Assembly (NCBI RefSeq): GCF_004803505.1 | Contig: NZ_SSWH01000008.1 | Span: 1-64,000 of the forward strand | Direction of reading: 5' to 3' | DNA length: 64,000 nt | From: Arthrobacter echini | Lineage (GTDB): Bacteria > Actinomycetota > Actinomycetes > Actinomycetales > Micrococcaceae | Shown here: positions 1 to 64,000 of the stretch, in pieces | Numbering within the stretch: position 1 is the first letter of the stretch | How the letters are laid out: the number at the start of each line of letters is the position of its first letter | Notes under the pieces: generated by a model | Told to the model about the DNA's origin: nothing | What the model saw: the letters and a program-made list of their open reading frames with translations, nothing else | Database searches by the model: none | Position numbers and translations under genes: made by a program

Positions 1-2
1 TG

Positions 3-98
3 GCCACCACCACCAAAGGAACCCTCACCCTCTACCCCGGAACCGGCATGCCCACCAACCCCGGCTACACCACCCCCAAACCCGCCGGAAAACTCTAA
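3..98 (+). CDS. 3' end of an unrecognised protein gene (partial)
   Basis: An open frame enters from the left edge and ends at a TAA at 96-98. It gives about 31 residues rich in Thr, Gly and Pro with a YPGTG motif. Codons end almost always in C, as expected for a real gene in this genome. The phrase GTLTLYPGTG loosely resembles FG-GAP/VCBS-type repeats of secreted proteins, but too little is visible to name a family. The next gene converges from the right after 46 bp. Confidence 0.4.
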   Translation, partial: ATTTKGTLTLYPGTGMPTNPGYTTPKPAGKL

Positions 99-144
99 CC
101 CCACCACACCAACACCCGGTGGACCCCAGGCGACGCGACCGTGG

Positions 145-1137
145 TCAGCGTCCATCATCTCCGTTGCGATTCTTCGCGGCGGAGATGATGGACGAATACA
201 GGCTGATCAGGCGTTCGACACCGGCTTTCGCGTCATGTTCCCCGGAGACGAATCCCGGACCATCCTGCTGCCTTGCCGCATTCTCAGGATCATCGAGAGC
301 CTGGACCACCGCATGGGCTACGGCGTCGACGCTCGAAGCGGACGACTCGCGAAGGAGGGGGTAGAAATCTCGATCGGCGGTGGTGACCAGTGGAACTCCG
401 ATCGACAGGGCTTCGAGCTCGCTCACGGAGAGAATTTTGGTCATCTGTCCGATCACCACCGACGCAGTGGCCAGCCAGGCCTGAAATTGATCCGGCGGCA
501 TCTTCGGTACCAGACGTATGCCGGCCGCTGCAGCCTCGGATGCCCGCTCCCCCCAGTCCAGCCCGATCAATTCGACCCGGGGGTGGAGCTCGCGGACACG
601 TCGTGCGACCTCGAGTTGCTGGGTCGCACCCTTCACATCGTCCCAGCGGGAAGCAAACACGACACGGTCCCGTCGGGGATGCCACGCCGGCAGGGCATCG
701 GTTCGTATGGTGACCGGGAAGTACTGGCCACGATCGGTGAGATTGTGCACGTGCGAGGTGAGATCGGGGGTGGAGTAGAGGACTGCATCAGCGTGCTGGA
801 CGCCGTACTCAAGCTTGCTCGCCCAGCCGTCGTACTGACGAGACCGCACGTCCGTACCATGGAAATGGAGAACCCACGGTGCCCTGAGCCACCGCATATG
901 TGGGGACAATCCACCGGTGTGGAGGTGCACGACGTCGTGATGCGCACTCTTCGCGGCGAGGGTCGCGTCCCAAAGAACAGGGCGCGTGCGCAGCACGGGG
1001 TGCCTGAGGACACCGGTCCACTGGCGTCGGTAGTACCAGGGAATCCCCGTCATCGACCAGGACTGGCCCATCTTGTTGGCAGCATCGACGAGGTTCCGTC
1101 CCACATTCGCTGCGTCGTGTACATGAAGCGCTCGCAC
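145..1137 (-). CDS. glycosyltransferase, GT4-like (GT-B fold)
   Basis: Probable cytoplasmic glycosyltransferase of about 330 residues for the surface polysaccharide made by this locus. The N-terminus, beginning VRALHVHDAANVG, is the usual first strand and loop of GT-B transferases. The C-terminal half has the donor-domain segment SVSELEALSIGVPLV, the E-rich motif of family 4. I chose the GTG at 1137, 20 bp after the upstream gene's stop; a start at 1200 would add 21 unrelated residues and overlap that gene. No strong ribosome-binding site is seen. It is the last gene of a five-gene minus-strand run. Donor and acceptor cannot be told from sequence. Confidence 0.8.
   Translation of the reverse strand: MRALHVHDAANVGRNLVDAANKMGQSWSMTGIPWYYRRQWTGVLRHPVLRTRPVLWDATLAAKSAHHDVVHLHTGGLSPHMRWLRAPWVLHFHGTDVRSRQYDGWASKLEYGVQHADAVLYSTPDLTSHVHNLTDRGQYFPVTIRTDALPAWHPRRDRVVFASRWDDVKGATQQLEVARRVRELHPRVELIGLDWGERASEAAAAGIRLVPKMPPDQFQAWLATASVVIGQMTKILSVSELEALSIGVPLVTTADRDFYPLLRESSASSVDAVAHAVVQALDDPENAARQQDGPGFVSGEHDAKAGVERLISLYSSIISAAKNRNGDDGR
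151..192. terminator. possible bidirectional hairpin at gene end
   Basis: A 13-bp perfect inverted repeat (151-163 with 180-192, loop of 16) lies in the last codons of the minus-strand glycosyltransferase, facing the end of the plus-strand gene at 98. No T-run follows, so terminator function is inferred only from position. Confidence 0.35.
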
Positions 1138-1157
1138 ATGTGAGATATCGGCCGGTG

Positions 1158-2357
1158 TCACGGAAGGATTCCGGTCAGTTTTCGCACAGCGTCCTCCCAC
1201 GGTCCGGTGACCTCTTCGGCACTCAGCGGGCGTGCCGCTCGATGAGAGGCCTGCTTCATTTCAGCCACTGACTCCGGCGTGAGGTCCAGCAGGACTCGCG
1301 CGACCGACTCGGCGTCGAAGTCATCGGCAACCACTCCGACGTCGTACTGGCGGACGACGCGTTCCATTTCCGGGGACGGGCCGATCACGATCGCCAGTCT
1401 CGCCTGAACGAACTCGAACAGTTTGTTCGGAAGAGCATGGAGCAGATTGAAGGTGCTCGGCGGGCAGATGAAGATGCCCACATCGTAGTTCTGCAGCATG
1501 GGGACTATCTGATCGAACTGCACCGGAGGTTTCATCCGTACGGCACCATCGGGAACCGCCGCGGAACGCGCCGTCAACTCGTCGATGTACTTCTGCTCTC
1601 CCGGCACCATGACGAGATCGAGGGTTGCAGTGCCAGGGCGCAGTTCGTTGGCGCGAGCCACTGCATCGATCATGATCTCGATTTTCCGCCCTCGTCCTGC
1701 AGCGCCCGTATGGATCAGTCTGAGCGGCGTCTGAACCTCCGTCGGACTGTATCGATCCTCGTAGCTGGAGGCGTTGGGCACCACCTGTGGCTCAGGTATA
1801 CCGTAAACGCGCGCATATTCCTCCGCGATCCCCTTCGCCACGGTCGTAGTCGAATTGACCCTGGTAACATATTTGCGCGCCGCCCAGTGCATGAATGGGC
1901 CGACGAGAAGCTTCCATTGCAGCCGGTCCTCGCCCTGACGAGGGGCGTACTCGTGGAGATCGGCGTGAACACCCATCGCAGGGCGCAACGCCAGGGCAAG
2001 TGGCACCGCGATCACATCGTTGGCAATTACGACATCGACCGACCGGACGGGAATTGCTCCCCGGACGAACAGGATTCTTTCCGAGTCGAAATATAACTTC
2101 TCGTAGAAGCGCGCGGCCAGAAGAACTGCAGTCGACTTGAAGTCCTTTCGCCATGGTTTGAAATCATCCGGAATTTGTACATGCTCGACGACGCCCGTCG
2201 GCGACTCACCGTAACCACAAGAGATGACGTCCGCGAACTCACTGAGTAGTTTGATCTGCCTGAGCACCCTCGGATCCCGGATGATGGGCGAAAACGAAAG
2301 AACCAAAACACGTGGTCTCAACTCGGGAACATCTTTGTCAGTCATCAGTCCAACCAT
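1158..2357 (-). CDS. glycosyltransferase (GT-B), paralogue of the gene at 12689
   Basis: A 399-residue GT-B glycosyltransferase. The N-terminus reads VLVLSFSPIIRDPRVLRQ, typical of group-1 transferases whose first loop binds the acceptor. The donor domain holds LPNKLFEFVQARLA, a motif shared nearly word for word with the plus-strand gene at 12689-13825. I chose ATG 2357 because AAGGG lies 6-7 bases before it; GTG 2375 and ATG 2345 are alternatives. It begins 36 bp after the ABC exporter ends, in the same run, so it probably extends the glycan that exporter handles. Sugar specificity is unknown. Confidence 0.8.
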   Translation of the reverse strand: MVGLMTDKDVPELRPRVLVLSFSPIIRDPRVLRQIKLLSEFADVISCGYGESPTGVVEHVQIPDDFKPWRKDFKSTAVLLAARFYEKLYFDSERILFVRGAIPVRSVDVVIANDVIAVPLALALRPAMGVHADLHEYAPRQGEDRLQWKLLVGPFMHWAARKYVTRVNSTTTVAKGIAEEYARVYGIPEPQVVPNASSYEDRYSPTEVQTPLRLIHTGAAGRGRKIEIMIDAVARANELRPGTATLDLVMVPGEQKYIDELTARSAAVPDGAVRMKPPVQFDQIVPMLQNYDVGIFICPPSTFNLLHALPNKLFEFVQARLAIVIGPSPEMERVVRQYDVGVVADDFDAESVARVLLDLTPESVAEMKQASHRAARPLSAEEVTGPWEDAVRKLTGILP

Positions 2358-2393
2358 TCCACTACCCTTACCCACACAACGATCTCGGACAAT

Positions 2394-4190
2394 TCAGGCG
2401 AGACCTGCCAGCGCCGCCTGCTTGGCGAAGTCGGGCATCTGCGCGACGACTTCGTCGAATGTTCCCTGGCTGGCCAACTGTCCATCGGCGAAGAAGAAGA
2501 CGACATCGCTGTCCTTGATAGTCGACAGTCTGTGCGCCACTGTGATGGTCGTGACGCTGCCTGCCAGGTTTCGGATCGCCTCGGTCACCGCGGCCTCGGT
2601 CGACGTATCGAGCGCACTCGTCGCTTCATCGAGCACCAGAACTGCCGGATCGCGATACAGTCCGCGAGCAATACCAAGGCGCTGACGCTGCCCGCCCGAA
2701 AGAGCCATTCCCCGTTCGCCTGCGGCTCCGAAGATGCCGTTGGGCCTGGATTCGACAGCTTCAAGCATTTGCGCCCGGCTTAGAGCACGGCGCACGCGGT
2801 CCACGTCGACCTCGTCAGGATCCCAGGTGAGCGCGACGTTCTGGGCTATTGACGCGTCGAACAGTGAGACCTCCTGAGGAACGTACCCCACTCTCGACCG
2901 CCAGGAGTGAAGCACTTGCTGAAGTGGCACACCGCCGATGAGAACGTCACCTGAGCTGGGCAGCAGCAGTCCGAGCAGAAGATCAATGAGTGTCGACTTT
3001 CCTGCACCCGAGGCACCGACGACGGCGACGCGTGAACCGGCGGGTATCTTCATGGTGACGTCCACGAGCGCAGGAGCGTCCGTGTGTGGGTAGCTGAAGC
3101 GGACATCCGTGAGGACGATGTCGGGAACCCCGACGGGAAGCACACCCTGGTCGGGAGATTCTTGGTCCTTCGCTCGCGCCTCTGCCTCCTTGATGTCCTC
3201 CAGCACCTGCTCCGCGAAGGGCGTGCTGGAATGGACTGTCGAGAGGATCGATTGGAAGCGCGTCAGCGCTGGAACTATCCGGAAGCCGGCAACACCGAAC
3301 AGCGCTATGGCAGCGAGAGTGTTGCTCACCGGGTCCACGTCAGCAGGACTCGTGAAGTATCCGACGATACCCACGAGCATGAATCCTCCGATGAGAGCAG
3401 ACTCGAGGACGAAACGCGGAACCTGTCCGAGGAAGAGTGCCATGGAGCGGGCCTTGGCGGACTGGATCCGGTTCGCGTGCACAGCTTTCTCCACGTCAGC
3501 CGTCGCACCCTTCAGCGTCACCTCTTTGAGCGCACCCATAGCCTCCGTGATCAGCCGCACCGTCCTCAGGGAGAATTGGCGATTACGCTGCCCGTTCGCC
3601 ACCGCACGCTTGGAGATGCCCCGGGAGAGGAATATCGCGACGAGTCCGAGATAGATGATCGCGGTGACCGCCGTGATCCAGTTGCTCACCAACAACACGA
3701 TGACGACGGCAAGGACCGTGACCAGTTCGCCCGCCAGCCCCATCGAAGGCATGAGGACCCCGGAAACGGTGATGGACACTCCGGAATCCACCGATCTGAC
3801 AAGTTCCGAGGAGTTACGCTTCAATCGGTCCACCCACGGCGCGCGCATGTAGGCGGCGAGCAGCCGATCGCCGATCGACACCTCGTGGGCCGCAAATCTC
3901 GACGTGGCGATACGCAGCAGGAGTACGTTCAGCGCGCTCTTGATGATCACCAGTGCACAGAAGACCGCCAGCACGACTGCGTAGCCCGAGACGGAATCGA
4001 TGACGACAGGACCGAATTCCACCGGATTGTCCGCGATGATGCCCGACATTGTCACGGCCAGCAGCCCGAGGGCTACGATGTCGATCAAAGCCAACGAGGA
4101 CGAGAGAACTGCATATCTGATGAGGAACTTACGCGCTGATCGGGGCAGAACCTCCAACAGCCTGCGATTGATCCGGACCAGTGCATTCAC
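2394..4190 (-). CDS. ABC exporter, fused membrane and ATPase domains
   Basis: A 598-residue half-transporter of the MsbA/lipid-exporter type, expected to work as a homodimer in the cytoplasmic membrane. The first 330 residues hold about six membrane segments. The ATPase domain has Walker A GASGAGKST (about 392-400), signature LSGGQ (497-501), Walker B VLVLDE (517-522) and the H-loop histidine near 553. All catalytic motifs look intact. The start is GTG 4190, overlapping the upstream stop as GTGA, so translation is probably coupled. Its place between glycosyltransferases suggests it flips or exports a lipid-linked glycan, separately from the Wzm/Wzt pair at 7661-9292. The substrate is an inference. 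Confidence 0.85.
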   Translation of the reverse strand: MNALVRINRRLLEVLPRSARKFLIRYAVLSSSLALIDIVALGLLAVTMSGIIADNPVEFGPVVIDSVSGYAVVLAVFCALVIIKSALNVLLLRIATSRFAAHEVSIGDRLLAAYMRAPWVDRLKRNSSELVRSVDSGVSITVSGVLMPSMGLAGELVTVLAVVIVLLVSNWITAVTAIIYLGLVAIFLSRGISKRAVANGQRNRQFSLRTVRLITEAMGALKEVTLKGATADVEKAVHANRIQSAKARSMALFLGQVPRFVLESALIGGFMLVGIVGYFTSPADVDPVSNTLAAIALFGVAGFRIVPALTRFQSILSTVHSSTPFAEQVLEDIKEAEARAKDQESPDQGVLPVGVPDIVLTDVRFSYPHTDAPALVDVTMKIPAGSRVAVVGASGAGKSTLIDLLLGLLLPSSGDVLIGGVPLQQVLHSWRSRVGYVPQEVSLFDASIAQNVALTWDPDEVDVDRVRRALSRAQMLEAVESRPNGIFGAAGERGMALSGGQRQRLGIARGLYRDPAVLVLDEATSALDTSTEAAVTEAIRNLAGSVTTITVAHRLSTIKDSDVVFFFADGQLASQGTFDEVVAQMPDFAKQAALAGLA

Positions 4191-4600
4191 CGGTTGTCCG
4201 CCCGTCGGGTCCCGTACTCGCCAGCAACGCTCCCGTTCTCCACGTTCCGTGACTGGCGCACCAGCCATGGCTTGTCCGCCTCGTCAAGCGCGATCCTGCG
4301 TGAAAGCTTGGTCAGCGTCGCTTCGAACTGACGAAACCGTTGATGCGTGGTGGACATGTACACCAGAAAGGCGACGATGAAGGCATAGAGCATCAAGTCA
4401 GTGCCGCGACCCACTCCGACGATCCTGGCAAGCTCGGTCAACGCTTCAGGGAAGAAAATGGAGAAGACCGCCGCGGTGGCGAACAAGAGCACCATGATCC
4501 TGCGAATGGCCATGTGCTTCGCATTCGATCCGCCACGGATCAACACCAGGGAGAAGAAGACGACGACAAGGAGGAGGACTATCTGGACGACTATGAGCAT
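4187..4600 (-). CDS. DUF2304 family membrane protein
   Basis: A 137-residue membrane protein with three hydrophobic segments (about 1-20, 30-50 and 70-90) and a charged tail. The pattern fits DUF2304, a small family found beside GT2 polyprenyl-phosphate glycosyltransferases. It lies 5 bp after the GT2 gene and overlaps the ABC exporter start by 4 bp. The pair may act together at the membrane, for example to anchor the transferase. The molecular role is not established. Confidence 0.75.
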   Translation of the reverse strand: MLIVVQIVLLLVVVFFSLVLIRGGSNAKHMAIRRIMVLLFATAAVFSIFFPEALTELARIVGVGRGTDLMLYAFIVAFLVYMSTTHQRFRQFEATLTKLSRRIALDEADKPWLVRQSRNVENGSVAGEYGTRRADNR

Positions 4601-4605
4601 ATGAG

Positions 4606-5271
4606 TTACCTAAAGAGCAGGTCCGCGAGGATGTTGACGGAATTGAGAAGGGGCTGTCCCTTGGATTTCGAGTAGTCGGTGTAGACGATTTCCACCGGAT
4701 GTTCCGTCCAACGTGGTTTCAGGACCGAGAGCACATGTATCAGTTCGGAGGCGTGAGCCATCCTGTTCTGGGTGAGATGGAGATTCGAGGTGACCTGTCG
4801 ATCGAACGCGCGAAGCCCATTGTGCGCATCGGTCAGATTCATGCCGGTGCTCCAGCGAATCTGGGCGGCCGCCATGCGTAGAACGAGGTTCTTCATCACG
4901 CCGAGCTTTGTCCTGCCGTCGAGGAAGCGCGAACCGAGCACGACATCGGCTTCTCCTGACTCAATTCTCCGCACCATGGCAACGGCGTCGGCAACGCGGT
5001 GCTGACCGTCGGCGTCGAACGTCACTACCGACGATGTTTCTGGGTCCTGTAGTACGTACTCGAAGCCGGTCTGCAGCGCCGCGCCCTGGCCCAGGTTCAC
5101 CGGATGCTGCACGACGGTTGCCCCTGCTGCGCGCGCAACACTGGCCGAAGCATCCGTGCTGCCATCATCGATGCAGACCACGTGCCGAAACGTGAGCAGA
5201 AGCTCCTCAACCACTGAACCGATGACCGGAGCCTCGTTAAACAGAGGGATAACGATCCAGGTACGGCTCAC
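4606..5271 (-). CDS. family 2 glycosyltransferase (polyprenyl-phosphate type)
   Basis: A 221-residue GT-A enzyme with the opening VIPLFNEAPVIGSVV, the nucleotide-binding IDDGSTD near residue 35, and a metal-binding DADGQ motif near residue 85. Its length and motifs match dolichol/polyprenyl-phosphate sugar transferases (DPM1-like) that load one sugar onto a lipid carrier in the cytoplasm. It has no C-terminal membrane segments, so the adjacent DUF2304 protein may provide membrane attachment. It is the first gene of a five-gene minus-strand run, with a nearly 400-bp upstream gap shared with the divergent gene at 5669. Confidence 0.85.
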   Translation of the reverse strand: MSRTWIVIPLFNEAPVIGSVVEELLLTFRHVVCIDDGSTDASASVARAAGATVVQHPVNLGQGAALQTGFEYVLQDPETSSVVTFDADGQHRVADAVAMVRRIESGEADVVLGSRFLDGRTKLGVMKNLVLRMAAAQIRWSTGMNLTDAHNGLRAFDRQVTSNLHLTQNRMAHASELIHVLSVLKPRWTEHPVEIVYTDYSKSKGQPLLNSVNILADLLFR

Positions 5272-5668
5272 CCATCCAGTATCACATAGTTCGAGTTGGA
5301 CGATGGAAGAGCGAGTGAGATGCTTTCTGTAGGGCAGGGCGACGACACGATGTCGCGGAGGTTAGCTCCATATCTGACTCGTGGCGTGCGGTGCTTCCAT
5401 ACAGTTCAGAACAGTCCATCATCCATCGGGGCCCGCGCTCGCGCAGCCGGCACGACTCCATTGACGTCTGGTCAAGAATCAACGAGAGTTCCGATCGCCT
5501 GAAGACAAATCAGCGGGCGCTGCGGTTACCGATAATCGGATTGGCTTGCTCGGAGCCGTGGGGACATAGCACATTCCAGGGCTCGTAATGGAAATACCAC
5601 ATTTGCCCGCTCGTACCAGCACAAGACCGTTATCAATAGTTGCACGCTATCCAGTTGAAGGAGCTCAG
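5272..5668. other. divergent intergenic region, no gene seen
   Basis: This 397-bp gap separates the minus-strand glycan run from the plus-strand gene at 5669. It is visibly richer in A and T than the flanks and must hold promoters for both sides. I find no convincing -35/-10 pair, RNA fold or small gene. Only the GAAGGAG ribosome-binding site just before 5669 is clear. Confidence 0.5.
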
Positions 5669-7651
5669 ATGTCGTGGTTGGGCCTTTTGCCGACCCTGGC
5701 AACAGCGACTGCGCTGCTTACCCTTCCGGGCCTTGTGCTCACGGCAGCATTCAACATCAGAGGCCCCCTCTCTGTCGGTCTTGCGCCCGTTTTCTCAGTG
5801 GCAGTCACAGGGCTCTCCGCCGTCCTCCTATCGCTCGCCGGGATCCCATGGTCGCTGGTCACCTTCCTGCTGGCACTTGTCGGGATCGTCGTCATCACGC
5901 TCCTGGTCAAGCATTTCGTGTTCCGACTCAGCTGGTTCCGCCTTCCCCGTCACGTTGATTGGCGAACCACCCTCGGTGCTACAGCAGGTCTGCTGGCGGG
6001 AGGTGTCGCCTCTGCTCTCAATCTCATCCTGATCTTCGGCAGCCCGAGCAACCTTGCCCAGCGATACGACAACGTGTACCACCTCAACGCAGTGCGCTGG
6101 GTACTCGAACAGGGTGACGCGTCCACCCTGACATTGGGACGCATTCTGAATCCGACTGCCGACATCGCGGTGTATCCAGCCGCCTGGCACGGGTTCGCCG
6201 CATTGATCGTGGACGTGACGAACCAGCCCATCCCCGTTGCCGTCAACGCACTCAACATCGTCATCGCCTCACTGGTGTGGCCGGTCGGCGTCATGCTTCT
6301 CGCGCGCATCGTCTTCGGAGCACAAGCGGTTTTGATCGCCCTGACCGGTGTGTTCTCCGCCGGGTTCACCGCTTTTCCCATAGGTCTCATCGACTTCGGA
6401 CCGCTCTATCCGAACCTGCTGTCCTACGCCGTTCTGCCGGCAGCTCTCGCGCTGGCGATCCTGATGCTCAAGGTACGACCACGCGATGACAATACGTACG
6501 GCGTGATCCTGCTGGCGTTCTTGACCGCGATCATCGCGCTGATGTTCGCTCAGCCGAATGGCTTCACGGCTCTCCTTGCGCTGTCGCTGCCCGTCGCGAT
6601 CTTCAGCTGGTTCCGCTGGGTCAGAGCGGGTCTCAGCAGGCGCGGCGGGCGCGGAATACTCCTGCCGCTACTCATCGCTGCCCTGTTCGTCACGGGTTTC
6701 ATCGTCACCTGGCGGGCCCTGCTGATCGGCTACGACACCTGGCAACCCTTCACCCGCTACGCCAGCGCTATCGGACAGGCGATCACCAGCGCTCCTCACG
6801 AGCGCGGCGTCCCTGTTGTCATTGCGGTCTGTACCGCGGTCGGTCTGATTCGCCTCATAAGGGACGGGGGCTACGGGTGGCTCCTCGGTCTCTACGGAGT
6901 TGTCGTAGCGCTCTACGCGGTCTCCGCTGCCGAGCCTCGAGGAGCCTTACGCTACGTCGTCGTGGGCAGCTGGTACCAGGATCCGCAGCGCCTGGCCTCT
7001 CTCCTCCCACTACCCACCGTGCTGATTGCGGCATTCGGAGCGTCAGGAATTCTGCTCTGGCTGTGGGCGAGATTGCTCAGCGTCTCCTCCGCTCCATCAC
7101 GGGGTCTCAAAGTGGCAGCGGGCACGGTGGTCGCCCTTGTGGCGGTCCTGGGTGGTCTCGGGAGCCAGCGTGGTCCGATCGATGAGATGGTGGCCGAGAG
7201 CAGGCAGAACCACACGTGGGAGGGGAACCCGACCATCCTCTCGCTCGACGAGCTGGCTCTGCTGGAACGCTTGGACGACGAAGTGCCGGAGGACGCGGTG
7301 ATCGCCGTCAACCCGTGGAACGGCGGAGCTCTCGCCTACGCGATCAGCGGACGGGCCGTGACCCAGTACCACATGAGTTCGAGGCCGCTCCCGCCTGATC
7401 TCTCGGTCCTGGCGCAGAACCTGGATGATGCGAGATACCGATCGGAAGCCTGCGCCATCGCCCGGGAGGAACGGGTCGAGTACGTCCTCGACTTCGGGGA
7501 CTTCTACCTCCTCGATCTGCCTGAAGCCGAGAACTACCCGGCGTTCGACGACATCGACGACCCCTCGGCTCTGGAGCTCGTCGACGAGGAGGGCGACGCC
7601 CGGCTGTACCGCGTGGCGAGTTGCTTCGACCCCGAGCGCGGCTCGATCTGA
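5669..7651 (+). CDS. large multi-pass membrane protein, DUF6541-like
   Basis: A protein of about 660 residues with roughly a dozen hydrophobic segments, then a soluble C-terminal domain of some 150 residues after about residue 500. The layout, with a long outer loop holding YDNVYHLNAVRW near residue 130, fits the DUF6541 family found in actinobacterial cell-wall glycan loci. It resembles GT-C fold enzymes, which take sugars from lipid carriers on the outer face; that role here is inference. The start at 5669 is set by GAAGGAG 5-6 bases upstream; an earlier in-frame ATG at 5588 lacks such a site. It converges on the Wzt gene with only 9 bp between them. Confidence 0.75.
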   Translation: MSWLGLLPTLATATALLTLPGLVLTAAFNIRGPLSVGLAPVFSVAVTGLSAVLLSLAGIPWSLVTFLLALVGIVVITLLVKHFVFRLSWFRLPRHVDWRTTLGATAGLLAGGVASALNLILIFGSPSNLAQRYDNVYHLNAVRWVLEQGDASTLTLGRILNPTADIAVYPAAWHGFAALIVDVTNQPIPVAVNALNIVIASLVWPVGVMLLARIVFGAQAVLIALTGVFSAGFTAFPIGLIDFGPLYPNLLSYAVLPAALALAILMLKVRPRDDNTYGVILLAFLTAIIALMFAQPNGFTALLALSLPVAIFSWFRWVRAGLSRRGGRGILLPLLIAALFVTGFIVTWRALLIGYDTWQPFTRYASAIGQAITSAPHERGVPVVIAVCTAVGLIRLIRDGGYGWLLGLYGVVVALYAVSAAEPRGALRYVVVGSWYQDPQRLASLLPLPTVLIAAFGASGILLWLWARLLSVSSAPSRGLKVAAGTVVALVAVLGGLGSQRGPIDEMVAESRQNHTWEGNPTILSLDELALLERLDDEVPEDAVIAVNPWNGGALAYAISGRAVTQYHMSSRPLPPDLSVLAQNLDDARYRSEACAIAREERVEYVLDFGDFYLLDLPEAENYPAFDDIDDPSALELVDEEGDARLYRVASCFDPERGSI

Positions 7652-7660
7652 AGGGAGCGC

Positions 7661-8389
7661 TCAGCCGGCGCGAAGGTGACCGATGGCTTCACTCACCGTG
7701 CCGTCCTGCACGATTCGTCCGTGCTCGAGGACCACGCCCCGCTCACATACCTTGCGCACCATGTCGAAGTCATGGCTGACCACGACGAGGGTCTTGCCCG
7801 CCTCGTTCAACTCCTTGATCTTCGCAAGGCACTTCTTCTGGAACGGCTCGTCGCCGACCGCCAGGATCTCGTCGATCAGGAAGATGTCCGGGTCCGTATG
7901 GACTGCAACGGCAAAAGCCAGCCTCAGATACATTCCTGACGAGTAGAAGCGGACCTCGGTGTCGATGAACTCCCCGATCTCGGAGAACTCGACGATCGAG
8001 TCGAACTGTTGCCGGATCTCCTTCTCGGTCATCCCGAGGATGGATCCGTTGAGGAACACGTTGTCCCTGCCGCTGAGATCGGGATGGAAGCCCGCACCGA
8101 CCTCGATCAGGCCGGCAACCCGCCCTCTGATCCGCACCGTGCCGGCGTCGGGGAGCATGACGCCCGAGATGTGCTTGAGCAGGGTCGACTTGCCGGATCC
8201 GTTGAAACCGAGCAATGCCACCGTCTCCCCCTGCTGGATGGTCAGGGACACGCCCTCGAGGGCGGAGAACTTCCGGCTCAGGTCGCCCCGACGCCCTTTG
8301 AGCAGCCACAGCACGGACTCCTTGATGGATCGCGTATGGCGCATGACGAAACGCTTGTCGAGATTATCGATATCGATCGAGACCGGCAT
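7661..8389 (-). CDS. Wzt-type ABC transporter ATPase for polysaccharide export
   Basis: A 242-residue ATPase with Walker A GFNGSGKST (61-69), the polysaccharide-exporter signature YSSGM (149-153) and Walker B IFLIDE (169-174). It powers the adjacent Wzm-like permease at the cytoplasmic membrane. It lacks the extra C-terminal carbohydrate-binding domain of many O-antigen Wzt proteins, so export is probably not gated by a chain-end cap. Mycobacterial galactan exporter ATPases (Rv3781 type) are likewise short. It lies 3 bp after the permease. Confidence 0.9.
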   Translation of the reverse strand: MPVSIDIDNLDKRFVMRHTRSIKESVLWLLKGRRGDLSRKFSALEGVSLTIQQGETVALLGFNGSGKSTLLKHISGVMLPDAGTVRIRGRVAGLIEVGAGFHPDLSGRDNVFLNGSILGMTEKEIRQQFDSIVEFSEIGEFIDTEVRFYSSGMYLRLAFAVAVHTDPDIFLIDEILAVGDEPFQKKCLAKIKELNEAGKTLVVVSHDFDMVRKVCERGVVLEHGRIVQDGTVSEAIGHLRAG

Positions 8390-8392
8390 GTG

Positions 8393-9288
8393 TCACAGCT
8401 CCTGGGCGAATCGGCCCTCGAGCCGACTGAAGAGTAGTTGCCCGAGCAGGACCACGAGGATCGACACGACCAGACCGATCGGTACCCAGACGGACAGGAA
8501 GGACGGCGGCAGGCCCTGGGTCTGTTCCGCGGTCGGCATCCAGAAGGCGAAATGGAAGGACTCGACGCCGATGGTCAGCGGATTGAGGAGGTAGATCTGC
8601 AGCGCGGTCTGCCCCAGCTGATCCCGCACCATGGTCCACGCGTACAGCACGGGTGAGGCCCAGGTAGCAACCATGAGCAGCATGTCGACGAAATTCTCGG
8701 CGTCCCTGAAATAGACGTTCACGGCGCCGAAGATCAAACCGAGTCCGGTGGCCAGCAGTGCAACGATCAGGAATCCAAGGACCGCAGTACCGAGTTGGAG
8801 GACGGAAGGAGTCCAGCCGGTCAGAAGGCATGCCACCACGAGGATGACCATCTGGGGGAGGAAATGGATCCCGGATACCCAGATGGCCGACACCGGGAAG
8901 AGCTGACGCGGCAGGTAAATCTTCTTGATCAGACCGCCGTTGGTGACGATCGACCGCGAGGCATTGCTCAGGGCCTCCGTGAAGAAATTGATGAGCACGA
9001 TTCCGGAGAAGAGATAGATGGCGTAGTTGGGCAGTCCGGCGGGGTTGCGCTCACTCTGCTCCAGTCCGAGGAAGATGCCGAGGGCGATGTAGAAGACGAC
9101 GAACTGTACCGCGGGCTTGACGTACGACCACAGCAGACCGAGCACCGATCCGCGATAGCGGACCTTGATCTCCTTGTCGACCAGCAGCTTCAGCAGGAAT
9201 CTGCTCCCGACGACATCACGGAGCCCGGCACTGTGTCCCGGTGAGACCAGGCCGACTGCATCATCATCCCGGCTCGAGGAACCTGCCG

Positions 9289-9292
<4 letters not shown>
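8393..9292 (-). CDS. Wzm-type ABC-2 permease for polysaccharide export
   Basis: A 299-residue ABC-2 permease with six predicted membrane segments and the typical N-terminal stretch LLVDKEIKVRYRGSVLG before the first one. It forms the channel for lipid-linked polysaccharide, driven by the ATPase downstream. The start is GTG 9292, which overlaps the stop of the galactofuranosyltransferase as GTGA; longer frames upstream are out-of-frame readings of that gene. The tight coupling to glfT2 and glf strongly suggests the cargo is a galactan. Confidence 0.9.
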
Positions 9293-12596
<3,304 letters not shown>

Positions 12597-12688
12597 CTAC
12601 GAAATCGGGAGCAGGATGGGCTTTCTGGCGCGGCGGAGGCGCCTGGGACGGTGCCGGGGCTCCACCTGTCGTGACCTAGAGTTGCAGC

Positions 12689-13825
12689 ATGCGTCCGAGC
12701 ATTCTCTGTATCTCCTTCTCCGACATCCAGGCGGACGCACGCGTCCTGCGCCAGCTCCAGATCCTTTCGGAATTCGGTGACGTGACGACGCTGGGATACG
12801 GAGACAAACCGGTTGCCGCTGTCGATCACCTGCAACTCGATGCCTCACTCCCGTCACTACCGCAGACCGCCTCCGGTGTCGCGCTGCTGGCAGTGCATGC
12901 TTTTCGGAGAGTCGAACTGGCTGCTCCCGCCATGCGGGCATCGCTTCGGCTCACCGCCGGCCGTTCCTTCGATCTGGTGGTCGCCAATGAGGCACGCGCT
13001 CTCCCGCTGGCTCATTCGATTGCCGGCAAGGCTCCGGTGTGGGGCGACATGCACGAGTGGGCCCCCGAGGAGCGCATCCATGTACTGTCATGGAGGCTGC
13101 TCGTGAAACCCTTCATGACCGCGGTCTGCGCTGAGTATCTGCCGCGCTCAGCTGCCATCAGCGTGGTGAACGACTCGATAGCTCGCCTCTACGAGAGGCA
13201 GTTCGGTAGCTCCACTGTGACTGTCCGGAATGCTCGACCCTTCGTGGACCTGCAGCCCAGCGCCGGGCTACCGGGAATCGTCCGGCTGGTGCACAGTGGT
13301 GCAGCCATCCCGGGACGCAACCTCGAGGGGATGATCTCGGCGGCGAGGAAGCTAGGACCGGGCTATACCCTCGACCTCTACCTCGTTCCGGCTCGCGATG
13401 GCGGCAAGTATCTCCGTGTTCTCGAAGGACTGGCTGGAGAGGCGGACAACGTGACCATCCACCCGCCGGTTGCACCTGATGAGCTTCCTGACACCCTGAA
13501 TCAGTACGATGTCGGCGTCTTCAGCCTGCCACCCCGGACCCGTAATCACGCACTGATGCTGCCGAACAAGTTCTTCGACTTCGTTCAGGCGCGCCTCGCG
13601 GTCGTGTTCAGCCCGTCACCCGAGACATCACGGCTGATCAGTGATCACCGCCTCGGCACCATCGCACGTGATTTCTCCGAGGAGGCACTGGTCGATGCGG
13701 TTCGTGGGATGAGCAGGGAGGATATTGAGCGGTTCAAGGCGAATGCGCATGCCGCAGCACGCATTCTCAGTTCTGATGCTGATGAGGCAGTCCAGCGAGG
13801 CCTTCTGCGTCGACTGTTGGACTGA
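12689..13825 (+). CDS. glycosyltransferase (GT-B), paralogue of the gene at 1158
   Basis: A 378-residue GT-B transferase. Its opening, ILCISFSDIQADARVLRQLQ, and donor-domain LPNKFFDFVQARLAVVF align along the whole length with the gene at 1158-2357, so the two arose by duplication. It stands alone on the plus strand between two minus-strand runs and starts at an ATG with no strong ribosome-binding site. Its job is probably a related but distinct glycosidic bond in the same polymer. Confidence 0.8.
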   Translation: MRPSILCISFSDIQADARVLRQLQILSEFGDVTTLGYGDKPVAAVDHLQLDASLPSLPQTASGVALLAVHAFRRVELAAPAMRASLRLTAGRSFDLVVANEARALPLAHSIAGKAPVWGDMHEWAPEERIHVLSWRLLVKPFMTAVCAEYLPRSAAISVVNDSIARLYERQFGSSTVTVRNARPFVDLQPSAGLPGIVRLVHSGAAIPGRNLEGMISAARKLGPGYTLDLYLVPARDGGKYLRVLEGLAGEADNVTIHPPVAPDELPDTLNQYDVGVFSLPPRTRNHALMLPNKFFDFVQARLAVVFSPSPETSRLISDHRLGTIARDFSEEALVDAVRGMSREDIERFKANAHAAARILSSDADEAVQRGLLRRLLD

Positions 13826-13849
13826 CCTCGGCAGAACGCGAATAGACCC

Positions 13850-13866
13850 CGTAGCTGGAAGCTACG
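13850..13866. terminator. short hairpin between convergent glycosyltransferases
   Basis: A 7-bp stem (13850-13856 with 13860-13866) with a 3-base loop overlaps the stop codon of the minus-strand gene and follows the plus-strand stop by 25 bp. No T-run is present, so it is at best a weak terminator. Confidence 0.3.
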
Positions 13867-15013
13867 CGCCGGCGTTGTCGTCGAGTCGAGCAACGACATC
13901 GGCTACGCCATCACCGACCCGCGTGAGCGAGTAGTTGGCTTCGACCCATCGAGCCAGGCGTCGTCTCTCGCTCTCCGGTAACGGCGTCGTGAGGAGACGC
14001 CGCATGGCCGCTGCCACATCGTCTGCATCCCAGTCCGCACTGAGGCCAAGGTCTTCTTCGTCCACGATGTCCCTCAGCGGGCCGACCCCCGCATAGATCA
14101 CCGGAGTCCCGCAGCTGAGGCTGACGAAGGCCTTGGTGGCGAACGCGAAATCGTACCCCTTCGCAGGCCGCACCGATGCCAGCCCGGCAACCGCCCCGCG
14201 CAGCACGCGCGAAAGGAGTTCGCTGCCGACCGTGCCCGGGAACTCGATCCGCCCTGCGGAAGGCGCCGCCCGATCCAGGAGTTCTTCCCGCTCGACGCCT
14301 TGCCCGTACATGAGCAGGCGGACATCCGGGAAGTCGGACATCACCTTCAGGAAGCCGTCGATGAAGACACCCGCACCCTGTATCTCGGACATCGTTCCCG
14401 CATAGACGAAGTACCGGCCCTCGTGGGGCGAGTCTTCCCCTTTTCGGGAGAATTTGAGTGTGTCCACTCCTGTGCCGACATTCACCACTCGCTCAGGATG
14501 ATGCGTGAGGCCCACAACGGCCTCCGAGACTCCGGATGAAACGGTCAGGACATACTCGGCGGCAGAGAGGACATATCGCTCCAGCGTACGAAGCACGAAT
14601 ACGATCGGTCGAGCGACGCCGATCCCCGCAGCGGCAACGGAACTCACATCAGCGGCGAAGTAGACGTAGGGCCGACGACGCACTGCTGTCGCCAACCGGA
14701 CCATCAGCCCGGTCGTGGGCGGTGGTTCGACAATCACGACATCGAACGACGCACCAAAAATCAAGCGGAACAGGAGCGGCACGTCGAAACTGGCGTACTG
14801 GAGGTATCCGCGGACAGCGCCCGTTCTGTCCCGTAGGACGGGCCATCTCCGAACACCTCGGGTTGATCGCTCCGCTCCGCGCGTTCGGGTCGTGTAGACG
14901 ACCACCTCGTGCCCGCGCTTCTCCAATTGGCGGACCATCGCCGCCAACCGGTAGGCGGCGGCCCCGGTCTCGGGCTCGAAGATGCGCGTCGCGACGACGA
15001 TGCGAAGTGCCAC
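13862..15013 (-). CDS. family 4 glycosyltransferase
   Basis: A 383-residue GT4 enzyme with the N-terminal pattern RIFEPETGAAAYRLAAMVRQLEKRGHEV, like WbuB/WcaI-type transferases of surface glycans, and a donor-domain KAFVSLSCGTPVIYAG segment. The start is GTG 15013, 2 bp after the stop of the Gfo/Idh gene. It is last in the operon that makes the diacetamido uronic acid, so it probably transfers that sugar or its partner. The acceptor is unknown. Confidence 0.82.
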   Translation of the reverse strand: MALRIVVATRIFEPETGAAAYRLAAMVRQLEKRGHEVVVYTTRTRGAERSTRGVRRWPVLRDRTGAVRGYLQYASFDVPLLFRLIFGASFDVVIVEPPPTTGLMVRLATAVRRRPYVYFAADVSSVAAAGIGVARPIVFVLRTLERYVLSAAEYVLTVSSGVSEAVVGLTHHPERVVNVGTGVDTLKFSRKGEDSPHEGRYFVYAGTMSEIQGAGVFIDGFLKVMSDFPDVRLLMYGQGVEREELLDRAAPSAGRIEFPGTVGSELLSRVLRGAVAGLASVRPAKGYDFAFATKAFVSLSCGTPVIYAGVGPLRDIVDEEDLGLSADWDADDVAAAMRRLLTTPLPESERRRLARWVEANYSLTRVGDGVADVVARLDDNAGA

Positions 15014-15015
15014 GG

Positions 15016-16002
15016 CTAGAGGTCGCGCACGACGCCGTCGCGTGCCGCCTCGATGATCGCCTCGGCCACGCGCAGCGTGTTCAGCCCCTCGTGCATGGTC
15101 ACCGTGTTGTCGGCGACACCGAGCGCTGCGTCGCGGAACGCCTCGAGTTCGGAGCGCAGGGGTTCCCTCTTCGTCAGAGCCAGCCGCGTGATGTTGCCCT
15201 CGGAGACTCCCCTGAAGTTGGAGACGGCTTCCCACTCCGTGGTGAACGTCCCGTTCTCGTAGAACGTGAGGTCAGCGGTGAGCGTGTCCGCGACGAAGGC
15301 GCCCTTCTCCCCGGTGACGACGGTGAGTCGTTCCTTCATGGGCGAGAGCCAGTTGACCAGATGGCTGGTGATGACGCCGTTCTCAAGCTGACACGACGCA
15401 GTGACCATGTCCTCGTGCGGGCGACCGGATCGGGTACTGGTCCGCGCCGATACCGAGGCGAAAGGCGATTGCGCCAGCCAGGAGGTCAGATCGATGTCGT
15501 GCGTCCCGAGGTCCTTGACCACGCCGACGTCGGCGATCCTGGCCGGGAACGGTCCCTGCCGTCGGGTGGCGATCTGGTACACCTCGCCGAGATCGCCTGC
15601 GGCGATGCGGCTCCGCAATGATTGCAGCGCGGGATTGAAGCGCTCGATGTGCCCCACAGCGCCGACCAGTCCGGCACTCTCGAAGGCGTCCACCAGATTC
15701 AGACCCGCGTCGACGGTATCCGCGATGGGCTTCTCGACCAGGGTGTGCACGCCTGCGGCTGCCAAGGCGAGCCCGACACTCTCGTGCAGACCGGTGGGCA
15801 CCGCGCACACGGCCAGGTCGAGGCCCTGCTCGATGAGCTCGTCGATGGAACCACAGAGCGGGAGACCACCGGCGGCTCCGTGGGGGTCACCGTAGGCGTC
15901 CCCCACCGCGACGAGCTCGAGGCCCTCCACCTCCCGTATCGCCCTGGCGTGGTTCCGCCCCATCATCCCCAGCCCGATGAGACCGACTCTGAGCTCAGCC
16001 AC
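15016..16002 (-). CDS. Gfo/Idh/MocA oxidoreductase, WbpB/WlbA-like
   Basis: A 328-residue NAD-dependent sugar oxidoreductase. It has a Rossmann GLGMMGRNH motif near residue 11, the family lysine in LVEKPIA near residue 90, and GHIERFNPA, which is characteristic of the WbpB/WlbA group that oxidises C3 of UDP-GlcNAc uronic acid. The next gene upstream is a matching aminotransferase (3 bp gap), and a nucleotide-sugar 6-dehydrogenase and acetyltransferase complete the set. Role by family and context: formation of the 3-keto intermediate of UDP-2,3-diacetamido-2,3-dideoxyglucuronate. Confidence 0.85.
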   Translation of the reverse strand: MAELRVGLIGLGMMGRNHARAIREVEGLELVAVGDAYGDPHGAAGGLPLCGSIDELIEQGLDLAVCAVPTGLHESVGLALAAAGVHTLVEKPIADTVDAGLNLVDAFESAGLVGAVGHIERFNPALQSLRSRIAAGDLGEVYQIATRRQGPFPARIADVGVVKDLGTHDIDLTSWLAQSPFASVSARTSTRSGRPHEDMVTASCQLENGVITSHLVNWLSPMKERLTVVTGEKGAFVADTLTADLTFYENGTFTTEWEAVSNFRGVSEGNITRLALTKREPLRSELEAFRDAALGVADNTVTMHEGLNTLRVAEAIIEAARDGVVRDL

Positions 16003-16005
16003 CGG

Positions 16006-17097
16006 TCATGCACCAGCCTTGGCCAGGGCATTGACGGCCGTCACGATCCGGTCGAGGTCCTCGGTGTCGAGCGACGGGTGGACGGGCAGGGACAACACCT
16101 CCCGCGCTGCGATCTCCGTATTGGGAAGATCCTCCTTCCGGTCGAAGGAGGGCAGCCGGTGATTGGGGATCGGGTAGTAGACGCCGGAGCCGATGTTGTA
16201 CTCGTCCTTCAGGGCAGCGGCGAAACCGTCCCGGTCCTCTTCCACCCGGACGGTGTACTGGTGGTACACGTGCACCGCGGCCTCGGCCACGGCGGGCGGC
16301 ACCACACCCTGGATGTTCTCGGTGAGGAAGGCTGCGTTGGACTGGCGCTGCGCCGTCCATCCGCCCACCTTGGTCAGCTGGACCCGGCCGATCGCGGCGT
16401 GGAGATTCGTCATGCGCGCGTTGAAGCCCACCAGCTCGTTCTCGTACTGGCGCTCCATGCCCTGGTTCCGCAGCAGGCGCAGGCGTCGCTCGATGCCCGC
16501 GTCCCCCGTGGAGACCATGCCACCTTCACCGGAGGTCATGTTCTTCGTCGGGTAGAGGGAGAACATGGCGAAGTCACCGAACGTGCCGACCTGCTGCCCG
16601 TCGAAGGAGGCTCCGTGCGCCTGGGCTGCATCCTCGAACAGCGCTATCCCACGTTGATCGGCGAGTGCCCGGAAGGCAGTGAGATCCGCCGGATGTCCGT
16701 ACAGGTGCACGGGCATGATGCCCCTGGTCCGCTCGGTGATCAGACTTCCCACATGATCGACGTCGAGGCAGTAGTGGTCGAGCTCGATGTCCGCGAAGAC
16801 GGGTGTAGCGCCCGTGAGGGCAACGGAGTTCGCGGTCGCCGCGAACGTGAACGACGGGACGATGACCTCATCGCCCGGACCGATACCCGCGGCGAGGAGC
16901 CCCAGGTGGAGTCCGGCAGTGCCGGAGTTGACCGCGACGGCCCCACGGCCGTCGAGGAGCACGTCCGAGAACTCCTTCTCGAACTCCGCCACCTCGGCAC
17001 CCTGCGCCAGCATCCCCGAGACCAGTACGGCATCGACCGCGGCGCGCTCCTCGTCGCCGACGATCGGCTTCGCTGCCGGGATGAATTCGTTGCTCAT
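16006..17097 (-). CDS. DegT/DnrJ/EryC1 aminotransferase, WbpE/WlbC-like
   Basis: A 363-residue PLP-dependent sugar aminotransferase. The PLP lysine lies in SLYPTKNMTSGEGGM, and FEDAAQAHGA contains the pyridoxal-ring aspartate. Family members in wbp/wlb clusters aminate the 3-keto sugar nucleotide with glutamate as donor. The start ATG overlaps the acetyltransferase stop as ATGA (17094-17097), so the two are translationally coupled. Together with its neighbours it supports a 3-amino uronic acid product. Confidence 0.88.
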   Translation of the reverse strand: MSNEFIPAAKPIVGDEERAAVDAVLVSGMLAQGAEVAEFEKEFSDVLLDGRGAVAVNSGTAGLHLGLLAAGIGPGDEVIVPSFTFAATANSVALTGATPVFADIELDHYCLDVDHVGSLITERTRGIMPVHLYGHPADLTAFRALADQRGIALFEDAAQAHGASFDGQQVGTFGDFAMFSLYPTKNMTSGEGGMVSTGDAGIERRLRLLRNQGMERQYENELVGFNARMTNLHAAIGRVQLTKVGGWTAQRQSNAAFLTENIQGVVPPAVAEAAVHVYHQYTVRVEEDRDGFAAALKDEYNIGSGVYYPIPNHRLPSFDRKEDLPNTEIAAREVLSLPVHPSLDTEDLDRIVTAVNALAKAGA

Positions 17098-17690
17098 GCC
17101 TCTACTCCTAGTGGTGTCAGGTGTCCGTTCGATTCCTCGTACCGCTCGGCCGTCTCGGGGCAGACCCAGACGCCGTCGTCGTCGCGCAGTGGGTGTCCGG
17201 CACGACCGACCCAGCCAACGCGTCTGGCCGGTACCCCCGCGACCAGCGCGAAGGGCGGAACATCCTTCGTGACCACGGCCCCTGCGGCCACCGTGGACCA
17301 GGCCCCGATCGTCACGGGGGCGACGCAGACGGCGCGAGCGCCGACGGCCGCCCCCTGCTCCACGGTCACGCCGACCGGCTCCCAGTCGTCCGAACTCTTC
17401 AGGGCGCCATCCGGCGTGATGGAACGGGGGTACGTGTCGTTCGTCAGGACGACGGCGGGACCGATGAAGACCCCTTCCCCCAGGACGGCCGGTTCGTACA
17501 CCAGGGCGTAGTTCTGGATCTTCGAGTTGGTCCCGACCGTGACACCGGTGCCCACGTAGGCCCCGCGCCCGACGATGCAGTTCTCGCCCAGGTGGGCGTC
17601 CTCACGGACCTGGGCGAGATGCCAGATCTTGGACCCCTGTCCGATGACGGCCTGCGGTGAGACGTCCGCCGTCTCAGCGATGTAGCTCAC
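17094..17690 (-). CDS. sugar N-acetyltransferase, left-handed beta-helix (WbpD/WlbB-like)
   Basis: A 198-residue hexapeptide-repeat acyltransferase. Repeated turns such as IGQGSKIWHL, VGRGAYVGTG and IGPAVVLTND form a left-handed beta-helix, the fold of WbpD/WlbB enzymes that acetylate the new 3-amino group from acetyl-CoA. Such enzymes act as trimers in the cytoplasm. The partner aminotransferase overlaps by 4 bp. A 74-bp gap separates it from the dehydrogenase upstream. Confidence 0.88.
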   Translation of the reverse strand: MSYIAETADVSPQAVIGQGSKIWHLAQVREDAHLGENCIVGRGAYVGTGVTVGTNSKIQNYALVYEPAVLGEGVFIGPAVVLTNDTYPRSITPDGALKSSDDWEPVGVTVEQGAAVGARAVCVAPVTIGAWSTVAAGAVVTKDVPPFALVAGVPARRVGWVGRAGHPLRDDDGVWVCPETAERYEESNGHLTPLGVEA

Positions 17691-17764
17691 GGTGAATCGC
17701 TTTCTCTCGACGGGCTGCGTGGAAGGGCGCGGTGACGCTGTCGAAGCCGAGAAGTCTCACTCGA

Positions 17765-19054
17765 TCAGGCCTTGCCGATGACGCGGTAGTCCACGTCGGC
17801 CCACTTCTCGGGGCTACTGACCCGGCGTCCGTCGATGAACACCTTGATCCCCGGCAGATCGGCGGAGGACAGTTCCGCGTACTCCGGGTGGTTGGCCTGC
17901 ACCACGGCGGCATCGACCGGTTCGCCCAGCTGGTAGGGCGTGAAACCGAGCTTCGTCAGTTCCTCGTCGGTGTACATCGGATCGTGCACCATCGTGACCG
18001 CGCCGCGTGAGGTGAGGGCTTCGACGGCAGCGAAGACGCCCGAGAACGCCGTCTCCTTGACGCCCCCGCGGTACGCGGCGCCGAGCACGACCACTTTCGC
18101 TCCCTCGAGGTCTCCGTACACACCCTCGAGGAGACCGATCGTGTAATCGGGCATGCCCGCATTGGCCTCCCGTGCGGCCCGCACCACGGTCGCTGCGGGG
18201 TCGTTCCAGAGATACAGCCGCGGATAGACGGGGATGCAGTGACCGCCCACCGCTATCCCGGGCTGGTGGATGTGGCTGTAGGGCTGGGAGTTCGACGCCT
18301 CGATCACCTGGTAGATGTCGATACCGACGGTCGAGGCGTACCGGGCGAACTGATTGGCCAGCCCGATGTTCACGTCGCGATAGGTCGTCTCGGCCAGTTT
18401 GGCCAGCTCCGACGCCTCGGCCGCGCCCAGATCCCAGACGCCGTTCCCGCGCGGCAGATCGGGGCGCTCGTCGAAGTCGAGGACGGACGTGTAGAACTCG
18501 ACGGCGCGCTCTGCTCCGGCGGGGGTGAGACCACCGACGAGCTTCGGGTACTTGCGCAGATCCTCGAAGACCCTACCGGTCAGCACGCGCTCCGGGGAGA
18601 ACACGAGGTGGAAGTCCTGCCCCTCCACGAGTCCGCTGCCCGATTCGAGGGCGGGCTTCCAGCGGTCCCGTGTGGTCCCCACGGGGAGCGTGGTCTCGTA
18701 GGACACGAGGGTGCCGGGTGTGAGGTGCCTGGCGAGTTCGGCTGTCGCCGCGTCCATCCACCCGAAGTCGGGCTGGGCCTCTGCATCGACGAAGAGGGGA
18801 ACCACCAGGACGACGGCGTCCGCCCCCGGTACGGCGTCAGCGTAGTCAGTCGTGGCGCGGAGCTTTCCTGCCGGCACCAGCTCCGAGAGCTTCTCCTGAA
18901 GATGGGCTTCACCCGGGAACGGCTCACGCGCGTCGTTGACGGTCGCCACCACGGTCTCGTTCACGTCGACGCCCACCACCTCGTGGCCCTTCGAGGCGAA
19001 CTGCACCGCCAGCGGCAGGCCGATCTTGCCCAGGGCTATGACAGCAATTTTCAC
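17765..19054 (-). CDS. UDP-sugar 6-dehydrogenase (WbpA/UDP-GlcNAc or ManNAc type)
   Basis: A 429-residue NAD-dependent enzyme that oxidises C6 of a UDP-N-acetylhexosamine to the uronic acid in two steps. It has an N-terminal Rossmann domain (ALGKIGLPLA), the catalytic cysteine in GGHCIPVYP near residue 260, and a C-terminal UDP-binding domain. The start is GTG 19054, with AAAGGTG about 9 bases upstream. It heads the operon with the acetyltransferase, aminotransferase and oxidoreductase, which points to UDP-GlcNAc as substrate as for WbpA. The GlcNAc/ManNAc choice is not proven by sequence. Confidence 0.87.
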   Translation of the reverse strand: MKIAVIALGKIGLPLAVQFASKGHEVVGVDVNETVVATVNDAREPFPGEAHLQEKLSELVPAGKLRATTDYADAVPGADAVVLVVPLFVDAEAQPDFGWMDAATAELARHLTPGTLVSYETTLPVGTTRDRWKPALESGSGLVEGQDFHLVFSPERVLTGRVFEDLRKYPKLVGGLTPAGAERAVEFYTSVLDFDERPDLPRGNGVWDLGAAEASELAKLAETTYRDVNIGLANQFARYASTVGIDIYQVIEASNSQPYSHIHQPGIAVGGHCIPVYPRLYLWNDPAATVVRAAREANAGMPDYTIGLLEGVYGDLEGAKVVVLGAAYRGGVKETAFSGVFAAVEALTSRGAVTMVHDPMYTDEELTKLGFTPYQLGEPVDAAVVQANHPEYAELSSADLPGIKVFIDGRRVSSPEKWADVDYRVIGKA

Positions 19055-19080
19055 GTAGGAGCACCTTTTCGTCTTCAGTG

Positions 19081-19101
19081 TTCCGCCCGGACGCGGCGGA
19101 A
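19081..19101 (-). other. hairpin in the leader of the dehydrogenase operon
   Basis: A 7-bp perfect stem (19081-19087 with 19095-19101, loop of 7) lies 27 bp upstream of the GTG start at 19054 and would sit in the 5' leader. The surrounding 250-bp divergent gap shows no promoter that I can call with confidence. Confidence 0.3.
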
Positions 19102-19304
19102 TAGTCCGTACCAGCGTATAGGCAATCACGGTCACCACCGTGCGCGGTATCGGGGTGAGCCTGCTGCACCAGATGTGGCGCGATCACCGCTCGCGCGGCG
19201 TCGTCGCGCACCGCGGGGATTTGTCCACATGAGCTGCGGGGGCACTGCAGCCGCGGACCCGACCACCCTACCGTCGACATGAACACAACCGGACAGGAGG
19301 TCCT

Positions 19305-22300
19305 GTGGATCGACACGTCACCGTCGTGAACGCGCCCGGATCGGCGTCCCCCACCCGGGAGATCGTCATCGACACCGAGGTACTGCGCACGGGCGATGCT
19401 CTTGCCGACCGTCTCGCGGGCGCGGGCCACACTCCTCCCTTCACCGTGAACGGGGCGCAGCTGAGGTCCCTGGCCCGGGTCTCGGATGACGTGCAGGACG
19501 GCGCGGTCATCGTGTGCGGAGTCGAGCCGGCTCCACCCGGACACCAGCGGCTCCCCCACCTGGTGTTCGTCGTCCGCTCCGGACCGGACGCGGGGCAGGT
19601 GATCCCCCTGACCCGTGGCAGCTACAGCATCGGTCGTGCCGAGAGCGACATCGTGGTCGCAGATCCAGCCATGTCCCGCCACCAGGCGCTCCTCAGGGTG
19701 GGCGAGCACGCGATAGAGCTGGAGGATCTGGATTCGGCGAACGGGACGTTCGTCGACGGCGAGCGCATCACGACGGCGGCCGTCTCCGTGGCGCAGACAC
19801 TCCGATTCGGTGAGAGCGGGTGCAGCATCGAACTGGCCGACGGCGCCGAGTGGGCCCCAGGTCCTCACGATGTCCTGACACCTCTCGCCCTCGGTCTCGA
19901 CGTGCCCGCACGACCGTCCCGGATCCTCGTTCTCACGGCCTTTCTTCCGCTGCTCCTCGGCGTCGTCCTGGCCCTGACCACCGGGATGTGGTTCTTCCTC
20001 GCCTTCAGCGCCCTGTCCGCTGTGACCGGGATGGTCCCGCTGCTGACCTACCGCCGCACTGCTCGGGTCTTCGCCCGACGAGTGTCCGACGCCGCGGAGC
20101 AGGACCGAGTGCGCCGTACCGGGGCTGTCCCTGATCCGGGCCAGACCGCCCTGGACGCGCTTCGATGCGGCGCCGACCTGCATCGCGGACCCTGCGGAAC
20201 CTCGGGCGAACAGCCTGCATCGACGCTCGCGCTGCTGCGCCTCGGGCTGGCGCGGCAGCCGGCGCACCTGTCGGTAGCGCGGGCCGAACCGGCCTTCACC
20301 CCGCCCCTGCTGCCACCGGTCCCGCTTCTGGTGCCGTGCTCGGCCCACGACGACGACGCCGCTCCGAGGACCGTCACGATCACCGGTGGCGCGGGAGCCG
20401 TCCGGGCTCTTGCGCATGCTCTCCTCCTGCAGTTGGCCCACCCCGGCGCGGCTTCACCCCCTGTGCTGTGCTGGGGCGGGATCGGCGACGTGCCGCAGAA
20501 CGCCCGGTTCCTGCCGAACGTGCGGCTCACCCATGACCCGAACGTGCTCGGCTCGCACGTGTGCCGTCCGACGCTCGTGCTCGTCCTCCAGTTCTCGGAG
20601 GATCTTCCCGATCTTGGTGCGGCGCCCGAGGTCTGCGTCGTGCGGTTCCTCGCCGGCGACGAGGCGACGCCGATCGTCCCCGCCGCCGGGGACCGGATCA
20701 TGATCCGCTCCGGCTCCGCACGAGCCCGCATCGACGGTGCGGAGTACGACCTCAGCGTCGATGGTGTCTCTCCCCGGGCCTTCGAGCGGACCGCCCGCCT
20801 GATCGCCCGATCGGTGACACCGGGAACAGCACCACGGGCGCGGGAGGCCGCAGGCGCACTCCCGCCATCGGCCTCCCTGTGGTCCGAGGCGATCACACCG
20901 CGGACTCTTGCGGCAACGGCGGCGCAGCAGTGGGCGAGCGCCCCACCGGACCACCCCGTCGCCCGGCTCGGGCAGGACTCCGGCGGCGGGTTGTCACTGG
21001 ATCTCGTGAAGGACGGACCCCACCTCCTGGTCGCCGGGACCACGGGCTCCGGGAAGTCGGAATTCCTCAGGACTCTCGTCCTCGGACTCGCCATGAGTCA
21101 GCCACCACACCTGCTGACCATGCTGCTGATCGACTACAAGGGAGGCTCCGGGCTTGCCGCTCTGGCCGCTCTGCCACACTGCGTCGGAGCCCTGACGGAT
21201 CTCTCGTCGGAGTCCACCGCGCGTGCCCTGACCTCGTTACGTGCAGAACTCCGACGTCGGGAAGGCCTGTGCGCCGATCACGGGGTCTCCGACCTGGGCG
21301 AACTGCGTGTTCATGCAGCAGCGGCCTGCCCTCCGCGGCTCGTGGTCGTCATCGACGAGTTCAGGATGCTGAGCGAGGACGTTCCCACCGCCGTCCAGGA
21401 GCTTCTCAAGATCGCGGCCCTCGGGCGCTCCCTCGGTGTTCATCTGGTGCTGGCCACGCAGCGCGCGCAGGGCGCCGTCACGCCTGAGCTGCGGGCCAAC
21501 ATCACGTCCGCGGTGCTGCTGCGGGTGCAGACCGCAATGGAGTCCCATGATCTCCTCGGCTCGGGGGCGGCTGCGGAGATCGAAGTCGATTCGCCGGGCA
21601 GGGCCTACCTGCGCCGCGGTGGAGAGGCCCCGGTCGCCTTCCAGGTCGCTTCCTCCTCCACCCTCCCGGACCGCTCCACATCCATCGGATGGCAGGACCT
21701 CGCCGCGTATCTCGAAGGAGAAGCTCCGGTCCTGCCGGCCGGCGGTGACGGCGAACCCGACGGGCACCTCGACAGATCCGACGCCACCCCCGCTGCAGGG
21801 GTCCTCGATGCAGCTGTCGCAGCTCTCGGTGTTGCTGCAGGAAACACGCGACGGGTGTGCCTCCGACCGGTCCTGCCTCCGCTCCCCACGCAGCTGAGCG
21901 AGGCGGGAACGTCCGGAGTCTCCCCGGTACCTCTTCCCGGGGGTCTCCCTGGCCGGGCACCGCTCGAGGGCACGGTACCCCTGGGAATCGCCGACTACCC
22001 CGAGGCGCAGGACCAGCGCCTGCTCCGGTGGAGTCCCAGGGCCCACTCGCATCTCGCCCTGGTGGGCCTGGTGGGCAGCGGAGCTGCTGCGGCTCTGGTC
22101 TCCGTGGTGACACGTCTGCCGGGTACCGATCCCGATGTTCATCTGTACGTCCTGGACGGTGACGGAACACTGGCGGCGTGGGCCGCCGCAGGCAGTCCCC
22201 AGCTGGGGGCCTATGTGCGCTCCGACGAGATACGCCGTGCTGCCCGTGTCCTCGACCGTCTGGCGTCCCGTCCTCCGTGGGACGCGAGCACTCCGACCCA

Positions 22301-23405
22301 CATCCTCCTGGTGATCACGGGGTGGGGTCACTGGTGCACCAACTTCCGGCAGGGGCGCGGTGCACGGGCGGAGGACGACCTGCACTCCCTGGCCCGCGAC
22401 GGGGCATCCCGCGGCGTGAGCGTTCTCCTGACCGGCGACCGCGAGCTGACGACGGCCCGCTTCTTCGCCCACCTGCCCAATCGCGTATATCTTCCGCTCG
22501 GCGCCCACCAGGAGACGACGATCACCTGGCCGAAGCTCCCGCCGCTCGATGCGGTCGCCGGCCGCGGCTTCGCGCAGGGTCCCATCATGGGCACTCACGG
22601 CGAGGGCGCGTGCCAGCTCGTCACCGAACCCGGGCGCGGGGAGCATCCCGGTGTGTCGCCGGCACGCACTCCGGCGCTGACCCCGTTCCCCGTCCATCCA
22701 CTGCCGGACCTGGTCCTCCTCGATCAGCTCCGGAGTCCGCCCACCACTGGACAGGGCCGGCGGACCGATGCCATCCCGCTGGGAGTGTACGGCGATGACC
22801 TCGCCACGTTCTCCGTAAACCTAAGTCCCGGCGAGGTGTACCTCGTTCTGGGACCTCCCGGTTCCGGACGCTCGACGGCCCTTCGGGTTCTCGCCGAATC
22901 CGCGGAGCGGGTGCAGCGGCAGAGGCGCATCCTCGCGGCACCCGCCGCCGCCGATACCGCCGACTACTGGCGTGGTGTCGGGGACCGGGGCATCGACCGG
23001 ATTCCACCGGAGATGAGCACCCTGCTCGTCGACGACGTCGACCAGCTTCCGGCGGACGTGCAACAGATCCTCGCCGCTCTCGTCGCCCGGGGCGCCGCCG
23101 CGGTGCTCTGCGCAGCGCCCGGCCCTGCCCTGCTGACCCGCGTTCCGCTGGCACTGCAGGCACGCGGATCGGGTCGCGGATTGATCCTGGGGCCCAGGAC
23201 CCCCGCCGACGGGGACTTCTTCGGGGTGCGTCACGAGGTAGAGGGCCGGACCACCGCCGGACGCGCGTGGGCCTGCGAGCCGGGCGGCGTCGTCGACGTC
23301 CAGATCGCCCGGCTCCCGGACGGGTCGCTGCCGGTATGCAGCGAGTCGGACCCCGGAGCCGACGGGGCTAGAGCATTCTTCCGGCACCCGAGACCCGCAC
23401 GGTGA
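19305..23405 (+). CDS. EssC/EccC-like FtsK/SpoIIIE ATPase with FHA domain (orphan)
   Basis: A 1366-residue membrane-anchored ATPase of the type VII secretion motor family. In order: an FHA phosphothreonine-binding domain (SIGR 108-111, SRH 124-126, NGTFV 146-150), two membrane helices (about 206-226 and 228-248), then three ATPase modules. The first has an intact Walker A GTTGSGKS (578-585) and a Walker B-like VVVIDEF. The second (around 921-929) lacks a lysine, and the third reads GPPGSGRST (1183-1191) with Arg for Lys. The layout is nearer Firmicutes EssC than mycobacterial EccC. The start is GTG 19305, behind AGGAGG. No WXG100 substrate or other secretion gene lies within the window. Confidence 0.88.
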   Translation: MDRHVTVVNAPGSASPTREIVIDTEVLRTGDALADRLAGAGHTPPFTVNGAQLRSLARVSDDVQDGAVIVCGVEPAPPGHQRLPHLVFVVRSGPDAGQVIPLTRGSYSIGRAESDIVVADPAMSRHQALLRVGEHAIELEDLDSANGTFVDGERITTAAVSVAQTLRFGESGCSIELADGAEWAPGPHDVLTPLALGLDVPARPSRILVLTAFLPLLLGVVLALTTGMWFFLAFSALSAVTGMVPLLTYRRTARVFARRVSDAAEQDRVRRTGAVPDPGQTALDALRCGADLHRGPCGTSGEQPASTLALLRLGLARQPAHLSVARAEPAFTPPLLPPVPLLVPCSAHDDDAAPRTVTITGGAGAVRALAHALLLQLAHPGAASPPVLCWGGIGDVPQNARFLPNVRLTHDPNVLGSHVCRPTLVLVLQFSEDLPDLGAAPEVCVVRFLAGDEATPIVPAAGDRIMIRSGSARARIDGAEYDLSVDGVSPRAFERTARLIARSVTPGTAPRAREAAGALPPSASLWSEAITPRTLAATAAQQWASAPPDHPVARLGQDSGGGLSLDLVKDGPHLLVAGTTGSGKSEFLRTLVLGLAMSQPPHLLTMLLIDYKGGSGLAALAALPHCVGALTDLSSESTARALTSLRAELRRREGLCADHGVSDLGELRVHAAAACPPRLVVVIDEFRMLSEDVPTAVQELLKIAALGRSLGVHLVLATQRAQGAVTPELRANITSAVLLRVQTAMESHDLLGSGAAAEIEVDSPGRAYLRRGGEAPVAFQVASSSTLPDRSTSIGWQDLAAYLEGEAPVLPAGGDGEPDGHLDRSDATPAAGVLDAAVAALGVAAGNTRRVCLRPVLPPLPTQLSEAGTSGVSPVPLPGGLPGRAPLEGTVPLGIADYPEAQDQRLLRWSPRAHSHLALVGLVGSGAAAALVSVVTRLPGTDPDVHLYVLDGDGTLAAWAAAGSPQLGAYVRSDEIRRAARVLDRLASRPPWDASTPTHILLVITGWGHWCTNFRQGRGARAEDDLHSLARDGASRGVSVLLTGDRELTTARFFAHLPNRVYLPLGAHQETTITWPKLPPLDAVAGRGFAQGPIMGTHGEGACQLVTEPGRGEHPGVSPARTPALTPFPVHPLPDLVLLDQLRSPPTTGQGRRTDAIPLGVYGDDLATFSVNLSPGEVYLVLGPPGSGRSTALRVLAESAERVQRQRRILAAPAAADTADYWRGVGDRGIDRIPPEMSTLLVDDVDQLPADVQQILAALVARGAAAVLCAAPGPALLTRVPLALQARGSGRGLILGPRTPADGDFFGVRHEVEGRTTAGRAWACEPGGVVDVQIARLPDGSLPVCSESDPGADGARAFFRHPRPAR

Positions 23406-23790
23406 ACCGGACGACCGGTTTCGAGAAGAGGACCACGATCACCACGGCGGCCGGAACGAGCAGCAGGACGCCGAACAGCGGGTTTCCCGACGAGAAATAG
23501 GGGAACGAGAGGATGACCAGGAACACCTGGACCACGAGGGCCGGAGACCGCGGCCAGCGGAAACCCAGGCTGAGCCTATGGGCGAGTGTGACGAGCCCGG
23601 CCGCGACCAGTATCAGCAGAACGGTCATGAAGACCGATCCGCCCACCGACAGGGGGTTGGCGCCGAAGATGGTCAGGACGAAGCGCACCGCAAGAACCAT
23701 GAGCGCCACTGCCTGGACCGTCAGGACGCCTGCGATCACCAGGACACCGGGAGGGCGGGACGATGATGGCGGCGCTGGATCGACACTCAC
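23368..23790 (-). CDS. small membrane protein of unknown function
   Basis: A 140-residue protein with a short Pro/Ser-rich N-terminus and four hydrophobic segments (about 15-40, 50-70, 80-100 and 105-125). I do not recognise a family. It converges on the EssC-like gene and overlaps its 3' end by 38 bp, so no terminator separates them. It starts at GTG 23790. Confidence 0.65.
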   Translation of the reverse strand: MSVDPAPPSSSRPPGVLVIAGVLTVQAVALMVLAVRFVLTIFGANPLSVGGSVFMTVLLILVAAGLVTLAHRLSLGFRWPRSPALVVQVFLVILSFPYFSSGNPLFGVLLLVPAAVVIVVLFSKPVVRFTVRVSGAGRML

Positions 23791-23953
23791 ACCCGAACCC
23801 TACCTGAATCCCCTCACCGGCTCCGAGGCGCTGTTCCGCCTCGTTCGAGCGAGGACATCGGCCCTGCCTGTGACGGAACCCTCACCTGTCAAGGCAAAGA
23901 GGGATCGGAAAACCCTTGTTTACCCCTTGCGAACATGACAGCCTTAAAACCAG

Positions 23954-24024
23954 TTGAGACCAATTGAGACCAGGGGGCCGATACAGGCCCCTTTACTATG
24001 ACCCCCCTCGTGAATGTTTTCACA
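23954..24024 (+). promoter_or_regulatory. whiB1 upstream control region with CRP-like site
   Basis: Several signals lie within 110 bp of whiB1. A direct repeat TTGAGACCA occurs at 23954 and 23964. A hairpin pairs 23974-23979 with 23986-23991. A possible -10, TACTAT, is at 23994-23999. At 24009-24024 is CGTGA-N6-TCACA, one base from the CRP consensus TGTGA-N6-TCACA. If the -10 is right, the CRP-like site would lie just after the transcription start and act as a repressor site. Mycobacterial whiB1 is known to be CRP-regulated; its use here is inference. Confidence 0.5.
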
Positions 24025-24061
24025 AACAGGTGCGAAGAGGCCTAAGGAGAATGTGATCATC

Positions 24062-24310
24062 ATGGATTGGCGAAGTCGCGCAGCCTGCCTGGACAAGGAT
24101 CCGGAACTGTTCTTCCCCGTCGGCAATACCGGACCGGCACTGCTGCAGATCGAGGAGGCCAAGAGCGTCTGCCGTCGCTGCCAGGTGCAGGAGACCTGCC
24201 TGCAGTGGGCCATCGAGACCGGGCAGGATGCCGGAGTGTGGGGCGGGATGAGCGAGGACGAGCGCCGGGCGCTCAAGCGCCGTGCGGCGAGAGCGCGCCG
24301 CGCCTCCTGA
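24062..24310 (+). CDS. whiB1: WhiB-family iron-sulfur regulator WhiB1
   Basis: An 82-residue Wbl protein. Its four cysteines (C9, C37, C40, C46) match the 4Fe-4S ligands of mycobacterial WhiB1, and the turn GVWGGMS near residue 60 plus the basic tail KRRAARARR form the DNA-contacting end. WhiB1 binds the primary sigma factor and reacts with nitric oxide. ATG 24062 is the family start; GTG 24053 is also in frame, but AAGGAG at 24044-24049 is very close to it. Its 3' end faces pdtaS, as in mycobacteria (Rv3219/Rv3220c). Confidence 0.95.
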   Translation: MDWRSRAACLDKDPELFFPVGNTGPALLQIEEAKSVCRRCQVQETCLQWAIETGQDAGVWGGMSEDERRALKRRAARARRAS

Positions 24311-24380
24311 GGACCGGAGCGTAACCCGCCCGACAATGAACCCGACGATAAACAGGGCAGGAACATCGGCAGGAACATAG

Positions 24381-24414
24381 ACAAGGAGGGCCGCCTCAGG
24401 GCGGCCCTCCTTGT
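24381..24414. terminator. bidirectional terminator between whiB1 and pdtaS
   Basis: A perfect 15-bp inverted repeat (24381-24395 with 24400-24414) with a 4-base loop lies between two convergent genes, 71 bp after whiB1 and 3 bp from the pdtaS stop. It is GC-rich with short A and T ends on the outside, so it can act on both strands. Confidence 0.8.
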
Positions 24415-24417
24415 CGT

Positions 24418-25896
24418 TCACGAGATCTCGGGTGAAGGCAGTGTCAGTTCGAGAATCACCGTGGTTCCTCCGCCGTGCCGGCCGCTCCATGCGATCGTCC
24501 CGTTGAGTTCGCTCGTGACGAGGGTCCTGACGATCTGCAGACCGAGACCCTCGGCATGACCTCCGGGGGGAAGGCCGACTCCGTCGTCGGAGATGGTGAC
24601 CTGCAGGATCTCCTCACCGTCCGCCTCGCTGCGTCGATCTGCCCTCAGCCACACCGTCCCGGCTCGCCCGGACAGGCCGTGCTCCACCGCATTGGTCACC
24701 AGTTCGTTGATCACCAGGGCGAGCGGCGTCGCAAGATCGCTCGGGAGTTCCCCGAAGTCGCCACTGCGCTCGGTCCGGACCGCCTGAGACGGGGAGGCGA
24801 CCTCCGCGGACAGGCGGAACTGACGCCCGATCAACTCGTCGAAGTCGACCCGCTGCGCAAGCCCCTGCGACAGCGTCTCGTGCACCAGCGCGATCGTGGA
24901 GACCCGCCGCATCGCCTGTTCGAGGCCCAGCTTCGCCTCGTCGCTGACCATGCGGCGCGACTGCATCCGGAGCAGGGCTGCCACCGTCTGCAGATTGTTC
25001 TTCACCCGGTGGTGGATCTCGCGGATGGTGGCGTCCTTCGAGACGAGTTCCATCTCGCGACGCCGGAGCTCGGAGACGTCGCGGCACAGCACCAGGGCGC
25101 CGAAGCGCTCCTTCTCGTCGCGCAGCGGGATGGCCCTGAGGGATAGGCTCACGCCGTGGGACCCGATCTCGGTGCGCCACGGCATGCGCCCGGTCACCAC
25201 GAGGGGCAATGTCTCGTCGACGAGCCTGCGGTCCTTGAGCAGCGCCGTCGTGATCTCGGCGAGCGACCGACCCTCGAGTGTCTCCACATCACCCAACCGG
25301 CGGAAGGCGGACACCCCGTTGGGGCTCGCGTACTGGACGATCCCGTCGACGTCGAGCCTGATCAGTCCGTCCCCCACCCGGGGCGCACCCCGCCTGGTCC
25401 CGGTCGGTGTCGCGAAGTCGGGCCACAGACCGAGGGTCGCCATCTGCAGCAGGTCATCCGCGCACCGCCGATACGTCGTTTCCAGCCGGGACGACATCCT
25501 CGACGCGGACAGGTCCAGGTGAGATGTCACCACTGCGACGGTGCGGCCGTTGCGGACCATGGGTACGGCCTGGACCCGCATCGGGGACGCCGTTCCCGAT
25601 CCGGTCTCGGCGACATGTTCGATCCGCTGGGAGGTCCATGCGCTATCGACGAGCGGCTGCAGATCGGCGCGGATGCGCTCGCCCACGAAGTCGCTGTGGA
25701 AGACGGTCTGGGACGTCGAGGGACGCACGTGCGCCAGACTGACATAGCCTCCCTCGACCAGCGGGAACCACAGCGCCAGATCCGCGAAGGCCAGGTCCGC
25801 CACCAGCTGCCAGTCCCCTACGAGCAGATGCAGCCATTCGGCATCGCCCGGCTCGAGGTCCGCGTACTGTCGGATGGGGTCCGTGAAAATGGCCAT
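24418..25896 (-). CDS. pdtaS: sensor histidine kinase PdtaS
   Basis: A soluble histidine kinase of 492 residues. It has an N-terminal GAF-like domain (about 1-145), a PAS domain (about 165-275), a HisKA_2 dimerisation helix with EIHHRVKNN (phosphorylated His near 295) and a C-terminal HATPase domain with a GVGLPPG motif. No membrane segment is present. In mycobacteria it phosphorylates PdtaR, an RNA-binding antiterminator; that partner is not in this window. The adjacency to whiB1 supports orthology with Rv3220c. Confidence 0.92.
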   Translation of the reverse strand: MAIFTDPIRQYADLEPGDAEWLHLLVGDWQLVADLAFADLALWFPLVEGGYVSLAHVRPSTSQTVFHSDFVGERIRADLQPLVDSAWTSQRIEHVAETGSGTASPMRVQAVPMVRNGRTVAVVTSHLDLSASRMSSRLETTYRRCADDLLQMATLGLWPDFATPTGTRRGAPRVGDGLIRLDVDGIVQYASPNGVSAFRRLGDVETLEGRSLAEITTALLKDRRLVDETLPLVVTGRMPWRTEIGSHGVSLSLRAIPLRDEKERFGALVLCRDVSELRRREMELVSKDATIREIHHRVKNNLQTVAALLRMQSRRMVSDEAKLGLEQAMRRVSTIALVHETLSQGLAQRVDFDELIGRQFRLSAEVASPSQAVRTERSGDFGELPSDLATPLALVINELVTNAVEHGLSGRAGTVWLRADRRSEADGEEILQVTISDDGVGLPPGGHAEGLGLQIVRTLVTSELNGTIAWSGRHGGGTTVILELTLPSPEIS

Positions 25897-25939
25897 GAGG
25901 TCTCTCTGTCACTCGGGCCGCCCGGCAGGTGCGGACGTG

Positions 25940-28900
25940 TCACCGGACGATGGATCGCAGCAGACGCAGGGCCACCGACAGCGATGAGATGTCGTCCTTC
26001 TCGAGCAGATTCACCTCGGCGAACATGTTCGAGGCCCGCCGCAGCTGTTCGGCATTCTGTTCCTGCCAGACGCGTAAGCGCTCACCGGCATCCCTGTCCT
26101 TCAGATCGGCCGACGCCCGCATCACGGCGACGCAGATGTCCGCGGTCGTGGAATACAGATCGTCCCGCAACGCCGCCCGGGCGAGCGCCTGCCAGCGATC
26201 CGTCCGCGGCAGCTTCGTGATTCGCTGCAGGAGGTTGTCGACCTCGAACCGGTCGTACACCGCGTAGTAGACCTTCGCGATGGCCTCCACCGGTTCGTCG
26301 ATGCGCCGGGTGCTGTGGGCGATGTCGAGGAGGGCGAACGATTCGAACTGTTCGGCCCAGTGCCTGCCGAGCTCTTCGGGCAGCTCCCACTCGGACGCGA
26401 TCTCCATGCCCTCGCGTGCGCGCTCCTGGTCGTTGCCCTGCAGGTACTGCGAGAGATGATCGAGGAAGGGCGCGATCAGCGGCTTGAAGGCGGCGATGTC
26501 CTCGTCCACCGAGGTCCCTCTGGCCACATGGTTCACGAACCAGCGGACGCCCCGGTCCAGCAGTCGGCGCAGATCGAGGTAGACCGTGGTCCAGCGGTCG
26601 GTCGGGAAGTCCGCCGGCAGGGCGGCGAGCGCCTCCACGGTCTCGTCGAGCGAGTAGATCTCCCGCAGCGCCACGAACGCACGGGCGACGACGGACTCGG
26701 GGACCGAGGTCTCCTCCATGACCCGGAAGGCGAAGGTGATTCCACCGAGATTGATGATGTCGTTGGCGACGACGGTCGAGATGATCTCCCGGCGCAGCGG
26801 ATGCGTGTCGAGCAGATCGTCGAAGCGCTCCACGATCTGGCGAGGGAAGTAGCGCCGCAGCGTGCCCTTGAAGTAGGGGTCGTCGGCAAGGTCCGAGGCA
26901 GTGAGCACGCGGCTCAGCTCGATCTTCGCGTACGCTGCCAGCACGGCGAGCTCGGGTGAGGTGAGTCCCTGCCCGGCCTCGACCCGCTTCCGGAGCTCCG
27001 CCGTCGTCGGCAGCGCCTCGAGGGTACGATCCAGATCGACCGTCCTCTCCAGCCAGTCGATCATCCGTTCGTAGCTGGGGCTGAACTCGATCACCTGCCG
27101 GCGGTCGTTGAGCAGCAGGATGTTCTGGTCGATGTTGTCCTGCAGCACGAGGTCGCCGACCTCGTCCGTCATCGAGTGCAGGAACTCCGCGCGCTCCTCG
27201 GGCTGCAGCCGGCCGGCTCGCACCATGCGGTCGACGAAGATCTTGATGTTGACCTCGTAGTCCGAGCAGTCCACACCGGCACTGTTGTCGATCGCATCGG
27301 TATTGAGGATGACGCCGGACAGCGCCGCCTCGATCCGGCCCCGCTGGGTCATGCCCAGATTCCCGCCCTCGCCGACGACCCGGACGCGTAGCTCGCCTCC
27401 ATTGACGCGGATGGCGTCGTTGGCCCTGTCTCCGACCTGGGCGTTCGTCTCCTCGGCAGCCTTCACGTAGGTGCCGATCCCGCCGTTGTAGAGCAGATCC
27501 GCCGGAGCGCGCAGGATGGCACGCAGCAGCTCGGGCGGGCTCAGCTTCGTCACGGACTCCTCGAGTCCCAGGACCTTGCGCACCTCGGCTGAGACGGGGA
27601 CCGACTTCGCCTGCCGCGGGTAGACGCCCCCACCCTGGCTGATCAGACCGGTGTCGTAGTCCTCCCAGCTCGATCTCGGGAGGTCGAACAGTCGGCGTCG
27701 CTCGGTGAAGGACGTCTCGGGGTCCGGGTCAGGATCGAGGAAGATGTGGCGGTGGTCGAAGGCTGCGAGCAGGCGGATGTGCCTGGACCGGAGCATGCCG
27801 TTGCCGAAGACGTCCCCGCTCATATCGCCCACGCCGACGACGGTGAAGTCCTCGGTCTGGGTGTCGACGTCGAACTCGCTGAAGTGACGCTTCACGGATT
27901 CCCAGGCTCCGCGGGCCGTGATGGCCATGGCCTTGTGGTCGTAGCCCACGGATCCTCCGGAGGCGAAGGCATCACCGAGCCAGAAGTCGTACTCCGCGGA
28001 CAGCTCGTTGGCGATGTCCGAGAAGGAGGCCGTGCCCTTGTCGGCGGCGACGACCAGGTAGGAGTCGTCGTCGTCGTGGCGCACCACACGCGCCGGCGGC
28101 ACGATGGACTCGGTGGTGCCGTTGGTGACCACGTTGTCCGTGATGTCCAGCAGTCCCCGGATGAAGGTACGGTAGCTCGCCTGGCCCTCGGCCAGCCACG
28201 CCTGCCGGTCGACGGTGGGATCGGGCAGTTGCTTGGCGAAGAATCCGCCCTTGGCCCCGGTGGGGACGATGACGGCGTTCTTCACGGTCTGCGCCTTCAC
28301 GAGCCCGAGCACTTCCGTCCGGAAGTCCTCCCGGCGGTCGGACCAGCGCAGGCCTCCACGGGCCACTTTCCCGAACCGCAGATGGACGCCTTCGAGCTGA
28401 GGCGAGTAGACCCAGATCTCGAACTTGGGGCGCGGGAAGGGAGCGCCCTCGATGCGTTCGGTGGCGAACTTGAGACTCACGTGCCGCTTGCCCTGGAAGT
28501 AGTTCGTGCGCAGGCTCGCCTCGATGAGGTTCATGAGGGTGCGCAGGACCCGATCGGCGTCGAGAGTGGGTACGTCCTCGAGTGCGGCGTCCAGCGCGGC
28601 CCGTGCCGTGTCGGAGGCTGCACCCCGGTCCCCGTCGAGATCGGGATCGAAGCGCGCAGTGAACAGTGCGATCAGGCCCCGGGCCACCACCGGGTTCCTC
28701 AGCAGCGTCTCCGCGACGAAGTCGTAGGAGTTGGTGCTGCCCAGCTGGCGGATGTATTTGGCGTAGGCGCGCAGGATCAGCACCTGCCGCCATCCGAGTT
28801 CCTCGCTCAGCACCAGCCGGTCGAGCGGATCCGACTCGCTGTCGCCGAGCACTGCGGCACGGAACGCCTCCTGGAGCAGGGACGCCGTCCCGAGCGGTGA

Positions 28901-30775
28901 GACGCCGTCCGGGTAGCTCAGGCCGAGGTCGTAGAGGAAGAACGAGCGACCGTCGGACCGCGTCACCTCGAACGGACGCTCGTCCAGGACCTCGAGACCG
29001 AGGTTGTGGAAGTAGGGCAGGATCTGCGTGAGGCTCCTGGCCTCGGTGACGTACAGCAACAGGCGTGCATCCTGCGCAGCCGCCGGCGTCGAGCCCTCAG
29101 GAACGTAGACATTGAGCAGCGGTGCGGACGACTCCGTACCCGCGAGCTCCTCGAAGCGGGCGATGTCGTCGAGCGCGTCCTCCACCTCGTAGGCGACGCG
29201 ATAGCTCGGAGGGAAGGCCTCCGCCCAGAGCGCGGCGAGCGACTCGGCGGTATCCTGCTCGAAGCGCTGCTGGGCGACCTCGAGGATGCCCTCGGACCAG
29301 GAACGGGCCGCATGCACCAGCCGCTTCTCGAGCTCGTCGGCATCGAGCCCGGGAATCTCGTTGCCGCGCTGCAGCCGGATCCGGAAGAACAGGCGGGCGA
29401 GTGCGGACTCGCTCAGGCGCGCCTCGAAATCGATGGAATCGGCGTTGAAGGCGGCGCGCAGCTCGTCCTCGATCCGCAACCGCACACTCGTGGTGTACCG
29501 GTCGCGCGGCAGATAGACGAGGGCCGACATGAACCGCCCGTAGATGTCCGGACGCAGGAACAACCGCGTACGCCGGCGCTCCTGCAGCCGCAGGATCCCG
29601 AGCGCAGTGGCCAGCAGATCCGGCACCTCGATCTGGAAGAGCTCGTCCCGCGGGTAGGTCTCCAGGATGGAGAGCAGATCCTTCCCCGAGTGGGAGTCCG
29701 AGGGGAAGCCGCAGAGCCGCAGCACCTCCGCGACCTTGTCGCGGACCAGGGGAACCTCGCGGACCGAACTCGTGTAGGCACTCGTCGCGAACAGACCGAT
29801 GAAGCGCCGTTCCCCGTCGACATTGCCCTGTGCGTCGAAACTCTTGATCCCGATGTAGTCGAGGTACGCGGCCCGATGCACCGTCGAGCGGGAGTTGGCC
29901 TTGGTGATCACGAGCGCCTGGCGCTCACGAGCCTTCGCCCGTCCCGCGTCGGTAAGCTGCTGCAGGGATCCGCCGGCGCTTCCGTGCCGGAGCAGCCCCA
30001 GTCCGCTTCCGTCGCGAACGCGCAATGCGTCGGCCCCGCCCTCGTCCGTCACGAGGTCGTACTCCTTGTAGCCGAGGAAGGTGAAGTTCCCGTCCTCGAG
30101 CCACGTCAGGAGCTCCTGCGCCTGCTGCAGATCAGGGATGTCATCTCCGGCGATCGTGCTCAGTGATGCGACGACCGAGCCGACCTTGCCGCGCATCGCA
30201 GCCCAGTCGTCGACCGCGGAGCGGACGTCTCCGAGCACGCGGAGCAGACCGGCCTCGACCTCCTGCTTCGCCGCGGCATCGGCCAGGCGGGAGACCTCGA
30301 CCGAGATCCAGGACTCGATCCGCGCGTCGCGATGCTCCTGGCCGTTCGACGCCGCCGTGAGGGGATGCGCCGCAGTATCGCCGCTCGAGGTACCCGCCGT
30401 CGAGGGAACGCGTTCGAGGGCGGTCAGCGCCTGGCTCGGTCCGGTGCGCGTCACGAGGAACGTCGGGTGGACCACGAGCCGGATCGCCGCATCCTGGCGG
30501 ACAAGTTCCGCCGTGACCGAATCGACCAGGAAGGGCATGTCGTCGGTGACGATCATGACGATGCTCGAGGTGCGCTGGTCCAGGATGTCGATCACCGCCG
30601 TGCCGGGCTCCCGGGTCTCCGCGAGTTCCCGGTGCGCCAGCGCCCACCGCGCCAGATCGGTCGACTCGTAGGCGAGAGCATCCTCACCGGCGAGGTTCTC
30701 GAAGTAGTTCTCTACGAATTCCTCCCCTGACGTGTCCGAGAGTGACTGATCCTTTGTCCGGGATCCAGACGACAT
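25940..30775 (-). CDS. gdh: NAD-specific glutamate dehydrogenase, large 180-kDa class
   Basis: A 1611-residue enzyme converting glutamate to 2-oxoglutarate and ammonia with NAD, close to the 1624 residues of mycobacterial Rv2476c. The N-terminal half carries ACT-like regulatory segments (for example TDDMPFLVDSVTAEL near 75). The catalytic core holds GLRWSDRREDFRTE and TGAKGGFF, where the substrate-binding lysines lie. In mycobacteria this class is controlled by GarA, an FHA protein. The start is supported by GGAGG 8 bases upstream. It stands as a single gene, 43 bp upstream of pdtaS on the same strand, so co-transcription is possible. Confidence 0.95.
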   Translation of the reverse strand: MSSGSRTKDQSLSDTSGEEFVENYFENLAGEDALAYESTDLARWALAHRELAETREPGTAVIDILDQRTSSIVMIVTDDMPFLVDSVTAELVRQDAAIRLVVHPTFLVTRTGPSQALTALERVPSTAGTSSGDTAAHPLTAASNGQEHRDARIESWISVEVSRLADAAAKQEVEAGLLRVLGDVRSAVDDWAAMRGKVGSVVASLSTIAGDDIPDLQQAQELLTWLEDGNFTFLGYKEYDLVTDEGGADALRVRDGSGLGLLRHGSAGGSLQQLTDAGRAKARERQALVITKANSRSTVHRAAYLDYIGIKSFDAQGNVDGERRFIGLFATSAYTSSVREVPLVRDKVAEVLRLCGFPSDSHSGKDLLSILETYPRDELFQIEVPDLLATALGILRLQERRRTRLFLRPDIYGRFMSALVYLPRDRYTTSVRLRIEDELRAAFNADSIDFEARLSESALARLFFRIRLQRGNEIPGLDADELEKRLVHAARSWSEGILEVAQQRFEQDTAESLAALWAEAFPPSYRVAYEVEDALDDIARFEELAGTESSAPLLNVYVPEGSTPAAAQDARLLLYVTEARSLTQILPYFHNLGLEVLDERPFEVTRSDGRSFFLYDLGLSYPDGVSPLGTASLLQEAFRAAVLGDSESDPLDRLVLSEELGWRQVLILRAYAKYIRQLGSTNSYDFVAETLLRNPVVARGLIALFTARFDPDLDGDRGAASDTARAALDAALEDVPTLDADRVLRTLMNLIEASLRTNYFQGKRHVSLKFATERIEGAPFPRPKFEIWVYSPQLEGVHLRFGKVARGGLRWSDRREDFRTEVLGLVKAQTVKNAVIVPTGAKGGFFAKQLPDPTVDRQAWLAEGQASYRTFIRGLLDITDNVVTNGTTESIVPPARVVRHDDDDSYLVVAADKGTASFSDIANELSAEYDFWLGDAFASGGSVGYDHKAMAITARGAWESVKRHFSEFDVDTQTEDFTVVGVGDMSGDVFGNGMLRSRHIRLLAAFDHRHIFLDPDPDPETSFTERRRLFDLPRSSWEDYDTGLISQGGGVYPRQAKSVPVSAEVRKVLGLEESVTKLSPPELLRAILRAPADLLYNGGIGTYVKAAEETNAQVGDRANDAIRVNGGELRVRVVGEGGNLGMTQRGRIEAALSGVILNTDAIDNSAGVDCSDYEVNIKIFVDRMVRAGRLQPEERAEFLHSMTDEVGDLVLQDNIDQNILLLNDRRQVIEFSPSYERMIDWLERTVDLDRTLEALPTTAELRKRVEAGQGLTSPELAVLAAYAKIELSRVLTASDLADDPYFKGTLRRYFPRQIVERFDDLLDTHPLRREIISTVVANDIINLGGITFAFRVMEETSVPESVVARAFVALREIYSLDETVEALAALPADFPTDRWTTVYLDLRRLLDRGVRWFVNHVARGTSVDEDIAAFKPLIAPFLDHLSQYLQGNDQERAREGMEIASEWELPEELGRHWAEQFESFALLDIAHSTRRIDEPVEAIAKVYYAVYDRFEVDNLLQRITKLPRTDRWQALARAALRDDLYSTTADICVAVMRASADLKDRDAGERLRVWQEQNAEQLRRASNMFAEVNLLEKDDISSLSVALRLLRSIVR

Positions 30776-30835
30776 GGGGAGGGCCTCCGTTGTGAAAGGA
30801 CAGGCCGCTCCGTCGCAGCCTCTTCTCCGCGAAGC

Positions 30836-32158
30836 CTAGCGGTGTTGCCCGAAAACTTCACGTCGCGGAGCCCGCACGGATCGTTGACGCCGCCGGTCGG
30901 AGACGGGTACGTCGGCAAGGTCCGCGATCGCCCGGCGCAGCGGCGAGGAGGCCGCGGTCTCGAGGAGGGCGGTCCCTGCCAGCAGAGCCTGATCCGCCGC
31001 TGCATGATCCACGGGCAGGAAGGCTGCGATGCCCGACGCGGGGCCGAAGCGCGCCCACGCCTCCCTCAGCTGGGACTCAGGAGAGCGCCCCACTGCAGCG
31101 GCCCTGACCCTGTTGAACACCACGCGGGGCGCGGTCGTGGGAACGATCTCCACGAGCTCTGTCAGAGCCTTGACCAGGCGGGGAACACCGATCGCATCGG
31201 CGCCACCCACCGCGACGACGTCGTCGGCGAGTTCGAGGCATCGCAGGGTGGCCCCGTTGCGTCGCGGCGCCAGAGTGTCGAAGCTCAGCTCCTCGTCCGC
31301 CTCGAGGCAGAACCCGCAGTCGATGATCGTGACCCCGGCGAGCGCGCGGGCGGCGCCGGGAACATGACTCAGGGCGGCCGGGCGAACCTCGGGCCACCGG
31401 TCCGCCCTCGTGATACCGGTCAGGACCCGCAACCGACCTCCCCTGATCGCGATGCTCACCGCGATGCGGTCGAGTGCAGCAGCGGTGAAGCCGCCCTGGT
31501 CCGCGATCCGGCAGGCCTGGGCGAGCCCGGCGGATTCATCGAGCAGTCCGAGCGAGGGTCCGATACTCGCGGCATAGGTATCGGCGTCCACGAGCAGGAC
31601 CGAGGTCCCGGCGGCAGCGAGTTCGGCTGCCATGTTGATCGCCACGATCGTCCGCCCAGGGCTGCCCATCGGGCCCCAGACGGCGATGACCCGCCCCGCA
31701 CCGGGGGGATCATCGCCCTCCGGAGACCGAGGGGCAGCTGCCACCACGGTCTCCGGCAGGTCCAGGGGATCGGCGTAGGCGAGGGAACCGCGGGGGCGGG
31801 AGTCCTCCGCGTCGAATCGTTCGACGGCCAGCGACACCGCATCGGCGAGCGCTGCCGGTGCGACGTTGCGATCCACGTAGGCGATCCCCTCGAGGCCAGG
31901 CGGCTCGGGTTCCGGCGCATCGTCCGCGAGGGCGACGACGACGACGCCGGCGAAGCGCAGCCTGGTGACGAGGGAGACGGTGAGTTCGGTCGCGCCCGGG
32001 GCGAGGATGGCAGCACGGGCGAGTCCGCTCTGGCATGCCGCGATGAGTTCGGCCACGTCGTCGCAGCGCCGTACGACGGTGACGGGGCCCCGGAGCTGCT
32101 CCAGGCCCGGCACGAACGCACTCGCTGCGGCACCGAGTGTGACGACCGGGATGCTCAT
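30836..32158 (-). CDS. CpaE/TadZ-like MinD-family protein with altered P-loop
   Basis: A 440-residue protein. Residues 1-115 form a receiver-like domain. The rest is a MinD/ParA-type domain with the segments VLLVDADTYAAS and TIIDCGFC. The P-loop reads WGPMGSPGRT (161-170); the usual catalytic lysine is Arg and the MinD signature lysine is missing, so ATP hydrolysis may be weak or lost. CpaE/TadZ proteins localise Flp pilus machinery. It overlaps the CpaB-like gene as ATGA. No pilus ATPase, secretin or pilin gene is present nearby. Confidence 0.75.
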   Translation of the reverse strand: MSIPVVTLGAAASAFVPGLEQLRGPVTVVRRCDDVAELIAACQSGLARAAILAPGATELTVSLVTRLRFAGVVVVALADDAPEPEPPGLEGIAYVDRNVAPAALADAVSLAVERFDAEDSRPRGSLAYADPLDLPETVVAAAPRSPEGDDPPGAGRVIAVWGPMGSPGRTIVAINMAAELAAAGTSVLLVDADTYAASIGPSLGLLDESAGLAQACRIADQGGFTAAALDRIAVSIAIRGGRLRVLTGITRADRWPEVRPAALSHVPGAARALAGVTIIDCGFCLEADEELSFDTLAPRRNGATLRCLELADDVVAVGGADAIGVPRLVKALTELVEIVPTTAPRVVFNRVRAAAVGRSPESQLREAWARFGPASGIAAFLPVDHAAADQALLAGTALLETAASSPLRRAIADLADVPVSDRRRQRSVRAPRREVFGQHR

Positions 32159-32862
32159 GAGCCGGCACCGAGATTGAGCACGACGGCGATCCGGGCGTCG
32201 TTGGACAGGGCGTCGAGCAGGTCCGGCATCGCGGCGTCCTCGACGAGTACCTGGACGAGGGTGGACGAACTGGCTCCGAGTGCGGATTCTCCCTCTGTGA
32301 GTTCGGCGACCTCTGCTGCCTCCAGCAGCAGCCGGGGCTCCTCGAAGCTGTTGGTGTCCGTGCGCGCCGAGACCCAGACGTCGACGCGGTCTCCTGGGCC
32401 GGTTCCCGAGGGCAGCGGGTCCTCCACCGTCAGCCCCACCGGCTTGCGGTTCAGCTCGTCGCGCCGTCCGAGCGCGGCTGCCGGAAGGAGCTCTCCTTCC
32501 GCGACGAGCCTGGTGAGCACCGCGCCGTCGGGAATACCCTCGCTGACCGGGAGATAGGAGCCGCCCGAATCACCGAGCCGCACGGGGACCGCCACGAGGT
32601 CCTCGGGTGTCAGCGCCGACCCGACGGCGATGTCCCTGCGGGCCGAGTACACCTCGGCGGTGGTGTTCTGGCTCTCCAGGAGTGCGATGACACCGGCTGT
32701 GGAGGCCAGCACCAGCAGGATCCCGATGAGCAGCCGTGGATCCTTCCACGAGGGCTTCCTCAGGCGCGGCGCCTGGGCGGGCTGGGTGGTCCGCGTATCG
32801 GTGCTCACTGTCGTCCCCCGTCGGGCCGGTGGCACCGGCGTAGAGTGCCTCTCCTCCGCCAT
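32155..32862 (-). CDS. SAF-domain protein, CpaB/RcpC-like
   Basis: A 235-residue protein with a cytoplasmic N-terminus, one membrane helix (about 46-65) and an outside SAF domain beginning ARRDIAVGSALTPEDL. CpaB/RcpC proteins hold SAF domains in Flp pilus systems. ATG 32862 lacks a clear ribosome-binding site; GTG 32811 behind GGGGA is a good alternative and would leave the helix intact. It heads a two-gene unit with the CpaE-like gene, and its promoter region is shared with the divergent BldC-like gene. Confidence 0.72.
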   Translation of the reverse strand: MAEERHSTPVPPARRGTTVSTDTRTTQPAQAPRLRKPSWKDPRLLIGILLVLASTAGVIALLESQNTTAEVYSARRDIAVGSALTPEDLVAVPVRLGDSGGSYLPVSEGIPDGAVLTRLVAEGELLPAAALGRRDELNRKPVGLTVEDPLPSGTGPGDRVDVWVSARTDTNSFEEPRLLLEAAEVAELTEGESALGASSSTLVQVLVEDAAMPDLLDALSNDARIAVVLNLGAGS

Positions 32863-32990
32863 TGTTGTGTACGGCGGCCCCGATGGGAACCTCCCGAGCC
32901 CGCATAGGACCGAACTGTGGAAATCCGCGGCGATGGGGGTCGACAGTGGCAGACTGATGGCGTGACGGAACCGGCAGGAAGGGCGGGGTG

Positions 32991-33218
32991 ATGGTCGAGC
33001 GACGCTTTCTCACTCTCGCCGACGTGGGCGAGGTGCTCAACATCAGCTCGTCGCAGACCTACGCGCTCGTACGCTCCGGCGAATTGCCGGCCATCCAGGT
33101 GGGCGGGCGCGGTCAGTGGCGGGTGGAGACGCGTGTGCTCGAGGAGTACATTGCCAGGGCCTACGAGAAGACGGCGTCGGGTCTGCGCAACGACGCCGGC
33201 AGCCCACCGGTCGGCTGA
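32991..33218 (+). CDS. BldC-like helix-turn-helix regulator
   Basis: A 75-residue one-domain MerR-like DNA-binding protein: FLTLADVGEVLNISSSQTYALVRSGELPAIQVGGRGQWRVE is the winged helix of the excisionase/BldC group. Streptomyces BldC binds direct repeats as head-to-tail oligomers. The start ATG 32991 has AGGAAGG about 9 bases upstream. The phased repeats at 33865-33909 are a natural candidate target. Confidence 0.8.
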   Translation: MVERRFLTLADVGEVLNISSSQTYALVRSGELPAIQVGGRGQWRVETRVLEEYIARAYEKTASGLRNDAGSPPVG

Positions 33219-33231
33219 GCAGGTCTCCTCC

Positions 33232-33789
33232 TCACCCGCTCGAACCCGCGGAATCGATGGTGTCGACGGCCGGGAAGGGCACTGTCACGACATCACGATC
33301 CCTCACCGACCTCTCATCCCCGGAGGAGAAAAGACCCAGGTCGAGGAAGTCCGCACCGACGCGGTCGATGACCCCTGTGTAGCGTGCCGACGGCGTCACC
33401 AGCCACACGGCGACCTGCGCCCTGTCGCGCGACAGGGCGCGTAGCGCAGAGCCCAGCCCCAGCCGGGCTCCGACTCCGCTCAGCGGAGGACCGACGCTCC
33501 TGCCCAGTCCCCGCAGACTGCTCAGGGACGACAGCGGCACCAGGACCGACCGACCCTCTGCGAGGACCGCGATCCATGCCGCCCCGACGGTCGTCAGCGT
33601 CCCGGTGAGAGACCTGCCCCCTCGGGTGACCAGACCCACGTCTCCGCCACGGTGTCCGCTCAGGCGGTGGACGAGTGTCTGACGCGACTGCTCGGCCCGG
33701 GTACGCTCCCGGATCTCGCTCTCCTGCTGCGCGCTCGTCGCCGACGCGAGTTGCGATTCCAGGTCGTCGAACAGGGCATCCCAGCGCAT
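33232..33789 (-). CDS. hypothetical protein with two Sm/SH3-like barrels
   Basis: A 185-residue protein I cannot name. The N-terminus (1-40) is a charged helix starting MRWDALFDDLESQL. Two small beta-barrel-like stretches follow: VGLVTRGGRSLTGTLTTVG and VWLVTPSARYTGVIDRVG, each with the strand-turn-strand look of Sm or SH3-like folds. ATG 33789 is chosen because it opens directly on the helix; an upstream extension to 33888 would run into the repeat region. It converges on the BldC-like gene (13 bp apart) and diverges from the LysM gene. Confidence 0.65.
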   Translation of the reverse strand: MRWDALFDDLESQLASATSAQQESEIRERTRAEQSRQTLVHRLSGHRGGDVGLVTRGGRSLTGTLTTVGAAWIAVLAEGRSVLVPLSSLSSLRGLGRSVGPPLSGVGARLGLGSALRALSRDRAQVAVWLVTPSARYTGVIDRVGADFLDLGLFSSGDERSVRDRDVVTVPFPAVDTIDSAGSSG

Positions 33790-33864
33790 GAGCCCACGAT
33801 AGGCACCACCCGTGGACCGGTCAACGACACGGTGACCGGTACGTGGTTTCGGATAGCCCTCTGG

Positions 33865-33909
33865 ACAAACGCAGTCAAACTGCATCAAACTGAATCAAAA
33901 GCTCTCAAA
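33865..33909. repeat. five CAAA repeats in exact 10-bp phase
   Basis: The pentamer TCAAA starts at 33875, 33885, 33895 and 33905, and ACAAA starts at 33865. All five are spaced by exactly 10 bp, so they sit on one face of the helix. The array lies 28 bp before the LysM gene start and about 75 bp upstream of the divergent hypothetical gene. The local A/T content contrasts with the GC-rich flanks. It looks like an oligomeric operator; the nearby BldC-like protein is the obvious candidate binder, which is inference. Confidence 0.7.
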
Positions 33910-33936
33910 GGCTTCTGTGGACCGAGAGGGACGCCG

Positions 33937-34818
33937 ATGAACAAGAATGCGGATGCAGTGCAGGCAGGCCTGATCCTCGGGTGCGGCGCGGTGATGCTCG
34001 CGGCGGGGTACTCGCTCGAAGTGCGCTCGGCAGCGTCCGGCGTGGAGACTGTCCTCGCCGTCGGCCTCTCTCTGGTGGGCCTGACCGTCGTCGGACTGTG
34101 GTTCCTGGCCCTGCTGAGCGCGATCGTCATCGAGGTGCTGGGGAGGCGGGGCCCGGGACCGGCGCCGGCCTGGGCCGTGCGCTGGACGCCCGTGCTGATG
34201 CGGCGTCTCGCCGTCGCCCTCCTCGGAGCGAACGTCCTCGCCGTGCCCGCCGTGGCGCAGGCCGCACCGGATCATGCCGGTGTAAGCGGCACCAACGGGA
34301 TGACCAGTGTCGCCGTGCTCCTCCCGGCGATGGAGTCCGGCACCGCGGTATCGCTGCGGGCCACCACCCGATCGGAACCCCCGACCGTCAGCGGAGCGCC
34401 GGACACCGCCGGATCGCCCTACTGGGAGCCCGAGGGCGCGGTGACGACGGACCTCCCAGCACCCGCTGGACCGACACCGACTCCAGCACAGGCACCGGAG
34501 CGCACACCGGCTCCGGCACCGGCGGCGCAGCCCACGCCCGCGACGCCGCCATCCGGCGCAGGCTGGGCGCCGTCACCCGTACCGGCCGACGGCGGACCAC
34601 TGGTGCGCGCCGAGACACGGAACCCACTGGGAGCCACGGACGTCGTGGTCGCGCCGGGCGATTCGCTGTGGTCCATCGTCGCCGCCCGGCTCGGGCCGCT
34701 CGCCACCGACGCCGACGTAGCGGCCACCTGGCCGTCCTGGTACGAGGCGAACAGCTCGATCATCGGTCCTGATCCGTGCCTCCTGCTGCCGGGTCAGGTC
34801 CTCAGCGAGCCCTCCTAG
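33937..34818 (+). CDS. LysM-domain membrane protein
   Basis: A 293-residue protein with two membrane helices (about 8-30 and 36-60), a further hydrophobic segment near 90-105, a long Pro/Thr/Ala-rich linker (about 165-225), and a C-terminal LysM domain starting VVAPGDSLWSIVAARLG. LysM binds peptidoglycan, so the protein probably tethers the membrane to the wall. The start ATG 33937 follows GAGAGGG. Its promoter region carries the 10-bp phased repeats. Confidence 0.8.
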   Translation: MNKNADAVQAGLILGCGAVMLAAGYSLEVRSAASGVETVLAVGLSLVGLTVVGLWFLALLSAIVIEVLGRRGPGPAPAWAVRWTPVLMRRLAVALLGANVLAVPAVAQAAPDHAGVSGTNGMTSVAVLLPAMESGTAVSLRATTRSEPPTVSGAPDTAGSPYWEPEGAVTTDLPAPAGPTPTPAQAPERTPAPAPAAQPTPATPPSGAGWAPSPVPADGGPLVRAETRNPLGATDVVVAPGDSLWSIVAARLGPLATDADVAATWPSWYEANSSIIGPDPCLLLPGQVLSEPS

Positions 34819-34861
34819 TCCCGTCGTCGCAGGAACTTGCTCACCCCCGAGAGGAACCCGC

Positions 34862-35428
34862 ATGTCAGGCATCACCCAGCTCCGCCAGACCAGCACCGAC
34901 CAGCTCGCCGAGGCAAGCGGAGCTCCGCGCCCCGTGCTTCCCTCGCCACGGCACCAGGTGTCCGGGGGCCCGGCATCGGTGAGCGAGCTGCGACCGCCGA
35001 AGGAGACGGATGAGTACAGCACGGCGACGGTCACCGGTACTTCGCCGGCGCCCCTGGTAACCGATGCGGAGGACGTCCGGCGCATGGCCGGCATCGCACG
35101 GTCGGTGGCCCAGGGTGCCCTCGAAGTACTCGCGGGTACCCGACCTCTCCAGCAGTTGGCACGGTGGCTCGACCCCGAGAACTACGAGCGCCTGCAGTTG
35201 CGGACGAATCTGGTCCGCTGCATCCACCCTCCCGTCGCCCTTGGAGGGTCGGCCCGGGTGAGTACTCCACGCCACATCGTGATCCGCTCGGTGCGCGTCT
35301 GCCAGGTCAGCGCCGAAGCCTACGAGGCTGCCGTGGTGGCATTCGACCAGAAACGGGTCCGCGCCATCGCTCTTCGGATAGAGCGACGGCGCGGGACGTG
35401 GCGGATCACCGCCCTGGAGATCGGCTGA
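34862..35428 (+). CDS. Rv3235-family protein
   Basis: A 188-residue soluble protein. The first 65 residues are low-complexity, and the conserved part begins near ALVTDAEDVRRMAGIAR and ends with FDQKRVRAIALRIERRRGTWRITALEIG. The family is actinobacterial and, as in mycobacteria, lies near secA. Function is unknown. It follows the LysM gene by 43 bp with AGAGGAA before the start, and probably forms an operon with it. Its stop is 1 bp from the convergent secA stop. Confidence 0.78.
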   Translation: MSGITQLRQTSTDQLAEASGAPRPVLPSPRHQVSGGPASVSELRPPKETDEYSTATVTGTSPAPLVTDAEDVRRMAGIARSVAQGALEVLAGTRPLQQLARWLDPENYERLQLRTNLVRCIHPPVALGGSARVSTPRHIVIRSVRVCQVSAEAYEAAVVAFDQKRVRAIALRIERRRGTWRITALEIG

Positions 35429-35429
35429 G

Positions 35430-38144
<2,715 letters not shown>

Positions 38145-38239
38145 TGGTCTCTGCTCCCAATCTGCTGCTGCCCGAGGATGGCGTGTCTAGTCTACTTGGA
38201 CGACCGGATCCGCTCGTCGGTTCCCGGTTGCCGGCAAGC

Positions 38240-38258
38240 GCCGGGGGATCCCCCTCGG
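38240..38258 (-). terminator. short GC hairpin after ycaQ
   Basis: A GGGGGATCCCCC palindrome with partly paired flanks lies directly after the ycaQ stop and 96 bp before the secA start. The loop is very tight and there is no T-run, so it is a weak candidate. Confidence 0.3.
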
Positions 38259-38259
38259 C

Positions 38260-39471
38260 TCAGGTTAGCCTGCCCACCTCCGGGGCGAGGGCGGGGGCCA
38301 GCTCGCCGCGGTCCTCGACGACGACGTCGTCCAGCTGCAGCCAGCCCGCCAGGAGGCGTAGCTCGTGCGCGAGTTCGGCCGCCGTGGAGGTCGGCGCTCC
38401 CGGTTCGGCATGGCTGCTGCGCACGACCAGCCGCCCCGCTGTGCGGTCCGCCTTGAGATCCACCCTTGCGGCGACGGCGTCACCGAGGAGGAAGGGCAGC
38501 ACGTAGTAGCCGTGGACCCGGTGCGCAGCAGGGGTGTAGATCTCGATGCGGTAGTGGACCCCGAAGAGGCGCTGGAGCCGGTCCCGGTCGAAGACGAGCG
38601 AGTCGAAGGGGCTCACAAGAGCCCTCCCCCGCGCCTGCCGCGGAACAGTGGCCGCAGGATGCAGGTACCAGGGCTCGGCCCCCCGGTCCACGCTCACCTT
38701 CTCGAGCGCACCGGAGACCACGAGGAGCTCCAGCGCCTCGCGCGTCTGCCGTACCGGCGTCCTGAAGTAGTCCGCGATGGAGCGGGCAGGACCGACGCCG
38801 AGCGCCCTGGCGGCCCGCTCCGCCAGCACCATCAGTGCATCCGTCCCGCCGACCTCCTGGGTGGCGAGTGCGGGGTCGGGCAGGACCGCGGAGATGGGCG
38901 CGTAGCGGCGCTCGAACTGGGCGGTGCGCCCCGCTGAACCGATCACACCACGCGCGAAGAGGTCCTCCAGCACGCGCTTCACACCCGTCCAGCGCCAGCC
39001 CCAGCCCTCGGCAGGACGATCGGGCTCCGCCCCGAGGAGGCGCTGGGTGGCCGAAGCCGTCAGGGGACCGGCACGGCCGAGGAGCTCGAGGACTCCGGAT
39101 TCCAGGGCCCTGCGCTGCTCGTCCGGCAGGTTCCCCGCACCCATCCAGGTGCGTCGTTGCCAGGCGCGCAGGTACGGGAACAGTTCGGGCAGCACCAGGG
39201 ACGCCTCGTGCGCCCAGTACTCCACGAGCCTCCTCGGTGCCCGCGACGACAGTCCGTCCAGGAGCGCGGGATCGTACGCGCCGAGCCGGGAGAACACGGG
39301 CAGGTAGTGGGAGCGGGTCAGGACGTTCACGGAGTCGAGCTGAAGAAGCTGCAACCGCTGGAGGACGGTGGTGATCCTGCGGCGGGTCGGAGCGGACTCC
39401 GCTCTCGGCAGGTGCAGCCCCTGGGCGGCCAGAAGAGTACGCCGGGCCTGGGCGGTGGTGAGATTCGGCAT
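38260..39471 (-). CDS. winged-helix DNA glycosylase, YcaQ/AlkX family (HTH_42)
   Basis: A 403-residue member of the winged-helix family that removes damaged bases; E. coli YcaQ unhooks interstrand crosslinks. The family's catalytic Gln-hydrophobic-Asp motif is visible as QLD in LLQLDSVNVLTRSHY near residue 45. The HTH repeats and the DYFRTPVRQTREALELL segment fit the fold. The start ATG 39471 has AGGAG at 5 bases. The 42-bp palindrome ends 9 bases before the start codon. Confidence 0.85.
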   Translation of the reverse strand: MPNLTTAQARRTLLAAQGLHLPRAESAPTRRRITTVLQRLQLLQLDSVNVLTRSHYLPVFSRLGAYDPALLDGLSSRAPRRLVEYWAHEASLVLPELFPYLRAWQRRTWMGAGNLPDEQRRALESGVLELLGRAGPLTASATQRLLGAEPDRPAEGWGWRWTGVKRVLEDLFARGVIGSAGRTAQFERRYAPISAVLPDPALATQEVGGTDALMVLAERAARALGVGPARSIADYFRTPVRQTREALELLVVSGALEKVSVDRGAEPWYLHPAATVPRQARGRALVSPFDSLVFDRDRLQRLFGVHYRIEIYTPAAHRVHGYYVLPFLLGDAVAARVDLKADRTAGRLVVRSSHAEPGAPTSTAAELAHELRLLAGWLQLDDVVVEDRGELAPALAPEVGRLT

Positions 39472-39480
39472 GGTCTCCTG

Positions 39481-39522
39481 CACGGGACTGCCCCCGCGCC
39501 CGGGCGCGGGGGCAGTCCCGTG
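39481..39522. terminator. 42-bp perfect palindrome after hpf, touching the ycaQ ribosome-binding site
   Basis: Every base of this 42-bp stretch is self-complementary about its centre, giving arms of 20 bp. It follows hpf by 47 bp, so it is a likely hpf terminator. It ends just before the AGGAG of ycaQ, leaving no room for a separate ycaQ promoter downstream of it. Confidence 0.75.
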
Positions 39523-39569
39523 GATCGTTGGATGCTCGTCCAGCCGGAGGTCCGGCCGCAGGGCTGCTG

Positions 39570-40298
39570 CTAGGCGTTGGCCTCCTGCTCGGCACGGTAG
39601 GCCAGGAGCTCCTCCTGATCCGATGCCGCCGGACCCTCGGAATCGAGCGTGATCACTCCGTAGGTCCACCCCTGCCTCCGGTAGACCACCGAGGCGGCTC
39701 CCGTGTCGGAGTCGACGAAGAGGTAGAAGTCGTGGCCCACGAGTTCCATGTTGTCGACGGCGTCGTCGAGTGTCATGGGGGTCCCGGAGAAGACCTTCCG
39801 CCGGATGAGCACGGGTGAGTCGCCGGCTGGGACGTCGTCCGGGGAGGAGTACGGATCACTGTCCTCGACCCGGGCGGCCGCCTCGTCCGATCCCTGCGCC
39901 GAAGCCTGGGTCTCCAGGTAGATCGGCTGGGTGGGATCGGCCGGCTCGAGACCGGCCGTCGCTGCGCGGACGGCGAGCGGGGTATGGCGCCCGTGATGGA
40001 CCTTCCGGCGGTCCCGAGCCCGACGCAGGCGCTCGAGGAGCTTGGCGTAGGCGAGATCGAAGGCGGCGAACTTGTCCGACGCCGACGCCTCGGCCCGGAC
40101 GATCGGACCTCTGCAGATGACGGTCAGTTCGACCGTGAGCGAGGTCTCCGCCATGCGGGCATTGGGTTCCTTGGTGATCTTCGCCTCGACGCGCTGCACC
40201 TTGTCGCCGAGCTGCTCTATCTTGTCGATCTTCTCCGTCGCGTACTCACGGAAACGATCCGATACTGCAAGGTTCCGGCCATTGATCTCGAACTCCAT
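39570..40298 (-). CDS. hpf: ribosome hibernation-promoting factor, long form
   Basis: A 242-residue long-type HPF. The N-terminal S30AE domain (1-110, starting MEFEINGRNLAVS) blocks the decoding centre, and the C-terminal domain (about 180-240, with DDAVDNMELVGHDFYLFVD) pairs two 30S subunits into 100S dimers. A variable linker joins them. The start ATG 40298 has GGAGGG just upstream; a longer frame to 40409 is unlikely. The 202-bp gap upstream probably holds its promoter, consistent with stress control. Confidence 0.95.
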   Translation of the reverse strand: MEFEINGRNLAVSDRFREYATEKIDKIEQLGDKVQRVEAKITKEPNARMAETSLTVELTVICRGPIVRAEASASDKFAAFDLAYAKLLERLRRARDRRKVHHGRHTPLAVRAATAGLEPADPTQPIYLETQASAQGSDEAAARVEDSDPYSSPDDVPAGDSPVLIRRKVFSGTPMTLDDAVDNMELVGHDFYLFVDSDTGAASVVYRRQGWTYGVITLDSEGPAASDQEELLAYRAEQEANA

Positions 40299-40500
40299 GG
40301 TGCCCTCCACATCGCTAGGTGACACAACGGCGACCGCGCGGTGTGCTGAGCCGCCGCCGACGGGTACGCGTCGTTTCTGAGGTTGTACCCATGCCTCACC
40401 GTAGTTCACCCGGGTCTTTTATTCACCCATATTCGACCCATGACCACCGCAGGATGTCGCTGGTGATCCACAGCGGGCATCGACGCATTTCACGCCGGCC

Positions 40501-41421
40501 TCACCCGGGCCCGCGGGCGCGTCCCTCGGGAGGGGCGGTCGCCGCGATCACGACGGCACCGAGCACCCGTGCGCCGTTCGCCACCAGGACGCGGTGCACC
40601 TCCGAGATGGTCGCGCCTGTTGTGAGGACGTCGTCGACGACGATGCAGTTCCGTCCGGCCAGGACGTCCCGGCCCCGCCGTGTCGTGTCCATCGAGTGCA
40701 GCACACTGGCCCTGCGCTGCCGCCGTCCCAGACCTTTCTGACCACCTCTGCCGGGCAGGGACGCCGTCAGGAGGGTGCGGGCGGAGAGCCGTCCGCCACT
40801 GCGCAGCAGCCACGCGAGCCGCCCGAACGGGCGATGCCGCACGAGCGGTCCGAGCTCCGTACCGGCCGGCAACGCCGCGCTGCGCCGCAGGTGCGACAGC
40901 AGAAGCATCACCGGGTCGTAGCCGCGACGCCGGCGCGAGGAGGACCGCGTGGGCACGGGAACGAGGAGGACCTCGTCGTTCTCCGCGACGGCGTCCCGTG
41001 CAGCCGCGTGCAGCGCTGCGGCCAGTGCTCTGGCCGCAGGATCCGCGAGATCGACATGCCCGTGATTCTTGTAGGCGAGCAGGACTGCCGCCACGACGGG
41101 TCCGTAGCGGCCCGCGGCGACGACGGGCAGGGCCCCGAAGCTCACCTCCGCCGGGTCTCCTGCTCCACGGGGATCCCGCGCCCGCCGCACGTCGGGCAGG
41201 GATAGAGCGCCTGCCTCGGCCCGGAAGGCCCGCGCGGTATCCCTTCTGAACCGGGCGAGGCATGCCGGACACAGGGACGAGTCCCACGCGCCGCACACCA
41301 CGCACGAGGCAGGCAGGACCAGGGCGCAGAAGCCGGAGACCGCCCTGGCCAGACGCTGGACGGGACGACTGAAGAACACGACGTCGAGGGTGCGACGCAG
41401 GGATGAAGCGCTGGGATCCAC
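40501..41421 (-). CDS. comF: ComF-family phosphoribosyltransferase-like protein
   Basis: A 306-residue ComF protein. An N-terminal zinc finger uses C40, C43, C51 and C54, and the PRPP-binding loop is VVDDVLTTGAT near residue 265. ComF is needed for DNA uptake in naturally competent bacteria, but its biochemical role is not settled. The start is GTG 41421 behind GGGAG. The position between hpf and lpqB follows the mycobacterial order. Confidence 0.9.
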   Translation of the reverse strand: MDPSASSLRRTLDVVFFSRPVQRLARAVSGFCALVLPASCVVCGAWDSSLCPACLARFRRDTARAFRAEAGALSLPDVRRARDPRGAGDPAEVSFGALPVVAAGRYGPVVAAVLLAYKNHGHVDLADPAARALAAALHAAARDAVAENDEVLLVPVPTRSSSRRRRGYDPVMLLLSHLRRSAALPAGTELGPLVRHRPFGRLAWLLRSGGRLSARTLLTASLPGRGGQKGLGRRQRRASVLHSMDTTRRGRDVLAGRNCIVVDDVLTTGATISEVHRVLVANGARVLGAVVIAATAPPEGRARGPG

Positions 41422-41483
41422 TCTCCCACCACAGCATCGGTCGTTCGTCCGCGCCCCCGCCCAGCAGGCCTATGTGGACACAG

Positions 41484-43241
41484 CTACCCCGGGAACGCGG
41501 GGTCGATGACATCGATCTGCTCGTCCACCCAGCTGTTGCCGATACGCCGGTACAGTGTGCTGTCGACCTGCGCGTAGAACATGTCCTCGGCGTCCGTACC
41601 CGCACTGATGCCCAGGACGCCGTCGAGCGTGGCCATGGACTCCCGCTCGCCGTTCAGGTGAAGCACCACGGGCTCCGCTCGCGTCGTCGCCCCGAGAGCG
41701 GAGGCGACGATCGTGCTCTGCCCCGCCCATTTCGCGGTGTCGACGTCGACGTCGACGGGAAGACTCAGCGGCGGCGTCAGGGTCTGGGGGACGCCGTCGG
41801 GGGATCGGGTGATGCCGCTGACGAGCACCTCCGGGGTATCACCGCGCTCGGTGACCACCAGCGCCCGTGCTCCGTCGCGGGAGATCCGCAGCTCCCTGAC
41901 CTCCCGTTCGCCGAGCCAGCTGACGGTCAGCACCGCGGCGTCCTCCTCCGACCCGCCGGGAGGTATCGCGATGACCTCGCCACGGCCGTCCGCGTTCCTG
42001 GCGGTCCAGACCCAGTTCTCGGTGTCGAAGGACGGCTGCGTGAACGCATCGCCGACGGCGATCCTGCGTGCCTCACTGCCCGGGACCGCGATGTAGAGGG
42101 CCTTCCGCGTCACGTTCACGAAGGCATAGGCCTCGCCCGAGACGACGGTCGCCGGGTCTCGCGGTTCGAGGGAGGCCACGGACGGCAGATCCTCGATGGG
42201 GGCGCTCTCCCCGTTGCGCACGGCGACCAGTTCGCCCCCCGCGACGGCGACCTGCACGGTGCCCACGTCGGGTGAGAGCTCGGGGACCACGAGATCCGGT
42301 GCCGGCGGTCCCAGCTCGATGGGCTGGTCCGTGGTCATCTCGACCGAGGTGACGTCGTTGAGGTTCAGCAGATTCACCTGGAGTTGCTGGTTCATCTGCT
42401 GCAGGCTCAGGTTCGTGGCGTTCTCCAGGACCTGCGGCGAAAGCTCCACCGTCGCCGTCCCGGAGGTGATGGGCACCGAGTCCCTGGCCAGGGTCACACC
42501 CTCGGGGAAGGCACTCGTGACGGATCCCTGGAGATAAGGTGCAGGCCCTGCCAGCATGGCCGCCACGACCCGCGCGGTCACTCCCGTGCGCCGGACGAAC
42601 CAGCGTGCGTCGGGCACCCAGTACCGGTAGTCGCTGCTGTAGAAGGAGAGATTGTGGGAGAGCAGCAGATCCTGCGCACTGCTCTGGGCCAGCATGATCC
42701 CGTCCGGGATGTCGTCGATCCGCCATTCGCCGTCCACCTGGACGAGCCGGACACTCATGGCCTCCGTCGCCGGAACCACGGTGTCGGTCCGGACTCCCCT
42801 GGCGTCGACGATTCCCGTGGTCTCGAGCTGGATCCGGTAGACCCCTTCACCCTCCCGCTCCTCCACGCGGGGATCCGACCGGAACAGCACGATCCGCTCC
42901 TCGGGCCGCCAGGTCTCCTGCAGCTCCGGTGTCAGATACTGGCGGGCGACACTGTAGCCATCGCTCGCGCCGGTGCCGGCGGTGATGAAATCCAGGAGGA
43001 TCCGCGCCGGGCTCGCACCGGGCGCCGGACCTTGGGGATCGAACACCAGTCCGACGTCGCCGGACTCGTCGTCGGAGGCGGAGATGACCCCCACCGGACC
43101 CTGCGTCGGGATGGCGGTGCAGCCCGTCAGGACGAGGAGTGCGGCGAGCAGCACACCGATGACACCGCTCCTTCGGGGCGGTGGGATCCTCCCGTCACCC
43201 GGGCCCCGCCGATCAGCCGTCGTCGTGCTACTGCGCTTCAC
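41484..43241 (-). CDS. lpqB: lipoprotein LpqB
   Basis: A 585-residue lipoprotein with a signal peptide ending in the lipobox LTGC (C41), a GerMN-type domain in the first half and a beta-propeller-like second half. LpqB binds the outer part of MtrB and tunes the MtrAB system that controls wall growth and division. The start GTG 43241 follows GGGGGAG, and it overlaps mtrB by 14 bp. Confidence 0.93.
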   Translation of the reverse strand: MKRSSTTTADRRGPGDGRIPPPRRSGVIGVLLAALLVLTGCTAIPTQGPVGVISASDDESGDVGLVFDPQGPAPGASPARILLDFITAGTGASDGYSVARQYLTPELQETWRPEERIVLFRSDPRVEEREGEGVYRIQLETTGIVDARGVRTDTVVPATEAMSVRLVQVDGEWRIDDIPDGIMLAQSSAQDLLLSHNLSFYSSDYRYWVPDARWFVRRTGVTARVVAAMLAGPAPYLQGSVTSAFPEGVTLARDSVPITSGTATVELSPQVLENATNLSLQQMNQQLQVNLLNLNDVTSVEMTTDQPIELGPPAPDLVVPELSPDVGTVQVAVAGGELVAVRNGESAPIEDLPSVASLEPRDPATVVSGEAYAFVNVTRKALYIAVPGSEARRIAVGDAFTQPSFDTENWVWTARNADGRGEVIAIPPGGSEEDAAVLTVSWLGEREVRELRISRDGARALVVTERGDTPEVLVSGITRSPDGVPQTLTPPLSLPVDVDVDTAKWAGQSTIVASALGATTRAEPVVLHLNGERESMATLDGVLGISAGTDAEDMFYAQVDSTLYRRIGNSWVDEQIDVIDPAFPG

Positions 43242-45030
43242 TGTTCTCCCCCACTCCGAGCATCGCAGGTTCTGCCCCGATCGGCGCTTCGGCGTCCACC
43301 GATGAAGCCCTCGCGCCGGGCGGCAGGGCGACGGGCGAGGACGTCAGCTCGATGCCCTGATTCCGCGGCAGGGTCAGGCGGAAGCACGAGCCCTCACCCG
43401 GCATCCCCCATGCCTGCAGCCAGGCCCGGTGCAGGCGGGCGTCCTCGGTGGCGATGGACAGTCCGAGTCCGCTGCCACCGGTGGTCCGGGCCCGGGCGGT
43501 GTCCGCCCGCCAGAATCGGTCGAACACGCGTGAGGCCTGCTCCGGGGTCATGCCGATACCGTGGTCCCGCACGGCGACCGCCACAGCCTCAGAATTGGCA
43601 TCGACAATGATGTCCACGGGCTTCGCCTCGCCGTGCTCGAGCGCATTGACGATCAGATTGCGCAGGATCCTGTCGATCCTCCGGGCATCGGCGTCGACGA
43701 TGCAGCTCGCTTCGGTGGAGCTGATCCTCACCTCCGAGCCGAGGCGTTCGGCCAGGGGCCGGGCGCCGTCGACGGCGTGGTGCACGAGCTGCACGATGTC
43801 GACGGACTCCGCTTCCAGCGTCGCCGCACCGGCGTCGAACCGGGAGATCTCGAGGAGATCCGCGAGCAGGGCCTGGAAGCGTTCGACCTGGTCGAACAGG
43901 ATCTCCGCGGACCGCTTGTTGATCGGATCGAAGTCCTCCCGGGAGTCGTGCAGTACCTCTGCGGCCATCCGCACCGTGGTCAGCGGCGTCCTCAATTCGT
44001 GGGAGACGTCCGAGACGAAGCGCTGCTGCATCTGCGACAGCTGCGCCAGCTGGTTGATCTGGTCCTGCAGGCTGCCTGCCATGTGGTTGAACGAGACACC
44101 CAGACGGGCCACCTCGTCCTCGCCGCTGACCTCCATGCGCTCCTGCAGCTCCCCTGCCGCGAGCTTCTCGGACACCGACGCCGCATAGCTCACGGGACGG
44201 ACCACGCTGCGCGTGACGTACCAGGCGATCGCGGCGATCATCATCAGGAGGATCAACCCGGAGATCCCCAGCACCCGCTGGATGTAGTCCAGCGTCTCCT
44301 GCATGGTCGACAGATCGTAGTAGACGTAGAGCGCGTACGGGGTCTGTTCCGGCGGAAGTGCCACCTGGGTGCCGAACGCGATGCCCGGGGCATCGATCTC
44401 ACCCCGCTCGGTCACCGGGATCAGGATCGGGGACCAGTAGATGTCCTCGCCGTCCGCCACCGCCGCCTGCAGATCCGCCGGGAGCATGCCCGCCGTCGCC
44501 CCGTTCTGGCTGGACGTCGTCGGTATCACGATCTCCTCGCCCGAGATCGGGGCGAGGATCGCCTGGCGCGGGGAGTCCGTGTCGCTGCCGACGAGGGCGG
44601 TGACGGAGTCGACCACCAGGCGATTGATGGTGTCCCGATCGGTCGCGGAGGAATCGCGGAAGACGGCCTTGTACTCGGTGAGCTGATCCGTGGCCTCGGC
44701 GCTGAACTGGTCGAAGCGCTGGTCGTAGAGCGCCGCGGCGATCTGGGTGGACAGGAACCCGCCCACCGCGACCGACGCCGCCGAGGTCAGCAGCACCGTG
44801 GCCACGACCGTACGGAACTGCAACGACCGGCGCCAGTGGGCCGCAACCCTCCGCAGGACCCGCTTCAGCCTCACGGAGGCGTCGTCGATCCGCTGCCTCG
44901 TGGCGCGCGCGGCAACACCACCAGCAGCAGAAGCATCCCCCGGAGCAGCTGCCGGTGGTGGTGCGGCGACCTGCGAGGGCGCGGCGCCGCCGTCCAGGTC
45001 AGCCCTGACCGGCCCGGTACCCGACACCAC
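43228..45030 (-). CDS. mtrB: sensor histidine kinase MtrB
   Basis: A membrane histidine kinase of 600 residues. Helices lie near 73-95 and 253-272, flanking an outside sensor domain; then come HAMP, HisKA with DVSHELRTPL (H344), and HATPase with GGSGLGLSIA. The Pro/Ala-rich first 60 residues are cytoplasmic. Starts at GTG 45030 or the adjacent GTG 45027 cannot be separated; either overlaps mtrA by about 30 bp. It phosphorylates MtrA. Confidence 0.95.
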   Translation of the reverse strand: MVSGTGPVRADLDGGAAPSQVAAPPPAAAPGDASAAGGVAARATRQRIDDASVRLKRVLRRVAAHWRRSLQFRTVVATVLLTSAASVAVGGFLSTQIAAALYDQRFDQFSAEATDQLTEYKAVFRDSSATDRDTINRLVVDSVTALVGSDTDSPRQAILAPISGEEIVIPTTSSQNGATAGMLPADLQAAVADGEDIYWSPILIPVTERGEIDAPGIAFGTQVALPPEQTPYALYVYYDLSTMQETLDYIQRVLGISGLILLMMIAAIAWYVTRSVVRPVSYAASVSEKLAAGELQERMEVSGEDEVARLGVSFNHMAGSLQDQINQLAQLSQMQQRFVSDVSHELRTPLTTVRMAAEVLHDSREDFDPINKRSAEILFDQVERFQALLADLLEISRFDAGAATLEAESVDIVQLVHHAVDGARPLAERLGSEVRISSTEASCIVDADARRIDRILRNLIVNALEHGEAKPVDIIVDANSEAVAVAVRDHGIGMTPEQASRVFDRFWRADTARARTTGGSGLGLSIATEDARLHRAWLQAWGMPGEGSCFRLTLPRNQGIELTSSPVALPPGARASSVDAEAPIGAEPAMLGVGENSEAQ

Positions 45031-45676
45031 GCACCGTCAGGACGATCTCGGGCGCCTCGGGGTCACGCTCGATCTTCGACCGCAGGCGCTGCACATGGAC
45101 GTTCACGAGCCGGGTATCGGCGGCATGCCGGTACCCCCACACCTGTTCGAGGAGCAGCTCGCGGGTGAAGACCTTCCAGGGTTCGCGGGCCAGGGCGACC
45201 AGCAGGTCGAACTCCAGCGGCGTGAGCGAGATCCGCTCTCCCGCACGGGTGACCTCGTGACCGGCGACGTCGATGCTCACATCCCTGATGCGCACCGTCT
45301 CGGGCGCCTTCGACTCGGTCGGCCGCAGCCGTGCCCGCACGCGGGCGACGAGCTCGGCGGGTTTGAAGGGTTTGGGCACGTAGTCGTCCGCGCCCGATTC
45401 GAGACCCCGGACGACGTCGGACGTGTCCGACTTCGCCGTCAGCATCACGATCGGCACGTCGGACTCGGCGCGGATGCGGCGACACACCTCGATCCCGTCC
45501 ATCCCCGGCAGCATCAGGTCGAGCAGGACGATGTCCGGGTTGCTCGAACGGAAGATCTCCAGTGCAGCCGAGCCATCCGAACAGAACACCGGGTCGAAGC
45601 CGTCGTTGCGGAGAACGATGCCGATCATCTCGGACAGGGCTTCGTCGTCATCGACGACCAGTATGCGCGCCTTCAT
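44999..45676 (-). CDS. mtrA: response regulator MtrA
   Basis: An OmpR-type regulator of 225 residues. The receiver has acidic DDD at 9-11, phospho-Asp D53 and the conserved Thr and Lys (LTAKSD); the C-terminal winged helix ends with VHVQRLRSKIERDP. MtrA is an essential regulator in mycobacteria, acting on wall hydrolase, replication and division genes. It is the first gene of mtrA-mtrB-lpqB, and its promoter lies in the 183-bp gap shared with the divergent operon. Confidence 0.97.
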   Translation of the reverse strand: MKARILVVDDDEALSEMIGIVLRNDGFDPVFCSDGSAALEIFRSSNPDIVLLDLMLPGMDGIEVCRRIRAESDVPIVMLTAKSDTSDVVRGLESGADDYVPKPFKPAELVARVRARLRPTESKAPETVRIRDVSIDVAGHEVTRAGERISLTPLEFDLLVALAREPWKVFTRELLLEQVWGYRHAADTRLVNVHVQRLRSKIERDPEAPEIVLTVRGVGYRAGQG

Positions 45677-45859
45677 GCCTCAATAGTGTCGTATCGACGG
45701 GGCAAAGTCCCAACAGCACCGCGCGCGGTGGTACGGGGCACACGAGTCATCCGGCGCGCCGGGATCCGGAGGGCACCGCTGCCGGGACGGGGGCTCACGC
45801 CTATGATGCAGGAGGGGACGCGTGCTCCGCCTCCCGCACGATCGACCGAGGGAATGCAC

Positions 45860-47044
45860 ATGAGTGAACCGGACAACGGCCAGCCTGCTCCTTCGCCCTG
45901 GCAGGCTCCGGGCCAGGGCTGGAACCAGCAGGTGCCGCCGGGCGGCGCCGGACCGGCACCCGGAGCACCCGGAGCATCCGGAGCACCCGGACGGTTCAAT
46001 TCTCCGGTCTACCCTCCCGCGCCGATGTACCAGGCACCTCCGAAGCCCGGGGTGATCCCCCTGCGACCGCTGGGTCTGGGTGAGCTCCTCGACGGCGCGT
46101 TCCAGGCCTGCCGCAGGAATCCCCTGGCCACCTTCGGGGTCGCGATCCTCCTGGAGGCGATCGTCGCCGTCGTCGTCATCGTGCTGTTCGGCAGCCTCGG
46201 TTCCTCCCTGGATGTCCTCGATACGGCCGACCCGAGCACCGAGAGCGTCATCGGTGCTCTGGCCACCGTGGGTGCGGTGACCTCCGTCTGGGGAATCGTC
46301 TCCGCCGCGGCCCTGCTGTTCCTGCAGGGAATCCTGGTCATCCCGGTCTCCCGCGCCATCGTCAACCAGAAGACCTCCTTCGGCCAGGCCTGGCGTCTGT
46401 CCCGGCCGCGCCTGCTGCCGCTGCTCGGCTTCGGCCTGCTCACCTTCGCAGCGACCGGTATCGGCCTGCTCCTGCTCGTGGGGATCGTCGTCCTGGCGAT
46501 CACGGGGCTCGGTACCGATTCGGCGCTGATCATCGTGCCCCTGACGCTCGGCGCGACCGTGGTCCTCGTCTGGGTGAGCATGAAGCTCGTCGTCGCGCCG
46601 GCCGCCCTGATGCTCGAGGGCACCGGACCCTGGACGTCCATCAAGCGCTCGTGGGTGCTGACGCGCGGCAACTGGTGGCGGACCTTCGGCATCGTGCTGC
46701 TGATGAGCGTGATCGTCTCGGTCATCAGCTCCGTCATCGCCACCCCGCTCACGTTCGCCGTCGGCCTGCTGATCGGCTTCACCTCCGACCCGGGCGCCGC
46801 GCCGGACGCGCTGGACTCCCTTCCCCTCCTTGCCGCGACGCAGGCCGTCACCGCCCTCTTCACCGCGGTCGGGTACGCGTTCCAGGCAGGTGTGACCGCG
46901 CTGCTCTATGTCGATCTGCGCATCAGGAGGGAAGGGTTCGACGTCGTCCTGATGCGCGAGCACGAGAGCGCGGGCGCCACGCCGACGGATGTCATCCCGG
47001 GTGGCACGGCCTCGTTCGGACACCAGCCGCAGGACCCGATGTGA
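45860..47044 (+). CDS. multi-pass membrane protein, DUF7847/GDPD-membrane-domain-like
   Basis: A 394-residue protein with a Pro/Gly-rich cytoplasmic N-terminus (1-65) and six or seven membrane helices. It carries the family phrase LGELLDGAFQACRRNPLA before the first helix. Related proteins are annotated as glycerophosphoryl diester phosphodiesterase membrane-domain proteins, but no catalytic domain is present. The start ATG 45860 follows GAGGGA. It heads a plus-strand operon with the DUF4129, DUF4350, moxR and DUF58 genes. Confidence 0.75.
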   Translation: MSEPDNGQPAPSPWQAPGQGWNQQVPPGGAGPAPGAPGASGAPGRFNSPVYPPAPMYQAPPKPGVIPLRPLGLGELLDGAFQACRRNPLATFGVAILLEAIVAVVVIVLFGSLGSSLDVLDTADPSTESVIGALATVGAVTSVWGIVSAAALLFLQGILVIPVSRAIVNQKTSFGQAWRLSRPRLLPLLGFGLLTFAATGIGLLLLVGIVVLAITGLGTDSALIIVPLTLGATVVLVWVSMKLVVAPAALMLEGTGPWTSIKRSWVLTRGNWWRTFGIVLLMSVIVSVISSVIATPLTFAVGLLIGFTSDPGAAPDALDSLPLLAATQAVTALFTAVGYAFQAGVTALLYVDLRIRREGFDVVLMREHESAGATPTDVIPGGTASFGHQPQDPM

Positions 47045-47087
47045 CCGTCGCCCGAGCGGAGCCACCCACCGCAGCGCCGGGAAGGAC

Positions 47088-47747
47088 GTGAGCATCACAG
47101 CTCTCGTCTCCCCGGTACCCGATGCCGACGAGGCGCGCCGGATACTCGAGGAGGAGCTCTCGAAATCCGTCTACGTGGAGGCCCGGCCGAATCTGCTCGA
47201 ACGGATCATCTCCGACATCCTGCGCGCCGCCGGGCGGTTCATCGACGGTCTCGGGGGCCTCGGGCCGGGAGCGGGAACGCTCGTCCTGGCTCTCGGAGCA
47301 GCAGTCGTCGTCGTCCTCGCCATCGTCCTGACCAGGCCGCGCTCCACCGCACGGGGCCCGCGCCGGGAACAGGGGGTGTTCGACGGCGGAGCACGGCTCT
47401 CAGCGGCCGACCACCGGAACCGGTCCTCGGTCCTCGCGGCGGACGGCGACTGGAACGGCGCCCTTGCCGAACTCCTGAGGGCCATCATCCGGTCGGCGGA
47501 GGAACGGGTCCTGCTGGACGAGCAGCCGGGCAGGACGGCGTCGGAGGCAGCGGTGCAGCTCGGCGGGGTCTTCCCCTCGGCAGCGGCCGAGATCTCCTGG
47601 CTCGCGGAGCTGTTCAACGAGACCCGTTACGGGCGCGGCGCCGCCTCGCACGCGCAGTACGAGCGGGTGGCGGCCCTGGAGGCCCGGCTCTCCGCCGCGC
47701 AGCCGGCACGCACCGGACCCCCCGCGACACCGGCGGCGCCGCGATGA
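47088..47747 (+). CDS. DUF4129 domain protein
   Basis: A 219-residue protein with one membrane helix (about 60-80) and a C-terminal DUF4129 domain with the mark LFNETRYGRGAASHAQYERV. The family occurs beside moxR and DUF58 genes and is often fused to transglutaminase proteins; no transglutaminase gene is present here. I chose GTG 47088, with GGAAGGA just upstream. Its stop overlaps the next start as ATGA. Confidence 0.8.
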   Translation: MSITALVSPVPDADEARRILEEELSKSVYVEARPNLLERIISDILRAAGRFIDGLGGLGPGAGTLVLALGAAVVVVLAIVLTRPRSTARGPRREQGVFDGGARLSAADHRNRSSVLAADGDWNGALAELLRAIIRSAEERVLLDEQPGRTASEAAVQLGGVFPSAAAEISWLAELFNETRYGRGAASHAQYERVAALEARLSAAQPARTGPPATPAAPR

Positions 47748-48991
47748 CCACCGGGAGCAGGCACCCTGCCGCGCAGGTGGCCGCCCGCACCCCGGCGGCC
47801 GGGCCGCGCGGCGGGGGCGAGGTCATGGGCGACGGCAGGAGTGCGCTGGCGACGGTGCGCTCCCGGCTCTGGCGGGCACGTCCGCTGCTGGTGGGCGCGG
47901 TGGTCCTGCTGATCATCGTGGTGCTCACGCTCCTGTCCGGGACCGGGGACGACGACGCGCCCCTGTCTCCCGGCAACGCAGGGCCGGAGGGAGCGCGCGC
48001 CGTGGCCGAGGTCCTCGCTGCACAGGGTGTCGAGATCCGGCGACCCGCATCCTACGAGGAGGCGGATGCGCTCCTCGGGGAGGGGCCGGCCACACTGTTC
48101 CTGAACGATCCGCAGCAGTACCTCAGCGCGACGCAGCTCACCGAACTCGGGACGGCGGCGGATCGCGCGGTGCTGGCCGCACCCGGTGAGCGCCAGTTGA
48201 GCGCTCTGCCGGGCGGGTTCGACCTGGTCGGCCCACTGCCCTTCGACCCGGGCGGCGATGCACCTCCCCCGAGCGCGCAGTGCGAGGACTCCGGTGCCGT
48301 GGCCGCCGGAACCATCACCGCGACCGGCACCGCCTACTCCGGGCCCGTCACCTGCTTCCCGGAAACCATCGAGGACCTCTCCGGCGGCCTGTACGTCACG
48401 AGTGCCGACGGAGCAGTAGCGGTCCTCGGCGCGCCGACCATCCTGGCCAACCGGTCGATCACCGATGAGGGCAACGCCGCCCTCGCCCTTGCGAGCCTGG
48501 GCTCGTCCCCCACGCTCGTCTGGTTCGAGCCCACCGCGGCCGACGTCGTCGCCGTCGGCGAGGGCATCGATCCGCTGACCCTGCTGCCCGGCTGGGTCGA
48601 CGTCCTGCTCGTGTGGCTCCTCGTCTGCGGGATCCTCGCCATGATCTGGCGGGGGCGGAGGATGGGGCCCCTGGCCACGGAGCCGCTGCCCGTCCTGGTC
48701 CACGCAGCGGAGACCGCCGAGGGGCGGGCGCGCCTGTACCAGGACTCCGACGCCGTCGCCCATGCCGCCGCCAATCTCAGGGCGGCCACCCTGGTGCGCC
48801 TCGCCCGGCACCTGCGGCTCGACCGCTCGGCCACCGCTCCCGAGATCCTCGACGCTGCGGCGCGGCAGGGTGGGCGCTCCCGCTCCGAGCTCGCGGAGCG
48901 CCTGCTGGAGAACACACCGACCACGAACCGCGAGCTCGTACCCTGGGCGCAGGAGCTGCTCGACCTCGAGAAGGAGATCACCTCGACATGA
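47744..48991 (+). CDS. DUF4350 domain protein
   Basis: A 415-residue membrane protein with two helices (about 48-66 and 288-305) enclosing an extracytoplasmic DUF4350 domain that resembles a class-I glutamine-amidotransferase-like fold. SPGNAGPEGARAVAEVLAAQGVEI marks the family. A cytoplasmic tail follows. It is coupled to both neighbours by 4-bp ATGA overlaps. Function is unknown, though the family stays with moxR. Confidence 0.8.
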   Translation: MTTGSRHPAAQVAARTPAAGPRGGGEVMGDGRSALATVRSRLWRARPLLVGAVVLLIIVVLTLLSGTGDDDAPLSPGNAGPEGARAVAEVLAAQGVEIRRPASYEEADALLGEGPATLFLNDPQQYLSATQLTELGTAADRAVLAAPGERQLSALPGGFDLVGPLPFDPGGDAPPPSAQCEDSGAVAAGTITATGTAYSGPVTCFPETIEDLSGGLYVTSADGAVAVLGAPTILANRSITDEGNAALALASLGSSPTLVWFEPTAADVVAVGEGIDPLTLLPGWVDVLLVWLLVCGILAMIWRGRRMGPLATEPLPVLVHAAETAEGRARLYQDSDAVAHAAANLRAATLVRLARHLRLDRSATAPEILDAAARQGGRSRSELAERLLENTPTTNRELVPWAQELLDLEKEITST

Positions 48992-49989
48992 ACCACACCG
49001 ACCGCATTCAGGACGCAGCGGATCAGGCGAGCGCGGACGGCGACGCCGCACGGGCCGCCCTCCTGCGGGTACGCGCAGAGGTCGGCAAATCGATCGTGGG
49101 CCAGGATGCCGCCGTGACGGGCCTGCTCATCGGCCTGCTCGCCGGCGGTCACGTCCTGCTCGAGGGCGTCCCGGGCGTCGCCAAGACCCTGCTCGTACGC
49201 ACGCTGGCCACGGCTCTGGAGCTGGAGACCGGGCGCGTGCAGTTCACGCCCGATCTGATGCCCGGTGACATCACGGGCTCGCTGATCTACGAGTCGAAGA
49301 CCTCGGAGTTCACCTTCAGGGAGGGTCCCGTCTTCACGAACATCCTGCTCGCGGACGAGATCAACCGTACCCCGCCGAAGACGCAGGCCTCCCTGCTGGA
49401 GGCGATGGAGGAGAGACAGGTCTCCGTGGACGGTGTCTCCCGGCCCCTGCCATCGCCGTTCATGGTCGCAGCCACGCAGAACCCGGTGGAGTACGAGGGC
49501 ACCTATCCCCTGCCCGAGGCCCAGCTCGACCGCTTCCTCCTCAAACTGACCCTCCCGCTCCCCGGGCGCGACGACGAGATCGAGGTGATCCGCCGTCACA
49601 GCGTCGGCTTCGATCCCCGTGATCTCCGGGCTGCGGGGGTGCATGCCGTGGCGGACGCCGCGGATCTCGGGCAGGCCCGGGCTGCCGTGGCAGGTGTGTC
49701 CATCGCCCCGGAGGTGCTCGCGTACATCGTCGACCTGGTCCGCGCCACACGGTCCTCACCGTCCTTCCAGCTCGGTGTCTCGCCGCGCGGCGCCACGGCC
49801 CTGCTGAACACCGCGCGTGCGTGGGCCTGGCTCTCCGGGCGGTCCTTCGTGACGCCCGACGACGTCAAGGCCCTCACCCTGCCCGCCCTGCGGCACCGCG
49901 TGGCACTGAGGCCGGAAGCACAGATGGACGGCGTCGACGCCGACGACGTGCTCGGCAGCATCCTCGCCACCGTCCCCGTGCCACGCTGA
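48988..49989 (+). CDS. moxR: MoxR-family AAA+ ATPase
   Basis: A 333-residue AAA+ chaperone with Walker A GVPGVAKT (60-67), Walker B LLADEINR and sensor-1 ATQNP. MoxR proteins help activate partner complexes, often with VWA or DUF58 proteins, which matches the next gene. The start ATG 48988 overlaps the upstream stop as ATGA and has AAGGAG about 11 bases before it. Confidence 0.93.
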   Translation: MNHTDRIQDAADQASADGDAARAALLRVRAEVGKSIVGQDAAVTGLLIGLLAGGHVLLEGVPGVAKTLLVRTLATALELETGRVQFTPDLMPGDITGSLIYESKTSEFTFREGPVFTNILLADEINRTPPKTQASLLEAMEERQVSVDGVSRPLPSPFMVAATQNPVEYEGTYPLPEAQLDRFLLKLTLPLPGRDDEIEVIRRHSVGFDPRDLRAAGVHAVADAADLGQARAAVAGVSIAPEVLAYIVDLVRATRSSPSFQLGVSPRGATALLNTARAWAWLSGRSFVTPDDVKALTLPALRHRVALRPEAQMDGVDADDVLGSILATVPVPR

Positions 49990-50039
49990 CCCCACCCCGA
50001 ACCGCACATCTACCCACGGCAGCACCCGAAAGGAGCATC

Positions 50040-51332
50040 GTGGTCATCACCGGCCGCCTCGTCCTGCTGGCGCTGCTCGGCGTCGTGCCCGTCATCGCGT
50101 ATCCGGGTACCACCTCGATCCTGCTCTGGGCGCTGCTGCTGGCCGTGCTGGCAGGGCTCGATCTGGCCCTCGCTGCCTCCCCGCGCCGCCTGGGCATCAG
50201 CCGCACCCTGCCCGAGAGCGTCCGTCTGGGCGAGGACAGCGCGAGCACGCTCGTGCTCCGCAACGACGCGTCCCGGCGCATGCGCGCCACCGTCCGCGAG
50301 GCGTGGCAGCCCTCCGCCGGTGCGCAGGACCCGGAGCAGTCCCTCGACCTGCCCGCCGGCGAGGCCCGCCGCCGGAGCGTGCACCTGCGCCCCGTACGCC
50401 GCGGCATCCTGCGCGTGGACACCATCACCGTCCGCAGCGCCGGCCCGCTCGGTCTCGCGGCGCGGCAGCTCACCGTGGAGGCACCCGGCGTGCTGAGGGT
50501 GCTTCCCCCGTTCAACTCCAGGCGTCACCTGCCCTCGAAGCTGCGCAGACTGCGCGAGCTCGACGGGCGCTCCGCCGTCCAGATCAGGGGTGCCGGCACC
50601 GAGTTCGATTCCCTGCGTGACTACGTCCGCGGCGACGACGTGAGGTCCATCGACTGGCGTGCCACCGCCCGCCGCCGCGACACCGTGGTGCGCACGTGGC
50701 GCCCGGAGCGGGACCGGCACGTCGTCGTCGTGCTCGACACCTCACGCACCTCCGCGGCCCGGATCCTCGACGAGCCGCGGCTGGACACAGGCATCGAGGC
50801 CGCCCTGCTGCTGTCGGTGCTCGCGGAGCGCGGCGGTGACAAGGTGCATTTCCTCGCCTTCGACCGCCGGGTCCGCGCACGGGTGGACTCCACGGCCAAG
50901 GGCAATCTGCTCGGGTCCCTCGTGAGCGCCATGGCCCCGCTGGAGCCGGAGCTGATCGAGGCGGACTTCTCGCGTGTTGCCGCGCAGGTACGGGCAGCCT
51001 CCGCGCACCGGTCCCTGGTGGTCCTGCTGACGGCGCTCGACGCCGGTGCCGTGGAGGAGGGGCTGCTGCCGGCGCTTCCCAGCCTCACCGAGCGCCACGT
51101 CGTCGTCGTCGCCTCCGTTCGCGATCCGCAGCTGGAGGACCTGCGTGCCGACAGGTCCACGGCGTCGGCCACCTTCCGTGCCGCCGCCGCCGAACGCGCA
51201 CTACTGGACCGCGCCGCCATCACGGCGCAGATCCGGCTCCTCGGCGCCGAGGTCGTGGACGCAGTGCCTGCGGAGCTGCCGCCCAGGCTCGCCGATGCCT
51301 ACATCCGGCTTAAGGCCGCGGGCCGGTTGTGA
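50040..51332 (+). CDS. DUF58 domain protein
   Basis: A 430-residue protein with two N-terminal membrane helices (5-50) and a DUF58 core beginning GAGTEFDSLRDYVRGDDVRSIDW, followed by a VWA-like fold (VVVLDTSRTS) with a partial metal site. It is the usual partner of MoxR. The start is GTG 50040, with AAAGGAG 5 bases upstream. The phosphotransferase remnant begins at its stop. Confidence 0.88.
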   Translation: MVITGRLVLLALLGVVPVIAYPGTTSILLWALLLAVLAGLDLALAASPRRLGISRTLPESVRLGEDSASTLVLRNDASRRMRATVREAWQPSAGAQDPEQSLDLPAGEARRRSVHLRPVRRGILRVDTITVRSAGPLGLAARQLTVEAPGVLRVLPPFNSRRHLPSKLRRLRELDGRSAVQIRGAGTEFDSLRDYVRGDDVRSIDWRATARRRDTVVRTWRPERDRHVVVVLDTSRTSAARILDEPRLDTGIEAALLLSVLAERGGDKVHFLAFDRRVRARVDSTAKGNLLGSLVSAMAPLEPELIEADFSRVAAQVRAASAHRSLVVLLTALDAGAVEEGLLPALPSLTERHVVVVASVRDPQLEDLRADRSTASATFRAAAAERALLDRAAITAQIRLLGAEVVDAVPAELPPRLADAYIRLKAAGRL

Positions 51333-51840
51333 GGGGCTTCGACTACTCCTCCACCGCTGTCCGTCCGGACCACACGAGTCTGCCGCACGAGGTGCGTGGC
51401 GTCGTCGAGCAGGTCCTCGGCGGCATACCCGACGCGGTGCAGCCGGCGTGGAGCAGGCACCGGCGCTACCGACCGGATCCAGCGTCCAGCACAACGATCT
51501 GCGTCCCGACAACATCATCCTCGACAGCCGGTCCGGTCGCGCCTGGATCTGCGACTGGAACTATCTCGCCACGGGCCCGGCCTGGGCCGACTGGGTGGCT
51601 CTGCTGCCGTATGCCCACCATGACGGGCTCGACGCCGACGCCCTGCTCCGGGGCTCCACCCTGTCGGTCGGGGTACCGGACGACGCCGTGGACAGCTGGC
51701 TCGCCCTGCTCGCCGCCTACATGGTGGTCAGCGGTGGCTCACCGGAGGTTCCCACCAGTCCGCACCTCCGGGCCCACGGCAGATTCACCGCCCGCATCGT
51801 GATTGACTGGTTGTCCGAGCGACGGAAGCGGGCGGCATGA
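51329..51840 (+). pseudogene. decayed phosphotransferase (APH family) with deleted middle
   Basis: Two pieces of an aminoglycoside-phosphotransferase/choline-kinase-like gene are joined out of frame. The first (51329 to about 51447) starts at GTG, overlapping the DUF58 stop, and reads like the family N-terminus (LPHEVRGVVEQVLGG). The second, in another frame to the stop at 51838-51840, holds the catalytic loop HNDLRPDNI and the metal site ICDWNYLA. Together they make about 170 codons against roughly 300 in the family. Most of the ATP-binding lobe is therefore missing and the frame is broken. Confidence 0.7.
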
Positions 51841-52505
51841 TCTCGATCTACCAGGAAGCCATGGGTCGCGACTTCGGGCGCCTCCAGCCCGAACTGCGCG
51901 AATACTTCGGGCTGCACGCCGAGAGCGGGCTCGCCGGTGTCGGGCGCGGGGTGTTCGACGTCGCCGGCTGTACGGCCTGGTTCGCGCGGCCCGCCTTTCG
52001 GCTCACGGCGCTCGAGAACGCCTTCTTCCCCGAGTACAACAGCGATGTCCCGTTCACCATCAGGAACTACCCGCACCTGGACCCGTTCGGTCGCCCGTCC
52101 CTCACCGCGCGGCGCGAACTCGATTTCGGGACAGCACTTCGCATCTTCGAGGACACCACGTCGCTGCAGGACGGCGTCCTCACCGACTACGTGGGCCGGC
52201 ACCGGCGCATGGCCACACTGCTCACCTGCACGGCGACGCGTGAGGGCCGTATCCGCATGGTGTCCTCGCAGACCCGGATCTTCGCCGGACTCAGGCTGCC
52301 CCTGCCCGACGTCGTCGGCGCGCTCGCCTACGTGGAGCAGTGGTGGGACGACGCGACCGGCCTCTTCAGGATCACGACCCGCGTGGTCCATCGCCAGCTC
52401 GGCACCCTCCTCGTGTACGCCGGGAGCTTCGACTACACGCTCGAGGAGTTCGACGGCGTCCTGCCCGAGGGCGCACGCCCGGACCGGTGGGAAGCGCGCG
52501 TCTGA
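51837..52505 (+). CDS. DUF4166 domain protein
   Basis: A 222-residue soluble protein of the DUF4166 family, with FRLTALENAFFPE and a C-terminal YAGSFDYTLEEF. The function of the family is not known; it is sometimes fused to saccharopine-dehydrogenase-like domains. The start ATG overlaps the stop of the phosphotransferase remnant as ATGA, showing the two were once coupled. Confidence 0.75.
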   Translation: MISIYQEAMGRDFGRLQPELREYFGLHAESGLAGVGRGVFDVAGCTAWFARPAFRLTALENAFFPEYNSDVPFTIRNYPHLDPFGRPSLTARRELDFGTALRIFEDTTSLQDGVLTDYVGRHRRMATLLTCTATREGRIRMVSSQTRIFAGLRLPLPDVVGALAYVEQWWDDATGLFRITTRVVHRQLGTLLVYAGSFDYTLEEFDGVLPEGARPDRWEARV

Positions 52506-52545
52506 CCCTGTCCGCGTCGGATCCTGCCTGAGGGGTCAGCCTCAG
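52502..52545. terminator. overlapping weak stems between convergent genes
   Basis: A 7-bp stem (52502-52508 with 52533-52539) and an alternative 6-bp stem (52528-52533 with 52540-52545) occupy the 36-bp gap between the DUF4166 gene and the MetE-like gene. There is no T-run; termination is only a guess. Confidence 0.25.
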
Positions 52546-53594
52546 CTCTCGGAGCGGACCTGGTCCAGGGCGTCGGCGGCCTGCGCCATACGCGTGAGGA
52601 TTCGCACGGCGTCCCCCGGTGAGCACTCGGCCAGACCGGCGCGCGTCGTGAGCGTCAGGGCGGACAGCGCCGCGGCGGGCAGGCCCACGCGGCGCCAGGC
52701 GGCAAGCACGGGCTCCACGACGGATCTGACCTGCGGGATCGGCCGCCGGGGGTCGAGGACGGAGAGCCAGAGGCCGCGTTCGCCCTCGATGTCCCCGGCG
52801 AGGGCCTCCCACTGACCGTCGGAGATTCCGGTCAGCTCCAGGACCAGTGCCGACGCGGCACTGGAGCGGGCTGCCTCGAAGGCCACCTCGCCCTCCCCCG
52901 GCGCTACCACGCTTTCCACCGCTCCTGCGGAGACCACAGCCGCCGTGACCAGGTCCCACGCCTCGGTGGCCTCCCGACGATCGACCGCCCGCAGGGTGCG
53001 GTACCCGCTCGCCGTCGGGATACCTCCGGTGAGGACGGCGTTCGCCTCGGGTTCGTCGAACCGCACCACGACGTGAGCCCCGCGTGCCACGGAGGCCACG
53101 CGCTGCACCAGGACTGCTGCCCCTGCCGCCAGGGAAGCATAGAGTTCCCGCCGGGCCCCGTGATCGAGCAGAACGCGCTCGCCCCCGTGCAGATAGGTGT
53201 TGGCGGCCAGCGAGAGCGGACCGTGCAGGTGGAGCAGCAGGCGCGACGCCGGGCTCTCCTCGACGCCGGCGATGTCCCCGAGCGCGTTGATGTCGGAGGC
53301 CAGGGCGGACTCCGCGCGCCGCTGGTCCCTGCCGGGCCGCTGTGTCAGTCGCCAGCCGTGCGGTTGCAGATCGAAAGGCAACTCCGCGAGGACCGCGAGG
53401 GTGCGCCCGACGGCGTCGCTGCCCGGTCCACGGGCAGGAAGTGCCGGGAGCAAGGGAAGATTCGCGCCACCGAGCTCGCCGCGGACGGCACGCTGCGCCT
53501 CCAGCGGATCGGTACCCGGCCAGTCGCCGGCACCCGTGGCGGCGACGACGGGTCGGCGCTCGTCGTCAGGCACCTGCATCACCATCACCTGCAT
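52542..53594 (-). CDS. MetE/UROD-superfamily protein, Rv3015c-like
   Basis: A protein of about 350 residues resembling the C-terminal barrel of cobalamin-independent methionine synthase. It opens with ATGAGDWPGTDPLEAQRAV and continues with HLHGPLSLA. In MetE the last zinc ligand lies in a PxCGL motif; here the matching stretch reads TTRAGLAEC, so the ligand seems displaced or lost and methionine synthesis is doubtful. ATG 53594, 53585 and 53579 are all possible starts. Mycobacteria carry a similar gene near ligA, mnmA and iscS. Confidence 0.65.
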   Translation of the reverse strand: MQVMVMQVPDDERRPVVAATGAGDWPGTDPLEAQRAVRGELGGANLPLLPALPARGPGSDAVGRTLAVLAELPFDLQPHGWRLTQRPGRDQRRAESALASDINALGDIAGVEESPASRLLLHLHGPLSLAANTYLHGGERVLLDHGARRELYASLAAGAAVLVQRVASVARGAHVVVRFDEPEANAVLTGGIPTASGYRTLRAVDRREATEAWDLVTAAVVSAGAVESVVAPGEGEVAFEAARSSAASALVLELTGISDGQWEALAGDIEGERGLWLSVLDPRRPIPQVRSVVEPVLAAWRRVGLPAAALSALTLTTRAGLAECSPGDAVRILTRMAQAADALDQVRSES

Positions 53595-54126
53595 CACGGT
53601 TGACTGCACCAGCGTCGCCTGCGGGCGCACTCTCGGCGTCGGGCGCGCAGTCAGTAGCGATACCCGGCGCGGCACCCCCCGCCAGCAGCTTCTCCGGCAC
53701 CGTAGTCGCCGACGCAGTGCTCCCCGGCACAGCGCTCTCCCCTACGACCGGGCGTCCCTGGGCCGCCTCGGGTGCGGGACGTCGGCTGTCGGAGATCGCC
53801 CGGTGATGCTGGATCACCTCGGAGATGATGAAGTTGAGGAACTTCTCGGCGAAAGCAGGATCGAGCTGGGCTTCCTCGGCGAGCATCCTGAGCCGGGCGA
53901 TCTGCGCGGCCTCCCGCTGCGGATCGCCCGCCGGCAGATCGTGCTCGGCCTTCAGGTGCCCCACACGCTGCGTCGCCTTGAACCGCTCCGCCAGCAGATG
54001 CACGAGGATCGCGTCGATGTTGTCGATCGAGCTCCTGACCGAGAGCAGTTCGGCCATCACCTCGGGTGCCACGTCCCCTGCGAGCGAGGATGCCGCCGGA
54101 TCGAAACCACTGCGTGGATGCGTCAT
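53566..54126 (-). CDS. chorismate mutase with low-complexity C-terminal tail
   Basis: A 186-residue protein. Residues 20-115 form an AroQ-type chorismate mutase helix bundle (VRSSIDNIDAILVHLLAERF, then HLKAEHDLPAGDPQRE), converting chorismate to prephenate for Phe/Tyr synthesis. About 70 Ala/Gly/Asp-rich residues follow, which the family lacks. ATG 54126 is the family-like start. The tail's end overlaps the start of the next gene. Confidence 0.85.
   Translation of the reverse strand: MTHPRSGFDPAASSLAGDVAPEVMAELLSVRSSIDNIDAILVHLLAERFKATQRVGHLKAEHDLPAGDPQREAAQIARLRMLAEEAQLDPAFAEKFLNFIISEVIQHHRAISDSRRPAPEAAQGRPVVGESAVPGSTASATTVPEKLLAGGAAPGIATDCAPDAESAPAGDAGAVNRDAGDGDAGA
53571..53600. repeat. 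15-bp direct repeat at the chorismate mutase/MetE-like junction
   Basis: CACCTGCATCAC occurs twice with a 15-bp period, within the overlap of the two genes. It produces the repeated start codons VMQVMVMQV of the downstream gene. Confidence 0.5.
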
Positions 54127-54166
54127 ACCACCAGTCAAGCAGACGCCGACTGCGGTCCGTGAACTG

Positions 54167-55309
54167 CTATGCCTGCACACTCACCGGATCGGGGCGGAGC
54201 GCGGACCGCGCCGAATCGATGGTGGCCTGGCCGAGGACGCGCGTGCCCTGGTAGAGCACCACCGTCTGCCCGGGCGCCACACCGCGCATCGGCTCCACGA
54301 GGCGCACCACGAGCTGCTGCGCGCCGTCGTCGTCCACCTCGACGCTCGCGCGGGCGTCCACGGGATCGCCGTGCGCCCTCACCTGGGCCGTGCAGTCGAA
54401 CTCCTCACCCGAGCGCACCTCGCTGATGGGCACACCTGCCCAGGACACCTTGATGCCGCGCAGCTCGTCGATGGCGAGCAACTGCTCCGGGCCCACGACC
54501 ACCTCGTTCTGCTTGGGCCGGATCTCGAGCACGAAGCGCGGCTTCCCATCCGCTGCAGGCGTGCCGAGCTTGAGACCGCGTCGCTGCCCCACCGTGAAGG
54601 CGTTCGCGCCGGGATGGCTGCCGATGCGCTCGCCGTCGACGTCGACGACGTCCCCCTCGGTCAGCTCGATGCGCTCCTCGAGCCAGCCGCGCGTGTCGCC
54701 GTCGGGGATGAAGCAGATGTCATGGCTGTCGGGCTTGTTCGCGACGGAGAGTCCGCGGCGCTCGGCCTCGGCGCGGACCTCGGCCTTCGAGGGCGTCGCG
54801 GCCAGCGGGAACATGGAGTGCTCGAGCTGCTCGTGCGTGAGCACCCCGAGCACGTAGGACTGGTCCTTCGCCCAGTCCGCCGCCCGGTGGAGCTCAGGAT
54901 TGCCGTCGGCGTCCCTGAGGACCGTCGCGTAGTGTCCGGTGCAGACGGCGTCGAAGCCCAGCGCGAGTGCCTTCTCCAGCAGCGCAGCGAACTTGATGCG
55001 CTCGTTGCAGCGCATGCACGGATTGGGGGTACGCCCCGCTGCGTACTCGGCGATGAAGTCGTCGACGACATCCTCCTTGAAGCGCTCCGAGAAGTCCCAC
55101 ACGTAGTAGGGAATGCCCAGGATGTCGCAGGCGCGCCAGGCGTCCCGGGAGTCCTCGATGGTGCAGCATCCCCGGCTGCCGGTGCGCAGCGTGCCGGGCA
55201 TGCGGGACAGCGCCAGGTGCACGCCGACGACGTCGTGCCCCGCGTCCACGGCACGTGCCGCCGCCACGGCGGAATCGACGCCGCCACTCATCGCTGCCAG
55301 TACCCTCAT
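54167..55309 (-). CDS. mnmA: tRNA 2-thiouridylase MnmA
   Basis: A 380-residue enzyme that adds sulfur to U34 of Lys, Glu and Gln tRNAs. The ATP pyrophosphatase loop is SGGVDS (8-13), and the catalytic cysteines are C98 (PNPCMRC) and C199 (HDICFIP). The start ATG 55309 overlaps the iscS stop as ATGA, so the sulfur donor and user are made together. Confidence 0.95.
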
Positions 55310-56532
55310 GATGAAGAACCCGTTCCTGCCGTCCGGATGGTCGAAGCGTGCCCGGCCATACCGGCCGCACGCGCGCGGCGATACGCCTCGCCGATGGCGC
55401 CCACCACGGCGGCGACGTCGTCGTCCGTGGAGGTGTGTCCGAGACTGAAGCGCTGGGCACCGCGCGCCTCGTCCTCGCTCAGGCCCATGGCCAGCAGCAC
55501 GTGGGACGGGCGCGGGACCCCGGCGGAGCAGGCCGAGCCCGTGGAGGACTCGATGCCGGCCAGATCGAGGAGGAACAGGAGGGAGTCCCCCTCGCACCCC
55601 GGGAAGGTGAAGTGCGCGTTGCCGGGAAGCCTGCTCCACCGGGCCGCCGGGTGTCCTACCCCGCGCAGCACCGCCTCCGGTACTTCGCGACAGACGCCCT
55701 CGATCAGTCGGTCGCGGAGCGCGGCGACCCGCGGTGCCTCGACGTCGAGGCGCGCGACGGCGTCCTCCGCGGCCGCGGCGAAGGCGGCGATACCGGCGCT
55801 GTCGAGGGTACCTGATCTGATATCGCGCTCCTGGCCTCCCCCGTGCTGCACGGGGGTCAGGGTGACGCCACGACCCACCAGCAGCGCGCCGACCCCCACC
55901 GGACCGCCGATCTTGTGTGCGGTGACGGCCATCGTCGCGAGCCCGGAGTCCGCGAAGGAGACCGGGATCGAACCGAAGGCCTGCACGGCGTCACTGTGGA
56001 CCGGGACACCGTAGCGGGCGGCTTCTGCCACGATCTCACCGATCGGCTGGACTGTTCCCACCTCGTTGTTCGCCCACATCACCGTTACCAGCGCCGTCCT
56101 GTCGGTGCCGTCCGCGAGCGCCGCACGGAGTGCATCGAGGGACACGAGACCTGTCTCGTCGACGGGGAGCCAGAGCACCTCGGCGCCCTCGTGCCGCTCC
56201 AGCCATTCGACGGCGTCCTGCACCGCGTGATGTTCGACAGTGCTGCAGATGATCCGGGTGTGCCGTGCGTCGGCGGACCGCCGCGCCCAGTACAGGCCCT
56301 TGACGGCGAGATTGTCGGCCTCGGTCCCGCCGGAGGTGAAGACGACCTCCGAGGCGTGGGCTCCTGCGGCAGCCGCAACGCGTTCCCGGGCGTCCTCCAC
56401 CGAGCGGCGGGCACGACGGCCCGAGCCGTGGAGGGAGGACGGATTCCCGCCCCGGCTGATTTCCTGGGTGAGTGCGGCGAGCGCCGGCGCCGAGATCGGC
56501 GTGGTCGCCGCGTGGTCGACATACACGGGCAT
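55306..56532 (-). CDS. iscS: cysteine desulfurase (IscS/NifS)
   Basis: A 408-residue PLP enzyme that takes sulfur from cysteine. The PLP lysine is K207 (TAHKIGG), and the persulfide cysteine C335 lies in [10 protein letters not shown]. The length and active-site loop fit the IscS-like class used for tRNA thiolation. It is the first gene of iscS-mnmA; its upstream gap contains the 61-bp repeat array. Confidence 0.95.
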
Positions 56533-56588
56533 GGGTCGATTCTACGGGTGCCACGCCGTCGCACCGATTTCGCTGGGTGATGTGCGCC

Positions 56589-57035
56589 GGGAACGACGCG
56601 ACGCTCCACCCCGCACCGCGTTCGCTCCCACTACTCAAGCGCACCTGGTGGGAACGGTCACGCAATCCCACTCCTCGACGCCGATCACTGGGAACCACGC
56701 GATGTTCGACCCCGCTCGGCGCTCACTCCCACTCCTCAGGTCCTTCCAGCGGGAACGACGCCGTGCCCGAAGCCGCTCGGTGCTCGTTCCCACTTCTCGG
56801 GCCCCTCCAACGGGAACGACGCAGTGCCCGAACCCGCAGGGCGCTCACTCCCACCCCCCGACGCCGACCACCGGGAACGACGCCGTACCAAGCTCGGCAC
56901 AGCCCTTCGCTCCCACGCCCCAAGCCCCTCCGGTGGGAACGATCACTCCCTCCCACTGCCCGACGCCGACCACCGGGAACGACGCGAAGCTCCACCCCGC
57001 ACAGCGCCCGCTCCCAGGCGCCCGCTCCCAGGCGC
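56589..57035. repeat. tandem array of about 61-bp imperfect units
   Basis: The core GGGAAC begins at 56589, 56650, 56690, 56751, 56812, 56873, 56935 and 56975. The steps are 61, 40, 61, 61, 61, 62 and 40 bp. Units share a GGGAACGACGC start and a CTCCCAC-type motif about 20-35 bp later; the last unit ends in a doubled GCTCCCAGGCGC. Adjacent units can fold: 56909-56916 pairs with 56933-56940 at 7 of 8 positions. It fills most of the 584-bp gap between iscS and the RibD-like gene. No gene is supported in it. Confidence 0.85.
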
Positions 57036-57087
57036 AGCGCGCGGGGCAGCGCACGCATGGCGGGAATTCTCATACAAACGCCATACC

Positions 57088-57120
57088 ATGGGCGATATGA
57101 GCGAATCGACGGCCCCATGA
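57088..57120 (+). CDS. possible 10-residue leader peptide
   Basis: ATG 57088 opens a short frame, MGDMSESTAP, whose TGA overlaps the RibD-like start as ATGA. It has no clear ribosome-binding site. It may be a leader that couples translation, or chance. Confidence 0.25.
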   Translation: MGDMSESTAP

Positions 57121-57860
57121 TCTCCGCCCTCATTCCCGTCTCTGAGGCCGTGGTGGACGACGACGCACTACACAGCATCTACGCGTACCCGTCCATGGAC
57201 CGACCCTACGTACGCTTCAACTTCATTTCCGCGGCCGACGGCGCAGCCACCACCGGCGGTCTCTCCGCAGGGCTCGGGAACGACGGCGACAAACGCATCT
57301 TCGCCGTCGTGCGACGCCTCGCCGACGTGGTGCTCGTCGGGGCCGGAACCGTCCGCGCCGAAGGCTACGAGGGGCCGCTCGTGGACGAGGACGCGCAGTC
57401 CTGGCGGACAGGGAACGGGCAGGAGGCCCACCCTGCGATAGCGCTCATCTCGGGCAGCCTCGACCTGGACCCGTCCGGCGGATTCTTCGCGAACGCCCCC
57501 GTCCGCCCGCTCATCCTCACGAGCCGCAGTGCACCGGCGGACAGGCGTGGGGCCCTGGAAGCCGTGGCCGACGTCGTCGACTGCGGTGAGGACACCGTCG
57601 ATCCCTCCGCTGTGCTCACCGAACTCGGCCGCCGCGGACTGCTGAAGGTCCTCTGCGAGGGCGGTCCCTCCGTCCTGGGCGCCTTTCAACGCTCGGGAGC
57701 CGTGGACGAGCTGTGCCTGTCGCTCAGCCCCCTGCTGGCAGGCGGTGACGGACCACGGATCGCCATGGGCGACGGTCCGGGGCAGCCGATCCCGCTGAGG
57801 CTCGCGTCGCTGCTCACGGAGGACTCCGCGCTCTACACGCTGTACCGCGTCCGGCGCTGA
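57117..57860 (+). CDS. RibD C-terminal/pyrimidine reductase family protein
   Basis: A 247-residue reductase with the dihydrofolate-reductase-like fold of the RibD C-terminal domain. Marks are RFNFISAADGAAT near residue 35, an NADPH-binding GAGTVRAEGY, and LCEGGPSVLGAF. It lacks the deaminase domain of full RibD, like mycobacterial Rv2671. The true substrate may be a riboflavin precursor or a folate. The start ATG 57117 has no strong ribosome-binding site and overlaps the small leader frame. Confidence 0.8.
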   Translation: MISALIPVSEAVVDDDALHSIYAYPSMDRPYVRFNFISAADGAATTGGLSAGLGNDGDKRIFAVVRRLADVVLVGAGTVRAEGYEGPLVDEDAQSWRTGNGQEAHPAIALISGSLDLDPSGGFFANAPVRPLILTSRSAPADRRGALEAVADVVDCGEDTVDPSAVLTELGRRGLLKVLCEGGPSVLGAFQRSGAVDELCLSLSPLLAGGDGPRIAMGDGPGQPIPLRLASLLTEDSALYTLYRVRR

Positions 57861-57914
57861 ACATCTTCAACTGAACTCGGCAGCAGATACCCCGCCGGGA
57901 GACGGCTGCACATG

Positions 57915-57962
57915 TTCACCCAGCTCTTCACCCAACGCACGACAGCCACCGCACGACAGCCA
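57915..57962 (+). repeat. two nested direct repeats before the dnaJ-like gene
   Basis: TTCACCCA occurs at 57915 and 57927 (12-bp step), followed by CGCACGACAGCCA at 57936 and 57950 (14-bp step). They lie 35-80 bp upstream of the start at 57997. They may be binding sites or replication slippage. Confidence 0.45.
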
Positions 57963-57996
57963 ATACAGGACACCCGATGCAGGAAAGGCCCGATTG

Positions 57997-58983
57997 ATGG
58001 CAGATGCACCCCGGAGGTCGTACTACGACATCCTCGGCGTGTCCCCCTCGGCAGATGCCCGGACGATCAAGAGCGCGTACCGCCGGGCCGCGCGTGCCGC
58101 TCATCCCGATCTCGGGGGCAACGCCACTGCCTTCCATGACGTGGCCGTGGCCTACGAGACCCTCGGCGACCCTCAGCTCCGCGAGCGCTACGACGCCGAA
58201 GCCGGTCGTCCCTCCGGTGCTCGCCCGTCGGGCGCCGACGCCACGACCAGCTCGTCAGGACCGCGCGCATCACGCCCACCTGGATCCGGTGCGCGGCGAA
58301 CACCGGGTGCGAGGCGAACCGGGAGCGACGAGGAGGACGCCTCGAGTGCCCCTGCCAGCTATCTCCCGCCCTTCTCCCCGACGAATCCGCCCGAGGTGCC
58401 GCTGATCCTCGCCGGACGGCAACTGCATGGTTCGGTCCGCCAACCAGGGGTGCTCGCCCGCTTGTCGTCGGGTGCGCGCAGCCGGGCCGACGGTGAAGCG
58501 CGGACCACCGCACTGCTCGAGCGTGCGCTGCTGCCCGGCTATCCCGCGGCACGCCTGATCACCGGCGTCGAGTTCGACGACCGGGACAAGACCGCGGCCG
58601 GTCACCTTCTGCTGGCCGGATACCGGCTCGCGGTCATCGATTCCTTCACGGCGGCGCCGGGCAACTTCTCCTGGGACGGGCGGGTCCTGCGGCACCAGGG
58701 GCGCGCCGTCGACCTGCGGCTGCCCGAAACGGTTCGCGTCGTCCAGGACCTGTTCCCGGACCTCAACGTGGCCGGGTGGGTGGTGGTCCACGGAGCGCCG
58801 GACAACCCGTTCGCCCCCGTGATCGATGTCCCACCGGGCTTCGACCGCTCGCCCGCAGCGGTGCAGGTCGTCAATGCAGGAACGGCCGTTCGCACCATCC
58901 GCGCCTTCCTGGCAGCCGGCCCCAGTCCCAACGCGGTGCAGCTTCCCGTCCTCGCGCGTCTGTTGGCACTGACCGAAAGCTAG
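57997..58983 (+). CDS. J-domain protein with a possible dead NERD-like domain
   Basis: A 328-residue protein. Residues 7-66 are a J domain with an intact HPD (36-38), so it can stimulate a Hsp70 partner. A Ser/Pro/Gly-rich linker (70-130) follows. The C-terminal part (about 165-300) resembles nuclease-related NERD domains, with GEARTTALLERAL and then HLLLAGYRLAVIDSF, but the expected acidic and lysine residues are replaced, so cleavage is unlikely. There are no zinc-finger repeats of true DnaJ. The start ATG 57997 follows AGGAAAGG. Confidence 0.72.
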   Translation: MADAPRRSYYDILGVSPSADARTIKSAYRRAARAAHPDLGGNATAFHDVAVAYETLGDPQLRERYDAEAGRPSGARPSGADATTSSSGPRASRPPGSGARRTPGARRTGSDEEDASSAPASYLPPFSPTNPPEVPLILAGRQLHGSVRQPGVLARLSSGARSRADGEARTTALLERALLPGYPAARLITGVEFDDRDKTAAGHLLLAGYRLAVIDSFTAAPGNFSWDGRVLRHQGRAVDLRLPETVRVVQDLFPDLNVAGWVVVHGAPDNPFAPVIDVPPGFDRSPAAVQVVNAGTAVRTIRAFLAAGPSPNAVQLPVLARLLALTES

Positions 58984-58992
58984 GATGATCCG

Positions 58993-59457
58993 GTGTTCCG
59001 TATCCTCTTCCACACTCCCGAGATCCCGGGCAACACCGGTGCAGCCATTCGCCTCGCGGCTGTCGCGGGCGCGGAGCTGCACCTCGTCGAACCGCTGGGC
59101 TTCAGCCTCGAGGACGCCAAGCTCAAGCGCGCAGGGCTCGACTACCACGATCTCACCGTCCTGCACGTCCACCGCACTCTCGAAGCCGCCTGGGCCGCTC
59201 TGGGTTCCGGGCGTGTCTTCGCCTTCACCGCCGAAGGCGACACGCCCTACACCGGCATCGCCTACGAGCCGACCGATGTCCTCCTGTTCGGCCGGGAATC
59301 GGTCGGACTGCCCGAGGACGTCAAATACGACCCGCGGATCACCGCACGCGTCCGCGTACCGATGCTGCCTTCACGCCGGTCCCTCAATCTCGCCAATACA
59401 GCATCGATCGTCCTCTACGAAGCCTGGCGTCAGCAGGGCTTCGCGGGCGCCCGATGA
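58993..59457 (+). CDS. trmL: tRNA 2'-O-methyltransferase TrmL (SPOUT)
   Basis: A 154-residue SPOUT enzyme that methylates the ribose of base 34 in Leu tRNAs. It has PEIPGNTGAAIRLA at the N-terminus, FGRESVGLPE in the knot and SLNLANTASIVLYE at the C-terminus, all as in TrmL. The start is GTG 58993 with AGGA 7 bases upstream. It lies 9 bp after the dnaJ-like gene. Confidence 0.93.
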   Translation: MFRILFHTPEIPGNTGAAIRLAAVAGAELHLVEPLGFSLEDAKLKRAGLDYHDLTVLHVHRTLEAAWAALGSGRVFAFTAEGDTPYTGIAYEPTDVLLFGRESVGLPEDVKYDPRITARVRVPMLPSRRSLNLANTASIVLYEAWRQQGFAGAR

Positions 59458-59477
59458 CCGCCAGCCAAGGAGTACCC

Positions 59478-60296
59478 ATGCCCGCTCGCCACGCCGCGAC
59501 CCTGCCCGACAGCGAGGTCGAGGACTACGACCGCCTTGCCCCCGCGGTCTGGAACCCCGTCAGCAATGCCGTGGTGGCCGCCGCCGACATCCTCCTCGGA
59601 GAACGGGTGCTCGACATCCATGCGGGAACCGGGACCGGGACCGTCCCCGCCGCGCAGCTGGCCGGGCCGAACGGTCACGTGGATGCCGTGGAGCGGTCGT
59701 CGGCGATGCTGACCCTGGCGAAGGCGAAGACCGAGGCGCTCGGCCTCGGGAATGTCTCGTTCTTCCACTCCGATCCTGCCGTGTGGAGTTCGGACGAGGA
59801 GTACGACGCCGTCATCAGCTCCTACGGCGTCTTCCTCCTGGACGAGATGGATTCCGACATGGACCGCATCCTCACCCTGCTGCGGCCAGGTGGACGGGTC
59901 GCGCTCAGTGCCTGGGATTCCGGGGCCCTGCTGCCCTTCGGCGATCTGCTCCTCGAGACCATCAGGGAGACCGGCGGTCACCCGCCCGTGGAGACCTCCC
60001 GCACCGCGGTCTTCGTGGAGAACTGCAGCAGGCTCGCATCGGAGCAGCGGCTGCAGGACTGGCTTCACAGCCGCGGCCTGAAGGATGTGCGGGTGGATCC
60101 GCTCTCCCTGAGCGTGCCGCTCGAGCCCGACCACGCATGGTCCCTCGCCCTCGCCAGCGGCTACCGCGGGCTACTGCCCGAGGAACCGGACGCCCTTGCG
60201 CGCGTGCGCACGGCTCTGCTGACGAATCTCGGTGACCACTTCGTGCTCAATGCCGACTCCCTGATAGCTGTCGGATCCCTGGAATCCGAGGCGTAG
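59478..60296 (+). CDS. class I SAM-dependent methyltransferase
   Basis: A 272-residue methyltransferase with the SAM-binding motif VLDIHAGTGTGTV near residue 42, an acidic VDAVERSS and a post-core YDAVISSYGVF. The substrate is unknown; it resembles ubiquinone/menaquinone-type small-molecule methyltransferases. ATG 59478 has AAGGAG with ideal spacing; ATG 59454, which overlaps trmL as ATGA, is an alternative adding 8 residues. Confidence 0.8.
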   Translation: MPARHAATLPDSEVEDYDRLAPAVWNPVSNAVVAAADILLGERVLDIHAGTGTGTVPAAQLAGPNGHVDAVERSSAMLTLAKAKTEALGLGNVSFFHSDPAVWSSDEEYDAVISSYGVFLLDEMDSDMDRILTLLRPGGRVALSAWDSGALLPFGDLLLETIRETGGHPPVETSRTAVFVENCSRLASEQRLQDWLHSRGLKDVRVDPLSLSVPLEPDHAWSLALASGYRGLLPEEPDALARVRTALLTNLGDHFVLNADSLIAVGSLESEA

Positions 60297-60310
60297 CCGA
60301 TCCTGCCCGC

Positions 60311-60339
60311 CCATCCACGCGCGCGGCGGTGTCGAATCC
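60311..60339 (+). promoter_or_regulatory. candidate SigK-type promoter
   Basis: CCATCC (60311-60316) and CGAATC (60333-60338) are separated by 16 bp. This is the -35/-10 pair I recall for mycobacterial SigK. It lies about 140 bp upstream of a SigK-like gene, as expected for autoregulation. Confidence 0.55.
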
Positions 60340-60477
60340 CTGGTGTCCGCGTGGTCAGCAGGGAGAGGCGGGAACAGGAGGATGCCCCAGCTTGAGCACG
60401 GTCCCGCGAGCGCGCTTCTGACCGGCCGGACAACATCTGTTCGATGCCGGGCGACCAGCGCTTTATGCTGGAACCCT

Positions 60478-61095
60478 ATGGATACGCCACGAGCAGGCCG
60501 GAGTTCTCCGACCACCGCAGCTGAGGACGGCGCAGGCGGTGACAGGAGCGCAGCTCCCACCCTGACCGACCTCCTGATCCGGGTAGGGCAGCAGGATCGC
60601 ACCGCGTTCGAGCTGTTCTACGCCCAGACCAGCAGGCGTGTCTACGGGCTCGCACGCCGTGTACTCATCGATCCCGACCTCAGCGAGGACGCGACGCAGG
60701 AGGTCTATCTTCAGGTCTGGAACACGGCGGAACGCTTCAACCCCTCACTGGGAAGCCCCATGACCTGGCTGATGACCCTGACACATCGACGGGCCGTGGA
60801 CAAGGTCAGATCCGAGCAGAGCTCGACGGACCGGGAGGCACGGTACGGCGCAGCCACCCAGAGCATCGATCATGACGACGTGGTGGACACCGTCACCCAG
60901 CGCCTCGAGGCCCAGAGCGTGGTCGACTGTCTCGGTACCCTCACGGGTACCCAGCAGGAATCGGTGAGACTGGCCTACTACGGTGGTCTCACGTACCGTG
61001 AGGTGGCCGAAAAGCTCGGCGTGGCCGTGCCCACCATCAAGTCGAGGATCCGCGACGGGTTACTCCGGCTCAAGACGTGCCTGGGGGTCTCCTGA
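60478..61095 (+). CDS. sigK: ECF sigma factor, SigK-like
   Basis: A 205-residue sigma-70 factor of the extracytoplasmic type. Region 2 spans about 42-110 (DATQEVYLQVWNTAERF, then TLTHRRAVDKVR), and region 4 (about 145-200) ends in a helix-turn-helix with LTYREVAEKLGVAVPTIKSRIRDGLLRLK. The neighbouring RskA-like gene is its probable anti-sigma factor. The start ATG 60478 has only a weak GGAA upstream. Confidence 0.88.
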   Translation: MDTPRAGRSSPTTAAEDGAGGDRSAAPTLTDLLIRVGQQDRTAFELFYAQTSRRVYGLARRVLIDPDLSEDATQEVYLQVWNTAERFNPSLGSPMTWLMTLTHRRAVDKVRSEQSSTDREARYGAATQSIDHDDVVDTVTQRLEAQSVVDCLGTLTGTQQESVRLAYYGGLTYREVAEKLGVAVPTIKSRIRDGLLRLKTCLGVS

Positions 61096-61096
61096 C

Positions 61097-61951
61097 ATGC
61101 AGGACAAGGATATGAACAGGCGGTTCGCGGACGATCTCGAGACCGACCTGGCGCGTGGTCATGTGCTCGAGTGGGCGGAACTCTATGCCCTCGATGCGAT
61201 CAGCGCCGAGGAGCGCACGACCATCAGGGAGTTCCTGCGGACCAGTGATGCAACGCTGGTCTCCGAGTTCTCCCGGCGGGTACGGACCTGCCGTGAAACC
61301 GTAGTAGCGGCCTACGCGCCCACGCCGCTGGATCCGCCGGGCGATCTCCTCGACCGTATTCTCGCGCAGCTTCCCGCAGACGACGCCGGCTCCGGCAGTC
61401 CTCCGGACACGCCCGATGCTGCCGAGGCACCGGAGAACTCAGCAGCGCGGGTTCCCGCCGCGCGGGACGAACTGTCCGAGCGCCGAACCGCACGGACGAC
61501 GCTGTCCACGCGCGCTGCACGGTGGGGCGTTGCCGCCGTGGCCGCGGCGGTGCTGGTGATCGGAGGGGTGACCATCGCACAGACCGTGCAGCAGACCTCC
61601 CTCGAGGAGCAGGTCCTCGAAGCGCAGGACGTCAGGACGGAGCAACTGCCCCTCGACGCAGGCGGAACCGCTGAAGTCGCCATCTCGGGAGCAGAGGATG
61701 CCGCACTCGTCTCGCTCAGTGGGGTCCCCGCGCCCGCGGAGGGTTTCGTCTACCAGATGTGGCGGATCCCCGCCGACGGTACGGCGCCGGTGTCGGTGGG
61801 CACGATGACGGGCGACGACGTCGCCGGCGGCACGGTGACCGAACTGCCCGGTATCAGCGGGCTCAGCGCCATCGCCATCACGGTCGAGCCCGAGGGTGGC
61901 TCCAGCACACCGACCATGCCGATCGTGGCGCAGATCCCGCTCGGAGCCTGA
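61097..61951 (+). CDS. rskA: anti-sigma-K factor, RskA-like
   Basis: A 284-residue single-pass membrane protein. The N-terminal part (1-100) binds the sigma factor (LYALDAISAEERTTIREFL), a helix lies near 143-163, and the outside RskA domain contains FVYQMWRIPADG. Regulated cleavage at the membrane frees SigK in mycobacteria. The start is 61097 or 61112; AGGA at 61101-61104 favours the second. It lies 1 bp after sigK. Confidence 0.88.
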   Translation: MQDKDMNRRFADDLETDLARGHVLEWAELYALDAISAEERTTIREFLRTSDATLVSEFSRRVRTCRETVVAAYAPTPLDPPGDLLDRILAQLPADDAGSGSPPDTPDAAEAPENSAARVPAARDELSERRTARTTLSTRAARWGVAAVAAAVLVIGGVTIAQTVQQTSLEEQVLEAQDVRTEQLPLDAGGTAEVAISGAEDAALVSLSGVPAPAEGFVYQMWRIPADGTAPVSVGTMTGDDVAGGTVTELPGISGLSAIAITVEPEGGSSTPTMPIVAQIPLGA

Positions 61952-62018
61952 CCACCGCCACTGAGCAGTAACGCTCGACGTCGATGATCGGCGTTCGACC
62001 CGGGCATCGGGGCGCGGA

Positions 62019-62771
62019 CTAGAACCCGGCGATCGTCTCGTCGGTGTTGATCCCCACCACATGGAACACCTCGGCGCTGCGCCCCTCGCCCAGCCCGCCT
62101 CGTCGGGCGTTGTCCTGCAGGATCGCCCGGACGCGGGCCTGCATGCGCTCCACATCCGGATGCTGGCTCTCATGGGCCATGATTGCGGCGATCTTGAGCT
62201 CCTCGGCACCGGTCACATCGACGAAGCGATTCTCGAGGTGCGCGGGCGAGCCGTAGAACCACAGCCAGGGCACCTTGAAACTGGCGATCCCCGCGGCTTC
62301 GAGCTCGGGATAGGCGTAGGGATTCTCCACAGCCGGATAGACGGCCCTCGTTACCGCCTCGCCACTGGCCATGTGGTCTGGATGGCTCTTCTGGATCATG
62401 TCCCAACTGCGCTCCGGGTGCATGGAGAGCACGATGTCCGGTCGGACCTCCCTCATCCGCCGGACGATCTCGCGGATCACGGCGTCGGACGGCTGCAGGT
62501 ATCCGTCCGGCTCCCCCAGGAAGGTCACATCGGTCACGCCCACGCGAGCGGCTGCGGTACGCTGCTCGGTCCTGCGCAGCTCCGCCAGGCCCGGCCTGTC
62601 CTCGTCGGAGAATCCCCCGGCGTCGCCGTCGGTCAGGATGCAGTAACTCACCGAAGCCCCGGCGGCGGTCCAGCCCGCAATCGTCGCCGAAGCGCCGAAA
62701 TCGATGTCGTCCGGGTGCGCCGCGAACGCCAGTACCCGTGCGGGGATGGTCGCTGCCTCGTCGATCGACAT
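62019..62771 (-). CDS. PIG-L family deacetylase, MshB-like
   Basis: A 250-residue zinc deacetylase with the metal motif AHPDD (18-22) and a downstream HPDH. The family includes MshB (mycothiol synthesis), Mca and BshB. The sequence alone does not decide between a mycothiol-related amide and another N-acetyl sugar. It follows etfA by 3 bp, so it is probably co-transcribed with the electron-transfer genes. It converges on rskA with a 67-bp gap. Confidence 0.87.
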   Translation of the reverse strand: MSIDEAATIPARVLAFAAHPDDIDFGASATIAGWTAAGASVSYCILTDGDAGGFSDEDRPGLAELRRTEQRTAAARVGVTDVTFLGEPDGYLQPSDAVIREIVRRMREVRPDIVLSMHPERSWDMIQKSHPDHMASGEAVTRAVYPAVENPYAYPELEAAGIASFKVPWLWFYGSPAHLENRFVDVTGAEELKIAAIMAHESQHPDVERMQARVRAILQDNARRGGLGEGRSAEVFHVVGINTDETIAGF

Positions 62772-62774
62772 GTC

Positions 62775-63719
62775 CTAGAGACCGCGCTTGCGGATCTCGT
62801 CCGTGGCCTGCGGCAGTACCGCGAAGAGGTCACCGACGATCCCGAAGTCGGCGATCTCGAAGATCGGCGAATCGGCGTCCTTGTTGATCGCCACGATCAC
62901 CTTCGACGTCTGCATGCCGGCCCGCTGCTGAACAGCTCCCGAGATGCCGACGGAGACGTAGAGCTGCGGGGAAACGGTCTTGCCCGTCTGTCCCACCTGG
63001 GCGGAATGCTCGATCCAGCCCGCGTCCGTCGCGGCTCGCGATGCCCCCACCGCGCCTCCCAGTGCATCGGCCAACTCCTCCAGTGGACCGAAGTTGCCCT
63101 CCACCCCACGACCACCGGCGACGACGACCCTGGCTTCGGAGAGCTCCGGACGACCGCTGACCGGTTTGTCCACCCGGCCGGTGATGTGCGCCGCAGCGGG
63201 CTCGGCGTCCACCGGGATGCGAACCTCGCGCGGCGACACCGGAGCACCTGCTTCCACGGCCTCGAAGCTGTTCGGTTTGACGGTCAGGACCGCCACGTCC
63301 GTGGTGACGCGGCAGGTGACCGTGTAGGAGCCCGCGAAGTCGGCCTTCGTCGCCGTCAGCTCATCGTCCAGGGACACGACGTCCGTGATGACGCCTGCCT
63401 CGAGGCGGATCGCGGCGCGCGCGGCGATCTCCTTGGCCTCGTAGGAGTTGCCCAGCAGCACGACGTCGGCGCCCGCGGCGCGGACAGCGTCCGTCACGAA
63501 CGCGGCCTTGCCTGCGACCAGAACCTGCGTGACGTCCCCCTCCGGTCGGTAACACTCCTGCACCCCGTAGGACCCGATGCCGTCGAGGTAGGTCTGTTCG
63601 GCGTCTCCGGCAAGAGCCACCGACACATCTCCGAGGGAGCCTGCCAGGGACAGGAGCTCGCGTTCACTCTTGGCGAGGCTCGCTCCGGCGTGGTCGAGGA
63701 AGATGAGGACTGCAGTCAT
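62775..63719 (-). CDS. etfA: electron transfer flavoprotein alpha subunit
   Basis: A 314-residue ETF alpha chain that binds FAD and passes electrons from acyl-CoA and other dehydrogenases to the respiratory chain. The FAD domain carries [20 protein letters not shown], then [10 protein letters not shown] and [14 protein letters not shown]. The start ATG 63719 has AGGAGA 6 bases upstream. It lies 32 bp after etfB. Confidence 0.95.
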
Positions 63720-63751
63720 GGTGGATTCTCCTGGCAGGAAAGGCGTACGGA

Positions 63752-64000
63752 TCAGAGGAGCTTCTGGCCGGCGAGGAAGTCGACCAGACGGATGCCGGCG
63801 TCGCCCTCGTCGGTGATGACGACACCCTGACTACGCGGTGGTCGTGGCGCTGCCGCCTCGACCCGGGTCCACGAGCCGGCAAGACCGACCTCGTCGGCAC
63901 CGACGCCGATGTCGGCGAGGGACAGTGTCTGGATCTGCTTCTTCTTCGCCGCCATGATGCCCTTGAAGTTCGGGTAGCGGGGATCGTTGATCTGGTCCGT
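63752..64000 (-). CDS. etfB: electron transfer flavoprotein beta subunit (partial, 5' end beyond window)
   Basis: About 82 C-terminal residues of ETF beta are visible, with DQINDPRYPNFKGIMAAKKK, the usual C-terminal segment of the subunit, which binds AMP. The rest lies past the right edge. It precedes etfA, as is standard. Confidence 0.93.
   Translation of the reverse strand, partial: TDQINDPRYPNFKGIMAAKKKQIQTLSLADIGVGADEVGLAGSWTRVEAAAPRPPRSQGVVITDEGDAGIRLVDFLAGQKLL

Follow-up and report, generated by a model that had tools for sequence, protein, structure and literature searches.

An array of inverted half-sites beside iscS in Arthrobacter echini as a candidate cognate-site cluster of an AbiEi-Vsr-like nuclease

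The DNA analysed here is a 64-kb window of the Arthrobacter echini chromosome, part of a 3.18-Mb draft genome (G000) in 41 contigs. An array of short repeats lies in the window between two divergent genes, one encoding an IscS-type protein that is 90% identical to its counterpart in A. echini P9 and the other encoding a RibD-like protein. A preliminary description of this region had reported a 61-bp repeat in which GGGAAC-type cores recur at steps of 61, 40, 61, 61, 61, 62, and 40 bp. We reproduced these steps exactly, and both TRF and a repeat finder recovered the array. The intergenic placement was likewise borne out, and the array appears to be non-coding, as had been proposed. Although the periodicity is exact, an inverted pair of half-sites describes the unit better than a direct repeat.

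The half-sites have an approximate consensus of CGANCA-GTGGGA-NCGR and alternate between strands. Each inverted pair consists of a minus-strand half-site followed by a plus-strand half-site, and the full pair approximates TCGNTCCCAC-N16-GTGGGANCGA. Exactly 16 bp separate TCCCAC from GTGGGA within a pair, and the resulting TCCC-N20-GGGA geometry is identical in every minus-to-plus pair of the window array. Cores equivalent to GTGGGA start at 56587, 56648, 56688, 56749, 56810, 56871, 56933, and 56973 on the plus strand; those on the minus strand are at 56626, 56666, 56727, 56788, 56849, 56911, 56951, 57012, and 57026. The array contains seven TCCC-N20-GGGA pairs versus four across the remainder of the window, and no 470-bp segment among 5000 drawn at random from the window held more than one. 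Two tandem repeats with a 14-bp period are also present, one at the array's right edge (57004-57035) and one just past the RibD-like gene (57932-57963). The combined length of repeat and spacer in type I-E CRISPR systems is 61 bp. A CRISPR array was nonetheless rejected because the 61-bp unit is repeated along its whole length (~75% identity) and unique spacers are absent.

Table 1. Coordinates of the array, its half-sites, the flanking genes, and the nuclease gene (window positions unless a contig is given; "." denotes no strand).
Feature	Coordinates	Strand	Remarks
Whole array	56587..57031	.	Seven inverted pairs of half-sites with a lone half-site at either end; flanked by the divergent iscS and RibD-like genes
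Lone half-site CCGGGAACGA, left end	56587..56596	+	
Pair 1	56622..56657; core 56626-56653	.	TCCCAC-N16-GTGGGA, exact pattern match
Pair 2	56662..56697; core 56666-56693	.	40-bp step after pair 1
Pair 3	56723..56758; core 56727-56754	.	61-bp step
Pair 4	56784..56819; core 56788-56815	.	61-bp step
Pair 5	56845..56880; core 56849-56876	.	61-bp step
Pair 6	56907..56942; core 56911-56938	.	TCCCAC-N16-GTGGGA, exact pattern match; 62-bp step
Pair 7	56947..56982; core 56951-56978	.	40-bp step
Lone half-site CTGGGAGCGG, right end	57008-57017	-	Second copy at 57022-57031, from a 14-bp tandem duplication
Cysteine desulfurase-like gene (Aminotran_5, iscS-type)	55306..56532	-	Start codon ~55 bp from first half-site
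Gene for RibD_C-domain protein	57117..57860	+	Predicted start ~85 bp from last half-site
Nuclease gene, ~270 aa, intact	G000:C11:26935-27744		Between paaZ and tetR/paaR-like gene

Copies of the element occur throughout the genome. The pattern TCCCAC-N16-GTGGGA is found 49 times in G000 compared with once for a reversed control pattern, and when the gap was allowed to range from 4 to 34 bases, 49 of 58 matches had a gap of 16. So far, 18 arrays at 14 intergenic loci have been found, a count that covers arrays of at least three half-sites in fetched loci and includes two entries at contig ends that are probably parts of a single array; unit counts rest on a strict motif in draft genomes, and the array search was not exhaustive. 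The window array is a member of a genome-wide and genus-wide family, which disposes of the alternative that it is a local accident. Every one of the 18 arrays is intergenic: seven lie between convergent genes, seven between tandem genes, and four, including that of the window, between divergent genes. They tend to lie near stop codons; start codons are farther away, often by ~90 bp or more. Flanking genes, among them groEL, ackA (acetate kinase), and genes for an aspartokinase, a glycosyltransferase, a Crp-like regulator, and a cyclase, share no function. A promoter-type regulon was rejected because the arrays occupy convergent, tandem, and divergent gaps beside unrelated genes. Rfam gave nothing inside the window array or the arrays of the 14 loci, a tRNA scan detected none in the arrays, and array DNA had no match in plasmid and phage collections, in line with the initial statement that no known element is matched. 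Contigs C5 and C39 end within arrays that share units (L044 1-628 and L045 6278-6548), and this assembly break was probably caused by the array repeat. A tandem glycine riboswitch lies close to another array locus (L043 3262-3460).

The spacing of half-sites is constrained both within and between pairs. Across the arrays of G000 and the related genomes G011 and G001, the minus-to-plus distance is constant in 226 of ~240 close pairs. The plus-to-minus distance in these genomes falls into four classes ~10.5-11 bp apart with nothing in between. Since the classes lie one helical turn apart, neighboring pairs are in helical register, an arrangement that is expected for cooperative binding of protein to DNA and unexpected for RNA hairpins. 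The periodicity yielded a Rayleigh statistic of 161 with a best period of 10.9 bp when 188 distinct linkers were each counted once, and 79 when each locus counted once per distance; these values are inflated by shared ancestry of linkers, but the empty intervals stay nonetheless.

The array had also been suggested to fold into a row of hairpins, a proposal that our results do not support. For neither the outer bases nor the 16-bp spacer did the two arms of one pair agree more closely than arms taken from pairs at different loci (three genomes, with 49, 46, and 15 units). Values for the outer 10 positions within pairs versus between pairs of different loci were 0.39 versus 0.41, 0.40 versus 0.43, and 0.41 versus 0.46 in three species. 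The plus strand of the window array folds little better than shuffled sequences (z = -1.4); the G-rich minus strand reaches z = -4.0, though its pairing is long-range. The lack of arm co-variation and the weak plus-strand fold suggest that the symmetry of the pair reflects a DNA half-site present in two copies. RNA hairpins were rejected in the window's clade on the basis of the negative co-variation test. In genus g41 (G147 and G176), the outer arms do co-vary, with 101 matches versus 77.6 expected (p = 5e-5), which indicates that the ancestral or sister form of the element may be a true palindrome; hairpins may matter in that genus. At g41 loci L166-L175 and L185, the outer arms of the palindrome vary between loci and pair within a locus, unlike those of Arthrobacter.

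Comparison with relatives revealed that array positions persist while array sequences turn over. For 13 of the 14 loci in G000, the orthologous position in G011 and/or G001 also has an array; flanks of these loci are 77-94% identical, whereas the arrays themselves have diverged. Each array is internally homogenized to its own sequence. The half-site core, spacer, and helical phase are kept in arrays that have otherwise turned over beyond alignment. Copy number at the iscS site varies, as the preliminary description had thought worth checking: G000 contains 7 pairs, A. echini P9 contains 10, and G011 contains 16. No array was found at that place in A. ruber, A. agilis, or other relatives. Outside the A. 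echini clade, a shorter form of the element occurs in other Arthrobacter and in a second genus; it consists of one or two 28-bp palindromes with a 40-41-bp period and is typically found on the flanks of a ~270-aa nuclease gene. Such short elements occupy the position of the ackA array in another genus (L173 versus L047) and the L065 position in G010. The distribution of the element across genomes is patchy.

A candidate for the protein partner of this family is encoded at another locus of G000, where an intact gene is flanked by two arrays of 15 and 22 half-sites. Its neighbors encode an aldehyde dehydrogenase-MaoC protein (paaZ) and a TetR regulator (paaR). Across species, the paaZ-paaR gap is either empty (28-220 bp) or ~1.0-1.2 kb in length; the insert consists of the ~270-aa gene and one or two 28-bp palindromes with a 40-41-bp period, usually on both sides. 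The protein combines PF13338 (AbiEi_4 winged-helix), which scored above cut-off in 9 of 10 proteins, with PF18741 (MTES_1575/DUF559-type, Vsr-like EDxHD), and E173, D200, H217, and D226 show complete or near-complete conservation. The best PDB match of the profile is weak (3r3p, 'mobile intron protein', E = 0.1) and is followed by AbiEi-type proteins (E = 0.43); we take 3r3p to be I-Bth0305I, a Vsr-like EDxHD homing endonuclease. A dN/dS of 0.07-0.09 among G000, G011, and G001 indicates that the gene is under purifying selection. The gene and its palindromes are found at other loci in G010, G227, G014, and G147 (genus g41), and more than one copy of the gene is present in G017 and G229, which indicates that it has moved or been duplicated. 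The same architecture of gene and palindromes exists in another genus (G147, L172). Plasmid and phage collections yielded only distant matches to the protein (29-33% identity). G000 also encodes a second AbiEi-nuclease paralogue that is ~35% identical (G000:C41:105489-106298). A DnaA-box-like sequence, TT(A/G/T)TCCACAT, lies at a nearly fixed distance of 48-56 bp upstream of the nuclease start at 15 of 21 loci (L246-L261 and L265). In G003, G012, G018, and G019 (L263-L266), the gene is split or frameshifted and the palindromes are still present; a broken gene with surviving palindromes resembles the life cycle of homing genes.

The element accompanies this nuclease subfamily in particular. A gene was scored as flanked if a unit with two or fewer mismatches lay no more than 400 bp away on either side. 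By this rule, 17 of 20 orthologues were flanked compared with none of nine paralogues of ~35% identity, all from genomes other than G000 (p = 2e-5). At least two units were present in 12 of the 16 genomes that carry the gene versus 1 of 8 without it (p = 0.008). Both p-values are optimistic because the species are related, and the association derives mainly from the paaZ/paaR site, with further loci in G010, G227, G014, and G147. Among the three unflanked orthologues, those of G162 and G021 are bordered by long palindromes of other sequence, with the same variant at both gene ends, and that of G005 has no palindromes on its flanks. The G162-type variant was detected only in genomes that carry the nuclease gene, either intact or broken. 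G008 contains palindromes and lacks the nuclease gene.

The closest parallel is the REPIN/RAYT system, in which dispersed palindromes, some in ordered clusters, coexist with a single gene flanked by the element (PMC3116915). The family described here similarly comprises tens of short intergenic palindromes, with doublets and tandem clusters of regular order, and a single-copy nuclease-type gene whose own flanks carry the element. The associated gene, however, encodes PF13338 plus PF18741 rather than a Y1 tyrosine transposase. Of 20 genomes searched for the RAYT/IS200-type Y1_Tnp (PF01797), 19 had none, among them G000, G001, G011, and G010, and none was found in G147. Because this transposase is the defining feature of REPIN/RAYT, the array is not a member of that system despite its presumably similar mode of working. 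The consensus of aligned units also differs from REPIN/RAYT in having no visible GTAG/CGTC tag, and sites in the window's clade are helically phased DNA half-sites instead of hairpins. BIME-2 elements of E. coli are arrays in which REP sequences alternate in orientation. Like BIME-2, the arrays contain motifs in alternating orientation with few allowed spacings, are intergenic, and were very probably amplified in place; they differ in motif and in lying also between divergent genes.

Operators of AbiEi proteins provide a precedent for the half-sites. In S. agalactiae, binding of AbiEi to a pair of inverted repeats separated by 3 bp is cooperative and bends the DNA, while M. tuberculosis Rv2827c binds four repeats that correspond to two inverted pairs in tandem (PMC7319586). 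The 16-bp spacer of the array differs from the arrangement of AbiEi half-sites, which are 23 bp in length and 3 bp apart (PMC7319586), but the footprints are compatible. Both systems feature the same Pfam winged-helix family and inverted repeats that are paired near a dyad. Unlike the AbiE type IV toxin-antitoxin system, the protein ends in a nuclease domain and its candidate sites are dispersed through the genome, beyond the promoter. No AbiEii (DUF1814) toxin gene adjoins the nuclease gene at paaZ/paaR, and an AbiE toxin-antitoxin operon was rejected for lack of a toxin gene. With I-Bth0305I as its weak best PDB match and with conserved E, D, H, and D residues, the protein may have a similar nuclease domain; in addition, its gene fills a gap that is unoccupied in related species. 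Unlike that homing endonuclease, it is free-standing (outside any intron or intein), has palindromic flanks, and contains a winged-helix domain.

On the strength of these sequence comparisons, the window array is probably a cluster of cognate sites within a dispersed family of intergenic palindromes whose parent would be the single chromosomal AbiEi-Vsr-like nuclease gene. The array might instead comprise operator or architectural sites of a different DNA-binding protein, such as a nucleoid organizer or regulator, with the nuclease gene merely situated between two of them. The fixed spacer and helical phasing imply protein binding whichever protein is involved, and this alternative also accords with array positions conserved between species and flanking genes of no common function. 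We judge it unlikely given that the element accompanies the nuclease subfamily, and not its paralogues, across species, loci, and even a second genus, and given that both gene ends share one palindrome variant in G162 and G021. Somewhat less likely still is that the arrays are neutral debris, namely, old remnants of the palindromic ends of a mobile gene, which grow through slippage and unequal crossing-over and have no present role. Homogenization within each array, as expected from tandem turnover, the range of 7, 10, and 16 copies at one site, and the patchy distribution fit such an origin; core, spacer, and helical phase that outlast the loss of alignable sequence, together with positions that persist across species, do not.

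RNA hairpins that terminate transcripts or stabilize mRNAs, in the manner of REP/BIME hairpins, constitute the least probable explanation, one to which we give very little credence. The co-varying arms in genus g41 and the frequent proximity of arrays to stop codons would suit this role. It is opposed by the lack of co-variation in the window's own clade, the near-random fold of the plus strand, and the location of 4 of the 18 arrays, that of the window among them, between divergent genes.

In the reading of the array as a cluster of nuclease cognate sites, each inverted pair would be occupied by two winged-helix domains, similar to AbiEi at its own operator; by analogy with that family, binding of half-sites in pairs by this domain is quite likely. 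Neighboring pairs, judging from their register, would be bound cooperatively along a single helix face, which we also consider likely, though slightly less so. It is conceivable that the nuclease spread or maintained solitary elements through cutting and repair, as thought for RAYT with REPINs, but the production of solitary copies by this route is a suggestion from analogy that we regard as doubtful. Much firmer is the last expansion: in the A. echini clade, solitary elements were very probably amplified in place into long arrays, which would now be retained as bound intergenic blocks. The best reading is that the array would work like REP/REPIN/BIME repeats yet belong to an unrelated enzyme. 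It is tempting to speculate, and we do so tentatively, that a RAYT/REPIN-like system arose independently on an AbiEi-winged-helix plus Vsr-like nuclease that recognizes, spreads, and keeps its own palindromes, with helically phased cooperative arrays as the extreme form.

The known example of a nuclease-like chromosomal gene that endures together with a population of tiny palindromes is RAYT/REPIN, and in the open-access literature we found no description of an AbiEi/Vsr-like (DUF559, MTES_1575) nuclease paired with palindromes. The interpretation offered here yields predictions on binding, spacing, and cutting for arrays that annotation leaves blank. If correct, it would give a role to AbiEi-plus-Vsr-like proteins, which are currently annotated merely as antitoxin-like or unknown. 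It would also place a second, unrelated enzyme in a RAYT/REPIN-type arrangement, which would mean that this arrangement evolves repeatedly.
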